DNA from: Xylanimonas ulmi | GTDB lineage: Bacteria > Actinomycetota > Actinomycetes > Actinomycetales > Cellulomonadaceae | Length of the DNA: 64,000 bases | Assembly: GCF_004216535.1 (NCBI RefSeq) | Contig: NZ_SGWX01000001.1 | Coordinates: forward strand, 1,054,001-1,118,000 | Direction of reading: 5' to 3' | In this document: positions 1 through 64,000 of the stretch, piece by piece | How positions within the stretch are numbered: position 1 is the stretch's first letter | Layout: each line of letters opens with the position of its first letter | Program-made: the position numbers and the translations under genes | Notes under the pieces: model-generated | What the model was told of the DNA's origin: nothing | What the model saw: the letters and a program-made list of their open reading frames with translations, nothing else | The model's database searches: none

Positions 1-936
1 CGCACGCGTGGAGGCCAGGACGTGCTGTGGGTGGTCGAGTGCTCCGCCACCTACGGCGCGCAGCTCGCCAACGCGGTGCGTGCCGCCGGCTTCCAGGTCG
101 TCGAGGCCGCCCGCATGAGCGCCAGGGCCAGCCGCGGGGTGGGCAAGTCCGACCCGCTCGACGCTCGTCGGATCGCCGCCGCGGTCCTTCCGCTGGAGAC
201 CAGCAGGCTGCGCCGCCTGCGTGAGGGCCAGGGCGTGCGCGCCGCACTGCGCGTCGCGATCACCGCCCGCGACACCATGTCCGGCGAGCGCACCGCGGCC
301 CTCAACACGCTGACGGCGCTGGCGCGCGTCATGGATCTGGGGATCGACGCCCGCAAGCCCTTGACCACCACCCAGGTCCTGGAGGCCTCGAGGTGGCGCA
401 CCCGGGCCGAGGACGTGGCCGCCGCGACCGCGCGCGCTGAGGCTGTCCGTCTGGCCAGACGCGTGGTCGAACTCGAGGACGACCTGACGGAGAACACCAA
501 GACCCTGACCACCCTGCTCCGCCAGAGCCCCGCCCGGGTACTGCTCGAGATGCCAGGGATCGGCCCGGTGACCGCCGCGGTCGTGATGGCGGCCTGGTCC
601 CACCCCGGGCGGCTGCGTGACGAGGCGGCCTTCGCCTCGCTCGCCGGGGTCAACCCGATCCCGGCGTCCTCCGGGAACACGGTGCGCCATCGGCTCAACC
701 GCGGGGGCGACCGCCGCCTGAACCAGGCGCTGCACATGGCCGTGGTCGTCCGCATGCGCTGGGACACCGAGACCAAGGCCTACGTCGAGCGGCGCACCGC
801 CGAAGGCCGCACCAAACGCGAGTTCCGCCGCAACCTCAAGCGATACCTCGCCCGCCAGGTCTACCGCGCACTCACCACCGCGTCCCGAACGCCAGCTCCA
901 ACGCTGACCCCTGCCGCCCCGACTTGCGGAACATAG
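1..936 (+). CDS. IS110-family transposase (partial, N-terminus outside window)
   Basis: The reading frame is open from base 1 and lacks only the start codon and the first part of the DEDD (RuvC-like) domain, compared with the 366-residue copy at 2654-3754. The visible part has the second acidic motif (VVECSATYG), the KSDPLDARRIA motif that supplies two more acidic residues, a helical middle, and the C-terminal Transposase_20 region with GIGPVTAAV and the PASSGNT segment that carries the presumed catalytic serine. IS110 enzymes recombine DNA under guidance of a bridge RNA encoded in the element's own non-coding end, which here would lie upstream of the window. The coding frame looks intact. 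It differs from copy 2 by only a few residues (for example GFQ against GYE). Confidence 0.9.
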   Translation, partial: RTRGGQDVLWVVECSATYGAQLANAVRAAGFQVVEAARMSARASRGVGKSDPLDARRIAAAVLPLETSRLRRLREGQGVRAALRVAITARDTMSGERTAALNTLTALARVMDLGIDARKPLTTTQVLEASRWRTRAEDVAAATARAEAVRLARRVVELEDDLTENTKTLTTLLRQSPARVLLEMPGIGPVTAAVVMAAWSHPGRLRDEAAFASLAGVNPIPASSGNTVRHRLNRGGDRRLNQALHMAVVVRMRWDTETKAYVERRTAEGRTKREFRRNLKRYLARQVYRALTTASRTPAPTLTPAAPTCGT

Positions 937-941
937 AAGAA
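1..941 (+). mobile_element. IS110-family element, copy 1 (left part outside window)
   Basis: This is the 3' part of an IS110-type element cut by the window edge. It is nearly identical to the copy at 2649-4067 but lies in the opposite orientation, so the two face each other across the IS481-type element at 942-2648. Its 3' end, a few bases after the transposase stop, abuts the outermost repeat of that element. IS110 elements have no ordinary terminal inverted repeats, so the boundary given here is inferred from where the IS481-type repeats begin. Confidence 0.85.
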
Positions 942-1012
942 TCTCAGGACATCGTGGACGAATGTGTCTCAAGACATCGTGCACATTCGTGTGTCTCAGG
1001 ACTTCGTGGGCG
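942..1012. repeat. Left-end iterons of the IS481-type element
   Basis: Three direct copies of a 19-bp motif begin at 942, 967 and 994 (tctcaggacatcgtggacg, tctcaagacatcgtgcaca, tctcaggacttcgtgggcg), spaced 25 and 27 bp apart. The transposase stop codon lies inside the innermost copy. They are probably transposase-binding sites. Confidence 0.8.
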
Positions 1013-2555
1013 GTTGGCGGGGGCCGTGCCAGGTTCCGGTCTGGGTGGGTCTGGCGTAGCGGTAGATCTCGGCGCCTGTGGTGTCGGTGATCGTGACGGT
1101 GTCCTGGCTCCAGGCGAGGGTGACCTTCTGCCCTTGGCGTGTGGTGGAGGCGTAGAACTTGCAGCCGAGCGCGCCGACGTATCCGCCCTTGGAGACGGTG
1201 CGTTCGACGGCGTCGGGTGCGCCGGCGGTCGGGGTCTGGGGGATGCTGGCGAGGGGGAACCCGTCCGGGTTGCGGGGGCCGTAGTACCAGCCCGTCGACG
1301 TCGGGCGCGGGTAGTGGGTCAGGGACTCGCCGTCGTGGGTGAGGAACTCGATGGTCGAGGTGTTCCAGACGACGCGCACGCTCTGGCCGGCGCGGTCGGT
1401 CGAGATGTAGAACAGGCAGCCCAGCATCGTGACCTGCCCGTTCGTGCGGACTCGGGCGTCTGCGGCGCCCTCGGGGCCGGGGCGGGTCAGGCGTGGGCGG
1501 CGCACGGGCGAGGCGGCCGGGCCTGGTGCTGGTGGGTTCGGGTCGATGGTCGACGGGCTGATGACCGCAGGGGGCCGGGCCGCTCGGGGCGGGACGGGCG
1601 GCATCCGCGGTTGCGGGGTCGGCTCCGGCGCTGGGGCGGTGGCGGCCCACGCCTCGGCCGGGGTGAGGCCGTCGATCGCCTGGTGGGCGCGCTCGTGGTT
1701 GTAGTAGGCGTCGAACTCGTCGACGAGCGCCTGCAGACCGGCGATCGTCTTCGCAGGTGGGCGTGCGTTGAGCCACTTCTGCAGGGTCTGGTGGAAGCGT
1801 TCGTTCTTGCCCTGGGTCGTGGGCTTGTCCGGCTTCCCGGTGATCGGCTTGACCCCGAGATCGATCAGGTAGTCGACGAGCTTGCCGGTGAACCCGCGCC
1901 GGGTGGGGCCCGACGCGAGCCCGTTGTCCGAGAGCAGGCGTTGCGGGACGCCCCAGCGGCGGATCGCGGTCGAGACGACTTGCACGGCGGCCTTCGCCGT
2001 CTCCCCGTCGGCGACGAGGGTTCCCACAGCCATGCGGGAGTGGTCGTCGATGACCTGATGGACCGCGACCGTGGTCCCGTCCGCCAGGGACCAGGTGAAC
2101 GCGTCGATCTGCCAGCAGCAGTTCGGGGCCGGGTAGACGAACCTGCGGTTCGCCGCCCTCGGCCGCTTACGCGGCTCCGGCCTGGAGACTCCTGCGGCAG
2201 CGAACGCGCGAGCCAGCGTGGCGCGTGACGGCGGGTTCAGGCCCTGCCGGCGCATCCGCGCCCGCACCGACAGCGGGCCGGCGTCCAGGCCCTGCTCGAC
2301 GAGCCAGGCGCGTACCGCGATCGCGTGCTCGACAACGCCCTCGTCGGTGCGTGTCGGGCTCGCGTGCGGCCGTCGTGAGCCCGGCTCGGTGGCTCCGACC
2401 GGCCCTACCTCAAGAGCCAACCGCCGGATCTTGTAGAACACCGACCGGCTGATCTCGTGCCGCTCGCAGAAGCGCGTCACCGCCCCCCGCTCGGCGTCTT
2501 CGGGCCAGTTCGCGATCGCCCACCGCACGTCCGCGGGCACGTGATTGAAGTCCAT
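996..2555 (-). CDS. IS481-type DDE transposase with duplicated C-terminal domain
   Basis: About 519 residues. The protein starts with a helix-turn-helix region (CERHEISRSVFYKIRR). A second DNA-binding stretch follows, then an rve-type DDE core with the acidic residues in CWQIDAFTW, RLLSDNGLAS and GKNERFHQT. After the core comes YYNHERAHQAIDGLTPAEAW, typical of IS481/IS3-like enzymes. An unusual feature is the long proline-rich linker followed by two similar ~60-residue repeats (LFYISTDRAGQSVRVVW and KFYASTTRQGQKVTLAW), each ending in a YPRP/YARP-type motif. I chose the ATG at 2555; a GTG at 2570 is an in-frame alternative. The gene fills the element between its iterated ends. Confidence 0.88.
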   Translation of the reverse strand: MDFNHVPADVRWAIANWPEDAERGAVTRFCERHEISRSVFYKIRRLALEVGPVGATEPGSRRPHASPTRTDEGVVEHAIAVRAWLVEQGLDAGPLSVRARMRRQGLNPPSRATLARAFAAAGVSRPEPRKRPRAANRRFVYPAPNCCWQIDAFTWSLADGTTVAVHQVIDDHSRMAVGTLVADGETAKAAVQVVSTAIRRWGVPQRLLSDNGLASGPTRRGFTGKLVDYLIDLGVKPITGKPDKPTTQGKNERFHQTLQKWLNARPPAKTIAGLQALVDEFDAYYNHERAHQAIDGLTPAEAWAATAPAPEPTPQPRMPPVPPRAARPPAVISPSTIDPNPPAPGPAASPVRRPRLTRPGPEGAADARVRTNGQVTMLGCLFYISTDRAGQSVRVVWNTSTIEFLTHDGESLTHYPRPTSTGWYYGPRNPDGFPLASIPQTPTAGAPDAVERTVSKGGYVGALGCKFYASTTRQGQKVTLAWSQDTVTITDTTGAEIYRYARPTQTGTWHGPRQPPTKS

Positions 2556-2580
2556 GCCCGAGACGACCACACGACCGATG

Positions 2581-2648
2581 TGTCCACGATGTCCCGAGAC
2601 AGACTGTGCACGATGTCATGAGACAGAACCGTCCACGATGTCCTGAGA
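2581..2648. repeat. Right-end iterons of the IS481-type element
   Basis: Three copies of the end motif in inverted orientation relative to the left end lie at 2581-2599, 2605-2623 and 2630-2648 (tgtccacgatgtcccgaga, tgtgcacgatgtcatgaga, cgtccacgatgtcctgaga). Together with 942-1012 they form the element's terminal inverted arrays. Confidence 0.8.
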
Positions 2649-2653
2649 TTCTT

Positions 2654-3754
2654 CTATGTTCCGCAAGTCGGGGCGGCAGGGGCGAGCGTTGGAACTGGCG
2701 TTCGGGACGCGGTGGTGAGTGCGCGGTAGACCTGGCGGGCGAGGTATCGCTTGAGGTTGCGGCGGAACTCGCGTTTGGTGCGGCCTTCGGCGGTGCGCCG
2801 CTCGACGTAGGCCTTGGTCTCGGTGTCCCAGCGCATGCGGACGACCACGGCCATGTGCAGCGCCTGGTTCAGGCGGCGGTCGCCCCCGCGGTTGAGCCGA
2901 TGGCGCACCGTGTTCCCGGAGGACGCCGGGATCGGGTTGACCCCGGCGAGCGAGGCGAAGGCCGCCTCGTCACGCAGCCGCCCGGGGTGGGACCAGGCCG
3001 CCATCACGACCGCGGCGGTCACCGGGCCGATCCCTGGCATCTCGAGCAGTACCCGGGCGGGGCTCTGGCGGAGCAGGGTGGTCAGGGTCTTGGTGTTCTC
3101 CGTCAGGTCGTCCTCGAGTTCGACCACGCGTCTGGCGAGACGGACAGCCTCAGCGCGCGCGGTCGCGGCGGCCACGTCCTCGGCCCGGGTGCGCCACCTC
3201 GAGGCCTCCAGGACCTGGGTGGTGGTCAAGGGCTTGCGGGCGTCGATCCCCAGATCCATGACGCGCGCCAGCGCCGTCAGCGTGTTGAGGGCCGCGGTGC
3301 GCTCGCCGGACATGGTGTCGCGGGCGGTGATCGCGACGCGCAGTGCGGCGCGCACGCCCTGGCCCTCACGCAGGCGGCGCAGCCTGCTGGTCTCCAGCGG
3401 AAGGACCGCGGCGGCGATCCGACGAGCGTCGAGCGGGTCGGACTTGCCCACCCCGCGGCTGGCCCTGGCGCTCATGCGGGCGGCCTCGACGACCTCGTAG
3501 CCGGCGGCACGCACCGCGTTGGCGAGCTGCGCGCCGTAGGTGGCGGAGCACTCGACCACCCACAGCACGTCCTGGCCTCCACGCGTGCGGCGGCCAGCCC
3601 ACGCGATCGCGCGGCCGATCCCGGCGGTCGTGGTGGGGAACTCCCCATCGTCGACGACCTCGCCGACCGGCGCCGCGAGGATCGACAAGGCGTGATTCTT
3701 GGCGTGGGTGTCCACGCCGATGACGAACGGATGAGCGTGCGCAACGATAGTCAC
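2654..3754 (-). CDS. IS110-family transposase (bridge-RNA-guided recombinase)
   Basis: A complete protein of 366 residues. The N-terminal DEDD domain shows VIGVDTHAKNH (first Asp), VVECSATYG (Glu) and KSDPLDARRIA (two Asp). A coiled-coil-rich middle precedes the C-terminal Transposase_20 domain with MPGIGPVTAAVVMAAW and PASSGNTVRH, whose serine is the expected nucleophile. The GTG at 3754 is chosen because it matches the start of the paralogue at 12954 (both read MTIVAHAHP). A reading frame continues further upstream but there it runs through the conserved non-coding RNA region. The gene is nearly identical to copy 1 and roughly three-quarters similar by eye to the broken copy 3. Confidence 0.92.
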   Translation of the reverse strand: MTIVAHAHPFVIGVDTHAKNHALSILAAPVGEVVDDGEFPTTTAGIGRAIAWAGRRTRGGQDVLWVVECSATYGAQLANAVRAAGYEVVEAARMSARASRGVGKSDPLDARRIAAAVLPLETSRLRRLREGQGVRAALRVAITARDTMSGERTAALNTLTALARVMDLGIDARKPLTTTQVLEASRWRTRAEDVAAATARAEAVRLARRVVELEDDLTENTKTLTTLLRQSPARVLLEMPGIGPVTAAVVMAAWSHPGRLRDEAAFASLAGVNPIPASSGNTVRHRLNRGGDRRLNQALHMAVVVRMRWDTETKAYVERRTAEGRTKREFRRNLKRYLARQVYRALTTASRTPVPTLAPAAPTCGT

Positions 3755-4067
3755 GACGGTCGGTGTCCTTCCTCGTTCCGGAACGGTCCGGCCGTCGATG
3801 GCCGGCGCCGGTCCGGGAGGAAGTCGCTTCAGGGCAGGTCTGTGATGAGTCACGGCACCCGCGTCACCGCAGGGGTCGGACAGTCTTCTGATCAAGCCAC
3901 CAAGGCGGGCCGGAACGGCGTCGGCCACCCAGCCCAGGCGGACAGATCTCAGGAAGGGCACTCCTCGCGGAGGCCAGACATCACAAGAGTCACGCCCGAG
4001 CCAGACGACCGACGCCATCCTCAGCAGCCAGTCCCAGACCAGCCACCCGAAGACTCACAGACTTCAC
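3755..4067 (-). ncRNA. Candidate IS110 bridge RNA region
   Basis: The 313 bp upstream of the transposase have no convincing coding function, yet several blocks are strongly conserved with the same place in copy 3 (12955-13267). Examples are gggtcggacag, cttctgatcaagccacc and a block around cgccatcctcagcagccagt. The interior between the blocks is more variable. IS110-group elements are known to encode a structured bridge RNA in this end that pairs with donor and target DNA. The assignment rests on position, length and block conservation; I have not folded it. Confidence 0.55.
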
Positions 4068-4081
4068 AACCGCCCGCAGCC

Positions 4082-4104
4082 ACCACCTAAAGTGCGCCAG
4101 AGCC
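4082..4104. repeat. Isolated ISL3-type terminal repeat
   Basis: This matches 22 of 23 bp of the terminal inverted repeat of the ISL3 element at 33158-34826 (the exact repeat copy is at 34804-34826). No ISL3 transposase is attached here. It is probably the surviving end of an ISL3 element truncated by the neighbouring IS110 insertion. Confidence 0.7.
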
Positions 4105-4186
4105 GCAGACCGTACAGACCCAGGAGCAGCAGTGAGCGAGGTAGCGTGCTCCGGTGATTCCTGCGTCGGCAAACGAACGGCGTCCC

Positions 4187-4678
4187 ATGGTCCGAGCCGC
4201 GACCTCGGACGATCTAGACGCAGTCCTCGACGTCGGGGCGCGGAGCTGGGATGCCACGTACACGTCCCTTGCCGGGGCTGAATATGTCCGCCGCGGGCTT
4301 GCGCTGTGGTGGAAGAGGCACGACATGCTGTCTGCGATCGTTGCTGGCCGCGTATGTGTGGTCGAGTCAGACGGGCGAGTCGTTGGGATGTTGCTCGGCG
4401 TCGTCGATGACGAGGTGTTGGACGTCTGGAAGCTCTACGTGGCCCCGGAAGCTCAGCGGGCAGGCGCGGGGTCGGCGCTGCTGCGAGCAGCGATCTCTCA
4501 GCACCGCGGCGATGTCCGCGCGGTTCGTCTCGCGTACAAGGACGGCAACGTCCGAGCGCGCGACTTCTACACAGGTCACGGTTTCGTTGAGACTCACCGA
4601 GGCCCTGATGACATCGGTGGTCCGGCCAACGTCTGGATGGCCCTGGACCTCGAGCGAGCCAGCACAGCACCCGCGTGA
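4187..4678 (+). CDS. GNAT-family N-acetyltransferase
   Basis: A 163-residue cytosolic protein with the GNAT fold in the usual order: N-terminal RAATSDDLDAVLDVGARSW, central GRVVGMLLGVVDDEVLDVW, the acetyl-CoA-binding motif A (LYVAPEAQRAGAGSALL), and a C-terminal motif B (NVRARDFYTGHGFVET). It would transfer an acetyl group from acetyl-CoA to an unknown amine substrate. I chose the ATG at 4187 because the family homology begins there; an in-frame GTG at 4154 is possible. It sits just beyond the IS nest and is not obviously part of an operon. The chemistry is clear from the fold, the substrate is not. Confidence 0.85.
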   Translation: MVRAATSDDLDAVLDVGARSWDATYTSLAGAEYVRRGLALWWKRHDMLSAIVAGRVCVVESDGRVVGMLLGVVDDEVLDVWKLYVAPEAQRAGAGSALLRAAISQHRGDVRAVRLAYKDGNVRARDFYTGHGFVETHRGPDDIGGPANVWMALDLERASTAPA

Positions 4679-5141
4679 TCCCTAGGTTTCGAAACGTCCA
4701 GAACTCGATTCTGGCGCGCCTCAGAATCGGTCGTTTGTTGGCAGAGCTCCGGGCCCTCGCCGCTGCGTAGGAACGCCGGTCAGCGTCGGGCGACGGCGCT
4801 GGCCCACACCCATGCCGAGTCCTTGCGCCCGTGCTTGTCGATGAACTCGACGTGGACTGCCCTTCGCGTCCAGGCGATCGCGTCGGCGTCGGTCTCAAAT
4901 CGATCCCGCGCACGGTCACCAGCCCGCGCCTGCACAGGCAGGTGGCGGAGGAACCGAAGGTCGGGCGCACCCCGCCAGTCCCGATCGACGTTCACGCCGA
5001 CGACGACGTCGACGACGCACTCAAGGTCCTACGCCTGAAGATGACCGCCGGCAGCCGCCGACGCCCGGACGCTCATCTTGAGCGGGGTCTCCTGCAGCCT
5101 CGGATTACGGCATCAGAGGACGTCCTGCGCGCTGCACCCGT
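4679..5141. other. 463-bp gap with degraded coding traces
   Basis: Only short, uncertain reading frames are present. The best is the minus-strand frame at 4780-4995 (listed separately). On the plus strand, the stretch just before 5142 reads [14 protein letters not shown] in frame with the SDR gene and resembles a scrambled cofactor-binding motif. I see no clear promoter or terminator. Confidence 0.4.
4780..4995 (-). CDS. Small hypothetical protein (uncertain)
   Basis: A 71-residue frame. Its second half (ETDADAIAWTRRAVHVEFI then KHGRKDSAWVWASA) has the amphipathic composition and codon use of a real actinobacterial protein. The first half is arginine-rich and may be read-through of unrelated DNA. 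No domain is recognised. It lies alone in a region of degraded sequence, so it may be the remnant of a longer gene. Confidence 0.3.
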   Translation of the reverse strand: MNVDRDWRGAPDLRFLRHLPVQARAGDRARDRFETDADAIAWTRRAVHVEFIDKHGRKDSAWVWASAVARR

Positions 5142-5855
5142 GTGCTGACCGGCGAGGGTGCCCGTGTGATCGCCGTCGCCCGCAACGCTCCCGGCGACGG
5201 CGTGCTGCCGGAGGGCGCGGAGTTCGCTGCCGCCGACCTGGCCGACCCGGCAGCCGCCGCCCGCCTTGTGCAACGGGCGCTTGACCGGCATGGGCGCATC
5301 GACGGGTTGGTGAACAACGCCGCCCTGTTCGACACCCGCGACTCGTTCGCCGCTATCGAGGACGAGCTGTGGGCTGCGACGTTCGAGGTGAACCTGTTCG
5401 CCGTCGCCAGGCTCACCAGGATGGTGATCCCTGTCATGCGGGAGAACGTGGCGGGTGCGAGCATCGTTCATCTCGGCAGTGAGGCTGCCCGGATGCCCGA
5501 TCCGACCATGGCTGCGTATGCGGCGTCGAAGGCGGCGGTGCTGTCGTTGTCGAAGTCCCTGGCGATCGAGCTCGGTGCGTCGGGTGTCCGTTCGAACGTC
5601 GTCTCGCCCGGCCCGACCCGCACCACGCTGTTCGACGCGCCCGGCGGGTTCGCCGATCAGCTCGCCGCCCGCTTCGGCACCGACCCGGATGCCGCAGTCG
5701 ACCGGTTCATCCGGGAGGAGCGGCGCCTGCCGACCGGCAGGATCGGGCGGCCTGAGGACGTCGCCGGCGTGATCGCCTACCTCCTCTCGCCGAGAGCGAC
5801 GCAGGTGACTGGTGCGGAGTGGTCGGTCGACGGCGGCGCACTGCGCCAGATCTGA
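5142..5855 (+). pseudogene. SDR-family oxidoreductase, 5'-truncated
   Basis: The protein has the short-chain dehydrogenase core: the LVNNAALFD segment (NNA motif), the IVHLGSEAA strand leading to the catalytic Ser region, the YAASKAAV motif (Tyr and Lys of the catalytic YxxxK), [12 protein letters not shown], and the C-terminal [11 protein letters not shown]. What is missing is the N-terminal TGxxxGIG cofactor-binding loop. The frame opens at [13 protein letters not shown], the strand after that loop, and the preceding in-frame bases only vaguely resemble it (DYGIRGRPA). A protein made from the GTG at 5142 should not bind NAD(P) normally. It is followed 15 bp later by the hydrolase gene. Truncation by a past rearrangement is the best explanation. 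Confidence 0.75.
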
Positions 5856-5870
5856 CAGGGCAGGCGCAGC

Positions 5871-6641
5871 ATGACCACGATCACCGCCCTCGAGACGGCC
5901 TTCACGAGCACTGTCGCGTCTGACGGCACGCAGGTGCCGATCCTGACCCACCGCCCGAGCACGTCGTTGGGTCTGCTCGTGTGGGCGCACGGCGGCTCCT
6001 GGCAGCACGGCTCCGCTGCGGCCTGGGCGCCCGTGACCGCCGCGCTCGCCGCGCACTCCGGGTGGGCGCTCGCGTCGGTGGACTACCGCCTCGCGCCCGC
6101 GCACCGGTTCCCGGCCGCGGTGCTCGACATGCTCGCCGCGATCGAGTGGGCACAAGCCCACGCCGGAAACCTGCCGATCGTCATCGGCGGCGACAGCGCC
6201 GGCGGAACGATCGCCGCAATCGCCGCGATCGCGCGGCGCGACGCCGGCGGCCCGGTGCCGCCGCAACTTCTGGCGTATCCGCCACTCGACCCGAGCTGCG
6301 CCCGCCCCTCCTACACCGCCGTGCGGGGTGCTTTCCCGAATGCTGCGCAGCTGCGAGCCGCGTGGCGGTCGTGGCTCGACACCAGGACCCCGGATGCCCC
6401 GTGCCCGCCGGCACCACTCGAAGTACCGAGTCTGGCCGGGCTGGGACCGGTCGTGCTGGTGGTCGGCGAGGACGATCCGGTGCGCGACGACGTGACCGCC
6501 TACGCCGAACGGCTTCGAACCGGTGCGGTGCCGACCACCCTGCACCTGCTGCCGGGTGTGCCGCACGCCGACCTGCTGAACCCGGCCGGCACCGTTCTCC
6601 AGGCGGTCACCGCCGCGCTGAACGAACCCTCCGCTGTGTGA
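5871..6641 (+). CDS. Alpha/beta hydrolase, hormone-sensitive-lipase type esterase
   Basis: 256 residues. The HSL-type oxyanion motif is seen as WAHGGSW, the nucleophile elbow as GGDSAGG (Ser), and a YRLAPAHRFPAAV segment between them is typical of the family. VVGEDDPVRDD supplies the catalytic Asp and GVPHADLL the His. It would hydrolyse a small ester or lactone in the cytosol. No signal peptide is visible. The start ATG follows the broken SDR gene after a purine-rich stretch, and the next gene begins 63 bp downstream, so SDR, hydrolase, unknown protein and luciferase-like gene probably formed one operon. Confidence 0.88.
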   Translation: MTTITALETAFTSTVASDGTQVPILTHRPSTSLGLLVWAHGGSWQHGSAAAWAPVTAALAAHSGWALASVDYRLAPAHRFPAAVLDMLAAIEWAQAHAGNLPIVIGGDSAGGTIAAIAAIARRDAGGPVPPQLLAYPPLDPSCARPSYTAVRGAFPNAAQLRAAWRSWLDTRTPDAPCPPAPLEVPSLAGLGPVVLVVGEDDPVRDDVTAYAERLRTGAVPTTLHLLPGVPHADLLNPAGTVLQAVTAALNEPSAV

Positions 6642-6704
6642 ACCAAACCGATTCGTGGCGCCCGCTGCGGATCAACTCGCGAAGCATCTGGAAGGAACCC
6701 AGCC

Positions 6705-7235
6705 ATGACCACCAACACCACTGCCGCGCCGGCACCGCTGGAGGCATTGACCCGGCACTTCATCGATCTGCGCGACGGAAACCACTTCGGCCATATCACC
6801 CGAGCCGGCAAGGAGTCCGTGTTCGCCGAGGCCGTACAACTCCTCGACTCCTCCGCCCGGCGAGTCCTGGCGGAGTTCAACGAGCACCTGCTCGCGGGCA
6901 GCGGGAAGATCCACGCCACCGGTCTCCACCGCGATCAGCGGGGCGGGCTGATCGCGTCCTGGCTGCTGACCTGGCCCGAGCAGCGGGCCGCGAGCATTGC
7001 CCCGATCAGCCTCATCGCTACCTACGGGGCGGGGTTCCATCACCCGCACCTGCGCGGCGCGACCCTCGGCGAGTGGCCGCTGAACGTGGCCGAGCCCGCC
7101 CATGCCGAGGAGCTCGTGCCGGTGCTGCGCACCATCGCCGGAGGTGACATCCACAATCTCGTGTTCCAGGTCGGTGGCGACTGGCGCCTCGTGCCCGGCG
7201 TCCACCCGGCCGCAGAGCAGGTGGCAACGGCATGA
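6705..7235 (+). CDS. Conserved-looking protein of unknown function
   Basis: 176 residues, soluble, no signal peptide or membrane segment. I do not recognise a domain. The ATG at 6705 follows a good ribosome-binding site (gaaggaa). Visible features are LTRHFIDLRDGNHFGHI near the start, an aromatic/His-rich centre (TYGAGFHHPHL) and HNLVFQVGGDWRLVPG near the end. It overlaps the following luciferase-like gene by 4 bp (ATGA), which suggests translational coupling and a shared role, perhaps a partner or dehydrase for the flavin-dependent reaction. That function is only inferred from context. Confidence 0.75.
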   Translation: MTTNTTAAPAPLEALTRHFIDLRDGNHFGHITRAGKESVFAEAVQLLDSSARRVLAEFNEHLLAGSGKIHATGLHRDQRGGLIASWLLTWPEQRAASIAPISLIATYGAGFHHPHLRGATLGEWPLNVAEPAHAEELVPVLRTIAGGDIHNLVFQVGGDWRLVPGVHPAAEQVATA

Positions 7236-7957
7236 GGCTCTCGATCCTGGATCAGGTCCCGATCACCGACCACACTCCCGCAGTGAAGGCCGTCGACAGC
7301 GGTCTACGGCTCGCCGTCGAGGCCGAAGCGCTCGGCTACCACCGCATTTGGTTTGCCGAGCATCATCGCTCTGCGTCGTTCGCCAGCACCGCACCGGAGA
7401 TGATGGCTGCGCTGGCAGCCGAGCGCACCACGCGAATCCGGGTCGGCACCGGCGGGATCCTGCTTCCCCTCTGTCCGGCGGAGAAGGTCGCCGAGGTGAT
7501 GAGCCTGCTCACCCACGTCCACGGTGACCGGATCGACACCGGTGTGGGACGAGCGACGCTCGAGGACCCCTACTACGCCGCGAAGATCGCTGCTCTGGTC
7601 CGCAGCCTCGGCGCCGAGCATGACGAGGTACCGGGCGAACCGGCCAGCCGGGTGTGGGTGCTTGGCGCCGGAGGCTCGAGCGCACCCCTCGTCGGCCGCG
7701 TCGGAGCGGGCTACGCACACGGCCACTTCTTCGTCCCGCGCGGCGGCGAAGCAGCAGCAGCCGCCTATCAGGCCGCCGCTGGTGAGGACGGCCACTCCTC
7801 GCACACTGTGCTCGCGGTGCGCGCCATCACCGCCGAGACCTCCGAACGAGCTCAGGAGCTGGCCGGGGCGATGCTGTTGTGGCGAGCCCGCAAGGACCTT
7901 GGCCACGATGGCCCCGTTCCCTCGGTCGAGGCCCCCAGTCCCGGACCAGCCACCTGA
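7232..7957 (+). pseudogene. Luciferase-like (LLM) flavin-dependent oxidoreductase, 3'-truncated
   Basis: The N-terminal two-thirds of a bacterial-luciferase-family TIM barrel is clear: AEALGYHRIWFAEHH, RIRVGTGGILLP and HGDRIDTGVGR. Later barrel strands follow (VWVLGAGGSSAPLV and GAGYAHGHFFVPR). The family is usually about 320-340 residues, but this frame stops at 241, and its last residues are encoded by the 40-bp IS110 end relic at 7935-7974. The gene was evidently cut by an IS110 insertion or deletion. Such enzymes oxidise a substrate with FMN or F420 and oxygen. Confidence 0.8.
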
Positions 7958-7974
7958 AGACTCACAGAGTGAAG
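7935..7974. repeat. IS110 5'-end relic
   Basis: These 40 bp are identical to the terminal 40 bp of IS110 copy 3 (13228-13267) and close to the same place in copy 2 (4028-4067). No other IS110 sequence adjoins. It is either the scar of a deleted element or a one-ended recombination product, and it truncates the luciferase-like gene. Confidence 0.75.
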
Positions 7975-8030
7975 GTCGCCGCGAGGTCCGGTCTGAGCCC
8001 GACAAGTGCAGCAGCCCGTAGGGTGCGGTG

Positions 8031-8530
8031 GTGAACCTCGACCCCACAGAGATCCTTGTCGGTGGCCTGACGCGAGAGGCGTTGATGGATCGCCTGACAG
8101 TTGCCGGGGTCCGGCTGAACCCTCATGCCCAGGTTCTCCTCAACTCTGCAGCGTTCGACTGCGCGCCCTGAGCGACCCATCGTTGTGACGACCCGATCCG
8201 TCGCAGATCTCGGACTCACGCGGGGAGCGACGTACCTGACCATCTTCGACGCGGCGCGACGGCAAGGGCTCAGCCTCGGCCCCGTGGACACCGGTCCGTA
8301 CCTGAGGCTCGCGTTCGACGATCAGGCGGCGGCGCCCGACGCCGTGATGCCGTCGGGGCGCGCACCCTCAGGCTCGGTCACGGTTGCGTCTGAACCGGTG
8401 GAGGCAGATCACGACTTCCCCAAGGGGTTCTACCTGCGTGTGGTCGATGGCACGGCGTGGCTCCGGGGGTACATGTGCGACAACCAGCATGTCTTCGCGC
8501 CGAACGACCGCTTCGCATTCCAAGCAGGTA
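8031..8530 (+). pseudogene. Frameshifted conserved hypothetical protein
   Basis: A gene begins at the GTG 8031 with LDPTEILVGGLTREALMDRL and GVRLNPHAQVLLNS and runs into a stop at 8169. The continuation is in the next frame (one extra base near 8166): PERPIVVTTRSVADLGL, then LGPVDTGPYLRLAF, a central TVASEPVEADHDFPKGFYLR, and RVVDGTAWLRGYMCD. The two parts read as one ~165-residue protein of a family I have seen without a function, often near mobile DNA. The frame downstream of about 8530 no longer resembles it. Confidence 0.55.
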
Positions 8531-8698
8531 GCGGCCAGGAGGACCAGCGAAGCCGGGCAGTGCTCGGTGGCATAGCACGAGGCGGGCCGTCGGCCAGGCG
8601 TTGCCAGTCCGGGGCGCTTGGTGACGACCAGCGGCTTATTGACGAGCCAGTGGTGCGCGCCGACTCTGGCAGCGAGGGATCGCCAATGGGCAGGACAG

Positions 8699-9670
8699 TC
8701 AGGGGGACGGGCTGAAGCTCTCGCGGTACTGGCGAGGGCTGACGCCGACGATCTGGCGGAAATGGGGGCGTAGCGCGATGGCGCTCGAGAACCCGACGGC
8801 GGCGGCCACGTGCTCGACGGGCAGCGTGGTTGTCTCGAGCAGGCGTTGGGCGGCGAGAATGCGCTGGTGCAGCAGCCACTGCAGGGGTGAGGTTCCCGTC
8901 GCCGCTCGGAAGTGCCGGTCGAGGGTGCGCCTGCTGGTGTTGAGCCGGGCTGCCAGCTGATCGACGGTGAGTGGGTGGTGGAGGTTGGCCAGCGCCCAAT
9001 CGAGCAGGGCTCCGATCGTGTCGTCCCGGGGTCGGGGCGGCATGATGTCGACGAACTGTGCTTGCCCGCCCGCCCGGTGCGGTGAGACGACCATCCGTCG
9101 GGCGACAGCGCCTGCTGCGTGGGCGCCGTCGAGCCTGCGGACCAGTGCGAGACAGGCGTCGATCCCGGCGGCGGTGCCGGCCGAGGTGACGACCGTGTCC
9201 TCATCGACGTAGAGCACGTTGACGTCGACGTCCACGGCTGGGTACTTCTCCCGCAGCAGGGCGGCCCAGCGCCAGTGCGTGGTGGCTCGTCGTCCGTCCA
9301 GAAGCCCGGCAGCGGCGAGCACGAAGGCGCCGAGGCACAGGCCGACGATGGTTGCGCCGTCGTCGTGTGCGCGGCGCAGTGCCGCGGTCAAAGAGGCCGG
9401 CGGTGTGCGGTCGGGATCGCTCCAGGTGGGAACGACCACGATCCCGGCGCCATCGATGGCGTCGACCCGGTGGAGGTTGCCCAGTCCGATGCCCGCGGTC
9501 GTGGTCGGTGTCTCTGCGTCGTCGTCGGCGGCGACGGCGACGACCCGGTAGCGCGGCCCACCGGAGTCGGTGCGGTCGACGCCAAAGACGCTCAATGGGA
9601 TCGCCGTCTCGAACAGTGGGGCTCCGTCGGACACGACGACGGCCACGGTGCGGGGATCGCGTCGCATCAC
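8699..9670 (-). CDS. GlxA-family transcriptional regulator (DJ-1/PfpI + AraC HTH)
   Basis: 323 residues. The N-terminal half is a DJ-1/PfpI-like amidotransferase fold (AVVVSDGAPLFETAIPLSVF, then VGLCLGAFVLAAAG, where the nucleophile-elbow Cys is present). The C-terminal ~110 residues form two AraC helix-turn-helices (LTVDQLAARLNTSRRTLDRH and VEHVAAAVGFSSAIALRPHF) ending in GVSPRQYR. Such proteins sense small metabolites and usually activate a neighbouring operon. It is divergent from the MBL-fold operon that starts at 9757; an 86-bp spacer with the palindrome ctatcgatag separates them, so that operon is the likely target. The start is GTG 9670 or ATG 9667. Confidence 0.88.
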   Translation of the reverse strand: MMRRDPRTVAVVVSDGAPLFETAIPLSVFGVDRTDSGGPRYRVVAVAADDDAETPTTTAGIGLGNLHRVDAIDGAGIVVVPTWSDPDRTPPASLTAALRRAHDDGATIVGLCLGAFVLAAAGLLDGRRATTHWRWAALLREKYPAVDVDVNVLYVDEDTVVTSAGTAAGIDACLALVRRLDGAHAAGAVARRMVVSPHRAGGQAQFVDIMPPRPRDDTIGALLDWALANLHHPLTVDQLAARLNTSRRTLDRHFRAATGTSPLQWLLHQRILAAQRLLETTTLPVEHVAAAVGFSSAIALRPHFRQIVGVSPRQYRESFSPSP

Positions 9671-9695
9671 GGCCTCTCGAACGGGTGGCGTGATT

Positions 9696-9705
9696 CTATC
9701 GATAG
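9696..9705. promoter_or_regulatory. Palindrome CTATCGATAG between divergent genes
   Basis: A perfect 10-bp palindrome in the 86-bp space between the GlxA-type regulator and the MBL-fold gene. Its position suits an operator for the regulator or part of the overlapping promoters, but no experiment or second copy supports this. Confidence 0.3.
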
Positions 9706-9756
9706 TCGGCGAACAAGCCGATGGTGTGCGGCGCGCCAGCCAAGGAGACTCGCCGC

Positions 9757-10503
9757 ATGAACGAGCTCACCCCTCTTGATGGGCCAACCGTGCTGATCGA
9801 CTTTTGTGATCTGCGGTTCGTGGTCGATCCCACGTTCGACAACGCGCAGGAGTACCCGGTCGGCGCGCGTTCCTTGCGCAAGACGACCGACAGCACGTGG
9901 CGGGTGGATCAAGTCGGGCCCCTCGACGCGGTCCTGCTCTCCCACGACCAGCACGTCGACAACCTCGATCACGGCGGTCGAGAGCTGCTCGCCCAAGCGC
10001 CGTTGACCCTGACGACACCACTCGCCGCCTCGCGACTCGCGGGCACGGCGCGGGGCCTGGATCCGTGGGAGGCCCTCACGCTCGGTGCGGTCACCGTGAC
10101 GGCGGTGCCCGCCCAGCACGGACCGGACGGCACGGAGCACCTGACCGGACCCGTAACCGGGTTCGTGCTGCAGGCACGCCAAGCACCGACCATCTACATC
10201 AGCGGCGACAACGCCTCACTGGCAGTCGTCGAGGAGATCGGCGCCCGGTTCCCGAGCATCGATGTCGCAGTCCTGTTCGCGGGAGCCGCACACACCCCGC
10301 TGGTCGACGGGTCGCTGACCCTGACCAGCACCCAAGCCGCGCAGGCCATCATCCGGCTGGGCCGGCCCCGCACGCTCGCCATGCACACCGACGGCTGGGC
10401 TCACTTCACCGAGAACGGCGCGACGCTCCGTGCGGCGTTCGCGACCGCCGGCCTTGGTGACCTACTCCTGCCTACGCAGCCTGGGGACTCGGTGGCGATC
10501 TGA
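9757..10503 (+). CDS. MBL-fold metallohydrolase
   Basis: 248 residues. The N-terminal strands (TVLIDFCDLRFVVDPTFD) and the metal motif LSHDQHVDNLD mark a metallo-beta-lactamase fold of the UlaG/lactonase-like type. Further ligands are likely His in VPAQHGPDG and Asp in YISGDNA, and a His lies in LAMHTDGWAH near the end. It should be a cytosolic metal-dependent hydrolase of an ester, lactone or phosphodiester. The ATG at 9757 follows the ribosome-binding site aaggaga. The stop overlaps the start of the next gene. It is probably controlled by the divergent GlxA-type regulator. Confidence 0.85.
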   Translation: MNELTPLDGPTVLIDFCDLRFVVDPTFDNAQEYPVGARSLRKTTDSTWRVDQVGPLDAVLLSHDQHVDNLDHGGRELLAQAPLTLTTPLAASRLAGTARGLDPWEALTLGAVTVTAVPAQHGPDGTEHLTGPVTGFVLQARQAPTIYISGDNASLAVVEEIGARFPSIDVAVLFAGAAHTPLVDGSLTLTSTQAAQAIIRLGRPRTLAMHTDGWAHFTENGATLRAAFATAGLGDLLLPTQPGDSVAI

Positions 10504-10826
10504 TGGCACTGACTGACTGGACGGGATGGGCATCGGCTGTCATCCTCCTCGCCGCCTACCACGCTGGTACTCGCGGACGAGGGCAAGCCGTCCGGGTGCA
10601 CATCGCGAACGCCGTCGGGTCGCTCGGACTTGGGTCGATGTCGGCGGCGCACCACGCATGGCCTTCTGTGGGCCTGAACGCGATATGGCTGATCATCGCA
10701 GCCGCCGCGCTGCGCAGCCGGCGGCTGCACCCCAACGCCGACGTCAAGCAGCCAACGGCTCGGCGGGCTGGTGTCGCACTCGAGGAGCCTGTAGCCCCGG
10801 CTGGGTCTGCCACGATTGCGTCATGA
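10503..10826 (+). CDS. Small membrane protein (CBU_0592-like)
   Basis: 107 residues with two or three hydrophobic segments (around residues 7-20, 33-50 and 54-68). The pattern [17 protein letters not shown], then [23 protein letters not shown] resembles the CBU_0592 membrane family of unknown function. The start ATG overlaps the stop of the MBL gene, and the stop overlaps the next start, so the three genes are translationally coupled. The C-terminal 40 residues are polar and probably cytosolic. Confidence 0.7.
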
Positions 10827-11365
10827 CGGAACGACGCTCAGCTCTCCTCATTATCGATCTGCAGGTGGGCGTCATGCCCGGCTGTCATGACGGGGAGGGC
10901 GTCCTGTCCCGGGTTCGGACTCTCGTCAGCCGCGCGCGCGACGAGGGCGTCGCAGTCGTCTGGGTGCAACACCACGAACCCGGCCTTGAGGTTGGAAGTG
11001 CCGGCTGGCAGCTTGCGGGTGGTCTTCAGATCGCCGATGGCGAGCCGCTGATCAGGAAGGCGTACCGCGACGCGTTCGCGGAAACGCCCCTCACCGAGGT
11101 GCTGGGGTCGAGCTCGATCGGTCGCCTCGTCATCGTGGGCGCACAGTCCGACTACTGCGTGCGCACGACTGCGCAGGCCGCTGCGGCACGGGGTTTCGAC
11201 GTCACCCTGGTGAGCGACGCGCACACGACGACGGACTCCGAATGGGGCGGCGTCTCGATCAGCGGCGAGCAGATCATCGCGCACACCAACCGGTACTTTG
11301 CGGGCTTGCGGTACCCCGAGCGGGAGTTCGCCGTCGCCCCTGCATCCGCCGTCGTGCTGAGTTGA
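10823..11365 (+). CDS. Isochorismatase-family cysteine hydrolase
   Basis: 180 residues. The catalytic triad of the family is visible: Asp in LLIIDLQ, Lys in [10 protein letters not shown] and Cys in [22 protein letters not shown] follows as usual. It would hydrolyse a small amide or vinyl ether (nicotinamidase, isochorismatase and N-carbamoyl hydrolases share this fold); the actual substrate is not evident. The ATG at 10823 overlaps the stop of the preceding membrane protein by 4 bp. It is the last gene of the operon starting at 9757. Confidence 0.88.
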
Positions 11366-11452
11366 GCACAACGTGACCTGCGTGGCTGCCGCAGCGCGCT
11401 TCGCGCCAACCGGCGACTCAGTCGTTCGCCGTCGACCTGAGAGACTCACGGC

Positions 11453-11812
11453 ATGATGAGCGAGAACGGGACGCCGTACGCTTCGACCCAGCCTGGTCCC
11501 GCACGGTCGGCGACCGTCCACGTCGTCGTCGGGACAGCGATCTGCCTCGCCACCGTCCTGCTGTTCGCAGCCTTCTGGACCCAACTGCCGCCAGAAGTGC
11601 CGATACAGCTCACGATCGACGGGTCGCCGGGCAACACGCTGCCCCGAGCGGTCGCAGCGTTCGGCCTGCCGCTCGCAACCGCCACGGTCAACCTGCTCGC
11701 AGTCGCACGACACCCAGCCAAGGCCGGCGACCGCGTCTACAGGTACTACGTGACCCCCGCCGTCTCCATCGTGCTCAGCGTCGCAACCATCGTGATGGCA
11801 CTGATGTCCTGA
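11453..11812 (+). CDS. DUF1648-like membrane protein
   Basis: 119 residues with three predicted membrane segments. The extracytoplasmic loop after the first segment reads TQLPPEVPIQLTIDGSPGN, which is the LP.xxPxHxxxxGxPd pattern of DUF1648 proteins related to the SdpI immunity family. The role is unknown; DUF1648 proteins may sense or protect the membrane. The gene ends with a tandem atgtcctga, and the third IS110 copy starts about 40 bp downstream. Confidence 0.7.
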   Translation: MMSENGTPYASTQPGPARSATVHVVVGTAICLATVLLFAAFWTQLPPEVPIQLTIDGSPGNTLPRAVAAFGLPLATATVNLLAVARHPAKAGDRVYRYYVTPAVSIVLSVATIVMALMS

Positions 11813-11860
11813 TGTCCTGATGCAGATCCGTCACCGATGTCCTGAACCTTCTATGTCTTG

Positions 11861-12954
11861 TCAAGCCGGGGCGGGTGTCCCGGCGGCCGTGCTGGCGGCG
11901 GCTTCGTAGGCGGCGGTCAGGGTGCGGTGGATCTGGCGGGCGAGGTAGCGCTTGAGGACGCGTCGTATCTCACGTCTGGTGCGCCCTTCGGCGAGGCGTC
12001 GTTCCACGTAGGCCCGGGTTTCGGGGTCATGGATCATGCGGGTGACACGGTCACGTGGAGGGCTTGGTTCACTCGCCGGTCCCCGCCTCGGTTGAGCCGG
12101 TGACGAACGGTGTTGCCCGACGACGCCGGGATCGGGTTGACGCCCGCGAGGGAGGCGAACGCGGCCTCGTCACGCAGCCGCCCTGGGTGTGACCACGCGG
12201 CCGTCACGACGGCGGCGGTGACGGGGCCGATGCCGATCTTCTCCAGCAGCACCCTCGCTGGGGAGCGTTCAAGGAGTTCGAGGGTGTGCTTGGTGTTCTC
12301 GGCGAGCTCGTCGGTCAGGGCCGTGATCCGCTTGGCCATCCGCACGGGCTCGGCTCGGGCGGTGGCGGCGCCGACGTCCTCAGCGCGGGTCCGCCAGTGA
12401 GACGCCTCGACGATCTGCGCGTTCGTCAGCGGTTTGCGCGCGTCGAGCCCCAGGTCGACGGTGCGCGCCAGCGCGGTCAGCGCGTTGACGTAGCCAGTCC
12501 GCTCGGTCGTCATCGCGTCGCGAGACATGATCAAGACCCGCAACGCCGCACGTACCCCGTCCTCCCGGCGCGGGTGGCGCAGTTGATCGACCTGCAAAGG
12601 CAGGACGGCGGCAGCGATCCGGCGGGCGTCGAGCGGATCAGACTTGCCTACCCCACGGTGGGAGCGGGCGTCCATCCGGGCCGCCTCGACGACCTGATAG
12701 CCGCGGCGGGCAGCAACCGCTGCCAAGCGCGATCCGTAGGAGCCGGTGCCCTCGATCACCCACAGCACATCGAGGTCACCGCCGGTGCGGCGGGCCACCC
12801 AGTCCAGGGCTCGCGCCATCGCGGCCTCGGCAGCTGGGAACTGGGCGGCGTCCACCTGTTCGCCGGTGGCGGCGGCCAGAATCGACAGGACGTGGTTCTG
12901 GGCATGGGTGTCGACCCCGACGACGTACGGGTGAGCATGCGCGACGATTGTCAC
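11861..12954 (-). pseudogene. IS110-family transposase, frameshifted
   Basis: The frame starts at GTG 12954 (MTIVAHAHPYVVGVDTH) and retains the DEDD motifs and the PASSGNT serine region. It shifts frame around 12044-12048 through loss of one base, giving an early stop at 12034. The remaining C-terminus is readable in the next frame to a stop at 11861 (RMIHDPETRAYVERR, then RREIRRVLKRYLARQ). Without the last 60 residues the protein is probably inactive. Confidence 0.88.
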
Positions 12955-13267
12955 TGCGACTGGGTCCTTCCTTCCGGGAACAACGGGTCCGGCCGCAACG
13001 GCCGGCGCCGACCCGGGGAAGAGTCACTTCAGGGCAGCTCTGTGATGAGTCACGACGAGTCCGCGACAGCGGGGTCGGACAGCCTTCTGATCAAGCCACC
13101 GAGGTGGGCCGGGATGGCGCCGGCCACCCGCACCCACCGGACAGTTCAGGACCAAGGCACCACACGACGCGGGCCAGAGACACAACGAGTTACAGCAAGA
13201 GCAGACGACCAGCGCCATCCTCAGCAGCCAGTCCCGGACCAGCCACCTGAAGACTCACAGAGTGAAG
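12955..13267 (-). ncRNA. Candidate IS110 bridge RNA region (copy 3)
   Basis: It is equal in length to the non-coding end of copy 2 and conserved in the same blocks, with more variable stretches between, as expected for target-pairing loops in a conserved scaffold. It is inferred by homology of position; folding would be needed to confirm it. Confidence 0.5.
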
Positions 13268-13303
13268 TGCGACGGGGGCGGTGCGGTCTTGACTCAACGG
13301 TGG

Positions 13304-14053
13304 TCAGTTGGACAGCGTCGGCTCGGTGAGCAGGGCACGGAGCCGGGTACGCGTCGGTTTGTCGACGTCGAGCTCGTCGAGTGTGTCCTGAGATGCAGTA
13401 GCGAACGCGCGCACGTGTCCCTCGTTGGCGGAAAGCCATGTGTCCACTTGGTGTGTGGTCCACGTCGCCTGTCGGTCCTGGACAGGCTCGCCGTGGGCCG
13501 CGGTCCCAGCCATCGCTCGGACTGCCAGGGCGTAGTCGTGGAAGACGTCGTCAGCGTTGACGCCAGCATGGGCTAGGAGCAGTGCGCTGATCATGCCGGT
13601 GCGGTCTCGGCCGGCCGCGCAGTGCACGAGGATTCCCGGTTTGGCCTCGGCGACGGCCATCAGCGCGCGGCGGACGTGCTGAGGAAGGATGCGTACGTTG
13701 TGCTGCCAGTACTCGGGTGAGTCGAGGATGGGCATGCATACCCTGCGGAACTCCGGATGGCTTTGGTCTTCGGTTGGCGCTGAGATGACCGACACTTCGG
13801 CCGGCGGTTCGTCGCCCATGTCGCCCTCGCGTGAGCCGGCCTCGGGACCGTTGCGCAGATCGATGATCGATCGGATGCCCCACGCGGACGCCGCTTGCCA
13901 GCCTGCCGCTGTCACGGTCTCTCGTCGAGCTCCGCGAGCGATGCGCCGCGAGACTGTCCGACCGGTCGGCGAGAGCAGCGTTGGCAGCCCTCCAAGGTCC
14001 CGAAGGTTGCGGCCGCCGCCCCAGTGAAGTTCGCGCACCCGCGCACAGTACAT
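13304..14053 (-). CDS. Tyrosine/serine protein phosphatase (DSP family)
   Basis: 249 residues. The phosphatase signature is LVHCAAGRDRTGM (Cys-X5-Arg P-loop). The N-terminus reads LHWGGGRNLRDLGGLPT, and a middle IRSIIDLRNGPEAG is typical of bacterial Tyr_phosphatase_2/DSP enzymes of the LipA/PtpB type. It would dephosphorylate proteins or phospholipids in the cytosol. I chose ATG 14053, preceded by ggag and matching where the family begins; the frame is open further upstream. It is divergent from the ImuA-like gene and lies just beyond IS110 copy 3. Confidence 0.85.
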   Translation of the reverse strand: MYCARVRELHWGGGRNLRDLGGLPTLLSPTGRTVSRRIARGARRETVTAAGWQAASAWGIRSIIDLRNGPEAGSREGDMGDEPPAEVSVISAPTEDQSHPEFRRVCMPILDSPEYWQHNVRILPQHVRRALMAVAEAKPGILVHCAAGRDRTGMISALLLAHAGVNADDVFHDYALAVRAMAGTAAHGEPVQDRQATWTTHQVDTWLSANEGHVRAFATASQDTLDELDVDKPTRTRLRALLTEPTLSN

Positions 14054-14177
14054 TCGGCAGGCTCCACGGCGGAGAGGCCGTTCGCAGCGTGTGACGAGTT
14101 GGCAGAAGCCATCAGGTCGCACAACGGGTCGGCGTGGCGTTCCACTTGCCACTCATTGCTTCACTCAAGCAGATACC

Positions 14178-14193
14178 CAGAACACATGTTCGA
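14178..14193. promoter_or_regulatory. SOS box (LexA operator)
   Basis: cagaacacatgttcga matches 14 of 16 positions of the actinobacterial LexA site (TCGAAC-N4-GTTCGA). It lies 10 bp before the GTG at 14204 and overlaps an upstream ATG. Its position just ahead of an ImuA-like gene agrees with damage-inducible control. Confidence 0.6.
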
Positions 14194-14203
14194 TACTGGA
14201 TCC

Positions 14204-14896
14204 GTGACGGCAGACCGCGCGGCGACGCTCGCAGCTGCTCGCGCACTGCTGCGGCAGGCCGAGCAGCGCGTCGGCGTGACGTCACACGAACCGGAGCCGC
14301 TCCCCGACGCCGCGCCACAGACAGGCGGCCTCGACCTGCTCCTGCCCGCCGGCCTCCCATCCGGCGCCGTCTGCTCGGTCGTCGGATCGACGAGCGTCCT
14401 GCTAACCGTCCTGGCCGCCGCACAGACATCGGAACGATGGGTCGCCTTCGTCGGCATGCCCGCACTCGGCATGCTCGCCGTCGACGAGGCCGGCATCGAC
14501 CTACGCCGCGTCGCGATCGTCCCCGACGTCGGCGCTCGCGGCACCGAGGTCGTCGCTGCGCTGCTCGACGGCGTCGACCACGTCGTCGTCGGCCCCGGCT
14601 GCGGACTGACGGCCGCTGATCGGCGCCGCCTCTTGGCTCGGGCGAGGGAGCGCGGCACCACCCTCGTCGCGACGACGCCGTGGGAGGGCGCCGCGCTCTC
14701 GCTCGAGGTCCACGGCACCAGGTGGTCTGGCGCCGAGGGCGGGCACTACTGGCTGCGAGAGGCCCGCTGGAACGTCATGCGCCACACCAAGGCGGACGGG
14801 GCCGGGGCCAGGTTCAGCCTCACTCGTGACGGTGAGGGCGGGCTCATTGTGCAGGCGCCCGCCCGGCGTCTTCACGTCGTGACCGGTGCCGCCTGA
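14204..14896 (+). CDS. ImuA-like (RecA-like) mutagenesis accessory protein, orphan
   Basis: 230 residues. It resembles the actinobacterial ImuA'-type protein that accompanies the Y-family polymerase ImuB and DnaE2 in mutagenic translesion synthesis. Visible features are the N-terminal ALLRQAEQRVG helix, GGLDLLLPAGLPSGAVCSVV (the place of the RecA-like P-loop, here without a Walker A lysine), and ERWVAFVGMPALGMLAVDEAGIDL. DHVVVGPGCGL and a C-terminal HYWLREARWNVMRH region follow. I chose GTG 14204 because the SOS box covers the upstream ATG at 14186. No imuB or dnaE2 follows; the next gene is a nuclease, so the cassette is incomplete here. Confidence 0.65.
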   Translation: MTADRAATLAAARALLRQAEQRVGVTSHEPEPLPDAAPQTGGLDLLLPAGLPSGAVCSVVGSTSVLLTVLAAAQTSERWVAFVGMPALGMLAVDEAGIDLRRVAIVPDVGARGTEVVAALLDGVDHVVVGPGCGLTAADRRRLLARARERGTTLVATTPWEGAALSLEVHGTRWSGAEGGHYWLREARWNVMRHTKADGAGARFSLTRDGEGGLIVQAPARRLHVVTGAA

Positions 14897-15024
14897 CCTT
14901 GGGAGCCGCAGGTGATCTGTGCACTTGCTCGGGGGACCACCGGTTGGACAGCGCCGGAACTTGGATGTCTGACTTCACCCGCTGTGCGTTCAGGACTGTC
15001 GCGGCGCCGCCATAGGCTCCGCTG

Positions 15025-15780
15025 GTGCCTTGGCGTCCCGGATCCCACATCACGTCCCCTACGGCCGCCGAGGAGATGGCGGCCCACCACATGGTCAACG
15101 TGCTCGGCATCCGCGACGCCCGCCGGACGCCGACGGGACCCGATGGCGGGATCGATGTCGTCTCCAGGTCCGCCATCGCTCAGGTGAAGCGACACTCCGC
15201 ACCGACCGGTCGCCCCGATCTCCAAAGGCTGGTGGGTGCACGAGGGCGCAGCGCGAGCCTGCGGCTCCTCTTCTACTCGGCTGCGGGCTACTCCGAGTCA
15301 GCGCGGCGGTACGCCGACGAGATGGACATTGCGCTCTTCACCTACGACATCACAGGCAATGTCGCGCCGCTGAACCGGCCCGCCAAGTCGATGCGTGCCA
15401 GCGCGTCCAGGTCCTCTGGTGGCGGCAGCGTCGTCGCACCGCGCGCCGCGTCCGCCCGCGCGCTGCCTCCGAAGCCCTCGAAGCACCCAGGTCGCCCAGG
15501 CCTCGGTTGGGTCGTGGCGGGAGTGCTCTTCGGCGGCGCGCTGGTGAACCGCATCGCTCGTCCCGATCCGTGGGGCTTCTTCGATGTCGTCGTCGCGGTG
15601 ATCTGCCTTCTCGTCGTCGTCCTGGGGATCCACTCCATCGTCGAGCGTGTGAAGTGGAACCGGCGGAGCCGACAGGCTCGCGCGCTGAGAGCGGCGCCGC
15701 CGCTATCCGGAGTTCTGCAGCCGAAGTCGGAGACGTCGCGCCCCGCCGAACCGGCGGCGACCGGCGCCGTCGAGATCTGA
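15025..15780 (+). CDS. Mrr-like restriction endonuclease with membrane segments
   Basis: 251 residues. The N-terminal ~100 residues form an Mrr_cat-type PD-(D/E)XK fold. The start reads AAEEMAAHHMVNVLG, and the active site is seen as GPDGGIDVV and AIAQVKRH (Asp, Gln-x-Lys), with LLFYSAAGYSESARRYAD after it. A serine/alanine/proline-rich linker leads to two hydrophobic segments at about residues 160-172 and 187-206 and a basic tail. The combination suggests a nuclease tethered to the inner face of the membrane, in keeping with a type IV-like or DNA-entry restriction role. It stands alone on the plus strand. Confidence 0.75.
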   Translation: MPWRPGSHITSPTAAEEMAAHHMVNVLGIRDARRTPTGPDGGIDVVSRSAIAQVKRHSAPTGRPDLQRLVGARGRSASLRLLFYSAAGYSESARRYADEMDIALFTYDITGNVAPLNRPAKSMRASASRSSGGGSVVAPRAASARALPPKPSKHPGRPGLGWVVAGVLFGGALVNRIARPDPWGFFDVVVAVICLLVVVLGIHSIVERVKWNRRSRQARALRAAPPLSGVLQPKSETSRPAEPAATGAVEI

Positions 15781-15790
15781 TCTGAAGCCC

Positions 15791-15937
15791 TCAAGGCTCG
15801 TCGTGCTCGAGGAGCACCTCGGCGAGCTCGCGCGCCTTTGCGCGGAGCACGGGGTCCAGGGCGGGACGCTCGGGCCAGCGACCCGCGACCCGGTAGAACA
15901 TCGCATCGAGCTCGGCGAGACCCTCGGCATCGAACAT
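15791..15937 (-). CDS. Small hypothetical protein (48 residues)
   Basis: A short frame with good codon use that reads FDAEGLAELDAMFYRVAG, then RWPERPALDPVLRAKARELA and an acidic end. It is convergent with the Mrr-like gene. No domain is recognised. The composition looks like a real helical peptide rather than chance. Confidence 0.35.
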   Translation of the reverse strand: MFDAEGLAELDAMFYRVAGRWPERPALDPVLRAKARELAEVLLEHDEP

Positions 15938-16001
15938 GGCGGAACGGTACGTGCGCTAGCGCGGCCGCGGGCTTCGTCATCCACAGCCCGCCGTCGCCCG
16001 A

Positions 16002-16676
16002 TTAGGCCGCCGGTTGGCGCCGTTGATGGAGCCAGATCGCGTGGTCGAGCGCCCGTTCCGTTGCGCCCAACCGGCTGGCGGCCGCCTTCACCGCGCTCTC
16101 GGCACGCTCCTTGGAGACCAGCACCGATGCGCCAACCGCTGCAGTGACGAACCGGCGCACCATCGTGTCGGCCTTGACGCCCTGGACCCCGGCCAGCATC
16201 AGGACGTAGTCCCACGAGACCGCCCCGAGGCCCCTCACACACCACGCCCGCCGCGCCGCGGCCTCGTCGGCACCACTCAGAGCCTCAGCCGTCTCGATGC
16301 CAATCTCGCGCAGCCGGCCAACGGCCTCGGCGAGGGCCTCCGACTTCAGCCGCGCACTGCGCGTGCCAGGAGCCTTCCCACGGTTCCCGAACAGCACCTC
16401 GGCAGCTACGGCCGGACCGCCAGCGTCGTCGACGGCCGCCAGGAGCTCGGACGCGCCGTCGCGCTCCGGATCGCCGCCCTGGCGCCGGCGGGCGACGCGG
16501 TAGCGATCGAGGACGCGGACGGTGGCCGAGTAGGGGCTCTGGAGTGAGTAGACCGAGTCGATCGCGCACAGCGCCAAGGAGTCGGGGTAGCCCGCTGGCT
16601 CCTGCCAGCCGGCGGTGGCGCCGAGCAGCTGCGTGGCTGCGCGCTCGACGTCGAGGGCATCGGAGGCGTCGGTCAT
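16002..16676 (-). CDS. HhH-GPD-like protein of unknown function
   Basis: 224 residues. The N-terminal part (PDSLALCAIDSVYSLQSPY) and the C-terminal GLGAVSWDYVLMLAGVQGVK followed by ADTMVRRFV resemble the helix-hairpin-helix arrangement of endonuclease III-type glycosylases. I do not see the catalytic Lys/Asp pair or an iron-sulfur cluster, so enzymatic activity is doubtful. It probably binds DNA. It follows the 236-residue gene upstream by only 9 bp, indicating an operon. Confidence 0.65.
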   Translation of the reverse strand: MTDASDALDVERAATQLLGATAGWQEPAGYPDSLALCAIDSVYSLQSPYSATVRVLDRYRVARRRQGGDPERDGASELLAAVDDAGGPAVAAEVLFGNRGKAPGTRSARLKSEALAEAVGRLREIGIETAEALSGADEAAARRAWCVRGLGAVSWDYVLMLAGVQGVKADTMVRRFVTAAVGASVLVSKERAESAVKAAASRLGATERALDHAIWLHQRRQPAA

Positions 16677-16685
16677 GGTCGGACG

Positions 16686-17396
16686 CTACGCCGAACGCTG
16701 GCGCAGGCAGGAGTGCTGGCTGTCGTCGCCCGGGAGCTCGGCCACCCCTTCCCAGGCGCGCTCGTCGGCGGCGCGACCGGTCATCTTGCAGCCGGCCGCG
16801 TGCCAGACCCCGGCCGGCTGGTCGACGCCCTGCCGATCACGGAACGCGCGCTTGCGGACGAACGGTCCCTTGAGCGCGATCGCCTCGACCATGCGCTCTC
16901 GGGCCGACGCGTCATTGGGCACCTGGTGAGGTGCCGGCAGGCCGCCGGCCCTGCACTCGCTGCACAGCCGCCCGTCGTCGGGCAGCGTGTCCGTCCCCTC
17001 CCAGATCTCCGGCTGGCGCGCCTCGGCGACCCAAGGGCAGTCCGTCGCGTGCCACGGCCCGGCCCCTCGACTCGCGGTCGCCCGGCTGCGCACGTACGTC
17101 CCGAGCTTGGCGATCGCTGACTGGCGCTCGCGGCGCGTGGCGACCCGCGCGGCGACGTGCTCGGGGTGCTCGATGTAGTCCCGGAGCCACCAGGCGACGT
17201 GCTCTTCGTTGGGGCCGGACATCTCCGCGAGGTCTGCCGCGCGCGACAGGGCGCCGATCGCGACGTCGGGGACAGCGCTCACCATGTAGCGCACGACCTC
17301 GGGCCAGCTGCGCACCCGCGTCCCGAACTCCCGTCGCAGCTCGGTCGAGAGCTGCTCGATGTCGGCCTCGCTCAGAACGCCGTCAGGACTGGTCAT
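16686..17396 (-). CDS. Unknown protein with repeated Cys/His segments
   Basis: 236 residues. I do not recognise the family. The N-terminal ~90 residues are helical (LSEADIEQLSTELRREFG) and include a tryptophan-rich stretch (HVAWWLRDYIEHPEHVAARV). The C-terminal half holds two similar blocks, GPWHATDCPWVAEA and GVWHAAGCKMTGRAA, each followed by a WEG motif, plus LCSEC between them. The cysteines and histidines could form small zinc sites. The start ATG is 17396. It is the first gene of a two-gene operon with the HhH-like protein, so a DNA-related role is possible. Confidence 0.6.
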   Translation of the reverse strand: MTSPDGVLSEADIEQLSTELRREFGTRVRSWPEVVRYMVSAVPDVAIGALSRAADLAEMSGPNEEHVAWWLRDYIEHPEHVAARVATRRERQSAIAKLGTYVRSRATASRGAGPWHATDCPWVAEARQPEIWEGTDTLPDDGRLCSECRAGGLPAPHQVPNDASARERMVEAIALKGPFVRKRAFRDRQGVDQPAGVWHAAGCKMTGRAADERAWEGVAELPGDDSQHSCLRQRSA

Positions 17397-17790
17397 GGCA
17401 GGAATCATCGCGCACCGCGGCGGGTCCGCCGGCGTCGCGGATCCGGACGCAGTGGAGCCCCGCCGCGGGGGGAGTGCAGCGGGGCTCCGGCGGGCGCTGG
17501 CCGGGTCAAAGGTACCCACGGAGGTAACAGGTTCCTCACCGACCATCGGTCCCACGCCGGCGATGCAGGACACCGGGTGGGTGGCGTTGACGCCCTCACC
17601 CAAGGAAGGTGCAGCCGCGCCCGCCGGGGTGACCTGACAGCGTCGAGTTCGACGCCGCGGGGACGGGCGGCATGGGGTGCCGGCGGGCGGTTTTCTGCCC
17701 CTCCTGGCGTGGGTGGGGGTGCGTAGCGTCGGTGACGACCAACCCACTGGCGGCCTGACCATCCGCCCTGGCTCCGAACGGAGTTTCGTC
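17397..17790. other. 394-bp divergent intergenic region with hairpin
   Basis: No gene is supported here. An inverted repeat at 17454-17463 and 17479-17488 (ggagccccgc / gcggggctcc, 15-nt loop) lies about 60 bp upstream of the minus-strand gene. The segment next to 17791 contains cggag, the ribosome-binding site for the MoxR gene. Divergent promoters must lie here but I cannot place them. Confidence 0.5.
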
Positions 17791-18894
17791 ATGAGCGACC
17801 TCGCTGCGACCGTGACCGTGATCGACGCCTGCGGGCGTGCTGGTGTTCCCGTCCTGCTGCTGTCCGACCCCGGCATGGGCAAGTCGTCCCTGATTCGCGG
17901 CATCGCCGCCGCCGAGGGGGTGCCGTGCGAGACGGTGCTGGGGTCGATCCGCGAACCGGCAGACATTGCCGGCCTGCCCGTGGTGACCGACACCGGCGTC
18001 ACGCTGTGCCCGCCCGAGTTCGCGCGTCGGCTCGCTGAGGCCGAGGCCGGGTACCTGTTCCTGGACGAGCTGACGACGTGCCCGCCTGCGGTGCAGGCCG
18101 TGATGCTCGCCGTGTCCCTCGACAAGACGGTGGGCGACCTGCGCCTGCCGGACGGGGTGCGGATCGTGGCCGGGGCCAACCCGCCCGACCGTGCCGCTGA
18201 CGGCTGGGAGATGAGCCCGCCGCTGGCCAACCGCTTCTGCCACGTCACGTTCGCGCCGTCAGTGGACGAGTGGCTCGACGGCATGACGGTCGGCTGGGGT
18301 GCCCCGCCCGCCTCGCGGGCGATCACCGCTGACAAGACCCGCGTGGAGGCCGTCAAGGCGCTGGTGACCGGGTTCATCCGGCACAAGCCCGAACACCTGC
18401 ACGCCTTCCCGCGCACCGCAGACGGGACGGGTGGGCCGTGGCCGTCGCGCCGCTCGTGGGCCATGCTCGCCGCCGCGCTCGCCAACGTCCGCGACGACGA
18501 CGCCGCCGCCCGTCAGGCGCTCACCTTCGGGTTGATCGGGGAGGGCGTCGGTGTGGAGTTCCTGACCTGGTGCGACCACGCGGACCTGCCCGACCCCGCC
18601 GCCGTGCTGGCCGACCCCTCGATCGTGGACTGGACCGGGCGCCCTGACCGCGTGTGGGCCGTCCTGTCCGCCGTCGTTGGCTGGGCCGCGTCCGCCGCCA
18701 CCGTGGACTCCTGGCGCAAGGCGTGGGGGCCGCTGCTCGCCACCGCCGATGCCGGTGCGCCCGACGTCGCCGCCGCCGCCGCACGCCCGCTGGCCGCGTG
18801 CCGACCAGCCGCTGCGAAGGTGCCCGCCGCCGTGCGCGACAAGTTCAAGCCCGTGCTCGACGCGGCCGGGCTGACCGGGCAGGCCGTGGCATGA
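17791..18894 (+). CDS. MoxR-type AAA+ ATPase
   Basis: 367 residues. Walker A is SDPGMGKSSL (about residues 25-34), Walker B is YLFLDELTT, and sensor 1 is VRIVAGANPPDRAA. NRFCHVTF supplies the arginine-finger region. The C-terminal part is helical and alanine-rich. MoxR ATPases act as chaperones with a vWA-domain partner, here the protein encoded at 20367-21589, from which it has been separated by an IS110 element inserted right after its stop. The ATG 17791 follows cggag at a good distance. The frame appears intact. Confidence 0.88.
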   Translation: MSDLAATVTVIDACGRAGVPVLLLSDPGMGKSSLIRGIAAAEGVPCETVLGSIREPADIAGLPVVTDTGVTLCPPEFARRLAEAEAGYLFLDELTTCPPAVQAVMLAVSLDKTVGDLRLPDGVRIVAGANPPDRAADGWEMSPPLANRFCHVTFAPSVDEWLDGMTVGWGAPPASRAITADKTRVEAVKALVTGFIRHKPEHLHAFPRTADGTGGPWPSRRSWAMLAAALANVRDDDAAARQALTFGLIGEGVGVEFLTWCDHADLPDPAAVLADPSIVDWTGRPDRVWAVLSAVVGWAASAATVDSWRKAWGPLLATADAGAPDVAAAAARPLAACRPAAAKVPAAVRDKFKPVLDAAGLTGQAVA

Positions 18895-18911
18895 GTTCCC
18901 TGAGTCAACCT

Positions 18912-20132
18912 CTAGGCGGCCAGGTTGTGGGTTTGTCCGGTTTTGACCTGGGTCTGGGTGGCGTGGTTGGTGGCGTCGTAGCAGACGCCGTCGCGCCAGC
19001 AGGCGTAGATCACGCGCAGCCAGGCGCGGGCGAGGATGCGTACGGCGTTCGCGTGGCGCTTGCCGGTGGCGCGGGCTTGGTCGTAGATGGCTGCGGCCCA
19101 GGGACTCGCGCGTCGGGAGTTGTCGGCCCAGAAGGTCAGGGCTTGGCGTGCACGGGTGTTCGTGGCGTAGCGGAACACCACGGCGTGGGACTTGCCCGAG
19201 GCGCGGGTGACGGGCACGACGCCGACTTCGGCGGCGGCCTGGTCCGCGGTGGTGACGCGTTCGAGGATGGGGCCGACCTCGCCGATGATCTGGCCGAGGC
19301 TGATGGTTCCCACGCGTGGCAGGGACGCGATCAGCGGTGCCCAGGGGTGGGCGGCGACCGCGGCGGCGATCTGGGTGTCCAGGGCGGTGATCGCGGTCTT
19401 GAGCGCGCGGATGACGGCGACCTGGGCGCGCACGATCACGGTGATGATCTCGGGCGTCAGGCGGGACGCGGGGAGGGGCGTTGCGCGCAGGCGCGCGACG
19501 AGCACGGCGGGCTCGACGCGTCCGGAGTACTGCTGACGGGCGAGCCAGTCCCGCATCCTGGCGGGGGCCAGGCCCTGGGCGGTGTGGGGTGCGGGGAACC
19601 GTTCGCAGAACGCCAGGGCGATGTCGGAGTCGAGGCGGGCGAAGACTTGCCCGGCGCCGGGCCAGTGCTCGGCCAGGAGTGCGGCGAGCTGGTTGGTGGC
19701 CGCGACGCGGGCGGTGACCTGGTCGGCGCGGGCACGGGTGAGTGCTTGCAGGTCGAGGGTGGCCTGCTCGGTCGGGCGCAGGGTGCGCAGGCGGTGACCG
19801 TCGGTGCGCAGGTAGTCGGCGAGCTTGAACGCGTCGCCGGGGTCGTCCTTGGCGCGCGCCGCGCCCCAGCGGGGACGGGCCGCGTTGAACGCGTTCGGGT
19901 GGATCGGTACGACCGGGTGCCCGGCGGCCAGGAGCCTGTCGACGGCCAGGCCACGGGTGGTCTCGATCGCGACCGGCAGGTCGCTCGGGCAGCCATGGGT
20001 AGCCAGCCGCGCGAGCGTCTTGCTGAAGCCTTCCTCGGTGTGAGGGCTCAGCCAGCCCGCGACTTCGTGGCCGTCGTCACCGATGACGCTGACCGCATGG
20101 GTGGTGTTGCCCCAGTCCCAACCGACGTGCAC
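18912..20132 (-). CDS. IS110-family transposase (second type)
   Basis: 406 residues. The DEDD domain begins HVGWDWGNTTHAVSVIGDDG. IETTRGLAVDRLL, and then RAKDDPGDAFKLADYLR, follow. The C-terminal Transposase_20 region reads LPRVGTISLGQIIGEVGP, and the serine nucleophile is likely in VTRASGKSHAVVFRYATN. I chose GTG 20132, which has ggag seven bases upstream. The frame is open above it but not conserved in character. It appears intact and so possibly active. Confidence 0.88.
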   Translation of the reverse strand: MHVGWDWGNTTHAVSVIGDDGHEVAGWLSPHTEEGFSKTLARLATHGCPSDLPVAIETTRGLAVDRLLAAGHPVVPIHPNAFNAARPRWGAARAKDDPGDAFKLADYLRTDGHRLRTLRPTEQATLDLQALTRARADQVTARVAATNQLAALLAEHWPGAGQVFARLDSDIALAFCERFPAPHTAQGLAPARMRDWLARQQYSGRVEPAVLVARLRATPLPASRLTPEIITVIVRAQVAVIRALKTAITALDTQIAAAVAAHPWAPLIASLPRVGTISLGQIIGEVGPILERVTTADQAAAEVGVVPVTRASGKSHAVVFRYATNTRARQALTFWADNSRRASPWAAAIYDQARATGKRHANAVRILARAWLRVIYACWRDGVCYDATNHATQTQVKTGQTHNLAA

Positions 20133-20366
20133 GTGTCTACTCCGCACCTGCCAAAGGAGCACCACTCGGTGAAGGTCGTCCGCCGGAAGCTCACTGCTCG
20201 GCCCTCTGCGGGGCATGTTCCTGACGCCGATCGGACGGCCTCGGCCCGGCAGGGCCGGCAGAACTCATGCTGGCCGTCGAGCGGCACGCGCAGATGGCCG
20301 TGCACCCGCCGGGACCGAGTGATCACGACCCTACCGATCAAGGCCGCAGAGAGGATGGTCCTCCAG
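20133..20366 (-). ncRNA. Possible bridge RNA region of the second IS110 type
   Basis: The stretch upstream of the transposase is GC-rich and non-coding with several short inverted repeats (for example gccctgccgggcc on the minus strand). By analogy with IS110-group elements it could encode the guide RNA. There is no second copy here for comparison, so support is weak. Confidence 0.3.
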
Positions 20367-21589
20367 TGAGCGCCCCGACCCGCCCCCTGACCAGCGACGA
20401 GCGCGAGGCGTTCCGGCTCGGACGCCTCGTGGCCGCCGAACGCGCCCCGTACTTCATGCACGCGCTGTTCGCCGTCTCGCCCGTCGCCGCCCCCGGCCTG
20501 GACACGTTCGCCGTGGACGGCGCCTGGCGCCTCTACCTCGACCCCGACCTGCTCACCGGCCCGAACCGCTGGGACTCCACGACCATCGGCGCCGTCCTGC
20601 TGCACGAGGTAGGCCACCTGCTGCGCGACCACGCCGGACGCGCCGCCAACCTGCCCAACCCGAGGCACAACCTGGCCTGGAACCTCGCCGGGGACGCCGA
20701 GATCAACGACGACCTGCTCGCGGCCGGTATCCCGCTGCCCGCAGACTGCGTCACCCCCGGCGCGCTCGGCTGCGAGGACGGCGACCTCGCAGAGACGTAC
20801 TACGCCCACCTGGTCCCGCCCACCGGCGCCCCGCCCGCCCTGCCCGACGACGGCTCGGCAGGGTGCGGCTCCGGGTCCGGCTGCCCACCCGCCCCCGGCG
20901 AACTCCCGGCAGGCGTCAACCTGGACGACGGCACCGCCGCCCCCATCACCGCCGCCGAGGGCGACCTCGTGCGCCGCCGCGTCGCCAACGCCGTGCAGGA
21001 AGCCGCCCACGCCAAGGGACGCGGCTCCGTCCCCGCTGGGCTGTCCCGCTGGGCATCCGACGTGCTCGCCCCGCCCACCGTGCCCTGGGAGCGCGTGCTG
21101 CGCGCCGCCGTGCGCCGTGCCGTGGCCGACCGCGCCGGACGGGTCGACTACACCTACTCCCGCCCCTCCCGGCGCCGCCTGCCGCGCATCATCAAGCCCG
21201 CCATGCGCGCCCCCTCCGTGATCGTGTCCGTCGTCGTGGACACGTCCGGCTCCATGGGCCAAGCCGACCTGACCGCCGCCATGAGCGAAGTTACCGGCGT
21301 CCTGCACGCCTCCGGCGTCGCCCGCGAACACCTGCGCCTGCTGTCCGTGGACGCCGCCGCCACCAAGCCCCAACGCATCCGGTCGGTCGCAAGCATCAAC
21401 CTCACCGGGGGCGGCGGCACCGACATGCGCGTGGGCATCGCCGCCGCCGAGGCCGCAACCCGTGCGCCCCACGTCGTGATCGTCCTGACGGACGGATTAA
21501 CTGCACCTGTCAAGCGGGAGGGCAGTTACGTTAGGAGGGACGTCATTCCGTGCAACGGCATTGAGGCGTGGGTCCTCGTCCGCCAGTAG
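20367..21589 (+). CDS. vWA-domain protein with N-terminal metallopeptidase-like domain (altered C-terminus)
   Basis: 407 residues. The N-terminal DUF2201-type domain has the zinc motif LLHEVGHLLRDH near residue 80 and a NLAGDAEINDDL motif. A Gly/Cys-rich linker follows. The C-terminal vWA domain carries the MIDAS motif DTSGSMG (about residue 290), GGGGTDM and VLTDG. It is the usual partner of a MoxR ATPase, and only the IS110 element separates it from one. After VLTDG the sequence changes character (LTAPVKREGSYVRRD), so the last strand of the vWA domain appears replaced, probably by a recombination at about 21497. The start is GTG 20367. Confidence 0.82.
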
Positions 21590-21758
21590 CCCTGGCGAGA
21601 CCTGTCGTAGTGACGTCGACAGATTGCCACCCCCTTTCCGGTCAAACCTGCCTCGGCCCCCATGCCGCCCAACCATGTGACACCGATCGGGTGTGTGCCG
21701 CGAGATGCAGGTCGGCGTTGACACAACGGAGTCCTGCCTGGGCGCGACTCCGGTCCGG

Positions 21759-22094
21759 TCACACGGCCGGGGTGTCGTCTCGCCGTGCGTCAGGTGGCTC
21801 GCCGACCGCCGCGAGTAGGTCGCCCAGAACGATCGCCAGCTCGTTGTACCCGTGGATGTAGAACATGGCCGTCATGTCAGAGGGCCGAGTGCTGTCGAGC
21901 GCGGCGAGGATGCGTGACGCGTCGGTGGTCGCTTCGCGGAGTGACAACTGCGCATCGGGTCGTGCCACGATCAGGTTGGCGCCTGTTGGCGCGCCGAGTC
22001 TCGTGATCGGCACTTGTCCGCCGGTGCGCCGTAGTTCCGAAATGGTGTCCCGGGCGAGCGGGCCCAGGTTCGTGAGCTCGATGTAGTTGACCAT
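21759..22094 (-). CDS. Hypothetical protein
   Basis: 111 residues, soluble. The protein begins VNYIELTNLGPLARDTISEL and later contains SDMTAMFYIHGYNELAIVLG, with no recognised domain. I chose ATG 22094, because upstream in-frame sequence looks non-coding. It could be a small helical DNA-associated or antitoxin-like protein, but nothing shows that. It is isolated between the truncated vWA gene and a repeat-containing spacer. Confidence 0.5.
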   Translation of the reverse strand: MVNYIELTNLGPLARDTISELRRTGGQVPITRLGAPTGANLIVARPDAQLSLREATTDASRILAALDSTRPSDMTAMFYIHGYNELAIVLGDLLAAVGEPPDARRDDTPAV

Positions 22095-22529
22095 GGGTGC
22101 ACCTCGCGTCGGACGCCGGCCGGAGTCATGCGCAGTCTCCCCGACGTTCACATGAGGTTGCTACCTGTACCGAGGGTGTTGAGTTCCCCGGGTTCGCTGT
22201 TGCGCGCGTGGTGGACCCATGAGGGTTGGACTCCAGCAGCAGGTCGCGACGGGCGGCCGCTCGCCCCAAGCAGTGGACAGGACAACGTCACCAAACGAAC
22301 ACCAACAACCACAGCAACTGTCGACGTGCAGTGCAGACTGCACGGAGACGCCGCCGTACTCTTCTCGACTCCGAGCGTTCCGCGCGATCCGCGCGATCCG
22401 CGCGATCCGCGAAGAGTGAGTTCGCACGGCCTAACGAGCGTCATGTGTCCGCGGCGTCCGTCTGGCGCTTCGCGGCCGTCGTGAGATGCGCCGCTCAGCC
22501 ATGTTCTGGGTGACTTACGCTCGCTGCCC
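22095..22529. other. 435-bp spacer with a 9-bp tandem repeat
   Basis: No gene is supported. A short tandem array of cgcgatccg runs at about 22382-22409, giving three to four copies. The remainder has no recognisable element. Confidence 0.5.
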
Positions 22530-23126
22530 GTGGACCTCAGGACGCAAGACCCCGACGACTACCTGGCCGCCGATGAGGTCATCGACGCCACGCATCCAGA
22601 GGTTCGCGCTCTCGCTGCGGAACTGCGGGCGTCCACGCTCGACGACGCTCTCTACGCCAAGGCTGCCTTCGAATGGGTCCGCGACAACGTCTCGCACTCC
22701 TTCGACGTTCAAGATCCGCGCGTCACGCTCACGGCGAGCGAGGCGCTGCGCGAAAGGGTTGGCCTCTGCTACGCCAAGGCACACCTCCTCACGGCGCTCC
22801 TGCGTGTTGAACACATTCCCGCAGGTCTGTGCTATCAACGCCTGGCCGACGAGGCCACCGGCGGTCACGCACTGCACGGGCTCATCGCCGTGTACCTCGA
22901 TGGCTCGTGGCACCGTCAGGACCCGAGGGGCAACAAGCCAGGCGTCGACGCGCAGTTCTCGCTGCAGCAGGAACAGCTGGCCTGGCCCGTCGACCCTGTC
23001 GAAGGCGAGGTCGACTATCCGACCGTCTACACCGCTCCGGTCCCCGAAGTGGTCGACGCCCTGAAGCGCGCTGACGACGTTCTGCTCCTCTACAGGCAGG
23101 GGCTGCCCCCAGCGCTGAAGGAATGA
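22530..23126 (+). CDS. Transglutaminase-like cysteine protease-fold protein
   Basis: 198 residues. The transglutaminase-like core is seen in order: FEWVRDNVSHSFDVQDPR, GLCYAKAHLLTALLR with the catalytic Cys, GHALHGLIAVYL with the His, and WHRQDPRGN with the Asp. There is no signal peptide, so it acts in the cytosol. Such domains act as proteases, amidases or cross-linking enzymes; the substrate is unknown. The GTG 22530 start precedes a well-formed N-terminus. It lies upstream of the defence cassette on the same strand, but 620 bp away, so co-transcription is doubtful. Confidence 0.82.
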   Translation: MDLRTQDPDDYLAADEVIDATHPEVRALAAELRASTLDDALYAKAAFEWVRDNVSHSFDVQDPRVTLTASEALRERVGLCYAKAHLLTALLRVEHIPAGLCYQRLADEATGGHALHGLIAVYLDGSWHRQDPRGNKPGVDAQFSLQQEQLAWPVDPVEGEVDYPTVYTAPVPEVVDALKRADDVLLLYRQGLPPALKE

Positions 23127-23748
23127 CCGGCTCTGTCCCCAGAGAGCTGAGGGATCGGGGCCGCAAACCACGGATACCTGACCTTCCGCGCGATCTCTCG
23201 TCGAGTGGTCATGCGCCGACGGCATCAACGATGCGCTACTGGCGGGGTCGGTACCTTCGCGCGGACAGCGCGGCTGCCACAGGGGGTAGAGCCGTAGCAG
23301 CAACAACCAGCTGCACCGACCTCGACAAGCGGCCCGCAGCAGCCGGCGCCGCACGGCCAGCAGCGGCAGACGGCCACCCGCACATCGACAACTGCGCAGC
23401 CCCGCCCGCAGGGGCATCGGGTATCAGTCAGCCACACCACCACCCGGCAACAACAACAGCCGCATCGGACCGGTCAGTCCGGCGCGGCTGTCCGTTTTGC
23501 TCCCCTGGCCGAGAGGCCACGCCGGGATCGATTCGCCGGGCCTTGGGGAAACGAAACGTACGGCCTGACCTGCGCGGACGGTCTCGTTTCCCTCGTTTCC
23601 CCTCGAAAGCTGGCGGACGCGACCGGGTGATGTTCGGGCGCCGCCGGTGACAAGGGGGCGGGATGTCGGCGGCACCTGCAAGGATCCAGGGGACCTCGAG
23701 GCTCGCGCTGCCGGCGCGGTGACCGACGTCCCTGATGAGGAGTTGCCT
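23127..23748. other. 622-bp region upstream of the defence cassette
   Basis: No convincing gene. A cysteine-rich minus-strand frame (23225-23443) lies here but lacks support. The right half holds the inverted repeat described at 23545-23602 and presumably the cassette promoter. A plus-strand frame continues upstream of the HerA gene to 23647, but its composition is poor and the ribosome-binding site points to 23749. Confidence 0.45.
23545..23602. promoter_or_regulatory. Inverted repeat ggggaaacga upstream of the HerA gene
   Basis: The left arm ggggaaacgaaacg (23545-23558) faces the right arm cgtttccctcgtttcccc (23585-23602). The outer 10 bp of both arms match perfectly, and each arm contains a second partial copy (gaaacg). 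It lies about 150 bp before the first gene of the cassette and could be the operator of an unlinked or now lost regulator. Confidence 0.4.
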
Positions 23749-25848
23749 GTGTCGCAGTCGCTGTTCCCCGCCGCCGGTCACGGCTCCCTACTTGAGCGAG
23801 AGCTCTTGGCGGAGGACCGTTGCGTTCGTGTGGGCGCGATCCATCGGATGGACTTTCACGAAGCGATCGTTCTGACGCACGACAAGTGGAAGCACGACGT
23901 CGCCGGGATCCCGCAGTTCTCGCTGCTCCTGGCCACGGCGCGCGACATCTCGTCGGAGGGCTTCGACGACGACGAGGTGCTGCTCCTCCGCGTCGAGGGG
24001 AGCGCCCCGTTGTCCCTGGAGTCCGACCTGCTCGCGGTGCGCGAGGAGTCGCTGCGGACCGCGCTGTCGCAGTACGACTCTCCCTCGCCTGCAGTGGTCC
24101 TCGACATGGGCTTGGACCCGTTCACTAAGAACCGCGTTTCGTTCACCGGGCTCCGCTGCCGGGTGCTGGGGACGTTCTACGAGTCGATCGTCGACGGCAC
24201 CACACGACTCGAGTTCGGCGCTGACGTCGACAACTTCTACGCCACGTCGACCTACCGCGTGCTCAAGCCCGTTGGCAAGGGCCTGTCCGCGGTCGCCTCG
24301 TACATCAAGCCCGCCCCGACGAAGGAGCCTGTCGACATGGTCCGCATCGGAACGGTGCGGTATTCCTCGACCCGTCGCCGCGCACAGGCCGCCGGACAGG
24401 ACGACGCGGCGGTCCAAGTCAACATCCACGACTTCATCGGCAACAAGACCGGCATGTTCGGCATGACCCGCATGGGTAAGTCGAACACGATGAAGACGGT
24501 CGTTGCCCGGACCCAGGTGATCTCCCAGCTGGCGGTCAAGGCCGGTGGGAGGCCGATCGGGCAGCTGATCCTGGACCCGCAGGGCGAATACGCAAACCCC
24601 AACCAGCAGGACGGGACTGAGATCGCCGCGATTGGCGAGGACCGTGTCGTGATCTACCGGTTCGGTGGCGCGGCCAACGCGAGCAACGTGCGCCCCCTCG
24701 GCATCAACTTCTTCGACCCCGGCCAGCTCGACGTCGCCAAGGGTTTCGTCTCCTCGAGCCTGAGCGAGTCGGGTGCCGACTACGTCCGCGCGTTCGTCAA
24801 CGCCGACTTTGCCGGCACGCCTCGTCCTGGGGAGAGCACCAAGGAGGGGTACGAGCGAGCGGCCCGCGCCGACCGCGGACGCCTGATGCTCTACGGCGCA
24901 CTGGCAAAGGCCGACTTCATGATCCCCACCAAGGACCCCGTCGACACGCAATACCCGTGGCGCGCGTGGGTGTCCATGAAGGACCCCGTCGCCGACGCGA
25001 TCGAGCGGGACCTCCCCGGAGCGCTGTTCCGCCCGGCTCGCAAGGGCAGGGTCGGCGTGAACCGCGACCACCTGGTCGACGTGTGCCAGTGGTTCGTGGA
25101 CCGCGCCGCCGACGGGTCGATGGTCAACACCGACGGGTTCAACTCTTTCGTCGACGGCGACCCATACAAGTCCGCGCTGCCGATCTTCTCCCAGATGAAC
25201 GGCAACCGGTCGGTGTCGGGCTACACCAAGCTCAAGCCGCTGGCTCCGTTCCACCATCCCGACTCCAAGTCGGACTTCCGCGACCAGATCTTCGACGACC
25301 TGGTGGACGGCAAGATCGTGATCGTTGACCTGCACCTCGGCCCGCTCGCCGTGACGCGCCGCATGTCGGAGGGAATCGCCTCGCGGCTCATGGAGCGGCA
25401 GACCGAGACGTTCACGAAGGGCGTCGAGCCTCCGCGGATCCAGGTCGTTCTGGAGGAGGCGCACAACCTGTTCAGCAACCGGCAGTTCACCGACGAGCTG
25501 GATGTGTGGGTGCGGATGGCCAAGGAGTCCTCGAAGCTGAAGATCGGCCTGATTTACGCGACGCAGGAGGTCTCGGGCGTCGCGCACGAGGTGCTCGCCA
25601 ACACCAAGAACTGGGTGGTCGCCCACCTGAACAACACCAAGGAACTGCGGAACCTCGGTCAGTTCTACGACTTCGAGGCGTTCGCCGAGGCGATCATCTC
25701 CCAGGAGGACCGCGGCTATGTGAGGCTGAAGACGATGAGCTCGCCGTACATCGTGCCGGTCCAGATTGACCCGTACGGTCTCGAGCTAGTCAACGAGGCC
25801 CGTGCCGCGGCGAACGACCCGGCTCTCGTGCCGACGAGCGCGGCCTGA
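23749..25848 (+). CDS. herA: HerA-like hexameric ATPase/translocase (DUF87)
   Basis: 699 residues. An N-terminal HAS-barrel-like region (VRVGAIHRMDF) leads to the ATPase core: Walker A GMTRMGKSNTMK at about residues 237-248, LILDPQGEYA, the DLHLG segment before the helical insert, Walker B IQVVLEEAHNLF at about 563-574, and the LIYATQEVSGV sensor. HerA proteins form hexamers that pump double-stranded DNA and work with a NurA nuclease, which is encoded 2 bp downstream. I chose GTG 23749 because aggag lies correctly before it. It is the first gene of a five-gene co-directional set with a methyltransferase, helicase and DUF2290 protein, which places it in genome defence rather than repair. Confidence 0.88.
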   Translation: MSQSLFPAAGHGSLLERELLAEDRCVRVGAIHRMDFHEAIVLTHDKWKHDVAGIPQFSLLLATARDISSEGFDDDEVLLLRVEGSAPLSLESDLLAVREESLRTALSQYDSPSPAVVLDMGLDPFTKNRVSFTGLRCRVLGTFYESIVDGTTRLEFGADVDNFYATSTYRVLKPVGKGLSAVASYIKPAPTKEPVDMVRIGTVRYSSTRRRAQAAGQDDAAVQVNIHDFIGNKTGMFGMTRMGKSNTMKTVVARTQVISQLAVKAGGRPIGQLILDPQGEYANPNQQDGTEIAAIGEDRVVIYRFGGAANASNVRPLGINFFDPGQLDVAKGFVSSSLSESGADYVRAFVNADFAGTPRPGESTKEGYERAARADRGRLMLYGALAKADFMIPTKDPVDTQYPWRAWVSMKDPVADAIERDLPGALFRPARKGRVGVNRDHLVDVCQWFVDRAADGSMVNTDGFNSFVDGDPYKSALPIFSQMNGNRSVSGYTKLKPLAPFHHPDSKSDFRDQIFDDLVDGKIVIVDLHLGPLAVTRRMSEGIASRLMERQTETFTKGVEPPRIQVVLEEAHNLFSNRQFTDELDVWVRMAKESSKLKIGLIYATQEVSGVAHEVLANTKNWVVAHLNNTKELRNLGQFYDFEAFAEAIISQEDRGYVRLKTMSSPYIVPVQIDPYGLELVNEARAAANDPALVPTSAA

Positions 25849-25850
25849 CC

Positions 25851-27254
25851 GTGCCGTACGAGACCGTAGGCGGCGGGTTCGAGCTCGCCTCGCGCACCGG
25901 CCACGCCGAGGCCGTCCTCCGTTCCATGGCCGACCAGCGCAGCTTCTTCGTGCCCGCCGAGAGAGTTACCGACCTCGACTCCTTGAGCCAGAGAGTGCGC
26001 CGCCGGAGCGATATGCCGGCGGCGCCAGTACACACGCTTCGCGCTGCTCTCGCGATCGATGGGTCGCGCATGCCGGCGCACGTACGCGACGGGCTCCCCA
26101 GCGTGGTCTACGGGTTCGCGCAGGCCGCGGCCGCCTACCTCGACCTGCAAGCGCTCGAGAACCAGCGGGCGGTCCGGTTTGTCGACCCAGTCGTCCTGGA
26201 GGGCGCCGTCAACCGGGCGCTGGTCTCTCTCGACCTGCCGTGCGCGGGCGCCTACGAGCGCGAAGGAGTCGACATCAAGCGATCCTGGCGCGAGGCAGTC
26301 GACCGGATCTTCCGCACCAAACGCGTTGAGGTCAACAACCTCAACCTCACCCTCCTCGACCTGCTGTGCCTGCTGTACGGCGCACCCGGCGTTCCAGCGA
26401 CGTCCATCGAGATCGACTGTCAGAACACCGACTGCAAGCAGACGCGCATCGCGGTGCCGGCCGCGGTGGCTGCGGCACCGATCGGGTTCCCGTGCCCGGC
26501 TTGCGACCACCCCGTGTTCCCGACCGACATCCTCGGCATCCACGACGAGGTGGTCGAGGAGGGCACCAACGAGACGTCGCTGGGCCGGCTCATGTCAGTC
26601 GTCGAACTCCTGGTCCTCGTGGGCCTGGTGACCCTGCTGTGGCGCCAGCATCGAGCCGACCTGCTGCCGGAGACGCTGTTCATAGTCGACGGGCCTCTCG
26701 CCGTGATGGGTCCGCCCGCGCCGCTGCGCTATCGCGCGTTGCGGTACTTCCAAGCGATGGGCGGGGGCCCTGCGGGGCACATGCCATACATCGTCGGGGT
26801 GGAGAAAACCGGACCGATCGTCGACTTCGCGCGCCGGCTCCTACAGCACGACGTGCTCGCGCCCGGTGAGCTCCTGGTCTGCGACGCCCGTGTCATCGGG
26901 CAGATCTACAACACCGACAACGCCCTGGGGTATGGCAAGGAGACCTACTGGGGGCGCAAGTTCATCTACCGCACCGCGGACGGCAGGGTGCTCGTGCCCA
27001 CGTTCGTCCCCCCCGCCGGCCGGCCCTACGACCGCGACGGCGGGCTTCCCGACCCGTCCAGCTACCCGCAGATGGCCGCGATCCTTGACGTCTTCGATCG
27101 CACCGGCTCGTCGATGTACCAGGATGGCATCATCCCAACGGCGCTGGCGCACGGGTCGGCCGCGTTCCCGATCGGCGTGGGCACCGACGTGCTCAAGCTC
27201 GTAGCGCGCCGCAAGCTCGGCCTCGACGACGCGCCACGACACGCCAGGCCGTGA
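25851..27254 (+). CDS. nurA: NurA-like nuclease with zinc-ribbon insertion
   Basis: 467 residues. The RNase-H-like NurA domain has its first acidic motif in LAIDGSRMP (about residues 66-74), the second in LFIVDGPLAVMG (about 275-286), IVGVEKTGP afterwards, and a C-terminal KETYWGRKFIYR. Between the first two motifs is a CX5C...CX2C pair, in DCQNTDC and PCPACDHPVF (about residues 189-219), that looks like a zinc ribbon. NurA nucleases degrade DNA from ends when loaded on a HerA hexamer. The GTG start is 2 bp after the HerA stop, so the two are coupled. The zinc insertion is not part of the NurA proteins I know and may add DNA or partner recognition. Confidence 0.75.
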   Translation: MPYETVGGGFELASRTGHAEAVLRSMADQRSFFVPAERVTDLDSLSQRVRRRSDMPAAPVHTLRAALAIDGSRMPAHVRDGLPSVVYGFAQAAAAYLDLQALENQRAVRFVDPVVLEGAVNRALVSLDLPCAGAYEREGVDIKRSWREAVDRIFRTKRVEVNNLNLTLLDLLCLLYGAPGVPATSIEIDCQNTDCKQTRIAVPAAVAAAPIGFPCPACDHPVFPTDILGIHDEVVEEGTNETSLGRLMSVVELLVLVGLVTLLWRQHRADLLPETLFIVDGPLAVMGPPAPLRYRALRYFQAMGGGPAGHMPYIVGVEKTGPIVDFARRLLQHDVLAPGELLVCDARVIGQIYNTDNALGYGKETYWGRKFIYRTADGRVLVPTFVPPAGRPYDRDGGLPDPSSYPQMAAILDVFDRTGSSMYQDGIIPTALAHGSAAFPIGVGTDVLKLVARRKLGLDDAPRHARP

Positions 27255-27300
27255 TCTGAACTGGTGCGGAGTTGAGGCGCAAGTCGGGCAGGATATGGGC

Positions 27301-28536
27301 ATGACCGAGGCAATGGTGGGCGATGTGCGTGTGCCCGCCTCGCCCCGGGAAGTGAGCGAGACCCTCGGGATCCGGGACGGCGCCGCCTTCAGGCTGACCC
27401 CGGGCAAGATCACCCACCCGCTCGCCCAGGGACGCTACCAGTCGCCATTGCGATACCCGGGCGCGAAGTCTGCGCTCGCCCCGGCGCTCGGAAGGGTGAT
27501 CTCCGCGGCGACTGCGTCCAGCGAGGTCCCGCGCGTGGACCTGCTCGTCGAACCGTTCGCTGGCGGCGCGTCCGCGTCGTTGCGGTTGGTCGGCGACGGC
27601 ACCGTGGAGAGGATCCTGCTCGCCGATGCCGACCCGCTAGTCGCGTCGTTCTGGCAGGCGGCGGCCGCCGACACCGACCGGTTGATCGAGCGGATGCAGC
27701 ACGAGCGGAGCACCTACGTGCAGCGCGGTGGCGCCGTCGCCGTCGAGCGCTGGGATTACTGGCGTGACTGGCGTCCCGCGGCCGGTGTCTCGGAGGCGAC
27801 GGCACGCCTCGAAACGGCGGTCAAGTGCCTGTTCCTGAACCGCACGACGTTCTCCGGGATCCTGCACGGACGCGCTGGGCCGATCGGTGGACGCGCGCAG
27901 ACCTCGCCGTACGGGATCGGATGCCGATGGAACCAGCAGGGGCTCGAAGAGCGCCTGCGCTTCATCGGGCACCTCTACTACACCGGCCGGCTCGTAGACG
28001 TGTGGCTCTGCGATTGGCAGCGCACCCTCGAGGACGTGCCCGAGAGGTTCCCGCAACTGATCCCGTCGCGCGTCGTGGCCTACCTCGACCCGCCCTACTT
28101 GGAGAAGTCGGAGAAGCTGTACCGGACAAGCTTCGACCCGCACGGCGGGTACGCGGCCGCGTCCGATGAGGCAGCCGCGCAGACCAGTGAGCGTGTCGGT
28201 GACTTGCACCTGAAGCTGGCGGAGTATCTGCGCGAGCGCGCGCAGTTTCGGTGGGTGCTCAGCTACGACGCCGATCACACCCTGATCCAGGATCCGAGGT
28301 TGTACGCGCGGCGAGAGATGAACCCCTCGAGCCAGGACCGCGAACTGCTCGGCGTGCACCGGTGGCGCATCAGCCGACGCCTGCTGTCCACGCGGTACAG
28401 CGCGTCGGGCAAGAGCGGCAAGCGGGCGGCCAGCGAGCTGCTGCTCACGACGTTGCCGCCGTCAACCGTCCCGCTCGATGAGGAGTTCCGCTCGACGCAC
28501 GAATGGGAGCGGGCCGCGCAGGCGACCACGCGCTGA
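27301..28536 (+). CDS. Dam-type (class D12) adenine-specific DNA methyltransferase
   Basis: 411 residues. Motif X/I is seen as LRYPGAKSALAPAL and LVEPFAGGASASL, a substrate-binding region as KCLFLNRTTFSGILHG, and the catalytic motif IV as AYLDPPYLEKS. It would transfer a methyl group from S-adenosylmethionine to adenine N6 in a specific sequence. The protein is longer than Dam (about 270), with an N-terminal addition and a C-terminal tail. I chose ATG 27301 because gga lies 8 bases before it; ATG 27295 is too close. It follows the NurA gene by 46 bp. In this cassette it probably marks host DNA as self. Confidence 0.88.
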   Translation: MTEAMVGDVRVPASPREVSETLGIRDGAAFRLTPGKITHPLAQGRYQSPLRYPGAKSALAPALGRVISAATASSEVPRVDLLVEPFAGGASASLRLVGDGTVERILLADADPLVASFWQAAAADTDRLIERMQHERSTYVQRGGAVAVERWDYWRDWRPAAGVSEATARLETAVKCLFLNRTTFSGILHGRAGPIGGRAQTSPYGIGCRWNQQGLEERLRFIGHLYYTGRLVDVWLCDWQRTLEDVPERFPQLIPSRVVAYLDPPYLEKSEKLYRTSFDPHGGYAAASDEAAAQTSERVGDLHLKLAEYLRERAQFRWVLSYDADHTLIQDPRLYARREMNPSSQDRELLGVHRWRISRRLLSTRYSASGKSGKRAASELLLTTLPPSTVPLDEEFRSTHEWERAAQATTR

Positions 28537-28662
28537 TGGCTGGTGGCCGGGGCTGGAAGCGACGACGCGGGCCTGTGACCTGCACTCGGGCCGCGACACG
28601 GGGATCGGCGCGGTGTCGCACGCGTCGCTACGCTTACACCCACGCGATCGGAAGGCAGGGCT

Positions 28663-30825
28663 GTGGCGGCTAACAACGTTGTGCGGGGTACCAACACCAA
28701 GCCCGTCGCCAGCGACACGCTCGCTCGGTTCTTCGAGTCGAACCAGGCGCCGACTGGTGGCGAGTTGTTCGTCGGTTACCCGATCACCACCGCCGCCGAC
28801 GGCAAGCGCCCGATCGACGCGGTCTATGTCTCTCCGCAGCACGGTGTCGTGGTCTTCGATCTGGTCGAAGGCACCGATCTCGGCGACTTCGTCGACCGGC
28901 AGGACGACGACGTCAACCGTCTCGACGTGAAGCTTCGCGCCCACCGCGACCTGGTGCGCCGCCGCGAGCTCCTCGTGCAACTGAGCACTGTTACCTTCGC
29001 GCCGGCTTTGTCCCACCCGCACGGCGAGCCGGACTTCCCGGTCGCGAACGAGGCCACCCTCGCGCAGGTCTTGGCAGACTTCGAGCTCGACGAACCGAAC
29101 CCCGAGCTGTTCTTGCGCACCGTGTCGGCGCTGCAGAGCATGTCGCGGATCCGCCGCACCAGCACGGCACGGGTCGTGGTCGACGAGAACTCCCGAGGGG
29201 CACGCCTGAAGGCCCTGGAGGGCTCGATCGCGACCCTCGACGCGCAGCAGTCGCGCGCCGTCATCGAGACCGCCTCGGATGTGCAGCGCATCCGCGGGCT
29301 GGCCGGGTCGGGCAAAACGGTGGTGCTGGCCCTCAAGGCGGCCTACCTGCATGCGCAGCACCCCGAGCTTCGTATCGCGGTGACCTTCATGACGCGGTCC
29401 TTGCGAGAGCAGTTCCGGTCACTGATCACGATGTTCTCGATCGAGCAGGCGGGCGAAGAGCCCGACTGGACGAAGGTCCAGATCCTGCCGGCGTGGGGTG
29501 CGCGCGGTGGCGGCGACCGAGACGGCATCTACTACCGCTTCTGCGTGGAGAACGACGTCGCCTACTACGACTTCGCCTCGGCCAAGGCGCAGTTCGGCGG
29601 CATCGACCCCCTCAGTGGTGCATGCAGCGCGGCGCTCGACGCCGCGAGCGAGCCCGTGCAGTCGTTCGACGTCGTCCTGGTCGACGAGGCCCAGGACCTG
29701 CCGCCGTCCTTCTTGCGCATGTGCTACCAGATGCTCGGTCCGGTCAAGCGCCTGGTCTACGCCTACGACGAGCTGCAGAACCTCAACGCTTCCGGGCTCC
29801 CGCCGGCCGAGGAGATCTTCGGCACCGACAGGGACGGTCGCCCGCTCGTCACGTTCGACCGTGACGACCCGACCGGGGCGCGCCGCGACATCATCCTCTA
29901 CAAGTGCTACCGCAACTCCCGACCGGTCCTGTCCACCGCGCACGCGCTCGGGTTCGGCATCTTTCGAACGCCGCCGCCCGCGCAGAGCACCGGACTGGTG
30001 CAGATCTTTGAGCAAAAGGACCTGTGGGGCGACATCGGCTACCGCGTGACCGACGGGTCCCTCGCCGATGGGGCGCGGGTCCGCCTGGCGCGTACACGCG
30101 ACTCGAGCCCGCTCTTCCTCGAGAACCACTCACCGATCGACGACCTGATCGAGTTCCGCCGCTTCGAAACCGCGGCCGAGCAGGCGCGGTGGGTCGCCGC
30201 TCAGATCAAGCAGAACCTCGAGGTGGACGAGATGGTCGCGAACGACATCATCGTGATCAATCCCGACCCGTTCACGACCCGGAACAACGTCGGCATCCTG
30301 CGCAAGCAACTCGTCGAGCTCGACATCGACTCCCACCTCGCCGGCGTCGACACGCGCGCCGACGTCTTCTTCTCCCCGGAGAGCTCCAGCGTCACCGTCA
30401 CCGGTGTGTACCGGGCGAAGGGCAACGAGGCCGGGATGGTCTACGTCGTCAACGCGCAGGAGAAGTTCACCTCGGGCGCAAACCTCGCGCAGGTGCGCAA
30501 CCGGCTGTTCACGGCGGTCACGCGTTCCAAGGCCTGGGTCAGGGTGACCGGGGTGGGGCCGGAGATGGACGCGCTGATCGAGGAGTTCAACCGCATCAAG
30601 GCCAGTGACTTCGCTCTCGACTTCGTATACCCCAACGAGGAGGTGCGCGCGAAGCTGCGGATCGTGCACCGCGACAAGTCCCAGGTCGTCAAGAAGCTCC
30701 GGCACTACGGGCAATCCCTGGGCGAACTGGTGAGCGACCTGGAGCGCGGCGCCGTCTACACCGAGGACCTCGATGCCGAGACGGTGGCACGGCTGCGCGC
30801 ACTGCTGAGCGACACCGATGCCTGA
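28663..30825 (+). CDS. SF1 (UvrD-like) DNA helicase with NERD-like N-terminus
   Basis: 720 residues. The helicase motifs are RIRGLAGSGKTVVLALKAA (Walker A, about 209-227), DVVLVDEAQDLPPSF (Walker B), YAYDELQNL (motif III), CYRNSRPV (motif IV region), VTGVYRAKGNEAGMVYVV (motif V) and FTAVTRSKAWVRVTG (motif VI). The first ~100 residues (GKRPIDAVYVSPQHGVVVFD) look like a NERD/PD-(D/E)XK fold in which the usual catalytic Lys appears replaced (DLVEG). The GTG start follows ggaagg. A 126-bp gap separates it from the methyltransferase, so a separate promoter is possible. It would unwind DNA or RNA for the cassette. Confidence 0.85.
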   Translation: MAANNVVRGTNTKPVASDTLARFFESNQAPTGGELFVGYPITTAADGKRPIDAVYVSPQHGVVVFDLVEGTDLGDFVDRQDDDVNRLDVKLRAHRDLVRRRELLVQLSTVTFAPALSHPHGEPDFPVANEATLAQVLADFELDEPNPELFLRTVSALQSMSRIRRTSTARVVVDENSRGARLKALEGSIATLDAQQSRAVIETASDVQRIRGLAGSGKTVVLALKAAYLHAQHPELRIAVTFMTRSLREQFRSLITMFSIEQAGEEPDWTKVQILPAWGARGGGDRDGIYYRFCVENDVAYYDFASAKAQFGGIDPLSGACSAALDAASEPVQSFDVVLVDEAQDLPPSFLRMCYQMLGPVKRLVYAYDELQNLNASGLPPAEEIFGTDRDGRPLVTFDRDDPTGARRDIILYKCYRNSRPVLSTAHALGFGIFRTPPPAQSTGLVQIFEQKDLWGDIGYRVTDGSLADGARVRLARTRDSSPLFLENHSPIDDLIEFRRFETAAEQARWVAAQIKQNLEVDEMVANDIIVINPDPFTTRNNVGILRKQLVELDIDSHLAGVDTRADVFFSPESSSVTVTGVYRAKGNEAGMVYVVNAQEKFTSGANLAQVRNRLFTAVTRSKAWVRVTGVGPEMDALIEEFNRIKASDFALDFVYPNEEVRAKLRIVHRDKSQVVKKLRHYGQSLGELVSDLERGAVYTEDLDAETVARLRALLSDTDA

Positions 30826-31498
30826 GCCGCTGGTCGAGTCGTTCCGCAAGGAGTTTCACGACGTCGCGGTCTACCTGATCGAGAAGAGCCTGGTCGACCA
30901 CCAGAACTTCCCGGCCCGGCGCACCCGTTCGGACGACGTCGTGGTGCTCGAGTCCGACTACTGGAAGACGGCGCCGCGCATGCAAGAGAAGGTGCCCTAC
31001 AGCCAGTTGTACGAAGGGGCCTTCGACGCGTCGGCATACGACCTGAGGTTCCTGGACGGGGCCTTGGTCCAGATGCGGTATGAGTTCTCCAAGCGCAGCG
31101 GTCAGCTCCTTCGCTCGAGCGCAAGTTTCCTTCCGTCGCCCGATCTGACCGCGTACCAGGATGACCCCCAGCTGTACTTGCGCGACGAGGTCTACGGGGA
31201 CGTTGTCGACCCTCGAGTCGTGCCGGTCCCGATGCGCGTGGACTTCGACGCGGGCGCAGCGGTCGACCTGCACCACCCGCACTCCCACATGACCTTCGGG
31301 CTGTACGAGCACTGCCGCATCGCGGTGACTGCGGCGATGACGCCCTGGCACTTCCTCGAGCTGGTGTTACGCAGCTTCTACCGGACCAAGGACTGGCTGG
31401 GTACCGATGAGCTCCCGGGTCCCCGCGTGAAGATGCCGAAGACGATCACGCCTCGAGAGCAGGAGCTCGGGCACTTCGCCGTTCCTGCATCTGCGTAG
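30818..31498 (+). CDS. DUF2290 protein
   Basis: 226 residues. The DUF2290 pattern is clear in its second half: VVPVPMRVDFD, LHHPHSHMTFGLYEHCRIAV, and TPWHFLELVLRSFYRTKD. The biochemical role is unknown. It overlaps the helicase gene by 8 bp, so it is translationally coupled and likely works with it. The conserved His-rich motif could bind metal. It is the last gene of the cassette; about 190 bp of spacer separate it from the convergent gene at 31693-32715. Confidence 0.8.
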   Translation: MPEPLVESFRKEFHDVAVYLIEKSLVDHQNFPARRTRSDDVVVLESDYWKTAPRMQEKVPYSQLYEGAFDASAYDLRFLDGALVQMRYEFSKRSGQLLRSSASFLPSPDLTAYQDDPQLYLRDEVYGDVVDPRVVPVPMRVDFDAGAAVDLHHPHSHMTFGLYEHCRIAVTAAMTPWHFLELVLRSFYRTKDWLGTDELPGPRVKMPKTITPREQELGHFAVPASA

Positions 31499-31692
31499 CC
31501 GTCCGACGCGTACCCTCGCGTGCCCCGCCAGTGACCGTGTTGCTCTGTGGCTCTGAACATGACATCGGGCAATGGGTTGTACGCCACTTCGGGCAACACC
31601 TGCGCGGTGGCGAACTGTGTGTACGTGAGTCGCGACAGCACCCGGAGCGTGCGCGGTCTCCCCAAGAGGGCGAGCGGGACGCGGGCGCGGCG

Positions 31693-32715
31693 TTAGCGCA
31701 TGCGCTCGGCGAGCTGGTCGAAGAACTCAGCGAGCATCCCGTCCGCGCCGTCCTTCATGAGCTCGGCCCCACCGAACCGGTAGACCTCATATCCAGCGAG
31801 CTTGAGCCGCCGGTCCTCGGCCACCATCTCGCTGTAGAGCGTCGGGCTCGCGGTCTCACCTTGCGCATAGTGCTGCTTCCCGTCGACCTCGAGGACGACC
31901 CGATGTCTGTTGGAGAACAGGATCAGGAAGTCCATCCGCTGCCGCTGAAGCGGTCGACCGCTCTGGCCGGCTCGCCGGCGGGCGAGTTGGGTCGTGGGGT
32001 CGAAGTGCAGGTAGACCTGAGGAATCAGAGCCGGGATCTCAAACTTCTCGTCTTTGTAGCGCGCCGCGTAGGCCTCAAACACGACGAGTTCGGCGGGATT
32101 GGCTCCGAGGGACTCCTGGAGGCGACGATGCAGATCCAACCCGACGTCCCGCGCTGACGCGGTATCGGCGAAGCCTTGACGCTCTCGCCACCAATCGATC
32201 AGGTTGCTGTACTTCAGGCCGTCGGCCGGGATCGGCCGGTCGTAGACGAGGCAGTACTCGCCGTTGCGGACGATCTCGATATCGTTGTTGAGGGCGTCGC
32301 GCAGCACCAAGTCGGGCTTGGGACCGTTCGCAGCGAAGATCAGGTTCTTCGCGGGCGCGCCGACACCTCCTCCGCGGTCGTGCTCGGCAAGGAGGGCGGT
32401 CAGGTCGGCGAGAGCGGCCTCGGATAGCTCGAGCTCACTGATGATTCGACGCGCCAGGGCGACGAGTTGGGGGAGGTTCCAGCCCTTGGTGTACGCCTGG
32501 ATGACTTCGCGCTTGCTGTAGTCGGGGTCACTTGGCGGGCGATCCGACTCCGGCCATGGCAGCCCGAACTCCTCGGCGAGGACCGTCTCCAGGTTGCGCC
32601 GCGTGTAGGCCATGAGCGCCGCCTCGATAGCGCTCCGGAACGCTCGCGACGACACCTTGGCCGGAGCCTTCGTGGGATCGAAGAGCGCCGCGTTGAAGAA
32701 GTTGAGACCGCTCAC
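31693..32715 (-). CDS. AbiJ-N-terminal-like protein with PD-(D/E)XK (Vsr/DUF559-like) nuclease domain
   Basis: 340 residues from GTG 32715 (the frame is open to 32805). The N-terminal ~110 residues (FRSAIEAALMAYTRRNLETV, then SKREVIQAYTKGWNLPQLV) resemble the AbiJ N-terminal recognition domain. The C-terminal ~110 residues form a nuclease of the Vsr/DUF559 kind, with Asp in RQRMDFLILFSNRHRVV and Glu/Lys in LEVDGKQHYA. YSEMVAEDRRLKLAGYEVYR, the usual helix-strand end of that fold, follows. It faces the HerA-NurA cassette. A fused recognition and effector protein of this kind would be expected to cause abortive infection by cutting nucleic acid. The domain calls are by eye. Confidence 0.65.
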   Translation of the reverse strand: MSGLNFFNAALFDPTKAPAKVSSRAFRSAIEAALMAYTRRNLETVLAEEFGLPWPESDRPPSDPDYSKREVIQAYTKGWNLPQLVALARRIISELELSEAALADLTALLAEHDRGGGVGAPAKNLIFAANGPKPDLVLRDALNNDIEIVRNGEYCLVYDRPIPADGLKYSNLIDWWRERQGFADTASARDVGLDLHRRLQESLGANPAELVVFEAYAARYKDEKFEIPALIPQVYLHFDPTTQLARRRAGQSGRPLQRQRMDFLILFSNRHRVVLEVDGKQHYAQGETASPTLYSEMVAEDRRLKLAGYEVYRFGGAELMKDGADGMLAEFFDQLAERMR

Positions 32716-33157
32716 TCTGCCATTGTCCCCGTGGCCCACGGCAAACCATGGAACCTTCGCGCCTGGCCGGGACTGAGCACGGTGGCCCCAGTCCGAGTCG
32801 CCCATCGCGACACGGCCGGTCGCAGCGCAAGCCCGACCACCCCGGGTTCAGGGCTTCCTGCTGCGCCACGCGGGTGTTGCTCTCCACTGGCGTACATTCC
32901 GAACCACTCGAGGCACACAGTGTCGCCCGACGGTGCGTACATCCGTCGCCGAGGGTCATGTTCGCAGCCACTTTGGCCTGACGTCGCAGATCGGCCACAC
33001 GACGGGGAGTGCCTGCTTGGGCGCGGTGCCACCGCCGAGAGGCGCAGAGCGTGCTTGCCGCGCCGTTGCAGGGCCAGTTGGTGGGATCAGTGAGCCCGGA
33101 AGGGGCTGCAAGACCCCCGTCGTCGCCCCCCACGTCAACCAAGCCGCCGCCGTCCGC
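32716..33157. other. 442-bp spacer between defence gene and ISL3 element
   Basis: No gene, repeat or RNA is recognised. Short frames on both strands have poor codon use. It may hold the promoter of the AbiJ-like gene at its left end. Confidence 0.5.
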
Positions 33158-34826
33158 GGCTCTGGCGCACTTTCGGTGGTGTGGCCTGCGGTGTGGCCTG
33201 CGGTTGTGTGGCCTGCCGTGACGCTCAGGCTGTCAGGAGGATGCGGTGGCGGAGGAGGTCGAATCCGGCGCGTCCGTACATCTGGCGTTTGAGCATCTTG
33301 GTGCGGGTGTTGACGCCCTCGGTGCGCCCGTTGTGGTGCGGCAGGGTGACCGCTGCTATGACGGCGTCGCGGTCTTGTTCCAGGCCGCGGACGAAGGAGT
33401 GCAGGTGCGGCAACGACGCCGCGCGGGCCTGCTCGATCCAGGAGGTCAGGGCGTCGGCGTTCGACTCGTCGGGGGCGAGCAGCCGGGCGAACCCGGCGAC
33501 GAGGTCGTGCAGGGCGGTCATCTCCGGGCACGCCGCGACGAGCCGTCCGAGGCGTTCGGTCTGCCGCTCGGTCAGGGCGGTGGGTCGGGTGAGCAGGAGC
33601 CGGGTCGCGTGCCGTGGGGACAGGTGCTGGTGCTCGCCCGGGTGGCGGTGCTGGTTCAGGTACCGGTAGAGCAGGTTCTGGCTCCCGGTGTACCCGAGGT
33701 CGCGGATCTCGGCCAGCAGTTGCTGCACGCTCACGCCCGGCTCTGCGTCCCGGCGTCGGCGTAGGTGGTCGCGGTAGGGGTCGACCAGAGTGGCCCGGTA
33801 GCGCGGTGGGCGGGCGATCTGCTCGGGCTTGGCGGCGCGGGCGTACCGCTTGACGGTGTTCAGCGCGATCCCGAGGCGGCGTGAGCAGTCCAGCAAGCCG
33901 ACCCCGGCGTCCAGCAGTTCGTGGACCTGCTCCCAGCGTTGCGCGGTGGTCTCGGCGAGCCGTCCTTCGCGCATGCCGGTCGCGGTGGCCGCGGCCCAGC
34001 ACGCCGAGTGCGCCGCGACCTCCTTGCCGACGGCGTCACCGAGGCCGTGCCATAGGTGCCACCGGTCGGCGACCTGTGTCGCGTCCGGCAGGACGTCGCG
34101 CACGGCCTGGGCGTAGACGCATCGACCCGTCCCTTGTGACGACCTGCACCCCGGGATGGGCGGTCAGCCACGCCTTGACGACGTCGGCGTCCCGGCCGGG
34201 GATGACGTCGACCCGGCGGCCGGTGTCCGCGTCGATCAGGACGGTCGCGTAGACCTGCCCGCGCCGCAACGCGAAGTCGTCGATCCCCAGCACCCGCGGC
34301 ACGACCAGCGCCGGGAGCTCGATCCTGCGCAGGACGCGCAGCGCGGTGTCTCGCCGCAGGCGCATGCCGAGAGCTGGGGCGAGCCGGGCCGAGGCGCGCC
34401 CCGCGAGCTCGGTCACCACGGCCTCGAGGGCTTCGGTCAGCCGGGCCGTGCGCCGTTGATAACGCTCAAGCACGCCCGGGACCTGCTCACGGAACGTCCT
34501 GCGCGGGCAGTGCGGCGACTGGCAGACCAGGCGCCGCACCCGGACCCGCAGCACGACCCGCAGCCCAGCGACGGGCAGGTCAGCCGGCGCGCGCTCGTGC
34601 CAGGCATGCAACCGCGTCGACGGCCGCCCGCAGACCGGGCAACCCGCTGGCCCGCCACGTGTCGTCACGGCGAGGACGAGCCCGCCCTCGCCCTCCTCCA
34701 CGTCCTGGACGATCAGCCCGTCCAGCCCCGCGAACACCGCCCTGACCAGCACCGACGCATCGAGCACGGCAGATCATGACAGATCCGCCGAACGCAATCG
34801 GTCACCACCGAAAGTGCGCCAGAGCC
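33158..34826 (-). mobile_element. ISL3-family element (inactive)
   Basis: It is bounded by perfect 23-bp terminal inverted repeats (33158-33180 and 34804-34826, beginning ggctctggcgcactttcggt). The flanking octamers (ccgtccgc and gctggctt) are not duplicates, so one side has been rearranged. The transposase is frameshifted. Confidence 0.85.
33225..34767 (-). pseudogene. ISL3-family transposase, frameshifted
   Basis: The N-terminal part (to about 34121) has the zinc-binding start CPVCGRPSTRLHAW, a second CQSPHCPRRTF, and the first catalytic Asp in LGIDDFALRRGQVYAT. Near 34121 one extra base shifts the frame. The rest, readable from AQAVRDVLPDATQVADRWH onward, includes the second Asp region and the C-terminal Glu region (LPHHNGRTEGVNTRTKMLK). 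As sequenced no complete transposase can be made. Confidence 0.85.
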
Positions 34827-34848
34827 GCTGGCTTTACAGACCCCCGCC

Positions 34849-35130
34849 GTGTGCGTGCGGGAGCGCAGGCGGCTCGCTCCAGCACATCCGCGCGAGCCGA
34901 GGCGCGCTCCTGACGCGGACTGGGCGCTGAGCATGTTCTGCAAGCGGCCGGGCGTGCGTGACGCGACGGCGCTGGTCTTGGCCGGCGCCAAGCACATGGG
35001 CGCGCCCTCCGAGACAGTCGGCCTGCACGCTCGCAACGCCGCGCTGGTCGGGCTCTACGAGCGCCACGGGTTCCAGGTGGTGCCCGGCGGGCTTCGGCAG
35101 ATGAGGGCGCGGCTCGGCGACCTCAGATGA
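34849..35130 (+). pseudogene. GNAT acetyltransferase C-terminal fragment
   Basis: The last ~30 residues (TVGLHARNAALVGLYERHGF) are the C-terminal motif B region of an acetyltransferase. The motif A region and N-terminus are absent or scrambled. It directly follows the ISL3 end and is probably the part of a gene left after the rearrangement there. Confidence 0.55.
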
Positions 35131-35474
35131 CCAGGCGTCGATCACGATGTCGTCGCCGTAGTGGGAGACAGGCCTAGCGGGCCGAGATCCCGTGGATCGA
35201 GTGCGGGCTGGCTCGTGTCGGCTCGCGCGATCCCGTTCGTTGACAGAGCGTGAAGATCACGATCTAGGACACCAGTGCAGTGACCGACGATCTCTTGGAC
35301 GGCTCAACTTCCCGCTCGACGACGATTGCGACCAGCTCTTGACGGGCAGACCGCTCGACGTGCCGGCGTTGTTCTCCGGGCTGTTGACGACTCGTGAAAA
35401 CTGACCCCTGAAGGGCTGGCGGAGTCCAGCGAACGACGCAACACGCTCTACGTTGTGGTGCGACAGCGACAACG
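35131..35474. other. 344-bp spacer with an IS21-like end
   Basis: No gene is supported. The only recognisable element is the 28-bp stretch at 35382-35409 that resembles the tip of the IS21 element at 38663. The remainder shows only a low-quality frame at 35192-35404. Confidence 0.45.
35382..35409. repeat. Solo IS21-like terminal sequence
   Basis: tgttgacgac followed by three different bases and tgaaaactgaccc matches the left tip of the IS21 element at 38663-38688. The sequence inward of that does not match, so it is a remnant or the end of a related element. Confidence 0.45.
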
Positions 35475-37124
35475 TCACTGGGAGGATCGACCCGCGGCGT
35501 GGAGGCCTGCGACGTAGCCAAAGGTCATCGCGGGCCCCAGGGTCGCTCCGGGCGCGGGGAATGACCGCCCCATGACGGAGGCAGCTGTGTTTCCCGCGGC
35601 GTACAGGCCACGGATCGGCTCGCCGTCGACGCGCAGCACCCGGGCGTTGCCGTCAGTGAGCAAACCCCCCTTGGTCCCGACATCACCCGCATGGACCGGC
35701 ACCGCATAGAACGGAGGGCGTGACACCGCGCCCAGGTTGGGGTTGGGACGCACTCGGGGGTCGGCGTAGACGGTTCGGTCGTATTCGGTGGCGCCGCGGC
35801 CGAAGTCGAGGTCGACGCCGGTGATGGCCTGGCCGGCGAACCGGCGGGCGGTATCGCGAAGTCCGTCGGCGTCGATTCCGGTCCTTGTGGCGAGACGCGC
35901 CAGCGATCGGTCCCGGATCATTGCGCCGGACGCCAGCCAGCGCACGGGTGGGACCCGAGGCGGAAGCCAGCCGAACGGATACGACGCGCGGTGTCGGGCG
36001 TCTAGCAACAGCCAGGATTCGCCGACTTCCAGCAGCGCCCGGCCGACGTCTTCCAGCACGCCGGACTCATCGCAGAACCGCTGGCCAGATCGGTCGACGA
36101 GGAAGGCGTGCGGCATGGAGCGCTCCCAGAGAACGAACTGCGGCCTTCCGCCTGGACCGATGATCGTAGGCCCCCACCACGCCTCGTCCATGAGCGTCCA
36201 GGCCGCGCCGACGGCGCGGCCTGCGAGAATCCCGTCGCCCAAGTCGCCTGGTGCGGCGACGGTCCAGGAGGTGCTGGGCACGGGCAGGTGCGCGGCGCGC
36301 AGCGCTGGATCGCGGGCAAACCCTCCCGTTGCCAGGACGACGCCCCGCGCCGTACGCACGTCGACCCGGCGGCCGGCGCGGGTGACAATCGCCGCCGTGA
36401 CGTTCCCGCCGGCATCGGTGACCAGGTCGCTCACGGGAGCGTCCAACCAGACCTGCACACCCGCCCGCAGGCAGAGGTGCAGCAACTGCCCGACAAGTGA
36501 GCGCCCCGCACCCCAAATGCGTCCTCCGCGGAGCATGCCCCCGGCACTGGCAACCGCCACCCGGGCGGCGGTGGTTAGTCCGGATCGGGTGCGGCCGGCC
36601 AGTGCCAGCCCACCGACCTCGGCGGCGTGGACTGGCAGTGGGAACAGTTTGCGCACTCGTTCTGCCCACGGTCCGAGCGCTCGGGCATCCCATCGGGCGG
36701 GCACGACCTCGCGACCCTGGCGGGAGGCTCCGGGGACGTCCAGGTAGTAGTCGGCCATGGACAGTCCGCCGTCGAAGGCGAATCCCTGACTGTGCAGCCA
36801 ACTCACCATCGGGGCAGCGCCGTTGAGGAATGCCAACTGGCGGGCCGGGCTTGTCGCCGCATCGTCTCCGGTCAGCGCGGCCAGATACCGGGCGGCGGCG
36901 CCAACGTCGTCGACGGGCTCAGGCCGAGGTTGGCCTCCGTCGCTCAAGACGCCATGGCCGGGCGCCCACAGCCCACCGCCGGACGTCGCTGAGGATCCAC
37001 CGATCAACTCGGTGCTCTCTACGAGGAGCACGCTCAGACCCGCGTCGCGAGCTGTGAGCGCGGCGGTGAGCCCCGCGGCGCCTGACCCCGCAACCAAGAG
37101 GTCGACGTCCAGTGAACCAGTCAC
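35475..37124 (-). CDS. FAD-dependent dehydrogenase (fumarate reductase / ketosteroid dehydrogenase type)
   Basis: 549 residues. The N-terminal FAD-binding motif is VDLLVAGSGAAGLTAALTAR. GGSSATSGGGLWAPGHG follows as in Delta1-dehydrogenases and flavocytochrome-c-like enzymes. A second flavin motif is ARGVVLATGGFARDP, and the C-terminal GLYAAGNTAASVMGRSFP and GATLGPAMTFGYVAG close the FAD site. It would oxidise or reduce a carbon-carbon bond of an organic substrate in the cytosol. It is divergent from the NitT/TauT-type transporter (start 37357) and probably belongs to the same catabolic unit. The start ATG/GTG at 37124 is the first in frame with the flavin motif. Confidence 0.85.
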   Translation of the reverse strand: MTGSLDVDLLVAGSGAAGLTAALTARDAGLSVLLVESTELIGGSSATSGGGLWAPGHGVLSDGGQPRPEPVDDVGAAARYLAALTGDDAATSPARQLAFLNGAAPMVSWLHSQGFAFDGGLSMADYYLDVPGASRQGREVVPARWDARALGPWAERVRKLFPLPVHAAEVGGLALAGRTRSGLTTAARVAVASAGGMLRGGRIWGAGRSLVGQLLHLCLRAGVQVWLDAPVSDLVTDAGGNVTAAIVTRAGRRVDVRTARGVVLATGGFARDPALRAAHLPVPSTSWTVAAPGDLGDGILAGRAVGAAWTLMDEAWWGPTIIGPGGRPQFVLWERSMPHAFLVDRSGQRFCDESGVLEDVGRALLEVGESWLLLDARHRASYPFGWLPPRVPPVRWLASGAMIRDRSLARLATRTGIDADGLRDTARRFAGQAITGVDLDFGRGATEYDRTVYADPRVRPNPNLGAVSRPPFYAVPVHAGDVGTKGGLLTDGNARVLRVDGEPIRGLYAAGNTAASVMGRSFPAPGATLGPAMTFGYVAGLHAAGRSSQ

Positions 37125-37356
37125 GACTGCTCTCCTCGCGTTGCGATGTTCGCGCTACTGGGGTTTCGCACACCATAGGTCCGCACTGCGCACCACTTGG
37201 ACCGGGGTGTTACAGACCCGTTCACGAATGTCGCATCAGGCGGACGGAGGTTCCGGCAAGCCACGGTCGGAGGTCTAATCGCCGAGCAAGTCTCAGCAGG
37301 TCCCACACTGTCTCGCCCCGCACCAGGTGAGCGTTGCGCCGATGAACGGAGATGCG

Positions 37357-38112
37357 ATGTCAACAACGGCCGCCCCTGTCAGCGCCGGGTCGGTGACGGT
37401 GCATCAAGTCTCCCGGACGTTCCCCGACGGAACGCAGGCATTGGCCGCCACCGACCTCACGGTGCAGCCCGGTGAGCTGGTCACGATCGTTGGGCCATCT
37501 GGGTGCGGGAAGTCGACGTTGCTCAGGTTGGTCGCCGGACTCGATGAGGCGACAACGGGCTCGATCGCCGTGGACCGAGACTCACTGGGGTATGTGTTCC
37601 AGGACTCGAGTCTGCTGCCGTGGCGAACGGTGCGGGCAAACGTTGAGCTCCCCGCGCAGTTGCATCGGCTCCCGCGCTCCGAGCGTCGCCAACTCGTTGA
37701 CGAGGCGATCGCTCTGACGGGGTTGTGTGGGTTCGAGCGACACCTGCCGCGTGCGCTCTCCGGTGGGATGAAGATGCGTGTCTCGCTGGCGCGTGCGCTG
37801 ACACTACGACCCCGTGTCTTTCTGTTCGATGAGCCCTTTGGGGCACTCGACGAGATCACTCGGTAGCGCCTGAACGACGAACTCTTGCGGGTTTTTCGCG
37901 TGGAGGGGTTCGCGGGACTGTTCGTCACGCACTCAGTGGGGGAGGCGACGTTCCTAGGCACCCGGGTTGTGGTGATGTCGGCTCGGCCGGGGCGGGTCGT
38001 CGCCGATCTAGACGTGCCGTTCGGGCCCGACCGGACTCCCGAGTTGCGGTTCGACGCTGCGTACGTGCGGTTGGCCGCCCAGGTTTCTGAAGCGCTGAGG
38101 GAGGCGTCATGA
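37357..38112 (+). pseudogene. NitT/TauT-type ABC transporter ATPase, amber codon
   Basis: The frame encodes Walker A VGPSGCGKSTLL, the Q-loop YVFQDSSLLPW, the signature ALSGGMKMRVSLARAL and Walker B VFLFDEPFGALDEITR. It then meets TAG at 37864-37866. Beyond it the same frame continues with [10 protein letters not shown], the H-loop [13 protein letters not shown], and a normal C-terminus to the stop at 38112. In relatives this position is Gln (CAG), so a single C-to-T change explains the stop. The upstream product lacks the switch His and should be inactive unless the codon is suppressed. ATG 37357 has ggag before it. It overlaps the permease start by 4 bp. Confidence 0.88.
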
Positions 38113-38656
38113 GCGTCGAGACCGATGTGACCGAGCTGGAGCTCGTCGACCAGAGGGTCGGACGTAGAACCACTCAGGGTCCCTTCCGGGGAAGGTCCAA
38201 CGGCTCATCCCGGACGCGAGTCCGCAACGTCGTCTTGCCAGCCGCCGCCTTCGCGCTGCTGCTTGGGGTCTGGACGTATTTCTCCGACCACGTGCTGGAC
38301 CCGAGGAGGCGGTTCTTGCTGCCCTCGCCGCACGACGTGGTGACACAGGGACTGCTCAATCCAGCCAATCGGGGAGAGCTGTTCGCAGGGCTGCTCGACA
38401 CCGCGAAGACAGCGACCATCGGGCTCGGCCTTGCCATCGCCGTTGGGACCGTACTGGCGGTGATCCTGTGCCAAGAGGCGTGGCTTGAGCGCGCGTTCTT
38501 CCCTTGGGTCCTTGTGCTCCAGACCATTCCTGTGCTGGCCATCGTGCCGTTGATCAGCTTCTGGTTCGGCTATGGGCAAGCCGCTCGCGTGTTGGTCTGC
38601 GTGCTCATCGCGTTGTTCCCGATTGTCACCACTACTCTTTTCGGGCTGAAGTCGGC

Positions 38657-38662
38657 CGCCTC
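38657..38662. repeat. IS21 target-site duplication, left copy
   Basis: cgcctc at 38657-38662 is repeated directly at 40867-40872, immediately outside the two IS tips. This is direct evidence for a simple and fairly recent transposition into the permease gene. Confidence 0.85.
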
Positions 38663-38742
38663 TGTTGACGACGCCTGAAAACTGACCCTGTGGCGACGGA
38701 TGAATCTTGACCCCTTTGGCTGAGTCTGGAGGGATGATCTCG

Positions 38743-40029
38743 ATGGAGGACTGGGCGGAGATCCGCCGGTTGCACAGGTCTGAGGGCGTGCCGATCAAGG
38801 CGATCGCGCGGAGGCTGGGTGTCGCGCGGAACACGGTGCGGGCGGCGTTGGCGGCGAGCGATCCGCCGCGGTACTCGCGGCCGGCGAAGGGTTCGCTGGT
38901 CGACGAGGTCGAGCCGCTGGTGCGTGAGCAGTTGCGGCTGGACCCGACGATGCCGGCGACGGTGATCGCCAAGCGGATCGGGTGGACGCGCTCGTTGACG
39001 ATCCTCAAGGACAGGATCCGCGACATCCGTCCGGAGTATCGCGGGATCGATCCGGCCGACCGGGTCGTGCACGAGCCCGGAGACACGGTGCAGTGCGACC
39101 TGTGGTTCCCCGAGCCGCGGATCGCGGTGGGGCATGGGCAGGCGATGATGTTGCCGGTCCTGGTGATGGTCGCGACGTACTCGCGGTACATGTGCGCGGT
39201 CATGGTGCCCTCGCGGCGCAGCGGGGACCTGACCGCGGCGATGTGGCAGCTGCTGGGGCAGATGAACGCGGTCCCGCACCGGTTGTGGTGGGACAGGGAG
39301 TCAGCGATCGCCACCACGCGCGGGGTGCCGACGCAGTCGATGCGCGCGTTCGTCGGTTCGCTGGGCGCCCGTGCGGTGATCGCTCCGGCCGCGGACCCGG
39401 AGTTCAAGGGCGGCGTCGAGCGCCACAACCGGTACCTGGAGTCGTCGTTCTTGCCGGGGCGCCGGTTCGCGGGACCGGGCGACTTCAACACCCAGCTCGG
39501 CGGGTGGCTGGCGCAGGACGCCAACCAGCGCGTCGTGCGGGCGCTCGGCGCCCGGCCCGCGGAGGTCTTCGATCGGGAACGGCCCCTGATGCTGCCGCTG
39601 CCGCCGGTGGCCCCGACGACGGGCTGGCATCACCGGGTGCGCCTGGGCCGGGACTACTACGTGCGCCTGGACTCCAACGACTACTCCGTCGACCCGTCCG
39701 TCATCGGGCGGATGGTCGAGGTGCACGCGGACCTGACGAGGGTATGGGTCACGTGCGAGGACCGGCAGGTGGCCTCCCATGCCCGCTGCTGGGCCGACCA
39801 CGCCACGATCACCGATCCCGCGCATGTGGCCACCGCGGCGGTCCTGCGCAAGCAGTACCAGCAGACCATCGACGCCCGCGCCGAGCAGGCTCGACTGGCC
39901 GGCGCCAGGACGCACGCGGACGGCACGATCGTGCCGCTGCGCGCCTTGTCTGACTACGACACCCTGTTCGGCGTCGACCCCGCCATCGGCCACGCGGCCG
40001 CCGAGGACGGGCAGGGGGTGGCCGGATGA
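38743..40029 (+). CDS. istA: IS21-family transposase IstA
   Basis: 428 residues. An N-terminal HTH (IKAIARRLGVARNTVRAAL) leads to an rve-type DDE core with Asp in GDTVQCDLWFPEP, Asp in LWWDRESAIATT, and Glu in KGGVERHNRYLESSF. The C-terminal beta domain reads YYVRLDSNDYSVDP. ATG 38743 is preferred because ggaggg lies nine bases upstream; ATG 38734 would have no spacing. It overlaps istB by ATGA. Confidence 0.92.
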   Translation: MEDWAEIRRLHRSEGVPIKAIARRLGVARNTVRAALAASDPPRYSRPAKGSLVDEVEPLVREQLRLDPTMPATVIAKRIGWTRSLTILKDRIRDIRPEYRGIDPADRVVHEPGDTVQCDLWFPEPRIAVGHGQAMMLPVLVMVATYSRYMCAVMVPSRRSGDLTAAMWQLLGQMNAVPHRLWWDRESAIATTRGVPTQSMRAFVGSLGARAVIAPAADPEFKGGVERHNRYLESSFLPGRRFAGPGDFNTQLGGWLAQDANQRVVRALGARPAEVFDRERPLMLPLPPVAPTTGWHHRVRLGRDYYVRLDSNDYSVDPSVIGRMVEVHADLTRVWVTCEDRQVASHARCWADHATITDPAHVATAAVLRKQYQQTIDARAEQARLAGARTHADGTIVPLRALSDYDTLFGVDPAIGHAAAEDGQGVAG

Positions 40030-40796
40030 ACGCCGAGCAGACGACGTCCCGGATCGCCTACCAGGCCCGGGCTCTCAAGACGCCGACGATCGGGCGGGTG
40101 TTCGCCGAGCTCGGCGATCGGGCCCGCGCCGAGGGCTGGTCCCACGAGGAGTACCTCGCCGCGGTCCTGGACCGCCAACTCGCCGACCGGGAAGCCGCCG
40201 GGATCGTCACCCGCATGGGCCAGGCGCACCTCCCTGCGCTGAAGACGCTCGAGGACTTCAACACCACCCACCAGCCCGGGCTTCGCCGCGATCAACTCGC
40301 GCACCTGGCCTCGTGCGCGTTCGTGCCGAAGGCCGAGAACGTGATCCTGCTCGGCCCGCCCGGGACCGGCAAGACCCACCTAGCGATCGCGCTGGGCATC
40401 AAGACGATCCACGCCGGGAACCTCGCCCTGTTCAACACCGCGACCGGATGGCTCGACCGCCTCGCCACAGCGCACGCCGCCGGCCTCCTGGACGCCGAGC
40501 TGCGACGCCTGCGCCGCTACAAGGTCTTGATCATCGACGAGGTCGGCTACATCCCGTTCGACCATGACGCCGCGAACCTCTTCTTCCAGCTCGTCGCAGC
40601 ACGCTACGAACAAGGCTCGCTGATCATCACCTCGAACCTGCCCTTCGGGCGCTGGGGTGAGGTCTTCGGCGACGAGGTCGTCGCCGCCGCGATGATCGAC
40701 CGCCTCGTGCACCACGCCGAGGTCGTCACCCTGACCGGCGACTCCTACCGCACCCGAGCGCGCCGCGAACTACTCACCACAAAAACCGACAAGTAG
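40026..40796 (+). CDS. istB: IS21-family helper ATPase IstB
   Basis: 256 residues. A DnaA/DnaC-type AAA+ protein with Walker A LLGPPGTGKTHLA, Walker B KVLIIDEVGYIPFD and sensor 1 LIITSNLPFGRW. DRLVHHAEVVTLTGDSYR lies near the end. IstB loads IstA on target DNA. Its start overlaps the istA stop, so the two are coupled. Confidence 0.93.
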   Translation: MNAEQTTSRIAYQARALKTPTIGRVFAELGDRARAEGWSHEEYLAAVLDRQLADREAAGIVTRMGQAHLPALKTLEDFNTTHQPGLRRDQLAHLASCAFVPKAENVILLGPPGTGKTHLAIALGIKTIHAGNLALFNTATGWLDRLATAHAAGLLDAELRRLRRYKVLIIDEVGYIPFDHDAANLFFQLVAARYEQGSLIITSNLPFGRWGEVFGDEVVAAAMIDRLVHHAEVVTLTGDSYRTRARRELLTTKTDK

Positions 40797-41208
40797 GACA
40801 CAACCACCACCGGAGGGGTCAACTTTCAGACGACGATAAGGGGTCAGTCTTGGGCCGTCGTTGACACGCCTCTTCCAGCAAGGACCTGTTCCGGCTGCAC
40901 GGCGCGACCCGGGCGCAGATCACCTGGCACCTGCTGTTGCCTGGAGCCATGCCCTCGATTCTCAATGGTTGGCGATCCGCCGCGGGCCTGGCCGTCACCG
41001 GCGGCATAGTCGGGGACTTCTTCTTTCGGCAGGGGAGTGCGGGAATTGGTCGGCTTCTGGACAAGTACACGAATTTCCTGCAGTCCGAGCAACTCTTCGC
41101 CGGGGTGTTGTTGTGCTCGGCGTATGGGCTGGCGGTGTTCTGGTTCTTCGGCCTGCTCACTCGTGTGCTCGTGGGGTCATGGCACGAGTCGGCCGGGGCG
41201 ATTCGCTC

Positions 41209-42444
41209 ATGACCACCGTCTTGCGTCACATCCACCTGGCTGACGGGTCGGAGCACGACCTGACACTGGCTGACGGGCTAGTGGCTCGCTTGGATCGGGC
41301 TGGCTCGGCCAACGCGCCAGTCGGCGCGGATGTGCGCCGTCTCGATGGCTGGCTCGTCGTCCCGTCGCTGGTCGAGCCCCATGCGCACCTGGACAAGGCC
41401 CTCACGGCTACGCGGGTGCCGAACGCCTCCGGCGACCTCGGCGGCGCAATCGACGCATGGATTGCCGCGCGCCAGTGCTTCGACGTTGAGGAGCTCCGGA
41501 CCCGTGCTGTGCGGACCCTCGCGTTGTACGCCGGTCATGGTACGACCACGATCCGCACCCATGTCGACACCGGCCCAGACGTCGCGAAGGAGGCTGTGGG
41601 GGTTCTCGTCGGGCTCCGCGCCGAGCTTGCCGGCGTGATGGACCTGCAGGTCTACGCCGGGCATGGACTTCCGGTCACAGGGCCTGGCTCGATCGAGACC
41701 CGAGCAGCCGCGCGCGAGGCCCTAGCCATGGGCGCGGACGGGCTAGGCGGGGCGCCATGTCTTGACGCCCGCCCCATCGACGCTTTCGAGGCGCTTGTCG
41801 AACTGGCCGAAGAGGCCGATGTGCCGCTGGACCTACACATCGACGAGACGCTCGACCCCACGCACCTGCTGCTGGAGCACATCGCGGCTCGATCGAAGCC
41901 ACGAGTTCCGCTCGCGGTTGATCACGTCTGCTCCCTGTCGGCACAACCCGAGCAGGTGCGCCTGAGTATCGCCACACGCTTGGCGTCCAAGGGGGTGGGC
42001 GTGGTCACTCTTCCCCAGTCCAATCTGTACCTTCAAGGCCGCGAGCACGGGCCGAACCGACCACGGGGCTTGACCGCTGTTGCCGATCTCTTAGCCGCAG
42101 GTGTGAACGTCGCCGGGGGGAGCGACAACGTTGGTGACCCTTTCAACCCCATGGGTCGCGCAGATCCCCTCGAGACTGCGTCGTTGCTCGTCACGGCCGG
42201 TCATCTGAGCCCGCTCCAGGCTCTCGACGCTGTGACGCGGGCTGCCCGACAGTTTGTCGGAATGGCACCGACCAGCGTCGCTCCGGGGCAGCCTGCGGAC
42301 CTGCTCGCCGCGCCAGCCGCCGACGTCGCTGACCTGCTCGGTCGCGCTCCCGCCGATCGTCTGGTGTTCCGGGCGGGGCGGGTCGTGGCGCAGACCCATA
42401 CGTCCCGGACCTGGGCCGGGGACCGCCGCATCACCATCCAATGA
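41209..42444 (+). CDS. Amidohydrolase (cytosine-deaminase-like)
   Basis: 411 residues. The metal-binding HxH-type motif is VEPHAHLDKALT, the second region GHGTTTIRTHVDTGP, the His of strand 5-6 lies in LDLHIDETLDP and LAVDHVCSLS, and the metal Asp is in VAGGSDNVGDPF. The set fits the cytosine deaminase/AtzC branch of the amidohydrolase superfamily, which deaminates or opens N-heterocycles. ATG 41209 overlaps the permease stop, so it was co-transcribed with the transporter. Because the IS21 element lies upstream, its expression may now depend on a promoter in or beyond the IS. Confidence 0.85.
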   Translation: MTTVLRHIHLADGSEHDLTLADGLVARLDRAGSANAPVGADVRRLDGWLVVPSLVEPHAHLDKALTATRVPNASGDLGGAIDAWIAARQCFDVEELRTRAVRTLALYAGHGTTTIRTHVDTGPDVAKEAVGVLVGLRAELAGVMDLQVYAGHGLPVTGPGSIETRAAAREALAMGADGLGGAPCLDARPIDAFEALVELAEEADVPLDLHIDETLDPTHLLLEHIAARSKPRVPLAVDHVCSLSAQPEQVRLSIATRLASKGVGVVTLPQSNLYLQGREHGPNRPRGLTAVADLLAAGVNVAGGSDNVGDPFNPMGRADPLETASLLVTAGHLSPLQALDAVTRAARQFVGMAPTSVAPGQPADLLAAPAADVADLLGRAPADRLVFRAGRVVAQTHTSRTWAGDRRITIQ

Positions 42445-42458
42445 ATGGAGTGCCCACC

Positions 42459-43622
42459 ATGCACCACAAGTCACGACGCGCCGTCGTGCTCGGCGCAGTC
42501 GCGCTGACCGCCAGCTTGGCGGCGTGCTCGGCTGGCGAGGAAGCCGCTCAACCCGCGAAGCCCGCCAGTACCGCCGCGGCCCGGTATGCCACTCCGTTGG
42601 CTGACGTCTGCCCGTCGACAGTGTCGCTCCAGCTTCCTTGGTGGCCGCAGTCTGAGTACGGATGGGCATACCAACTGATCGGTCCTGGTGGTGTCGCCGA
42701 CCCCGAGACCTACCGCTACACCGGACCACTCGGGAACACGGGTGTCGACCTGGAGATCCGCTCCGGGGGTCCGGCGCTGGGCGGCGAACTGCCACTGGCG
42801 ACCCTGTACAAGGACGACGACGTGCTTCTCGGTCAAACGACGACCGAGGACTCGATCGCGGGTGCGGCGGAACACCCGTCGGTGTCCGTGTTCACGTTTG
42901 AGCAGAAGTCGCCGCTCGTGTTCTTCTGGGGGGCGGACGACTGGGACTTCCAGACGATCTCGGATATTCGCGACGCAGGAGTCACGCTCCAGGCGTTCGA
43001 GGGTGCGACATATCTTGACGTGCTCACTGCGAAGGGGCTGCTCGAGCCTGGCCAGATTGACGGCGGGTATGACGGCACGCCGGCGAGGTTCGTCGCCGAG
43101 GACGGCAGGATCGTCTCTCAGGGCATCATCACCTCCGAGGTCTACAGCTACGAGCACGACATCCCCGCGTGGGACAAGCCGGTGAAGTACGTCAAGGTCG
43201 GAGACGAGTACGAGGCCTATCACTCTGAGGTCGCGATACGGTCCGACAAGTTGGATGAGAACCGAGCGTGCTTGGAGAAGCTCGTGCCGTTGCTGCAGCA
43301 GGCCGCCGTGGACTACTGGACGGACCCGGCCTCAACGAACCAAGTGCTGCTCGATGTCGTCGATGCGTTCGAGGGCGCCTGGCAGCTGAGCGCGGGTCTC
43401 AATGACTTCGCGGTGGAGGTCGCCTTGAAGGAGGGGATCGTCGCGAACGGCCCCGACCACGTGTTCGGTAGCCACGACCCGGCCAGGCTGGATCGCTTCA
43501 TCGCCGACGTGAGCCCAGCACTCGCGAGACAAGGCATTGCGGTGAAGGAAGGCCTGACGAGTTCTGACATCGCGACGAACGAGTTCCTTGACCCGTCCAT
43601 CGCGCTGCCTGAGCAGCCGTGA
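42459..43622 (+). CDS. ABC transporter solute-binding lipoprotein (NitT/TauT type)
   Basis: 387 residues. A lipoprotein signal peptide with lipobox LAAC (cleavage before Cys about residue 24) precedes the NMT1/SsuA-like fold, seen as LPWWPQSEYGWAYQLIG, then VFTFEQKSPLVFFWG and GRIVSQGIITSEVYSYE. It would capture the substrate outside the membrane for the NitT/TauT permease encoded just upstream, which is disrupted. ATG 42459 has a ggag nine bases before it; ATG 42441 is the alternative. The stop overlaps the next start. Confidence 0.85.
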   Translation: MHHKSRRAVVLGAVALTASLAACSAGEEAAQPAKPASTAAARYATPLADVCPSTVSLQLPWWPQSEYGWAYQLIGPGGVADPETYRYTGPLGNTGVDLEIRSGGPALGGELPLATLYKDDDVLLGQTTTEDSIAGAAEHPSVSVFTFEQKSPLVFFWGADDWDFQTISDIRDAGVTLQAFEGATYLDVLTAKGLLEPGQIDGGYDGTPARFVAEDGRIVSQGIITSEVYSYEHDIPAWDKPVKYVKVGDEYEAYHSEVAIRSDKLDENRACLEKLVPLLQQAAVDYWTDPASTNQVLLDVVDAFEGAWQLSAGLNDFAVEVALKEGIVANGPDHVFGSHDPARLDRFIADVSPALARQGIAVKEGLTSSDIATNEFLDPSIALPEQP

Positions 43623-44224
43623 GCGCCACAATCGACGAGGGTGGCGCTGTCATCGACCGCGTCGGCTGGGTCGCCGCTGTGCCTATAGAGCAAGCCACAG
43701 GCACTTTGAAGGAGGCGTATGACTGGCAGGCGGCCGTGATCGGTGAGCCGACCGAGTTCACCAGGTTGGGCAGCCTGCACCCGCACCTGGTGATGGAGCG
43801 ACTGCGACTGTACAAGGAGGTCGAGGCGGTCGTCTCGGGTCTCACCGAAGCTGAACGGAGGCTGACCGTCTTCGTGACCTCTGTGCTGAACGCGACGCCG
43901 CACTGTGCGTCCGGAGCCCAGGCCGCGCTTCGCCGCGCAGGTGTTGGCGACGAGCTCGTCGAGCGCCTCGGCGCAGACCCGAACGCGCTCACCGGCAACC
44001 CTCGCTGGGACGAGATTCTGCGGCATGTGCGGCTGCTCACTCGCACGCCAGGTGAGATCACCGCTGGCGACCTGGACCGGTTGCGATCTGTCGGTCTGGA
44101 CGACCGGGACATCGTCGCGTTGAACAATCTCTCCGCGTACTACAGCTACATCAACCGGGTGGCGACCGGGCTCGGGTTGCGGACGTCGATTCCTGACGCC
44201 CACTCCGCGGCCGCTCCGCGGTGA
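43619..44224 (+). CDS. AhpD/carboxymuconolactone decarboxylase-like protein
   Basis: 201 residues. The all-helical CMD/AhpD fold is suggested by LHPHLVMERLRLYKEVE, LTEAERRLTVFVTSVLNATP, HCASGAQAALRRAG and the C-terminal LNNLSAYYSYINRVATGLG. Peroxidase-type relatives have a CxxC pair; here only one Cys is present (HCASG), so a thiol-peroxidase activity is doubtful and a hydratase or decarboxylase role is possible. It is coupled to the lipoprotein gene before it and the luciferase-like gene after it by 4-bp overlaps. Confidence 0.75.
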   Translation: MSATIDEGGAVIDRVGWVAAVPIEQATGTLKEAYDWQAAVIGEPTEFTRLGSLHPHLVMERLRLYKEVEAVVSGLTEAERRLTVFVTSVLNATPHCASGAQAALRRAGVGDELVERLGADPNALTGNPRWDEILRHVRLLTRTPGEITAGDLDRLRSVGLDDRDIVALNNLSAYYSYINRVATGLGLRTSIPDAHSAAAPR

Positions 44225-45210
44225 TCGCGTTGCCCCGCCGGGGCGTCTGGCTGTTCCCCAGCGCCCCGGCGCACGCGCTCGTCGAGGCAGCGGTCACGGC
44301 AGAGCAACGAGGACTGGACGAGTTCTGGCTCGGCGACGAGGGTCCTGCGCGAGACCCGTTCGCGGTGCTTGCCGCCGCGGCGGTACGGACCTCCCGGATC
44401 CGACTGGGCGTCGCTGTGACGAACCCATACCTGCGCCATCCGGTGGCGCTGGCTGCGCACGCCATGACCATCGACGAGCTGTCGGGGGGACGGTTCGTGC
44501 TCGGCCTCGGACCGGGTGGGAATGTCGCGCTCGGCCCGGCCAATGTGCCTCGGACCAGGCCGCTGGCCACCGTGCGCGAGGCTCTGCACACTGTCCGGGC
44601 AGTCACCGCCGGTCGGGCAGAGGCTGGTTACGCTCCGCCCGCGGGCGCATTCACCCGGCCCAGGGTGCGGATCGTCATCGGATCGCGCAGCCGCGGGTTC
44701 CAGGAGTTGGCGTCACGCGAGGCCGACGGTGTATTCCTCGGAGGGGTTCCGGAGCCGTTGATCGGGCAGACCGTCGCATGGGCGCGTTCTGTGCGACCCA
44801 TCGAGGTGGCGCTGTACGGCACAGCCGCGCTCGGCGATACGGTCACTGAAGAGGTGCGCCCTCAGCTCGTCATGCCTCTGGCAGACTCCCCACCGCACGT
44901 CCACGAGGCGCTGGGCCTGGACCCGGTTCGCCTGAGAGCCGCCGCCAACGCCCTGGCGGCCGGCGATGCGGGTCCAGCGCGTCGTCTGGTTAGCGACGAT
45001 GTGCTCAGCGCCATGGTGCTTCACGGTTCCCCACGAGAGATTGGCCGACGGCTGCGTGGTTGGTTGACGCACCGGTCTGACTCGATCGGCCTGAGCATCA
45101 CCGCGGATGATCCAGTGCAAGCCGTTGCCGACGCCGCACAGGCGCTTGCGACGCTCAGCGCCACCTCGACTGCCGCCGACGGTGTGGCGAACCCCGAGGT
45201 GGCGCGGTGA
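44221..45210 (+). CDS. Luciferase-like (LLM) flavin/F420-dependent oxidoreductase
   Basis: 329 residues, the usual family length. TIM-barrel landmarks are AVTAEQRGLDEFWLGDEG, IRLGVAVTNPYLRHP and LSGGRFVLGLGPGGN. IVIGSRSRGFQELASREAD follows as the flavin/F420 phosphate region, and the end carries VLHGSPREIGRRLRGWL. It would oxidise the product of the amidohydrolase or FAD dehydrogenase, though the order of reactions is unknown. GTG 44221 overlaps the previous stop. A strong hairpin follows at 45343. Confidence 0.85.
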   Translation: MIALPRRGVWLFPSAPAHALVEAAVTAEQRGLDEFWLGDEGPARDPFAVLAAAAVRTSRIRLGVAVTNPYLRHPVALAAHAMTIDELSGGRFVLGLGPGGNVALGPANVPRTRPLATVREALHTVRAVTAGRAEAGYAPPAGAFTRPRVRIVIGSRSRGFQELASREADGVFLGGVPEPLIGQTVAWARSVRPIEVALYGTAALGDTVTEEVRPQLVMPLADSPPHVHEALGLDPVRLRAAANALAAGDAGPARRLVSDDVLSAMVLHGSPREIGRRLRGWLTHRSDSIGLSITADDPVQAVADAAQALATLSATSTAADGVANPEVAR

Positions 45211-45342
45211 TTGCCCCGCACGGCTGAAGTCGGGGACTGTCGACTCAGCCTGCCAGTGCGGCGGCTGGTTCTGACCTCAGATGGGCCGTCACGGGGCGAG
45301 AGGCTCCGGGCGGCGTTGTCGGTGAGTTGGTGCTGATGCCAA

Positions 45343-45374
45343 GAACGCCGCCGAGCTCGTGCTCGGCGGCGTTC
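45343..45374. terminator. Bidirectional transcription terminator hairpin
   Basis: A perfect 14-bp stem (gaacgccgccgagc / gctcggcggcgttc) with a 4-base loop lies between two convergent luciferase-like genes. The T-rich tract after it is short (tcgttg), but position and stem strength support termination in both directions. Confidence 0.75.
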
Positions 45375-45422
45375 TCGTTGTCGCGACGGTGGTTGCCGTG
45401 CTGCCTGCCGCAGTCCGCGTCG

Positions 45423-46286
45423 TCAGAGTCCAGCCGTCAGATCGGCCAAGCGAGGTAGAACTTCGTCGACGAGGGCCTTCGTGGTCGCCAAGGACGCCTC
45501 GTCGTCATGACCCGGGATCAGAGACACGTCACAGACTCCCAGTGCGGCGTAGTCCGCGAGGGTTTGTGCGACCTCTACTGGCGAGCCCGTCACTGCGTAC
45601 CCGGAAAGATGCGCTGACGACGTTGGCTCATCGGTGACACGCACGGCAACTCGCAGACCGAGGAGTCCGCCGCCGCCCTCAAACCATGTTCGTGTTGTGG
45701 GTGCCAACTCCGCGGGACTGGCTCCGCGAGCTTGGAAGGGCCATCCGCGCTCCTGTGCCCGGCGCATGGTCGCAGCCCCTCCCGCGAGCCACAACTGAGG
45801 CGCCACGCCGTTGTGCGGGCGTGGGGAAAGCCGTGCCCCATCCGCCAGGCGTACGTGTGCGGAGGCGTACGGTTCTCCCGCAAAGGCCGCAACGAGCGCG
45901 TCCAGCAGGCCGTCGAGCGCGGCGCCGCGGGACTCGAAGTCCACACCCCGGTAGGCGAACTCGCTGGCCCAAAACCCCGGGGCGAGCGCGAGAACGTGGT
46001 TCCCGGCGGTGAGTTGGTCCAGTGTTGCCGACTGCTTCGCAAGCCACTGGACGTCGCGCAGCGGGAGCACCGACGCACCTAGCCCGACGCGGATCCCTGG
46101 GTGCTGTCCCGCGAGGTAGGCCAGCCAGGTCAGCGGCTCCATCCCGCCCGACCACACCGGGAACGCCGGCATCTCAAGAAGACCCTCACCCAGCCAGAAC
46201 GTGTCGATGCCTCCGGCAATGGCCACGTCGGCCACGGCCGCGGATCCATCTCGGGTCGAGGCGAACGGTGATATCCCGATGCGCAC
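45423..46286 (-). CDS. Luciferase-like (LLM) oxidoreductase, second type
   Basis: 287 residues. Landmarks are IAGGIDTFWLGEGLLEMP, IRVGLGASVLPLRDVQWLAK and LTAGNHVLALAPGFWASEF. VAPQLWLAGGAATMRRAQER marks the cofactor phosphate site and YAVTGSPVEVAQTLADYA the end. It is shorter than the 44221 enzyme and only distantly similar. It is convergent with that operon and alone on its strand. It may serve the same catabolic pathway under different control. Confidence 0.82.
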   Translation of the reverse strand: MRIGISPFASTRDGSAAVADVAIAGGIDTFWLGEGLLEMPAFPVWSGGMEPLTWLAYLAGQHPGIRVGLGASVLPLRDVQWLAKQSATLDQLTAGNHVLALAPGFWASEFAYRGVDFESRGAALDGLLDALVAAFAGEPYASAHVRLADGARLSPRPHNGVAPQLWLAGGAATMRRAQERGWPFQARGASPAELAPTTRTWFEGGGGLLGLRVAVRVTDEPTSSAHLSGYAVTGSPVEVAQTLADYAALGVCDVSLIPGHDDEASLATTKALVDEVLPRLADLTAGL

Positions 46287-46500
46287 GAGAATCCTCCTCG
46301 GTTTACCTGGTGTCGCTGTCGCCTTGCAGTTGGCTGAGCCAGCCTGCCGCGAGCTTCATCAAAACCTGGCCTCATCCGGACCATCAAGCGGTCTCACCTT
46401 CTGGGCATCTGTGACGTGATCTGGTGAGGGACGGACTGCACCGTCTCATCCGTTGAGATTCGGTACGCGGATCACGGGTTGCGCCCCGATCATGGGGGAC

Positions 46501-46593
46501 ATGGTTTCCAAGCCGAACGTCCTGCACCGTCTGGTGCAGCGTCTGGCTGCCCGAATGCGCATGCTCAGCCGCATGTGTCCCTGTCAGGACTAG
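46501..46593 (+). CDS. Possible 30-residue leader peptide
   Basis: A short frame with a strong purine-rich site (ggggga) just before ATG 46501. It is basic and ends in a cysteine-containing tail (SRMCPCQD). It lies 75 bp upstream of the winged-helix regulator gene. Actinobacteria have short leader peptides with terminal cysteines in front of sulfur-related genes, and this may be one of that kind. Confidence 0.35.
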   Translation: MVSKPNVLHRLVQRLAARMRMLSRMCPCQD

Positions 46594-46667
46594 CGCTCCT
46601 TGTCCCCCGACCTCCGCCGACCCTTGTGTCGGCGCCCGCGAACTGCGGAAGCGCATTGGAAGCCACC

Positions 46668-47249
46668 TTGTCTGTCACTTCACTTGCATCCCCCCGCGCT
46701 GCGGGACGAAGCACTTCGTCCCCGCGCGGCTTCGTCCTCACTGTCGACCTGACGGCAGTGGCCGACTGCGACCGGGCCGAGATGCTGCGCTCGATCTCGA
46801 CGCTCGCCGAGCTCGCCTACGAGTGGTTTCCGCGCTGTCGAACACAGGTTGCGCTCACCGGCGATGGCCGGCGGGTCCGTGCCGCCTCCCAACCTCCCGC
46901 ACTGCGCGAGCGCCTCGAGGCGCTCGGTAGTCACGCCGACATCTCGCTGGATCTCGTCAGCCGTACGGCGCGCGCATCTGGCCGGGAAGTCGAGTTGACG
47001 GACCGCGAGGCAGCTCTGCTCGCGTACTTGGCCCGTGTCGAGGATCGAGTTGTCTCCCGCTCGGAACTGCTCGACACGGTCTGGAGCGACGGCGCGGCGC
47101 CTGTCGGCGTGAATCGCACCGAGACCCGCACTGTTGACGTGCACGTACACAGAGTGCGCCGGAAATTGGGGCTGGCTGACCTGATCTTGACCGTGTGGGG
47201 CACAGGCTACCGGCTGAACCCGGACTATCAAGTCCGGCTTGTGTCATAG
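46668..47249 (+). CDS. Winged-helix transcriptional regulator (OmpR-type effector domain)
   Basis: 193 residues. The C-terminal ~100 residues are a Trans_reg_C winged helix: VELTDREAALLAYLARVEDR, VVSRSELLDTVWSD, the recognition helix and TRTVDVHVHRVRRKLG, and VWGTGYRLN. There is no receiver domain. The N-terminus (FVLTVDLTAVADCDRAEML) forms an alpha/beta domain of unknown type. I chose TTG 46668 because ggaag lies six bases before it. It probably controls the luciferase-like, DUF4438 or peptide transporter genes around it. Confidence 0.75.
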   Translation: MSVTSLASPRAAGRSTSSPRGFVLTVDLTAVADCDRAEMLRSISTLAELAYEWFPRCRTQVALTGDGRRVRAASQPPALRERLEALGSHADISLDLVSRTARASGREVELTDREAALLAYLARVEDRVVSRSELLDTVWSDGAAPVGVNRTETRTVDVHVHRVRRKLGLADLILTVWGTGYRLNPDYQVRLVS

Positions 47250-47471
47250 TCGACAAGCGCGGGTCGTCTCGCAGGTGCTTGCTCAGCCTTGGTATACCCC
47301 GACGGCCTTGCGCGGAGAGTGCGGGCGCTGGTTAGGTTCTTTGATTTCGCGCGGGCAATTGTGTCCCGACGAGAAGTGATAACTGGAGCACGCGATGCTA
47401 CAGTAGGCTCGCATCCCCACTACCCATATTCGACCCCTTTCGGGCACGAAGACTCTACGAGGGAGTTCTCG

Positions 47472-48341
47472 ATGGTTCGCAGCAACGCCTACGATCTACC
47501 CACCATCTCTGTTCAGGGGGAGATCGACCATCCACGCTTGCGAAGCCTAGGTTTCGTCGACCCTTCCGGCCATGCACAACTCGTCGCCCTCGGAACGAGC
47601 GGAATCGCTTACGACGTCCGGATTGGTGATCGTGCGGTTGGTTGGGCCGCCGATCACGTCGAGCCCGGCGTGTCCATCCGGCATTCAGACGTCGAGGCGA
47701 ACCTCGCTCTGGCGTACAACTCGTGCGTCGGGAACCGCGCGATCGTTGTGTCAGGACGGGCGCAGGGCGCTGAGGGAGTCGTGACCGGAAAGCATGGGGG
47801 TGCTTTGCCCACCGACCGACTCTTGGTGGACTTTTCCCCCGATGTGCTCGACAAACTGGTGATCGGCGACTCGATTCTGATTCGTTCGCGCGGGCAGGGT
47901 CTCGTGCTGCCCGACCACCCCGGGGTGAGTGTGCGCAACCTCGACCCGAACCTCCTTGACAGACTTCCCATCTCCGAAGTGGGCGGAGTGCTCTCGGTGG
48001 GGGTTGCGGCGCGTATCCCAGCCAGAGTGATGGGCTCAGGTATTGGAATGGGATCAGTCGCGCTGGGCGATTACGACATCAATCTTTTCGATGCGCAGAC
48101 CGTGGAGGAATTCGGCCTCGACAGGCTCAGGCTGGGCGACCTGGTTCATCTTGAGGACACTGACAATCGCTTTGGTCGTTCGTACCGCAAGGGAATGTCA
48201 ACCATCGCGGTCGTGGCACATTCCGACAGCGTCCTCGCCGGGCATGGCCCTGGAGTGGTGACGCTATTCTCGGGGAGCGATGAAGATCTTGTTGCGGTCG
48301 ATGATCCGGCAGCGAACTTGGCCGACATCTGGCGCGTATAG
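47472..48341 (+). CDS. DUF4438 family protein
   Basis: 289 residues, soluble, no signal peptide. It appears to match the DUF4438 family: DHVEPGVSIRHSDVEANLAL, VSGRAQGAEGVVTGKHGG, LVIGDSILIRSRGQGLVL, and GSGIGMGSVALGDYDINLFD. RLRLGDLVHLEDTDNRFGRS follows. Function is unknown; the relatives are often near amino-acid or peptide metabolism genes. ATG 47472 follows gggag. It is convergent with the peptide transporter operon (nearest gene end 48350). Confidence 0.65.
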   Translation: MVRSNAYDLPTISVQGEIDHPRLRSLGFVDPSGHAQLVALGTSGIAYDVRIGDRAVGWAADHVEPGVSIRHSDVEANLALAYNSCVGNRAIVVSGRAQGAEGVVTGKHGGALPTDRLLVDFSPDVLDKLVIGDSILIRSRGQGLVLPDHPGVSVRNLDPNLLDRLPISEVGGVLSVGVAARIPARVMGSGIGMGSVALGDYDINLFDAQTVEEFGLDRLRLGDLVHLEDTDNRFGRSYRKGMSTIAVVAHSDSVLAGHGPGVVTLFSGSDEDLVAVDDPAANLADIWRV

Positions 48342-48349
48342 TGGGGTAG

Positions 48350-49168
48350 TCACCGCGACGGGCTGCCAGATTCGGCGCCAGCTGTCGGCTGCAGCCCCAG
48401 GTCAGTGAGTCGGGGGACCGCAGCGATCAGTTTCCGGGTGTACTCGTGGCGCGGGCTCGCCATCACCTCGCGGGTGGGCCCGGCCTCCACGACGTTTCCG
48501 GCCACGAGCACGACGACGTCCGTGCACAGGGCTGACACAACGGAGAGGTCGTGAGAGACCATGACCAGCCCGAGCCCGCGGTCCCGACGTAGCTTTCGTA
48601 GCAGGTCGATGACCTCGATCTTGGTGGTCACGTCGAGAGCACTGACCGGTTCATCCGCCAGTACGATTCGAGGTTCTGTGATCAGGGCCCGGGCTATGGC
48701 GATGCGCTGGCGTTGCCCGCCTGAGAACTCGTGCGGCCACCGGGTTGCCATCGCCGGTTCCAGCCCGACGTCACGAAGGACCTGCGCCACACGGTCCGCG
48801 CGCGCGGCGCGGTCGCGCTCAAGCCTCAAGGACACGAGGGGCTCGGCAAGGGTGCTGCCGATGCGCTGGCGAGGGTCGAGCGACGTATATGGGTCCTGGA
48901 AGACAGGCTGCACCTCGCGGCGGAAAGCGTGTCTTGCCGCTTGAGAGCCAAGGTTGAGCTCGCGCCCGCTGACGCGCACTTGTCCGCTGGTGGGACGGGA
49001 CAGGCCGAGTAGGAGCGCAAGCGCAGTGCTCTTGCCGGACCCGGACTCGCCCACGATGCCAATTGACCGGTTCTCGCTCGCCACGAGACTGACCCCACTC
49101 AACGCCTCCCGGTCGGCCCTGCGGTACCGGTAAGTGACGTCGGCCAACTCCAGCGTCAACTCAGTCAT
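48350..49168 (-). CDS. Peptide ABC transporter ATPase (DppF/OppF type)
   Basis: 272 residues. Walker A is IVGESGSGKSTALALLLG, the Q-loop VQPVFQDPYTSLDPRQRIG, the signature EFSGGQRQRIAIARAL, Walker B IVLADEPVSALDV, and the switch His MVSHDLSVVSALCTDV. The end PRHEYTRKLIAAVPRL is typical of oligopeptide transporter ATPases. It would power substrate import with its partner encoded at 49161-49985. ATG 49168 overlaps that gene by 8 bp. It is the last gene of a five-gene operon (binding protein, two permeases, two ATPases). Confidence 0.92.
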   Translation of the reverse strand: MTELTLELADVTYRYRRADREALSGVSLVASENRSIGIVGESGSGKSTALALLLGLSRPTSGQVRVSGRELNLGSQAARHAFRREVQPVFQDPYTSLDPRQRIGSTLAEPLVSLRLERDRAARADRVAQVLRDVGLEPAMATRWPHEFSGGQRQRIAIARALITEPRIVLADEPVSALDVTTKIEVIDLLRKLRRDRGLGLVMVSHDLSVVSALCTDVVVLVAGNVVEAGPTREVMASPRHEYTRKLIAAVPRLTDLGLQPTAGAESGSPSR

Positions 49169-49985
49169 GCTGCGCTCCAATGGTCAGTCTCTCATCGAGA
49201 GCCCGTGCTCCAGCGACGAGCCGCTGGGTGTAGGGATGGGCCGGCTGACGGATGAGTTGCTGTGTGGGTCCTGACTCGACGACGCGCCCATGCTGCAGCA
49301 CGACGACGCGGCTGGCCATGGATGCGACGGCGCCGATGTCATGCGAGACGAACAGCAGGGACATTCCGCGCTGCTGGGCGACGTCGGCGATTAGTCTGAG
49401 TATCTCCTTCTGCACGGTCACGTCGAGCGCGGTCGTCGGCTCATCGGCGATGAGCAGCTGGGGGTCACAGGCCAGCGCCATCGCGATGGCGACGCGCTGA
49501 CGTTGTCCCCCGGAGACCTCGTGCGGAAAGGACCGCGCGATCCTGTCGGCGTCGTCCAATTGGACTTCGCGCAGCACGCGCCTGACCTCGGCGCGAAGCG
49601 GTGCGCCACGCAGGCCGCGACGGCGCCGCAGTGGGCCGGCGACCTGGCGCCCCAGGCGCATCAGTGGGTCAAGTGCGGACGTCGGCTCTTGGAAAACCAG
49701 CGCGACATCGCGTCCACGAACGGCGTTCCATGCTCGCTCGGAGGCGCCCAGCAACTCACGACCGCCGAGCGAGACTGAGCCTGTGGCATCGAGCGGCTCG
49801 GGAAGCAGACCGATCGAGGCCAGGGAGAGCAGAGACTTGCCTGAGCCCGACTCGCCGATTAGTCCCACCCGCTCTCCCGCCCCGACTCTGAGGCTGACGC
49901 CGTCCAAGAGCACTCGCCGATGCCCGCTCTCTGGAGTGCTCGCGACGGTGACCGTGAGATTGTCAATGCTCAGCACCCCGCTCAC
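49161..49985 (-). CDS. Peptide ABC transporter ATPase (DppD/OppD type)
   Basis: 274 residues. Walker A LIGESGSGKSLLSLASIG, Q-loop VALVFQEPTSALDPLMRLG, signature HEVSGGQRQRVAIAMALA, Walker B LLIADEPTTALDVTVQ, switch His LFVSHDIGAVASMA and the end QPAHPYTQRLVAGARA. The GTG at 49985 overlaps the permease stop in a GTGA arrangement, which favours this start over the open frame that extends further upstream. It pairs with the 48350-49168 ATPase. Confidence 0.92.
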   Translation of the reverse strand: MSGVLSIDNLTVTVASTPESGHRRVLLDGVSLRVGAGERVGLIGESGSGKSLLSLASIGLLPEPLDATGSVSLGGRELLGASERAWNAVRGRDVALVFQEPTSALDPLMRLGRQVAGPLRRRRGLRGAPLRAEVRRVLREVQLDDADRIARSFPHEVSGGQRQRVAIAMALACDPQLLIADEPTTALDVTVQKEILRLIADVAQQRGMSLLFVSHDIGAVASMASRVVVLQHGRVVESGPTQQLIRQPAHPYTQRLVAGARALDERLTIGAQHD

Positions 49986-50848
49986 CGCAGGCCTCCCGAC
50001 GCTGGATCTGCGTCGTCGCGTAGGCCATCGGCGAGAAAGTTCGCACCTACAACCAGAAGCACGACCACGACGCCAGGTGCAATCGCTCCCATGGGTGCGG
50101 TCAGCACCGTCGACTGTGCCTCCTGCATGAGCCGGCCCAGCGAAGCGCTCGGCGGCGGGACGCCAAGCCCTAGATAGGAGAGTCCGGCCTCGGCAAGGAC
50201 CGCGATGCCGAATGAGACGGCCACCACCACAGCAAGAGTCGGAAGCATATTGGGCAGCAGGTGCCGAATGGTGATGGCAAGGCGACCGGACCCAGAGGTC
50301 GCGGCAGCCGTCACGAAGCGCTGCGCACGCAGTCGCCGCGCCAAGATCCGACTCAGCCGCGCGACGTAAGCGCTCTGCGCCAGGCCTATCGACACGACAA
50401 CTGTCGCCGTGCTCCGACCCTGAGTGGCGCCGACGATCATGGCGAGCAACAGCGTCGGAAACGCCAGCAGGATGTCGAGCAATGTGGCAGCTGTGTCGTC
50501 GACCCACGAGGGCGCCCAAGCCACCGTGAGGCCGAGGAGCACGCCGATCACAGTGGCGATGAGCGCCGAACCGATGCCGACCATGAAAGCGATCCGCACG
50601 CCAACCAGGACCTGGCTGAGGAGGTCACGCCCGAACCGGTCGGTGCCGAGCAGGTGTCCGGGGTTGGGTGGCTCCAGACGCCCACCCGTCGTGTCGTCCA
50701 GGGCAAACGGTAGCCAGAGCAGGGACGTCAGCGCCGCCGCGGCGCAGAGGGCCAGAAGTACCACGCCCACGACCAGCGTGGCCGACGCTCGCCTCGGTGA
50801 ACCGTGCGAGGGGAGGGGCGTTTGGGGCAGTTGTGTCTGGGCAGTCAC
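49982..50848 (-). CDS. Peptide ABC transporter permease (DppC/OppC type)
   Basis: 288 residues with about six membrane segments. It has the DppC N-terminal signature PPNPGHLLGTDRFGRDLLSQ, the membrane-loop motif with ATSGSGRLAITIRHLLPNM as the EAA loop, and LAEAGLSYLGLGVPPPSASL near the end. It forms the channel with the DppB-type protein (50845-51813). It overlaps both neighbours by 4 bp. Confidence 0.92.
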   Translation of the reverse strand: MTAQTQLPQTPLPSHGSPRRASATLVVGVVLLALCAAAALTSLLWLPFALDDTTGGRLEPPNPGHLLGTDRFGRDLLSQVLVGVRIAFMVGIGSALIATVIGVLLGLTVAWAPSWVDDTAATLLDILLAFPTLLLAMIVGATQGRSTATVVVSIGLAQSAYVARLSRILARRLRAQRFVTAAATSGSGRLAITIRHLLPNMLPTLAVVVAVSFGIAVLAEAGLSYLGLGVPPPSASLGRLMQEAQSTVLTAPMGAIAPGVVVVLLVVGANFLADGLRDDADPASGGLR

Positions 50849-51813
50849 GAGTGGCTCCCTACGGCAACCGACCGCAGACGTGGGTCAACGAGGCGTTGAG
50901 TCAGATCTGCCGCAAACCCAACAATCAGTACGAAGAAGGTGGTGGCCAGCAGAGCTCCTTGGATGGATGGGTAGTCGTGCTGCAAAATCGCCTTCGTCAG
51001 CAACGCGCCAATACCCGGCAGTGAGAAGACCGCCTCGACGATCACGGCTCCGACTACCGTGGTCCCCAGCTCGATTCCAAGGATTGCGATCACCGGTACG
51101 GCGGCATTGCGCACACCATGCCGCCAGAAGGCCGCGGTGCGTGACATCCCCAGGGCTCGTGCAGTGCGCAGGAAGTCGCTGCCGAGGACGTCGAGTGTGG
51201 CCGACCTGATATAGCGAATCAGGAAGGCCGTTTGCCCACCCAGCACGATCGAGGCCACAGGCAGCGCTAAGTACCGCAGCACCTCTCCGGGAGCAGACCA
51301 GCCCTCGCGCGGATAGCCCCCTGAGGGCAACCAACCAAGCCGCAGCGCGACGATCCACACCAACACGAGTGCCACCCAGAAGACTGGTATGCCGATTCCA
51401 ACCTGGGACAGCCCGGACAGGAGGATTCCGTACCACCGGCGGTGCCGGACCGCAGCGACGTACCCGATGACGGTTGCCAGAACTGTGGACACGACGAATG
51501 CGATCACGACCATCGGCACCGTGACGCTCATCCGTCGCAGGACTTCGGGTAGGACCTCCTGGCCGCTGGCCAGCGAGCGACCGAGGTCACCATGGAGGAG
51601 ACCTCCCAACCACCTCCCGAGTTGTGTCCACATCGGCTGGTCGGACCCAACGGCCGCGCGCGCAGCGGCGATTTGCTGGGGGCTCGCCCCAGCGGACAGT
51701 AGGGCGTTGGCAGGGTCGCCGGGCAGGAGGTGCAGCAGTGCGAATATGACCAGCATGGCTCCGATCAGCGAGGCGACGAGCAATGCCGAACGTCGTCGCA
51801 GGTAGCGGATCAT
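50845..51813 (-). CDS. Peptide ABC transporter permease (DppB/OppB type)
   Basis: 322 residues with about six membrane segments. IRYLRRRSALLVASLIGAML is the N-terminal segment, LLHLLPGDPANALL the DppB hallmark, HGDLGRSLASGQEV the next, and ARALGMSRTAAFWRHGVRNA the EAA loop. ATG 51813 overlaps the binding-protein stop. An in-frame extension upstream to 51927 overlaps that gene and is not needed. Confidence 0.92.
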   Translation of the reverse strand: MIRYLRRRSALLVASLIGAMLVIFALLHLLPGDPANALLSAGASPQQIAAARAAVGSDQPMWTQLGRWLGGLLHGDLGRSLASGQEVLPEVLRRMSVTVPMVVIAFVVSTVLATVIGYVAAVRHRRWYGILLSGLSQVGIGIPVFWVALVLVWIVALRLGWLPSGGYPREGWSAPGEVLRYLALPVASIVLGGQTAFLIRYIRSATLDVLGSDFLRTARALGMSRTAAFWRHGVRNAAVPVIAILGIELGTTVVGAVIVEAVFSLPGIGALLTKAILQHDYPSIQGALLATTFFVLIVGFAADLTQRLVDPRLRSVAVGSHS

Positions 51814-53354
51814 CCTCGCTCTGACTTCTGGATGGTCGAGGCGTAGAACTGCGAGTTGAGGCCGTGCAATGGGTAGCCAGTGACGTCGGCGGAAGAGACC
51901 ACAATCTGCGGGTAGAGGTAGAGCCACACGCTCGCTGCCTCGTGGGCCATGAGCGTGTTCGCCTCAACGAGTTTGGCCGTTTGGTCTTCAAGAGTGGCCG
52001 CGTGCTCGGACTCATTGAACAGGCGAATAAAGTCCGCATCGTCCCACTCAAAGTACATGTCCCGCCCGCGCGCGTAGAAGGCTAGGTCGCGGTCGTTGAC
52101 GTGCTCCTGCAGTGTGGCGACAAAGTCGTGCTTCTCGTACACGCGCGAGTACCACTCGTCCGCGGAGATGAGGTTGATGTCCACCGTGACGCCCACCTTG
52201 GCCAGTTCGGACTTGACGAACTCGGCGACGGCCGGATGAGGGTCGTAGGTGGGCGTGTCAAGGACGAACTCGAAGCCGTCGGCGTGGCCTGCCTCGGCCA
52301 GTAGCTTCTTTGACAGCTCGGGGTCGTACGGGTTCACTGCGTTCAGGTCGACATACCAGGCGTCGGTGGGAGGGACCATTGAGCCGACAAGCATTCCGTG
52401 ATCGCCCCAGATCGACTCCAGCAACTTCTTCCTGTCGATGGCGGAGTAGATTGCGCGACGCACTCGGGTGTCATCGAATGGCGCAGCGTGATCGTTGAAC
52501 GCCAGCAGTTCCTTTGTCGTGGACGGCGAGTCGTTGACGACGTAGTCGTCGTTCCCCTCGAACTGGGAGAGTGTGTCCGGGCTCTGGAGGGCGGCGATGA
52601 CGTCGATCTCGCCCGATAGCAGTGCGTTGCTAAGCGCGCTTGCGTCTGTGAAGTAGTGGAAGACTATCTCTCCGTTGGTGGCGGCGGGACCCCAGTAGTC
52701 GTTGGACCGCTTGAGGGAGATTGAGTTTCCGCGCACCCATCCTTCGAAGACGTAGGGACCAGTGCCGTCCTCGGTCTCTTTGAGATCGCCTGCGTCGGTG
52801 TTCACGATCCACAGGTAAGTCATATCGTATTCAAAGGAGATCCACGGTTCCACCAGTTGGAACACAACGGTCGAGGCATCCGGTGCTGTCACCGAAGCGA
52901 TCGACGATTTGTAGATGCTCTTGCGTGAGCCCTGTGCGTCATCGGCGATTGCGCGCTCGTAACTGGCCACGACGTCGGCGGAGGTCAGTGACTTGCCGGA
53001 GTGGAATTTCACGCCATCAACCAAGGTTATCGTAATCGTGCGTCCGTCGTCGCTGGTCGTGGCCTTGTCTGCGAGTGCGTTGGTCACCGAGCCATCGTCG
53101 TTCAACTTGAATAGAGCCTCGTAAACGTTGCCGTAGAACGCCTCAGTGAGCCCTTGGCCGGCGCCTGCGACGTTTGATAGAGATGTCGGCTCGTAGAGCG
53201 ATCCGATCCCGATTGTGGCGTTCGGGTCGTAAGCGGCGTTCTCGGCGACGGGGCCATCGGCTGACGAGTCAGAGCCGGAGGGGCCGCAGCCGGTCAGCGT
53301 GACAGCGGCCACGGCGAGGGAGGCCAGGGTGGCGAGGAGACGTCGAGTTGTCAT
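51810..53354 (-). CDS. Peptide/dipeptide-binding lipoprotein (SBP_bac_5)
   Basis: 514 residues. A lipoprotein signal (LLATLASLAVAAVTLTGC, Cys about residue 23) precedes the DppA-like fold: IGIGSLYEPTSLSN, DGRTITITLVDGVKFHSGKS, RRAIYSAIDRKKLLESIWG, and AASVWLYLYPQIVVSS. It captures peptides or similar solutes outside the membrane. It is the first gene of the operon, so its promoter must lie in the 53355-53903 spacer. The ATG has ggag nine bases upstream. Confidence 0.92.
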   Translation of the reverse strand: MTTRRLLATLASLAVAAVTLTGCGPSGSDSSADGPVAENAAYDPNATIGIGSLYEPTSLSNVAGAGQGLTEAFYGNVYEALFKLNDDGSVTNALADKATTSDDGRTITITLVDGVKFHSGKSLTSADVVASYERAIADDAQGSRKSIYKSSIASVTAPDASTVVFQLVEPWISFEYDMTYLWIVNTDAGDLKETEDGTGPYVFEGWVRGNSISLKRSNDYWGPAATNGEIVFHYFTDASALSNALLSGEIDVIAALQSPDTLSQFEGNDDYVVNDSPSTTKELLAFNDHAAPFDDTRVRRAIYSAIDRKKLLESIWGDHGMLVGSMVPPTDAWYVDLNAVNPYDPELSKKLLAEAGHADGFEFVLDTPTYDPHPAVAEFVKSELAKVGVTVDINLISADEWYSRVYEKHDFVATLQEHVNDRDLAFYARGRDMYFEWDDADFIRLFNESEHAATLEDQTAKLVEANTLMAHEAASVWLYLYPQIVVSSADVTGYPLHGLNSQFYASTIQKSERG

Positions 53355-53903
53355 GGGAGTCCTCCGGGTCAGGTGGGGTGCGCAAGGGGCGGGATGGGAG
53401 GCCGGTGCGGTGCCGTCGAGGTGTTGACGGAGTCGGTTGCCTCGACGGCGCGCTGGTCTCGGCTCGGGATTGGGCGCGCAAGTTGCGCGACGGCCGAGCT
53501 CAGTACTCCGTCGGCTTCCGACGAGTCACGCAGCGGCAGGGGGTGGCTGGGTCAGCGACAACAGCGCGGGTGGGGCGTGCGACGCCCCTGATCATCTGAA
53601 CTTGGCCGCGTGAAGGCACAAGCGTCAAGGCTCGATGCGCGACGAACGAGGATTACTCGGGCTTCCTGAAGCGTGTCGGCGTGCCAGGGCATGACAGCGG
53701 CGGTGCACCGACGACTGTCGATCCAACGCACGAGGGTGTCCTTCCGGGTGGCAGTTCGTGTCTGGACGCTATCGACGCCTTCCCTGCGCGCACAACCGTG
53801 TCCACGATTCGGACCGGGGTTACCGCGTGCGGTCTGTGGAAGGTGGTGCGACCTCGTCCGATGGTCGTGCCCAGTGTCGATGTGGGCGAGTACGGTCTGG
53901 ACC
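53355..53903. other. 549-bp spacer upstream of the peptide transporter operon
   Basis: No gene is supported. A short hairpin (ggggcg / cgcccc, 53572-53588) lies near the middle. The promoter of the transporter operon is expected near the left end. The plus-strand frames from 53673 have weak codon use before 53904. Confidence 0.45.
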
Positions 53904-54938
53904 GTGACGCAGCCTCCCCGTGACATCAGCGCCGAGCTCGGCGCCGACTTCGACCCATCTGCGCCCGAGTGGACCGTGGAGGTCTGGGAGGACGAGAACG
54001 GCCGCAGCCCGTTCGCCTCATGGTTCGACAGGCTCGAGGAGCAGGACCAGGCGATCGTCGACGCCGTGCTGACGCGGGTCGTGGCCACGCTCGGGATCGG
54101 TGTGTGCTCGACCGAATGGGGCAAGGCGCTGGGCGACGGGCTCTACGAGGTGCGGATGCGGTGCTCGCTGAACGCCATCCTGAACAGGGGTCGCTCCACT
54201 GAGCTGGAGCCACTCCAGATGGCGGGCGGCGACAGGACTGTGCTCCTGCGCCTGTTCTGCACGTTCCACGGCAACAAGGTCGTGCTGCTGTTCCAGGGCT
54301 ACGACAAGAGGAAGCCCTGCCGGACAGGCAGGGGAACGTCTTCCAGCGCGTATACAGCCGTCCGGCGCGAGGAGGCTGCCCTGTTGAGAGTCAGAGGCGG
54401 CCGGGTGTCCCAACTATCGCTGCGGGTGATGAGTGCTGGGAACGGATACGCGCGCTCGAGGCAGGCGGCGCGCCATACCCGACTCGATAGCCTTGGACGC
54501 GGGCGTCAACCAGAATCGGGTCGTGTGGTCAGTGCTGAGTGGCATGGGAGAGGCATGAACCGCCTTGAGACCCCCAGAAACCGCGGAAAATCAACGATCC
54601 TGGTAAATGATCAACTGCTGAGGCGGATGACCGTCTTGAGCACCGAAGAAGTTGCTGTAGAGGCGATCGGCCTCGTCATTCGGTTCGGGTCCAGGGTGGT
54701 GTTCGACGACGTGTCGTTCGCGCTGCCGTCCTGCCGGCAGGCTGTCGCGCCGCTGGGGCCGAGCGGTGCGGGAAAGAACACGGCCGTCGAACTCGTCTGG
54801 CACGCCGTTGTAGGCTCGGCGTTGGCGGAGGAGCCGACCGCTGCGACGCACCTCGCGATAGTCGTGGCCCGTAGGGCGCACACAGGGCGAAAACAATCAG
54901 CCTGGCCCGGACTTGATCTGTGTCCGCGGATGGTTTGA
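53904..54938 (+). CDS. HigB/RelE-like toxin reading frame, fused by read-through to unrelated sequence
   Basis: The first ~140 residues resemble a phage-derived Gp49/HigB toxin: WTVEVWEDENGRSPFASWFD, GLYEVRM, and RLFCTFHGNKVVLLFQGYDK. The usual toxin is about 110-130 residues. After KRKP the sequence loses similarity, and the frame simply stays open to 54938, passing through the ABC ATPase fragment. No antitoxin gene is recognised next to it. A small frameshift at the toxin's end is likely, so this is probably a relic. GTG 53904 is chosen by homology. Confidence 0.5.
   Translation: MTQPPRDISAELGADFDPSAPEWTVEVWEDENGRSPFASWFDRLEEQDQAIVDAVLTRVVATLGIGVCSTEWGKALGDGLYEVRMRCSLNAILNRGRSTELEPLQMAGGDRTVLLRLFCTFHGNKVVLLFQGYDKRKPCRTGRGTSSSAYTAVRREEAALLRVRGGRVSQLSLRVMSAGNGYARSRQAARHTRLDSLGRGRQPESGRVVSAEWHGRGMNRLETPRNRGKSTILVNDQLLRRMTVLSTEEVAVEAIGLVIRFGSRVVFDDVSFALPSCRQAVAPLGPSGAGKNTAVELVWHAVVGSALAEEPTAATHLAIVVARRAHTGRKQSAWPGLDLCPRMV
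54627..54938 (+). pseudogene. ABC transporter ATPase N-terminal fragment
   Basis: The stretch EVAVEAIGLVIRFGSRVVFD, then DVSFALPSCRQAVAPLGPSG and AGKNTAVELVWHAVVGSA, is the first strand pair and a degenerate Walker A (GAGKN for GAGKS/T) of an ABC ATPase. Everything beyond about 60 residues is missing. ATG 54627 has gagg upstream. It is clearly a fragment. Confidence 0.6.
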
Positions 54939-55019
54939 ATAGAGTGAACAACGAAGTCATCAGCCCTTTTAGGAAGAATCCCGTTGGGCTCGGCCCTTGC
55001 CGGATCGGGCCTGAACAGG

Positions 55020-55200
55020 CCGTCTCGCGAGATGCTTGAATGTGGTGGTCGCGACCGCGTGGCGAAAGTAGTTGGTCCAGCCGCGCAGGAGCGGGTTGAT
55101 CCGCCTGAACAGCGCGCTCGCTCGTGTGTCCGACTGTTCGGTCCTCGTCCATGCCTGTGCGGCGTTGTTCTTGGAGTGGGCGTGGGGCGACGGCAGGGTT
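55020..55200 (-). pseudogene. Group II intron maturase C-terminal fragment
   Basis: The minus-strand frame contains ALFRRINPLLRGWTNYFRHA followed by VATTTFKHL. This is the characteristic GIIM (maturase-specific) end of group II intron reverse transcriptases. The reverse transcriptase domain and the intron RNA domains are not seen. The fragment is about 60 residues. Confidence 0.65.
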
Positions 55201-55253
55201 CGGTGCGGGACTCCAGATGGCGTGGATCTGGGGCACGCCAACAGGCTTCGGGT

Positions 55254-55895
55254 ATGAGAGCAGCCATTGTCGTCGCGTCGATGCGCGGAACTACTGCGGA
55301 GGTCGCCTGCCGCGTCGCCGAGGCGATCGCGGACGACGTCCCGGTCTTTGACCTCGTCGACGGTCCACCCGTGGTGAGTGCCTTCGACACCGTCGTGTTG
55401 GGCACTGCAATCTACCGGGGTCAACCGATGGCGTCGATGAGACGCTATGCCGCATCCACGACCGATCTGGTGGGCAAGCGGATCGCGCTGTTCGTCTGCG
55501 GGATGAGCCGCGATCCTGTCACGCGTGAGGCCGAGCTCGCGGCGGCGTACCCGGGAGCGTTGTTGGACGTGGCTGTCGCACGGGGCTTTTTGGGCGGCCG
55601 TGTTCAGACGACCTCGCTCAATGCGCTAGAGCGTCTGGCGGTCTCGGGTGTGGCCCAGGCGAGCCAAGACGTCGACGCGATCGATGATCACGCCATCGGT
55701 GCGTTCGGAGCCATCGTCCGCGCGAGCGCCATGTGGGCGTCCGACGCGACAGCGGCGGCGCTCGAGGTGACACGGACGCTCGGGCCTCAAGGCGCCCGGC
55801 TAGTGTCGGAGCAGCGTTCGGCGTTCGACCCGAGTGCGCTCGGGTGTTCGAGCGATGTGAATGCGGCCAGCCACACGGCTGGTTCCCTTGGTTAG
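55254..55895 (+). CDS. Flavodoxin-domain protein (HemG-like)
   Basis: 213 residues. The N-terminal FMN-binding loop region reads AAIVVASMRGTTAEVACRVA (the T/S-x-T-G-N-type loop is altered to SMRGTT). FDTVVLGTAIYRGQPMASMR and RIALFVCGMSRDP are typical of the flavodoxin_5/HemG family. The last ~60 residues have no counterpart that I know. It would bind FMN and transfer electrons in the cytosol. A strong terminator follows at once. ATG 55254 is the first suitable start after degraded sequence. Confidence 0.75.
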   Translation: MRAAIVVASMRGTTAEVACRVAEAIADDVPVFDLVDGPPVVSAFDTVVLGTAIYRGQPMASMRRYAASTTDLVGKRIALFVCGMSRDPVTREAELAAAYPGALLDVAVARGFLGGRVQTTSLNALERLAVSGVAQASQDVDAIDDHAIGAFGAIVRASAMWASDATAAALEVTRTLGPQGARLVSEQRSAFDPSALGCSSDVNAASHTAGSLG

Positions 55896-55896
55896 G

Positions 55897-55939
55897 CAGC
55901 CTCCGCTCACGAACGACCCCCCATGGTGAGCGGAGGCTG
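55897..55939. terminator. Bidirectional terminator hairpin
   Basis: A perfect 14-bp stem (cagcctccgctcac / gtgagcggaggctg) with a 15-base loop lies between the flavodoxin gene on the plus strand and the sortase gene on the minus strand. A short T-containing tract follows. It should terminate both. Confidence 0.75.
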
Positions 55940-55946
55940 TCTTGCG

Positions 55947-56840
55947 TTAACGCCTTACGCGTCGTCGTGTTCCGACGGCGACCGCTGCGGGCACGCCCAA
56001 TGCGCCGAGCGCCCACCAGGGGAAGCCGGGCGACGCGCCCACGGCGGGTGCCGTCGTCGTCACCGGTGCGAGCGCGGCCTGCGCCTGGACTCGCACGCCT
56101 CGCACCAGGAGCCGGTGGGAGTTCACGCCGATCGGCGTGCAGGTCACGAGGGTGACGTAGTCCTGGCCGGCGACAGGGCGCAGCGCCTCGATGTCGGTCG
56201 GCTCGACCGTGAGGATCTGGTCGACCTCGTACGTCAGCACCTCGTCGAGCACGCTGATCGTGAACTGGTCGCCGATCCGTAGGTCGTGCAGGTCGTCGAA
56301 CACCCTGGCTCCGACCATGCCGGAGTGCCCCGTCAGCACCGCGTGGGTGCCAGGCCCGCCCACGGGCAGCGCGCTGCCGAAGAGGTGTCCGACACCCCGG
56401 GCGAGGGTCTGCTCGCTCGTTCCGTGGTAGATGGGCAGGTCGGCGTCGATCTCCGGGATGCGCACACGCGCCATGACCTCGGTGTCGTCGAGTTGGCCCA
56501 GGTACTCCTGAACACCCCAGGCGTCAGCGTCCATCTGGGCGCCTGCGTACGGGTCTTCGAGCGGCATGCCCGCGAGGTTCGCGTTGAACTGGCGTGCGCT
56601 GCGCAGCTCGTCCGCCTTCTCCGGGACGGGGAGCCGGCTCACGCTCTCGACGTAGTCGGTGACCTCGGCGCCGTGCGCCCACGCGGAGAGCCACCCGGAG
56701 GCCGCCGGGTAGAACAAGAGCCCCGATCCGAGGGCGGCTGCGGCCAGGGTCACCAGAGACCGCAGCTGACTGTGCTTGCCGACCGTGCTGTGGCGTGGGG
56801 TGGGCGCCGCGTGGCGTGCGGTGTGGGATCTCGATGCCAC
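55947..56840 (-). CDS. srtC: Class C (pilus-assembly) sortase
   Basis: 297 residues. Membrane segments lie near residues 28-46 and 273-290. The class C lid is visible as MDADAW at about 103-108. The active site has His in AVLTGHSGM (H172), Cys in TLVTCTP (C234) and Arg in SHRLLVRG (R243). It cross-links pilins at the cell surface by cutting LPxTG motifs, here those of the two pilins encoded upstream. GTG 56840 follows aagga. It is separated from the pilin gene by a hairpin at 56862-56900. Confidence 0.93.
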   Translation of the reverse strand: MASRSHTARHAAPTPRHSTVGKHSQLRSLVTLAAAALGSGLLFYPAASGWLSAWAHGAEVTDYVESVSRLPVPEKADELRSARQFNANLAGMPLEDPYAGAQMDADAWGVQEYLGQLDDTEVMARVRIPEIDADLPIYHGTSEQTLARGVGHLFGSALPVGGPGTHAVLTGHSGMVGARVFDDLHDLRIGDQFTISVLDEVLTYEVDQILTVEPTDIEALRPVAGQDYVTLVTCTPIGVNSHRLLVRGVRVQAQAALAPVTTTAPAVGASPGFPWWALGALGVPAAVAVGTRRRVRR

Positions 56841-56861
56841 CTGTGGGTCCTTCGTGCGACA

Positions 56862-56900
56862 GGGTGTGGGGAGCGGGCGGTGGCCCGCTTCCCCACACCC
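56862..56900. terminator. Hairpin between pilin and sortase genes
   Basis: A long near-perfect stem (gggtgtggggagcgggc against gcccgcttccccacaccc with one bulged base) lies in the 81-bp space between the pilin stop and the sortase start. It could terminate most transcripts after the pilin gene or stabilise the pilin mRNA 3' end. No long U-tract is seen. Confidence 0.55.
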
Positions 56901-56921
56901 TGTGGGAGCCGGTGACTGCGG

Positions 56922-58436
56922 TCAGGCCTGCGCGGTCGTGCGGCGGCGTGAGGCGATCAGGAGCGTGCCGCCGATGACCAGCGCACCGGCGACGGTGAGC
57001 AGCGCGGCGCCGGAGCCACCGGTCAGCGGGAGGTGGAGCACGTTCTGCTCGGGCACGTTCTCCACGGTGAGCCCGACAACCCGGACGACCTCTTCGCCGG
57101 TCGCGGGGTCCGTGGCCTTCAGGATGGAGACCTCGATCGGAGCGGCGAGCAGCTCGTACCCGGCGGGCGCGTTGAGCTCTGCGATCCAGTAGGTCTGGTA
57201 GCCGGGATCGCCCTCCTTGACGTCGTTGCCGTCGGCGAAGTCCGAGTACCGCAGGCCTGTGAAGGTCAGCATGCCGTCGGCGTCTGTCGTGCCGGTCTGC
57301 AATGCGTTCTGTGGGTTCGCCGCGTCGGCGTCGGGCTTCGTGAGGTAGAGGCCGAACGTCGCGTCTGGCAGGTCCTTCGCGGAGCCCTTGGCGATCTTGT
57401 GGATCGCGACACTGCCCCACTTGGTCTCCACGGGATCGGTGGTGGTCGGCCCGCCGGGCTGACCCGGCTCGATGGTGAAGCTCGGAAGGTTCGGGTAGAC
57501 GATGGCCGTGTTCGGGATCACGCCCGCGTTCTTCGCCTTCGTGGTGATCTCCACCTTGACCTGGGCGTTGTGGTTCGCGCCGAGCACACCCAGGCCCTGC
57601 TCCGTGAACTCGACGGTCACGGTGTTGGAGCCGCTGTCGAAGGCCAGCGTGTAGTCGTTGTTGGCCAGGGTGGCACCGTTCGTCAGCGAGACCTTGGTGC
57701 TGTCGTAGTGCAGGCGCGTGTCGAGCTTGTCGACGATTTTGTAGCCGTCGATCTTCGCGACGGTGGGCGTTGCGTCGACGTCGACCAGTGGGACGTCGGG
57801 GATGTCCGCGAGGATGGTCCACACGACGTTGTGGAAGAGCTCCGTCGGGTCGTCGTCAACGGTCTTGGTCGCGCCGACGATCGAGTTCTTCGGGTAGACG
57901 TGGACGTTGTAGAGCCACGCGTCGCGGTTGGCGGGGTCGGTCATCGGGATGGTGACCAGGAACGGCGCCACGGGCGCCGCGCCGACCGGTGCCTCGGTCT
58001 CGGTGACCAGGTAGACGCCCACCGGAAGGTCGCCGGCGACCGCGACGCCTGCGCTGTCAGTCGTGACCGCCCTCGGCTGACCGGACAGACCGGCCGCGGC
58101 GTTCTCGGGCGTGAGGGCCGTAAGCGCCGTCCAGCCTTCGTTCGTCGTCAGGTCGTACTCGTTGTCGGCGCCGACGACCTGCTCGACGGTGAACTTGACA
58201 CCAGACACACCTTTGAACCCCGTGAGGCCGTCGGTGATCACGGTGCCGTCGTGCGCCAGGCCGGTCGTCTCGTGGTCGAACTTGTGGATGGTGATCGAGC
58301 CCGTGTCCTTGGGGTCGATCAGGGGGCTGGGGTCGTCGGCGGCCAGCGCCGCGCCCGCCCCGGTGGCGAGGGCGAGGGCCCCCGCCACGGTGGCGGCGGC
58401 AGCGCGCACGAGGGCGCGTCGGATGTTGTTGTGCAC
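56922..58436 (-). CDS. Major pilin, SpaA-like LPxTG protein
   Basis: 504 residues. A signal peptide (VRAAAATVAGALALATGAGA, cleavage after about residue 34) is followed by pilin domains. The pilin motif with its Lys is VHVYPKN, the E-box TYWIAELNAPAGYELL, and the sorting signal LPLTGG, followed by a membrane segment and RRR. The Lys of YPK is the acceptor for sortase C in polymerisation. GTG 58436 follows aaggag. It lies between the adhesin gene and the sortase gene in one minus-strand operon. Confidence 0.92.
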   Translation of the reverse strand: MHNNIRRALVRAAAATVAGALALATGAGAALAADDPSPLIDPKDTGSITIHKFDHETTGLAHDGTVITDGLTGFKGVSGVKFTVEQVVGADNEYDLTTNEGWTALTALTPENAAAGLSGQPRAVTTDSAGVAVAGDLPVGVYLVTETEAPVGAAPVAPFLVTIPMTDPANRDAWLYNVHVYPKNSIVGATKTVDDDPTELFHNVVWTILADIPDVPLVDVDATPTVAKIDGYKIVDKLDTRLHYDSTKVSLTNGATLANNDYTLAFDSGSNTVTVEFTEQGLGVLGANHNAQVKVEITTKAKNAGVIPNTAIVYPNLPSFTIEPGQPGGPTTTDPVETKWGSVAIHKIAKGSAKDLPDATFGLYLTKPDADAANPQNALQTGTTDADGMLTFTGLRYSDFADGNDVKEGDPGYQTYWIAELNAPAGYELLAAPIEVSILKATDPATGEEVVRVVGLTVENVPEQNVLHLPLTGGSGAALLTVAGALVIGGTLLIASRRRTTAQA

Positions 58437-58492
58437 CTTCTTCTCCTTGTGGTGTGGCGAGAGAACTGGGGAGGTGGGGCGGGCCGCGGGTC

Positions 58493-60337
58493 TCACCGGC
58501 TCGCGGTCTCGGTCTGGCGACGCTGCGTGATGGCCCGCACACGCCCGACCACGAGGCTCGCGGCCACGATCGACAGGACGGCGCCGCCGCAGAGCCAGAA
58601 GGCCGCTGCGCCCGATCCGCCGGTCAGGGGGAGCGTGTACGCGCGCCGATCGCTCACGGTGATCACGTACACGCCGTCGTCGGAGAGGGAGACCGTGACC
58701 GGCCCGGTCCCGGACGGGCTCGTCAGCGTCACAGCGCCCTGGTCGCCGACCTTGAAGCGCACCGGCTCCGCCAGAAGCTGGTAACCCTCGGGGGCCTGAA
58801 CCTCCTGGAGCCGGTAGACGCCCCGCTCGAGCGCACCACTGACGAAGATGCCCGTGTCCGTCTGTGTCAGGTCGACGCTCGTGCCGTCCGCGTCGTTCAG
58901 CAGCGCGAACTGCGCCCCGTCGAGTGCGACACGGTGTTCGTCGACCTTCGCGACGTAGACGTACCGCACCGGGTGCTCGGTGGACGGACCGTCATCCTCG
59001 CCCGTCTTGACGATGACGTTGCGCAGAGTGTGGTCGCCGCCGGTTGGGGACTGCGTGGCCGGCTTGACCTTGACCGAGTAGCTGACCGTCGCGTCCGCGC
59101 CCAGCGAGCCCGTGATGCGCACGTCGCCGTTCTCCAGACGGGTCACGCTCAGCCCGCCGTCCCTGATCACCTCGACGAAATCGGCGTCGTCGAGCACGTC
59201 GGTGAGGCGGTCGGTGTAGTCGACCGCGGCCTCGCCAGTGCCGTCGTGGTCGAACGCAAGCGTGTAGGTCACGACCTGCCCGGGACCGACCACGGTCCCG
59301 GTCGTGGGGTTGGCGGTCTTCGCGACGGTGACCGTGGCTTGCTTGTCCGAGACGTCGCCCTCACCGTCGCCGCCCGCGCCCATGCGGATCACCTCGCTGG
59401 GCACCTCGTCCGTCGTCCGATCTGTGGTGATGAGCGCCGAGTTCTCATAGACGTCGAGGTACTCGGTGACTTGGACCGTGTACGTCAGGACGGCGATGAA
59501 CTCCTCGGGGACGTCCTTCACCGTCACCGTGAGAGTGGCGCTCTCCGGTGCGCAGTCGATCGTCGTCTCGTCCTCCTTCGGGTAATCCGTCGCGAGGTAG
59601 TCGCCCGTATCGGGGTCGATCTTGTAGTAGACGACGCTGGGGGCGTCGGCGTCGTCGGTGTCGTGACAGACGTAGGCCTGTCCTTCTCCGAGCGTGTCTT
59701 TGAAAGTGACGGTGTCGAATGGACCCACGGGCGTCTTAACGACGTAGTCGATGTAGTCGCCCTCGCCGCCGTAGCCCTCCTCGCCCCGCAGGTGGCCGTA
59801 CTTGGTGGCGCTCAGGTCGGCTGGGCCGCCCGTGCCCGGCCCGCCGGGGTCCCCCACGATGATCGTCGTGGTCGTCGAGCCCACGGTGAAGGTGAACTCA
59901 TCGCCCTTCTCAGCGTCGTCGGAGATCCGGACCCAGAAGCGCGCTGTGCCACGAACGTTGGTGTGCGTGGTGACGTAGTCCGAGAGGGTGAACACCGCTT
60001 GGCCATCGTCGACCACAGCAGTCGCGACGAGATTGCCCGCCCCGTCCCTGAGCTCGAACGCCGTGGTGATCAGCTCCAGCGCACCCGGCAGTGCGAGTGC
60101 GAACGTGTCACCGGCTTCCGTGTCGTTGGGGACGGCCCACTGAAGGCGGAGCTCGACCGACTGCCCGGGCAGCGGGTTCATGGGGGAGACGGTGAGGCCG
60201 GTGATGGCGTCGTCGATCGGCTTCGCGCCCGCGGGCGCGGGCAGCACGCCGATCACCAGGACACCCACGAGCAGCGCCACTGCCGCACACGCCACGAGCC
60301 GGGTCGCGGAGCACGCCCGCCCCAAGGTGACTCTCAT
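58493..60337 (-). CDS. Large LPxTG surface/pilus-tip protein
   Basis: 614 residues. The signal peptide region is ATRLVACAAVALLVGVLVIG (about residues 10-29). The N-terminal ~400 residues are adhesin-like beta-sandwich domains (SPMNPLPGQSVELRLQW, an acidic centre, YTDRLTDVLDDADFVEVI), then a SpaA/Cna_B-type domain (RLQEVQAPEGYQLLAEPVRF) and the sorting signal YTLPLTGG with membrane anchor. It is the probable tip or minor pilin. I chose ATG 60337, which begins the signal peptide; the open frame upstream is not signal-like. It is the first gene of the pilus operon. Confidence 0.88.
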   Translation of the reverse strand: MRVTLGRACSATRLVACAAVALLVGVLVIGVLPAPAGAKPIDDAITGLTVSPMNPLPGQSVELRLQWAVPNDTEAGDTFALALPGALELITTAFELRDGAGNLVATAVVDDGQAVFTLSDYVTTHTNVRGTARFWVRISDDAEKGDEFTFTVGSTTTTIIVGDPGGPGTGGPADLSATKYGHLRGEEGYGGEGDYIDYVVKTPVGPFDTVTFKDTLGEGQAYVCHDTDDADAPSVVYYKIDPDTGDYLATDYPKEDETTIDCAPESATLTVTVKDVPEEFIAVLTYTVQVTEYLDVYENSALITTDRTTDEVPSEVIRMGAGGDGEGDVSDKQATVTVAKTANPTTGTVVGPGQVVTYTLAFDHDGTGEAAVDYTDRLTDVLDDADFVEVIRDGGLSVTRLENGDVRITGSLGADATVSYSVKVKPATQSPTGGDHTLRNVIVKTGEDDGPSTEHPVRYVYVAKVDEHRVALDGAQFALLNDADGTSVDLTQTDTGIFVSGALERGVYRLQEVQAPEGYQLLAEPVRFKVGDQGAVTLTSPSGTGPVTVSLSDDGVYVITVSDRRAYTLPLTGGSGAAAFWLCGGAVLSIVAASLVVGRVRAITQRRQTETASR

Positions 60338-60744
60338 CTGTCGTGGTCCTTCCCGCTCGTCGATGACCGCACCGGAGCTACCTGCCGGTGACCGCAGGAG
60401 AGTGTGGGTCGGCCTCGGGGCTGCGGAGAGCGAGTTGTCAACCGGAGCCGCCACGCCGGGCAACAGCGCGCAGGCGCCGCGAGGGACGAACGCGCTGGTC
60501 AGGTGGCTCGTGACGGGTGATCGTCGTCGCGTGGCCCGTGTCGTGGAGTGCTCAGCATCCGTCAGGGGGGAAAGTCACCACGTGTCATGACTTGCGCAAT
60601 TCCTGCCGTAGAAAAACGCTTTCGCGCCAGGCGTGCCAGCCTCCGACCGTGCATGACTATGGCCTCAACCCCCGCCCTCAACCCGACCGCGAGCCCACGA
60701 GCCCGGACGGCGCCGGTCTGCGACCGAGTCCCCACCCCGCCACG
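60338..60744. other. 407-bp divergent region between pilus operon and AraC gene
   Basis: No gene is supported. It must contain the pilus operon promoter and that of the AraC regulator. AT-richer bases (gtagaaaaacgctttcgc, near 60610) may mark a promoter, but I cannot assign -35 and -10 boxes. Confidence 0.45.
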
Positions 60745-61689
60745 ATGGTCGCCCCGACCACGGCCGACCGGCGCACCGTGATGCGCCTGACCGGGACGCC
60801 CGGTCTGGCCGCGTTCGGCGGCGTCGCGCCCACGCGCGGTGAGCGCGAGGGGTTTCGTCTGACCGCCGCCATCTCGCGCTTCAGCGCGCTCGCGGTGACC
60901 CACACACGCCACACAGCGGTCACGACGCTGCGCGCGGGTGACAACTTCGGTTGGCCGCACCGCGCCATCCGACTGCTCATCGTGCTCGAGGGCCGGATCA
61001 CGTTGCGCGCCCCCGACCGCTCGGTCCGCCTCGGCGTGGGCGGCGGCGCTCTCCTGCACGGCTGGGCCGAGTACCTCTATGAGAGCGAGGGAACGGTCGC
61101 CAGCGTCCACCTCGACGTCGGCGTCGAGGACGCACCCTTCGCCGGCTCGCTCCGCCATGTTCCGGCGATGCAGTGGCCCGAGGGCTATCCGGTGCTGAGC
61201 GCTGCCGGCGCCGCCCTGTATGAGATCGTGCGCCGCGACGAGGGAGGCATCACCACCGCGACCCGCAACGCCATGGAGCGGCTCGCGCAATCGACCCTGC
61301 TCTCGGTCCTCGCCTCCCCGCTGGAGAGCTCTGCGTCCGAGCCCGAGTCCGAGATCGGCCGCGCCCGCGTGCTCGAGCACATCGCGACCCGGCACACGGA
61401 CCCCGACCTGACACCCGCCGTCATCGCCGCCGACCTCGGCATGTCCATGCGGTCACTGCAGCGCCTGTTCACCGACACAGGCATGGGCGTCGCCGGGCAC
61501 ATCGCCGCGGCACGCCTCGAGCACGCCCTCGCCCTGTTGAGCGATCCACTCCTGACCAGACTCAGCCTCGCGCGGATCGCCGCCAGGTCCGGGTTCGGCT
61601 CCAGCGCACGCATGGCACGGGTGGTGAGCAAGGCCACGGGCCTGCGCCCCGCCGAGCTGCGACACCAGCACACCTCACATGGCCCCTGA
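60745..61689 (+). CDS. AraC-family transcriptional regulator
   Basis: 314 residues. The N-terminal ~170 residues contain a cupin-like sensor (NFGWPHRAIRLLIVLEGRIT, and GGALLHGWAEYLYESEGTV). The C-terminal part has two HTH motifs, LTPAVIAADLGMSMRSLQRL and LSLARIAARSGFGSSARMAR. The protein ends GLRPAELR. It is divergent from the pilus operon, so it may control pilus expression. ATG 60745 is chosen; GTG 60778 or ATG 60781 would remove about a dozen non-conserved residues. Confidence 0.85.
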   Translation: MVAPTTADRRTVMRLTGTPGLAAFGGVAPTRGEREGFRLTAAISRFSALAVTHTRHTAVTTLRAGDNFGWPHRAIRLLIVLEGRITLRAPDRSVRLGVGGGALLHGWAEYLYESEGTVASVHLDVGVEDAPFAGSLRHVPAMQWPEGYPVLSAAGAALYEIVRRDEGGITTATRNAMERLAQSTLLSVLASPLESSASEPESEIGRARVLEHIATRHTDPDLTPAVIAADLGMSMRSLQRLFTDTGMGVAGHIAAARLEHALALLSDPLLTRLSLARIAARSGFGSSARMARVVSKATGLRPAELRHQHTSHGP

Positions 61690-61796
61690 GCGAACCCATC
61701 GGTGACCACAACAATCGCCGAAGGCCCCGCGACATGGCCTGCTCTCGAGGTGTCGCGCAGCGGCGAGCGGTGAGCGCGGGCGCCTAGTCTGCGTCC

Positions 61797-62084
61797 ATGG
61801 TGAGGACAACGAGGCTTGAGACCCTCTCCGACCTCAGCGGTGCGTCCGGCGCTTTTCCGGTCACGTTCTCCTTTGAGGGCTCCGCATACACCGTCGACGT
61901 CACGGATGCTGAATGGGCGACCCTCTCCGGGGTGCTCGACCCGTACATCAAGGCGGGCCGTGAAGTCACCGCCGCAGGCAAGGCTTGCCAGGGGAGGTCT
62001 CAACCTGACAGCGCCCAGCCGAGGTGCGCGCTTGAGATCTGGTGCTGGTGTCCGCGCTGCTACGGGTGGGACTTGTTTGCGTAG
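61797..62084 (+). CDS. Lsr2-like protein with N-terminal domain only
   Basis: 95 residues. Residues about 20-56 (FPVTFSFEGSAYTVDVTDAE, then WATLSGVLDPYIKAGREV) match the dimerisation domain of Lsr2, a nucleoid protein that silences AT-rich foreign genes. The C-terminal DNA-binding domain with its RGR-type AT-hook is missing; instead the protein ends in a tryptophan- and cysteine-containing stretch (EIWCWCPRCYGWDLF). In the other frames the DNA after 62020 shows faint traces (EVRA, VSA) of that domain, so it may be a decayed gene. It ends 3 bp from the convergent signal peptidase gene. Confidence 0.55.
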   Translation: MVRTTRLETLSDLSGASGAFPVTFSFEGSAYTVDVTDAEWATLSGVLDPYIKAGREVTAAGKACQGRSQPDSAQPRCALEIWCWCPRCYGWDLFA

Positions 62085-62087
62085 TCG

Positions 62088-62771
62088 TCACGCGCTTGCG
62101 CCGGCGTCCGCCGTGCTGGACGCGCGCACGTATCTGACCAGGTAGGCCAACGCCGCGCCGTAGCCCGCCACGGCCACCGCCACGATGGCCTTGGCGCTGT
62201 GCTCGCCGGCGTTGAGCGCGTCGTTGACGTGACCCAACACCGGCAGCGAGTACCAGACCCGCGCCCGCACCTGATAGTCGTGGACAGGGGCGTCGAGCAT
62301 CGAGTTGTTGTCACCCTGGGTGACGAACACGGATCTGTCCTCACCCGTCGATGACGCATAGCTGCGCACCTCGCAAACTCGGTGCATGACGAGTGTGGCG
62401 TCGTTGGGGTTGGGAGCGAAGAGGATCACATCCCCGACGCCCACGTGCGAGGTGTCGTTGACCTCGCGGATCTGGCCCGGGCTCAACGTCTCGAGCTCGT
62501 GGGCGGACACGCTCAGCGGCATCGTCGGTCGAACGACCGCGAGCGACCCCACGGGCATGGCCGGCGCCATGGAGTTCGACAGCACCGTCAACGGCACCGC
62601 GCCCGCCAGATGGGGGACCGCGATGGTCAACGCCGTGACCAGCAGGACGAGCAGGAGCGTCCCATAGGAGAGCCCACGCACCACCGCGCGCACCGCGCGC
62701 ACCGGGTGCTCCTGCGTTCGTGCGTCTGCGCCTGTGCCTGTGCTAGTCGAGGCCTGGGCCTGAGTCGCCAT
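62088..62771 (-). CDS. Signal peptidase I (SipW-like)
   Basis: 227 residues. Two membrane segments flank the catalytic region. The serine motif is TVLSNSMAPAMPVGSLAVV (Ser-Met), and the second catalytic residue appears as His in VMHRVCEV, the ER/archaeal type, instead of Lys. FVTQGDNNSMLDAPV matches the conserved GDN box of SipW-type peptidases. It would process special secreted proteins such as the product of the adjoining gene, which overlaps it by 29 bp. ATG 62771 is chosen at the start of the alanine-rich N-terminus. Confidence 0.88.
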   Translation of the reverse strand: MATQAQASTSTGTGADARTQEHPVRAVRAVVRGLSYGTLLLVLLVTALTIAVPHLAGAVPLTVLSNSMAPAMPVGSLAVVRPTMPLSVSAHELETLSPGQIREVNDTSHVGVGDVILFAPNPNDATLVMHRVCEVRSYASSTGEDRSVFVTQGDNNSMLDAPVHDYQVRARVWYSLPVLGHVNDALNAGEHSAKAIVAVAVAGYGAALAYLVRYVRASSTADAGASA

Positions 62772-63912
62772 CGACGTCCACCTCCCGCCTCGGCTCATCT
62801 GCGGCCACATCTTGGCGATGCAGGAGCAGGTCATCACGGTCACCGTCGGCGTCACGGTGGAGGTCGCCTGGCGCAGTCCCAACGACGTCCACGCCAGCGG
62901 GCTCCTCGACTGCTCCTGTCGATCGGGCGACGGCCTGGTCGTTGACCAGGACGCCGACGACATACGCGGCGAGGACGTTGTGCTGCTGTGGGTCCATCAG
63001 AGCGAGCGCGAACCAGCCGTCTCCTCCATCAACGACATGCTTGAAGAACTGCTCGGTGAAACGCCCGTTGACCGTGATCTTGTGGGTGTATTTCGGCTCG
63101 TCTTTCAACGGCGCCGTGCTGCCTTCGGCCTGGACGATCGACTTGGCGGGCAGAGACCGCGCCTCGTTGAAGGTCAGCGTCCATACGGGACGGCTCGCCC
63201 AGAAGTAGAACGGGTTGAGTGTGAACTCCCGTTCTTTGAGGCTCGTTGCTGACGTGTAGACCTCGCCGACGTAGACACAGGTGTCCCAAGGTCCCTTGAG
63301 GCCGTTGGAGACCTGCATCGTCGTGCCCGTGAGGTCCGCGCACTCGCGGGGGAGGAGGTCCTCATGCTCCGACGAGGCCCGGACCGTGACGTGGCCGAGG
63401 TCGAGCGCCCGCTCGTCGGTCCACGTGCGCCCTGAGTCGAGGCGGATGACCATTCCCGTCAGGTCGATGACGCCAGAGGTCTCCGTCGGCAGACTCTCGG
63501 ACACGTGGATCCGAAGGGCAATGGAGACCCTCTGGCCGCCGTCGTCCACTGCGACCGAGTGATCGCCGGTCACCGCGACGGACGCCAGACCCTTGAGGTC
63601 CGGCCCGACTACGGCGCCGACCATGTCAAGGGTCGGGCGCATCGTCGTCCCCGTGACCTTGACCGTCGTTGGGACCGTGACGGTCAGCTCGTCGCCCTGA
63701 CGCAGAGCATCCTGTGACGGGTCGAACGCGGCGCCTTGTCGGATCCAGGCCGGGCTGCCGACCTCGGCGATCCTCACATCGCCGGTGGAGACCGACCCCA
63801 ACGACACCGGGGAGGGAGATGACCAAGAGGCCCGCGCAGGCGTCGACGCGGTCACCAGCACAGCCGGCACGAGCAGTGCCGCCGCCCACGCGCGCAAGGC
63901 TGTGCGCGTCAC
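62743..63912 (-). CDS. Exported protein, probable SipW-type substrate
   Basis: 389 residues. The N-terminus has a signal segment (LRAWAAALLVPAVLVTASTP) followed by ARASWSSPSPVSLG. The mature part is beta-rich without a sorting motif: VTVPTTVKVTGTTMRPTLD, RTWTDERALDLGHVTV and others. The end is acidic and low in complexity. I chose GTG 63912 because aggagg lies six bases before it; the ATG at 63930 starts upstream of that site and the ATG at 63918 touches it. It overlaps the SipW-like signal peptidase gene, as in CalY/TasA-type export pairs. Possibly it forms fibres or a pilus-associated matrix. Confidence 0.7.
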   Translation of the reverse strand: MTRTALRAWAAALLVPAVLVTASTPARASWSSPSPVSLGSVSTGDVRIAEVGSPAWIRQGAAFDPSQDALRQGDELTVTVPTTVKVTGTTMRPTLDMVGAVVGPDLKGLASVAVTGDHSVAVDDGGQRVSIALRIHVSESLPTETSGVIDLTGMVIRLDSGRTWTDERALDLGHVTVRASSEHEDLLPRECADLTGTTMQVSNGLKGPWDTCVYVGEVYTSATSLKEREFTLNPFYFWASRPVWTLTFNEARSLPAKSIVQAEGSTAPLKDEPKYTHKITVNGRFTEQFFKHVVDGGDGWFALALMDPQQHNVLAAYVVGVLVNDQAVARSTGAVEEPAGVDVVGTAPGDLHRDADGDRDDLLLHRQDVAADEPRREVDVDGDSGPGLD

Positions 63913-64000
63913 GAGCATCCTCCTATCCATGGTGGTTCAACGCGCATGTGACAGCCCCGCCGAGGACTGTTTGCTCGGTTCGGGGCTGTCAGCCGCAGGT

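Follow-up and report, generated by a model that had tools for sequence, protein, structure and literature searches.

Five genes lie on the forward strand between positions 23749 and 31498 of the window, the 64,000-nucleotide stretch of the Xylanimonas ulmi genome that was analysed. They encode a HerA-like pumping ATPase (23749–25848), a NurA-like nuclease (25851–27254), a D12-class (N6-adenine) DNA methyltransferase (27295–28536), an SF1 (UvrD-like) helicase (28663–30825), and a DUF2290 protein (30818–31498). All five open reading frames of the initial annotation exist and are correctly placed, with short gaps or overlaps, and four of the five proteins match Pfam families above the curated cut-off. 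The spacings are 2 bp between HerA and NurA, 40 bp between NurA and the methyltransferase, and 126 bp (28537–28662), the largest, between the methyltransferase and the helicase; the helicase and DUF2290 genes overlap by 8 bp. The HerA frame opens with a GTG at 23647, and a start at the GTG at 23749 is supported by the sequence GAGGAG six bases upstream of it. In 28537–28662 a simple scan for sigma-70-type promoters gave no candidate site, and the matches of the promoter and terminator scan were at chance level. Insertion sequences flank the region, as had been described: transposase genes belong to an IS110 element about 3.5 kb upstream and, some 1.7 kb downstream, to an ISL3 element that is broken.

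The PADLOC check proposed with the initial annotation matched the last two genes to the known Helicase-DUF2290 system. The helicase matches model PDLC03002 (1.4e-282, 937 bits) over residues 5–716 of 720, and the DUF2290 protein directly downstream, its partner, matches PDLC02999 (4.3e-59) and PF10053 (6.2e-31). Both models are matched near full length and in the same order. Nothing notable differs from the known system, and the window member is distinguished only by the module that adjoins it. By sequence, 28663–31498 is therefore identified as a Helicase-DUF2290 system, the antiphage role of which would follow from its description as protecting against T7 (available text of Rousset et al. 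2022, PMC9122126). The genome scan, in which at most two candidates were scored per genome, listed 109 genomes, three with a true helicase (E below 1e-100) and the rest with scores of roughly 30 bits at most. No phage record matched the helicase at 1e-30, and 6 of the 40 plasmid records for the helicase were examined.

All five genes had been taken for one coupled system, and recurrence of their order in other genomes had been set as a test. That order was not found elsewhere and the genes rarely occur together. HerA, NurA and this methyltransferase are absent from all nine other helicase-DUF2290 loci examined, and helicase and DUF2290 are absent from all 22 other NurA loci (flanks are short at L040 and L043, which start at the record start, and at L056, a 4.4-kb contig). 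Among the 396 genomes of the phylum sample the true helicase is present in three and NurA in nine, with the window's own genome the only overlap. Because the modules recur apart, the boundary between them is placed in the 126-bp gap. It is likely, with a probability of about 0.7, that the region consists of two adjacent defence modules that are independent of each other, the second a known system and the first R-M-like. A single system, in which helicase and DUF2290 would feed DNA to HerA-NurA, is consistent with the contiguity, common strand and short spacings of the genes. It is nevertheless very improbable in light of the counts from both sets of loci, the co-occurrence in a single genome, and the position of the largest gap at the module boundary.

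The HerA-like ATPase carries Pfam DUF87 (32.5 bits, against a cut-off of 23.2) and the sequences GMTRMGKS, IVIVDL and EEAH, the first of which we take to be the Walker A motif. TdpA is the best PDB match of two HerA family profiles (1.3e-23 and 3.9e-35), a remote match that spans mainly the C-terminal ATPase region. For the profile matching at 3.9e-35, the next best solved chain is at 5.3e-19. The NurA-like protein has no match of its own in Pfam, PADLOC, NCBIfam or PHROGs, and none of the PDB chains matched by its family profile is named NurA; the gene stands as first called, and its identity rests on its homologues. Three of five plasmid homologues are annotated as NurA, and among six homologues scanned with Pfam NurA one just equals the gathering score and another falls short of it. 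Residues D70 (IDGS) and D280 (DGPL) are invariant, and a Cys-rich, zinc-ribbon-like insertion is present near residues 190–218. The methyltransferase matches PF02086, with FAGG and DPPY motifs, and it also matches the PADLOC model PD-Lambda-5_B at 2.1e-49. A single-sequence search matched no solved chain to the methyltransferase, the helicase or the DUF2290 protein. The nearest plasmid methyltransferase is in a Rhizobium record that carries no annotation.

HerA-NurA recurs in actinobacteria, on an archaeal and other plasmids, in a Vibrio prophage and in viral contigs. It is beside an integrase in the Vibrio prophage and has one nearby in a viral contig. There are four viral occurrences in all, and neither the first NurA scan nor the HerA-profile scan gave anything from viral contigs. 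Before counting, L080, L081 and L082 were left out as further copies of the contigs counted as L077 and L078, as was Vibrio phage PQ189353, which is within one base of the length of PQ189371 and has the same two kinds of match. In 18 of the 23 loci (window counted) NurA has a DNA methyltransferase next to it, a genetic linkage of modification enzyme and nuclease as expected of an R-M system. In the class sample D12 is present in all eight genomes with NurA and in 62 of the 386 that lack it (Fisher p 7e-7; 4e-6 when the window's own genome is excluded). Twelve of the 14 NurA genomes, two fragmentary ones being left out, hold 12 D12 matches in total, 11 of which are beside HerA-NurA. In the window's own genome no D12 match was found besides the cassette methyltransferase. 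The single D12-less genome of the twelve has an N6_N4-type methyltransferase beside HerA-NurA. In three cyanobacterial plasmids HerA-NurA has no adjacent methyltransferase and a plasmid-wide scan matched neither of the Pfam methyltransferase classes tested, therefore the methyltransferase is not strictly obligate.

Divergence between loci does not follow the same course in all three genes. Across nine core actinobacterial loci HerA correlates closely with NurA (r 0.965) and not with the methyltransferase (r -0.156), the latter value staying between -0.27 and 0.09 when any single locus is dropped. It rises to 0.43 without the three most discordant core loci, and with all 15 D12 loci included it is positive (0.68). 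HerA and NurA have diverged in step and the methyltransferase has been exchanged independently, the exchange being seen, in view of these last two values, in a few clear cases. The methyltransferase is also swapped between classes, the D12 DPPY type and the N6_N4 SPPY type, the latter possibly an m4C enzyme.

TdpA-TdpB-TdpC is a phosphorothioate-based restriction system in which a pair resembling HerA and NurA destroys DNA that carries no phosphorothioate. Module 1 resembles it in having a HerA-like motor, the profile of which matches TdpA best among solved chains, a NurA-like nuclease and a DNA-modifying enzyme. It differs in its third gene, a DNA methyltransferase of the D12 or N6_N4 class, and family scans found no TdpC phosphorothioation enzyme among the cassette proteins. 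The similarity of the NurA profile to TdpB does not reach significance (E 0.05 and 0.14) and ranks behind zinc-finger proteins. Canonical HerA and NurA are likewise adjacent, but the family of the window has the Cys-rich NurA insertion, which to our knowledge canonical NurA lacks, together with the methyltransferase linkage and a mobile, patchy distribution.

Other systems share components in part. The likeness to the HMA class that had been suggested is in words only (helicase, methyltransferase, ATPase): HmaB is described as an m5C methyltransferase in the available text of Payne et al. 2021 (PMC8565338), whereas the window enzyme is an N6-adenine methyltransferase of the PF02086 D12 class, and no Hma model was matched by the window proteins. 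The suggestion is therefore dropped. MADS, the methylation-associated defence system, has eight mad proteins, one of them HerA-like, and its name implies methylation. The window HerA matches mad8 remotely, at 1.8e-12, and no other mad model was matched among the eight window proteins scanned, therefore MADS was rejected as the parent system. PD-Lambda-5, a two-protein system going by its model names, is characterised as a compacted RM+Abi system in the part of its description available; it is probably not the parent either, with PD-Lambda-5_B the only one of its models matched among the same eight proteins. The SIR2-HerA and DUF4297-HerA systems are antiphage and couple a HerA ring to an effector. 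The window HerA has NurA and a methyltransferase as partners instead, scores far below the NCBIfam antiphage HerA models (38.4 bits against 800 and 17.8 against 850), and no cassette protein has a Pfam match to SIR2 or DUF4297.

The best reading of module 1 is an R-M-like system with HerA-NurA as the restriction arm and methylation as the self-mark. The methyltransferase would mark the host DNA, taking the place of TdpC by analogy with TdpA-TdpB-TdpC. The HerA ring, probably a hexamer, would feed duplex DNA to a NurA dimer for cleavage of both strands, such that unmarked foreign DNA is broken down and marked self DNA is spared. Both the degradation of foreign DNA by HerA-NurA and its blocking by methylation are inferred. 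The mark may be recognised by the methyltransferase itself, in the role of specificity subunit, by HerA, or by the zinc-ribbon-like insertion of NurA. A difficulty of this reading is the means by which sparse methylation would stop a processive motor-nuclease, and PADLOC-matching neighbours at only two of the four related loci sampled also count against it. The initial annotation's proposal of an anti-phage R-M-like set is retained for HerA, NurA and the methyltransferase, which are arranged like an operon, recur together and probably have an antiphage role, but not for its five-gene scope.

Two other explanations of module 1 have to be weighed against the R-M-like reading. HerA-NurA could be a DNA-end-processing or repair machine, with the methyltransferase an accessory for regulation or for phage evasion of host restriction. 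Archaeal and bacterial HerA-NurA are described as end-resection factors in the available parts of PMC5715905, PMC9960219 and PMC4351679, the four viral copies might benefit the virus that carries them, and the three cyanobacterial loci do without an adjacent methyltransferase. This is unlikely, however, as the distribution of NurA (9 of 396 genomes in the phylum sample and 8 of 394 in the class sample, which overlap) is patchy, unlike that of a housekeeping repair gene, and the methyltransferase is exchanged between classes. The HerA is also nearer to TdpA than to 4d2i (1.3e-14), presumably the Sulfolobus HerA. R-M systems are known to stabilise mobile elements by killing upon methyltransferase loss. 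Module 1 could likewise be a selfish stability module that maintains its element rather than fighting phages, with HerA-NurA killing the cell when the methyltransferase is lost, and its presence on plasmids and in prophages near integrases is consistent with this. Such a role is compatible with defence, however, 14 of the 23 NurA loci belong to genome assemblies that include single-contig ones, and two of the four related loci sampled have PADLOC-matching neighbours. Overall this is the least probable of the explanations considered.

Most work on HerA-NurA has treated it as a repair machine. The available text of PMC12977600 describes an archaeal HerA-NurA that cuts dsDNA on both strands and for which the authors put forward an antiviral role; a part in defence is raised there, among other places, as a question. 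PMC12839542 and eLife 52696 name HerA, the latter only in a reference, and do not name NurA. A literature search, covering titles and abstract openings and largely outside subscription papers and preprints, found no description of a HerA-NurA-methyltransferase system, and none of the model libraries searched describes the set. The three-gene set is therefore new as far as was found, and the two-gene helicase-DUF2290 system is already known. It is proposed tentatively, at a little under even odds, that HerA-NurA represents an undescribed and widespread class of R-M system, a ring-shaped DNA-pumping motor and nuclease with a plug-in methyltransferase that is exchangeable across unrelated classes. 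If so, either the motor reads methylation while translocating or the methyltransferase is itself the specificity subunit, and one motor would be re-targeted by swapping methyltransferases. The usual linkage of the HerA-NurA family to an independently swapped methyltransferase makes the defence question directly testable. The same family points to one type of restriction motor common to phosphorothioate-based (Tdp) and methylation-based systems.

Positions 23749–31498 of the window hold five genes in the open reading frame analysis, all on the + strand, just as the initial annotation had described. The HerA-like product matches Pfam DUF87 (32.5 bits against a cut-off of 23.2), the methyltransferase the D12 class (4e-12), the helicase the UvrD families and the last product DUF2290 (6e-31). 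The same five-gene order, whose recurrence had been put forward as support for a single system, is absent from the other loci compared. HerA, NurA and the window-type methyltransferase occur in none of nine other helicase-DUF2290 loci, two of them plasmid loci with a short or missing upstream flank at the record start, and neither helicase nor DUF2290 occurs in any of the 22 NurA loci other than the window. The HerA-NurA-methyltransferase module (23749–28536, +) therefore recurs independently of the helicase and DUF2290 genes (28663–31498, +).

The cassette is flanked by transposase genes, approximately 3.5 kb away on the upstream side and 1.7 kb on the downstream side. An IS110-family transposase gene (18912–20216, -) separates an AAA_5 ATPase gene (17677–18894) from a DUF2201 metallopeptidase/VWA gene (20267–21589), an apparent pair, and an ISL3-family transposase gene (33225–34767, -) is in two overlapping reading frames and so is probably broken. 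Convergent with the DUF2290 gene is the gene for a 370 aa protein (31693–32805, -), which has a DUF559-like Pfam match exactly at the cut-off and a weak AbiJ_NTD3 match below it. There are 74 matching plasmid records, with Arthrobacter plasmid relatives about 71–73% identical; this is possibly another nuclease, of a defence system or mobile element.

The helicase and DUF2290 genes are an ordinary member of the already known Helicase-DUF2290 system, matching its PADLOC models at 1.4e-282 and 4.3e-59. In PMC9122126, this pair is described as an inhibitor of phage T7 carried by P4-like satellites. The other loci compared are from Pseudarthrobacter (L034), two further genomes (L032 and L033) and six of the 40 helicase-matching plasmid records (L040–L045), and in all nine the DUF2290 gene follows the helicase gene. 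On the Thioflavicoccus plasmid (L045, 7578–10431) the pair is within a BREX operon, between the methyltransferase and PglZ genes. The first 120 or so helicase codons, from 28663, encode conserved GYP and DA in nine aligned sequences, in which a clear nuclease E-x-K is absent; judged by eye, this region looks NERD-like.

The second gene product matches no model in Pfam, PADLOC, NCBIfam or PHROGs. Its identity as NurA comes from homologues on Halorarius, Nostoc, Calothrix, Tolypothrix and Deferribacter plasmids, three of the five being annotated NurA. Among six homologues scanned with Pfam NurA, that of Nostoc is exactly at the gathering score and that of Deferribacter below it. Residues invariant in 18 aligned sequences include D70 (IDGS), D280 (DGPL) and cysteines 190, 215 and 218, the cysteines belonging to a zinc-ribbon-like insertion. 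Through this insertion the top PDB matches of the profile are mostly zinc-ribbon or zinc-finger proteins (best E 0.0016), with no chain named NurA among those listed. Matches to TdpB over the C-terminal half are below significance (E 0.05 and 0.14).

Searches with the NurA profile covered the phylum and class samples, plasmid records, and prophage and viral contigs. The family is present in 9/396 and 8/394 genomes respectively, 3 being common to both, and in 5 plasmid records, one Vibrio prophage and 3 viral contigs. Counting the window, there are 23 distinct loci (14 genome, 5 plasmid and 4 viral), and HerA adjoins NurA in 22; locus L057 has a shortened NurA only, and at L056 HerA is cut off by the contig end. 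In Deferribacter (L039, 4598–8396) the HerA gene is split by an IS200/IS605 element with TnpB. The Vibrio prophage order is integrase, HerA, NurA and a convergent methyltransferase, and viral contig L078 has methyltransferase-HerA-NurA with an integrase about 1 kb further on. L058 and L072 have neighbours that match PADLOC models; L059 and L060 do not (9 proteins scanned). At L072 (776–15186) these neighbours include a DpdE-like SNF2 helicase (1.4e-231), and the protein directly upstream of HerA matches RT-associated-helicase and GajB models.

A DNA methyltransferase adjoins HerA-NurA in 18 of the 23 loci. Its position varies: it may be downstream in the same orientation, convergent with the pair, divergent from it or upstream. 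Fifteen are of the D12 class (the window, L059–L064 and L072–L079, with L079 placed by 51–56% identity to the L077 and L078 enzymes) and three of the N6_N4 class (L035 and L039 by Pfam, L058 by 31–38% identity to these). The five without one are three cyanobacterial plasmids, L056, which is a short contig, and L057, which is fragmentary. The cyanobacterial plasmids have no D12 or N6_N4 match anywhere on the whole plasmid, and their HerA-NurA pairs may use another partner; an AbiTii-domain gene lies downstream of the pair on the Nostoc plasmid (L036, 10372–11430). Twelve of the 14 NurA-bearing genomes were scanned, giving 12 D12 matches, 11 of them beside HerA-NurA and the other on contig 94 of genome G532. 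The window's genome has no D12 match other than the window methyltransferase, and in G135, which lacks D12, the enzyme next to HerA is of the N6_N4 class. Across the class sample, 70/394 genomes have a D12 match, comprising 8/8 with NurA and 62/386 without (Fisher p 7e-7; 4e-6 without the window's genome).

Judged from pairwise identities, the methyltransferase is swapped among these loci. In nine core actinobacterial loci, chosen for having a D12 enzyme and a HerA at least 35% identical to that of the window, HerA and NurA identities correlate (r 0.965), while those with the methyltransferase do not (HerA -0.16, NurA -0.14). The HerA-methyltransferase value stays between -0.27 and 0.09 on removal of any single locus, and becomes 0.43 when the three most discordant are all left out. 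For the full set of 15 D12 loci it is 0.68, so broad lineages do retain their own methyltransferase types. The clear cases are as follows. L072 and L059 are 84% identical in HerA and 80% in NurA, but just 32% in methyltransferase; the L072 enzyme is on the opposite strand and nearer that of the Vibrio prophage (42%). Conversely, L061 and L075 share 37% HerA and 30% NurA identity with the window, and 63–64% in methyltransferase.

No PADLOC 2.0.0 system matches the HerA-NurA-methyltransferase module, nor does any model match its NurA. HerA has remote matches only (HerA models 4.6e-13, mad8 1.8e-12), and the nearest methyltransferase model is PD-Lambda-5_B (2.1e-49). Against the NCBIfam models of antiphage HerA, the HerA score falls far short of the cut-offs. 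No description of such a system was found in a literature search covering mainly open-access journal papers. Against solved chains, the HerA family profile matches TdpA best (3.9e-35; next 5.3e-19), mainly over the C-terminal ATPase region. TdpC makes phosphorothioate, and TdpAB degrades DNA without it. We rate the module as restriction-modification-like, with a Tdp-like motor and with methylation where Tdp has phosphorothioation. It would restrict through a HerA ring with NurA, and the methyltransferase would be the modification arm. The D12 motif is DPPY and that of N6_N4 SPPY, the latter class being possibly m4C enzymes. Methyltransferase exchange, including that between D12 and N6_N4, implies that either the methyltransferase itself would supply the specificity of the complex, or HerA-NurA would detect marks in a general way.
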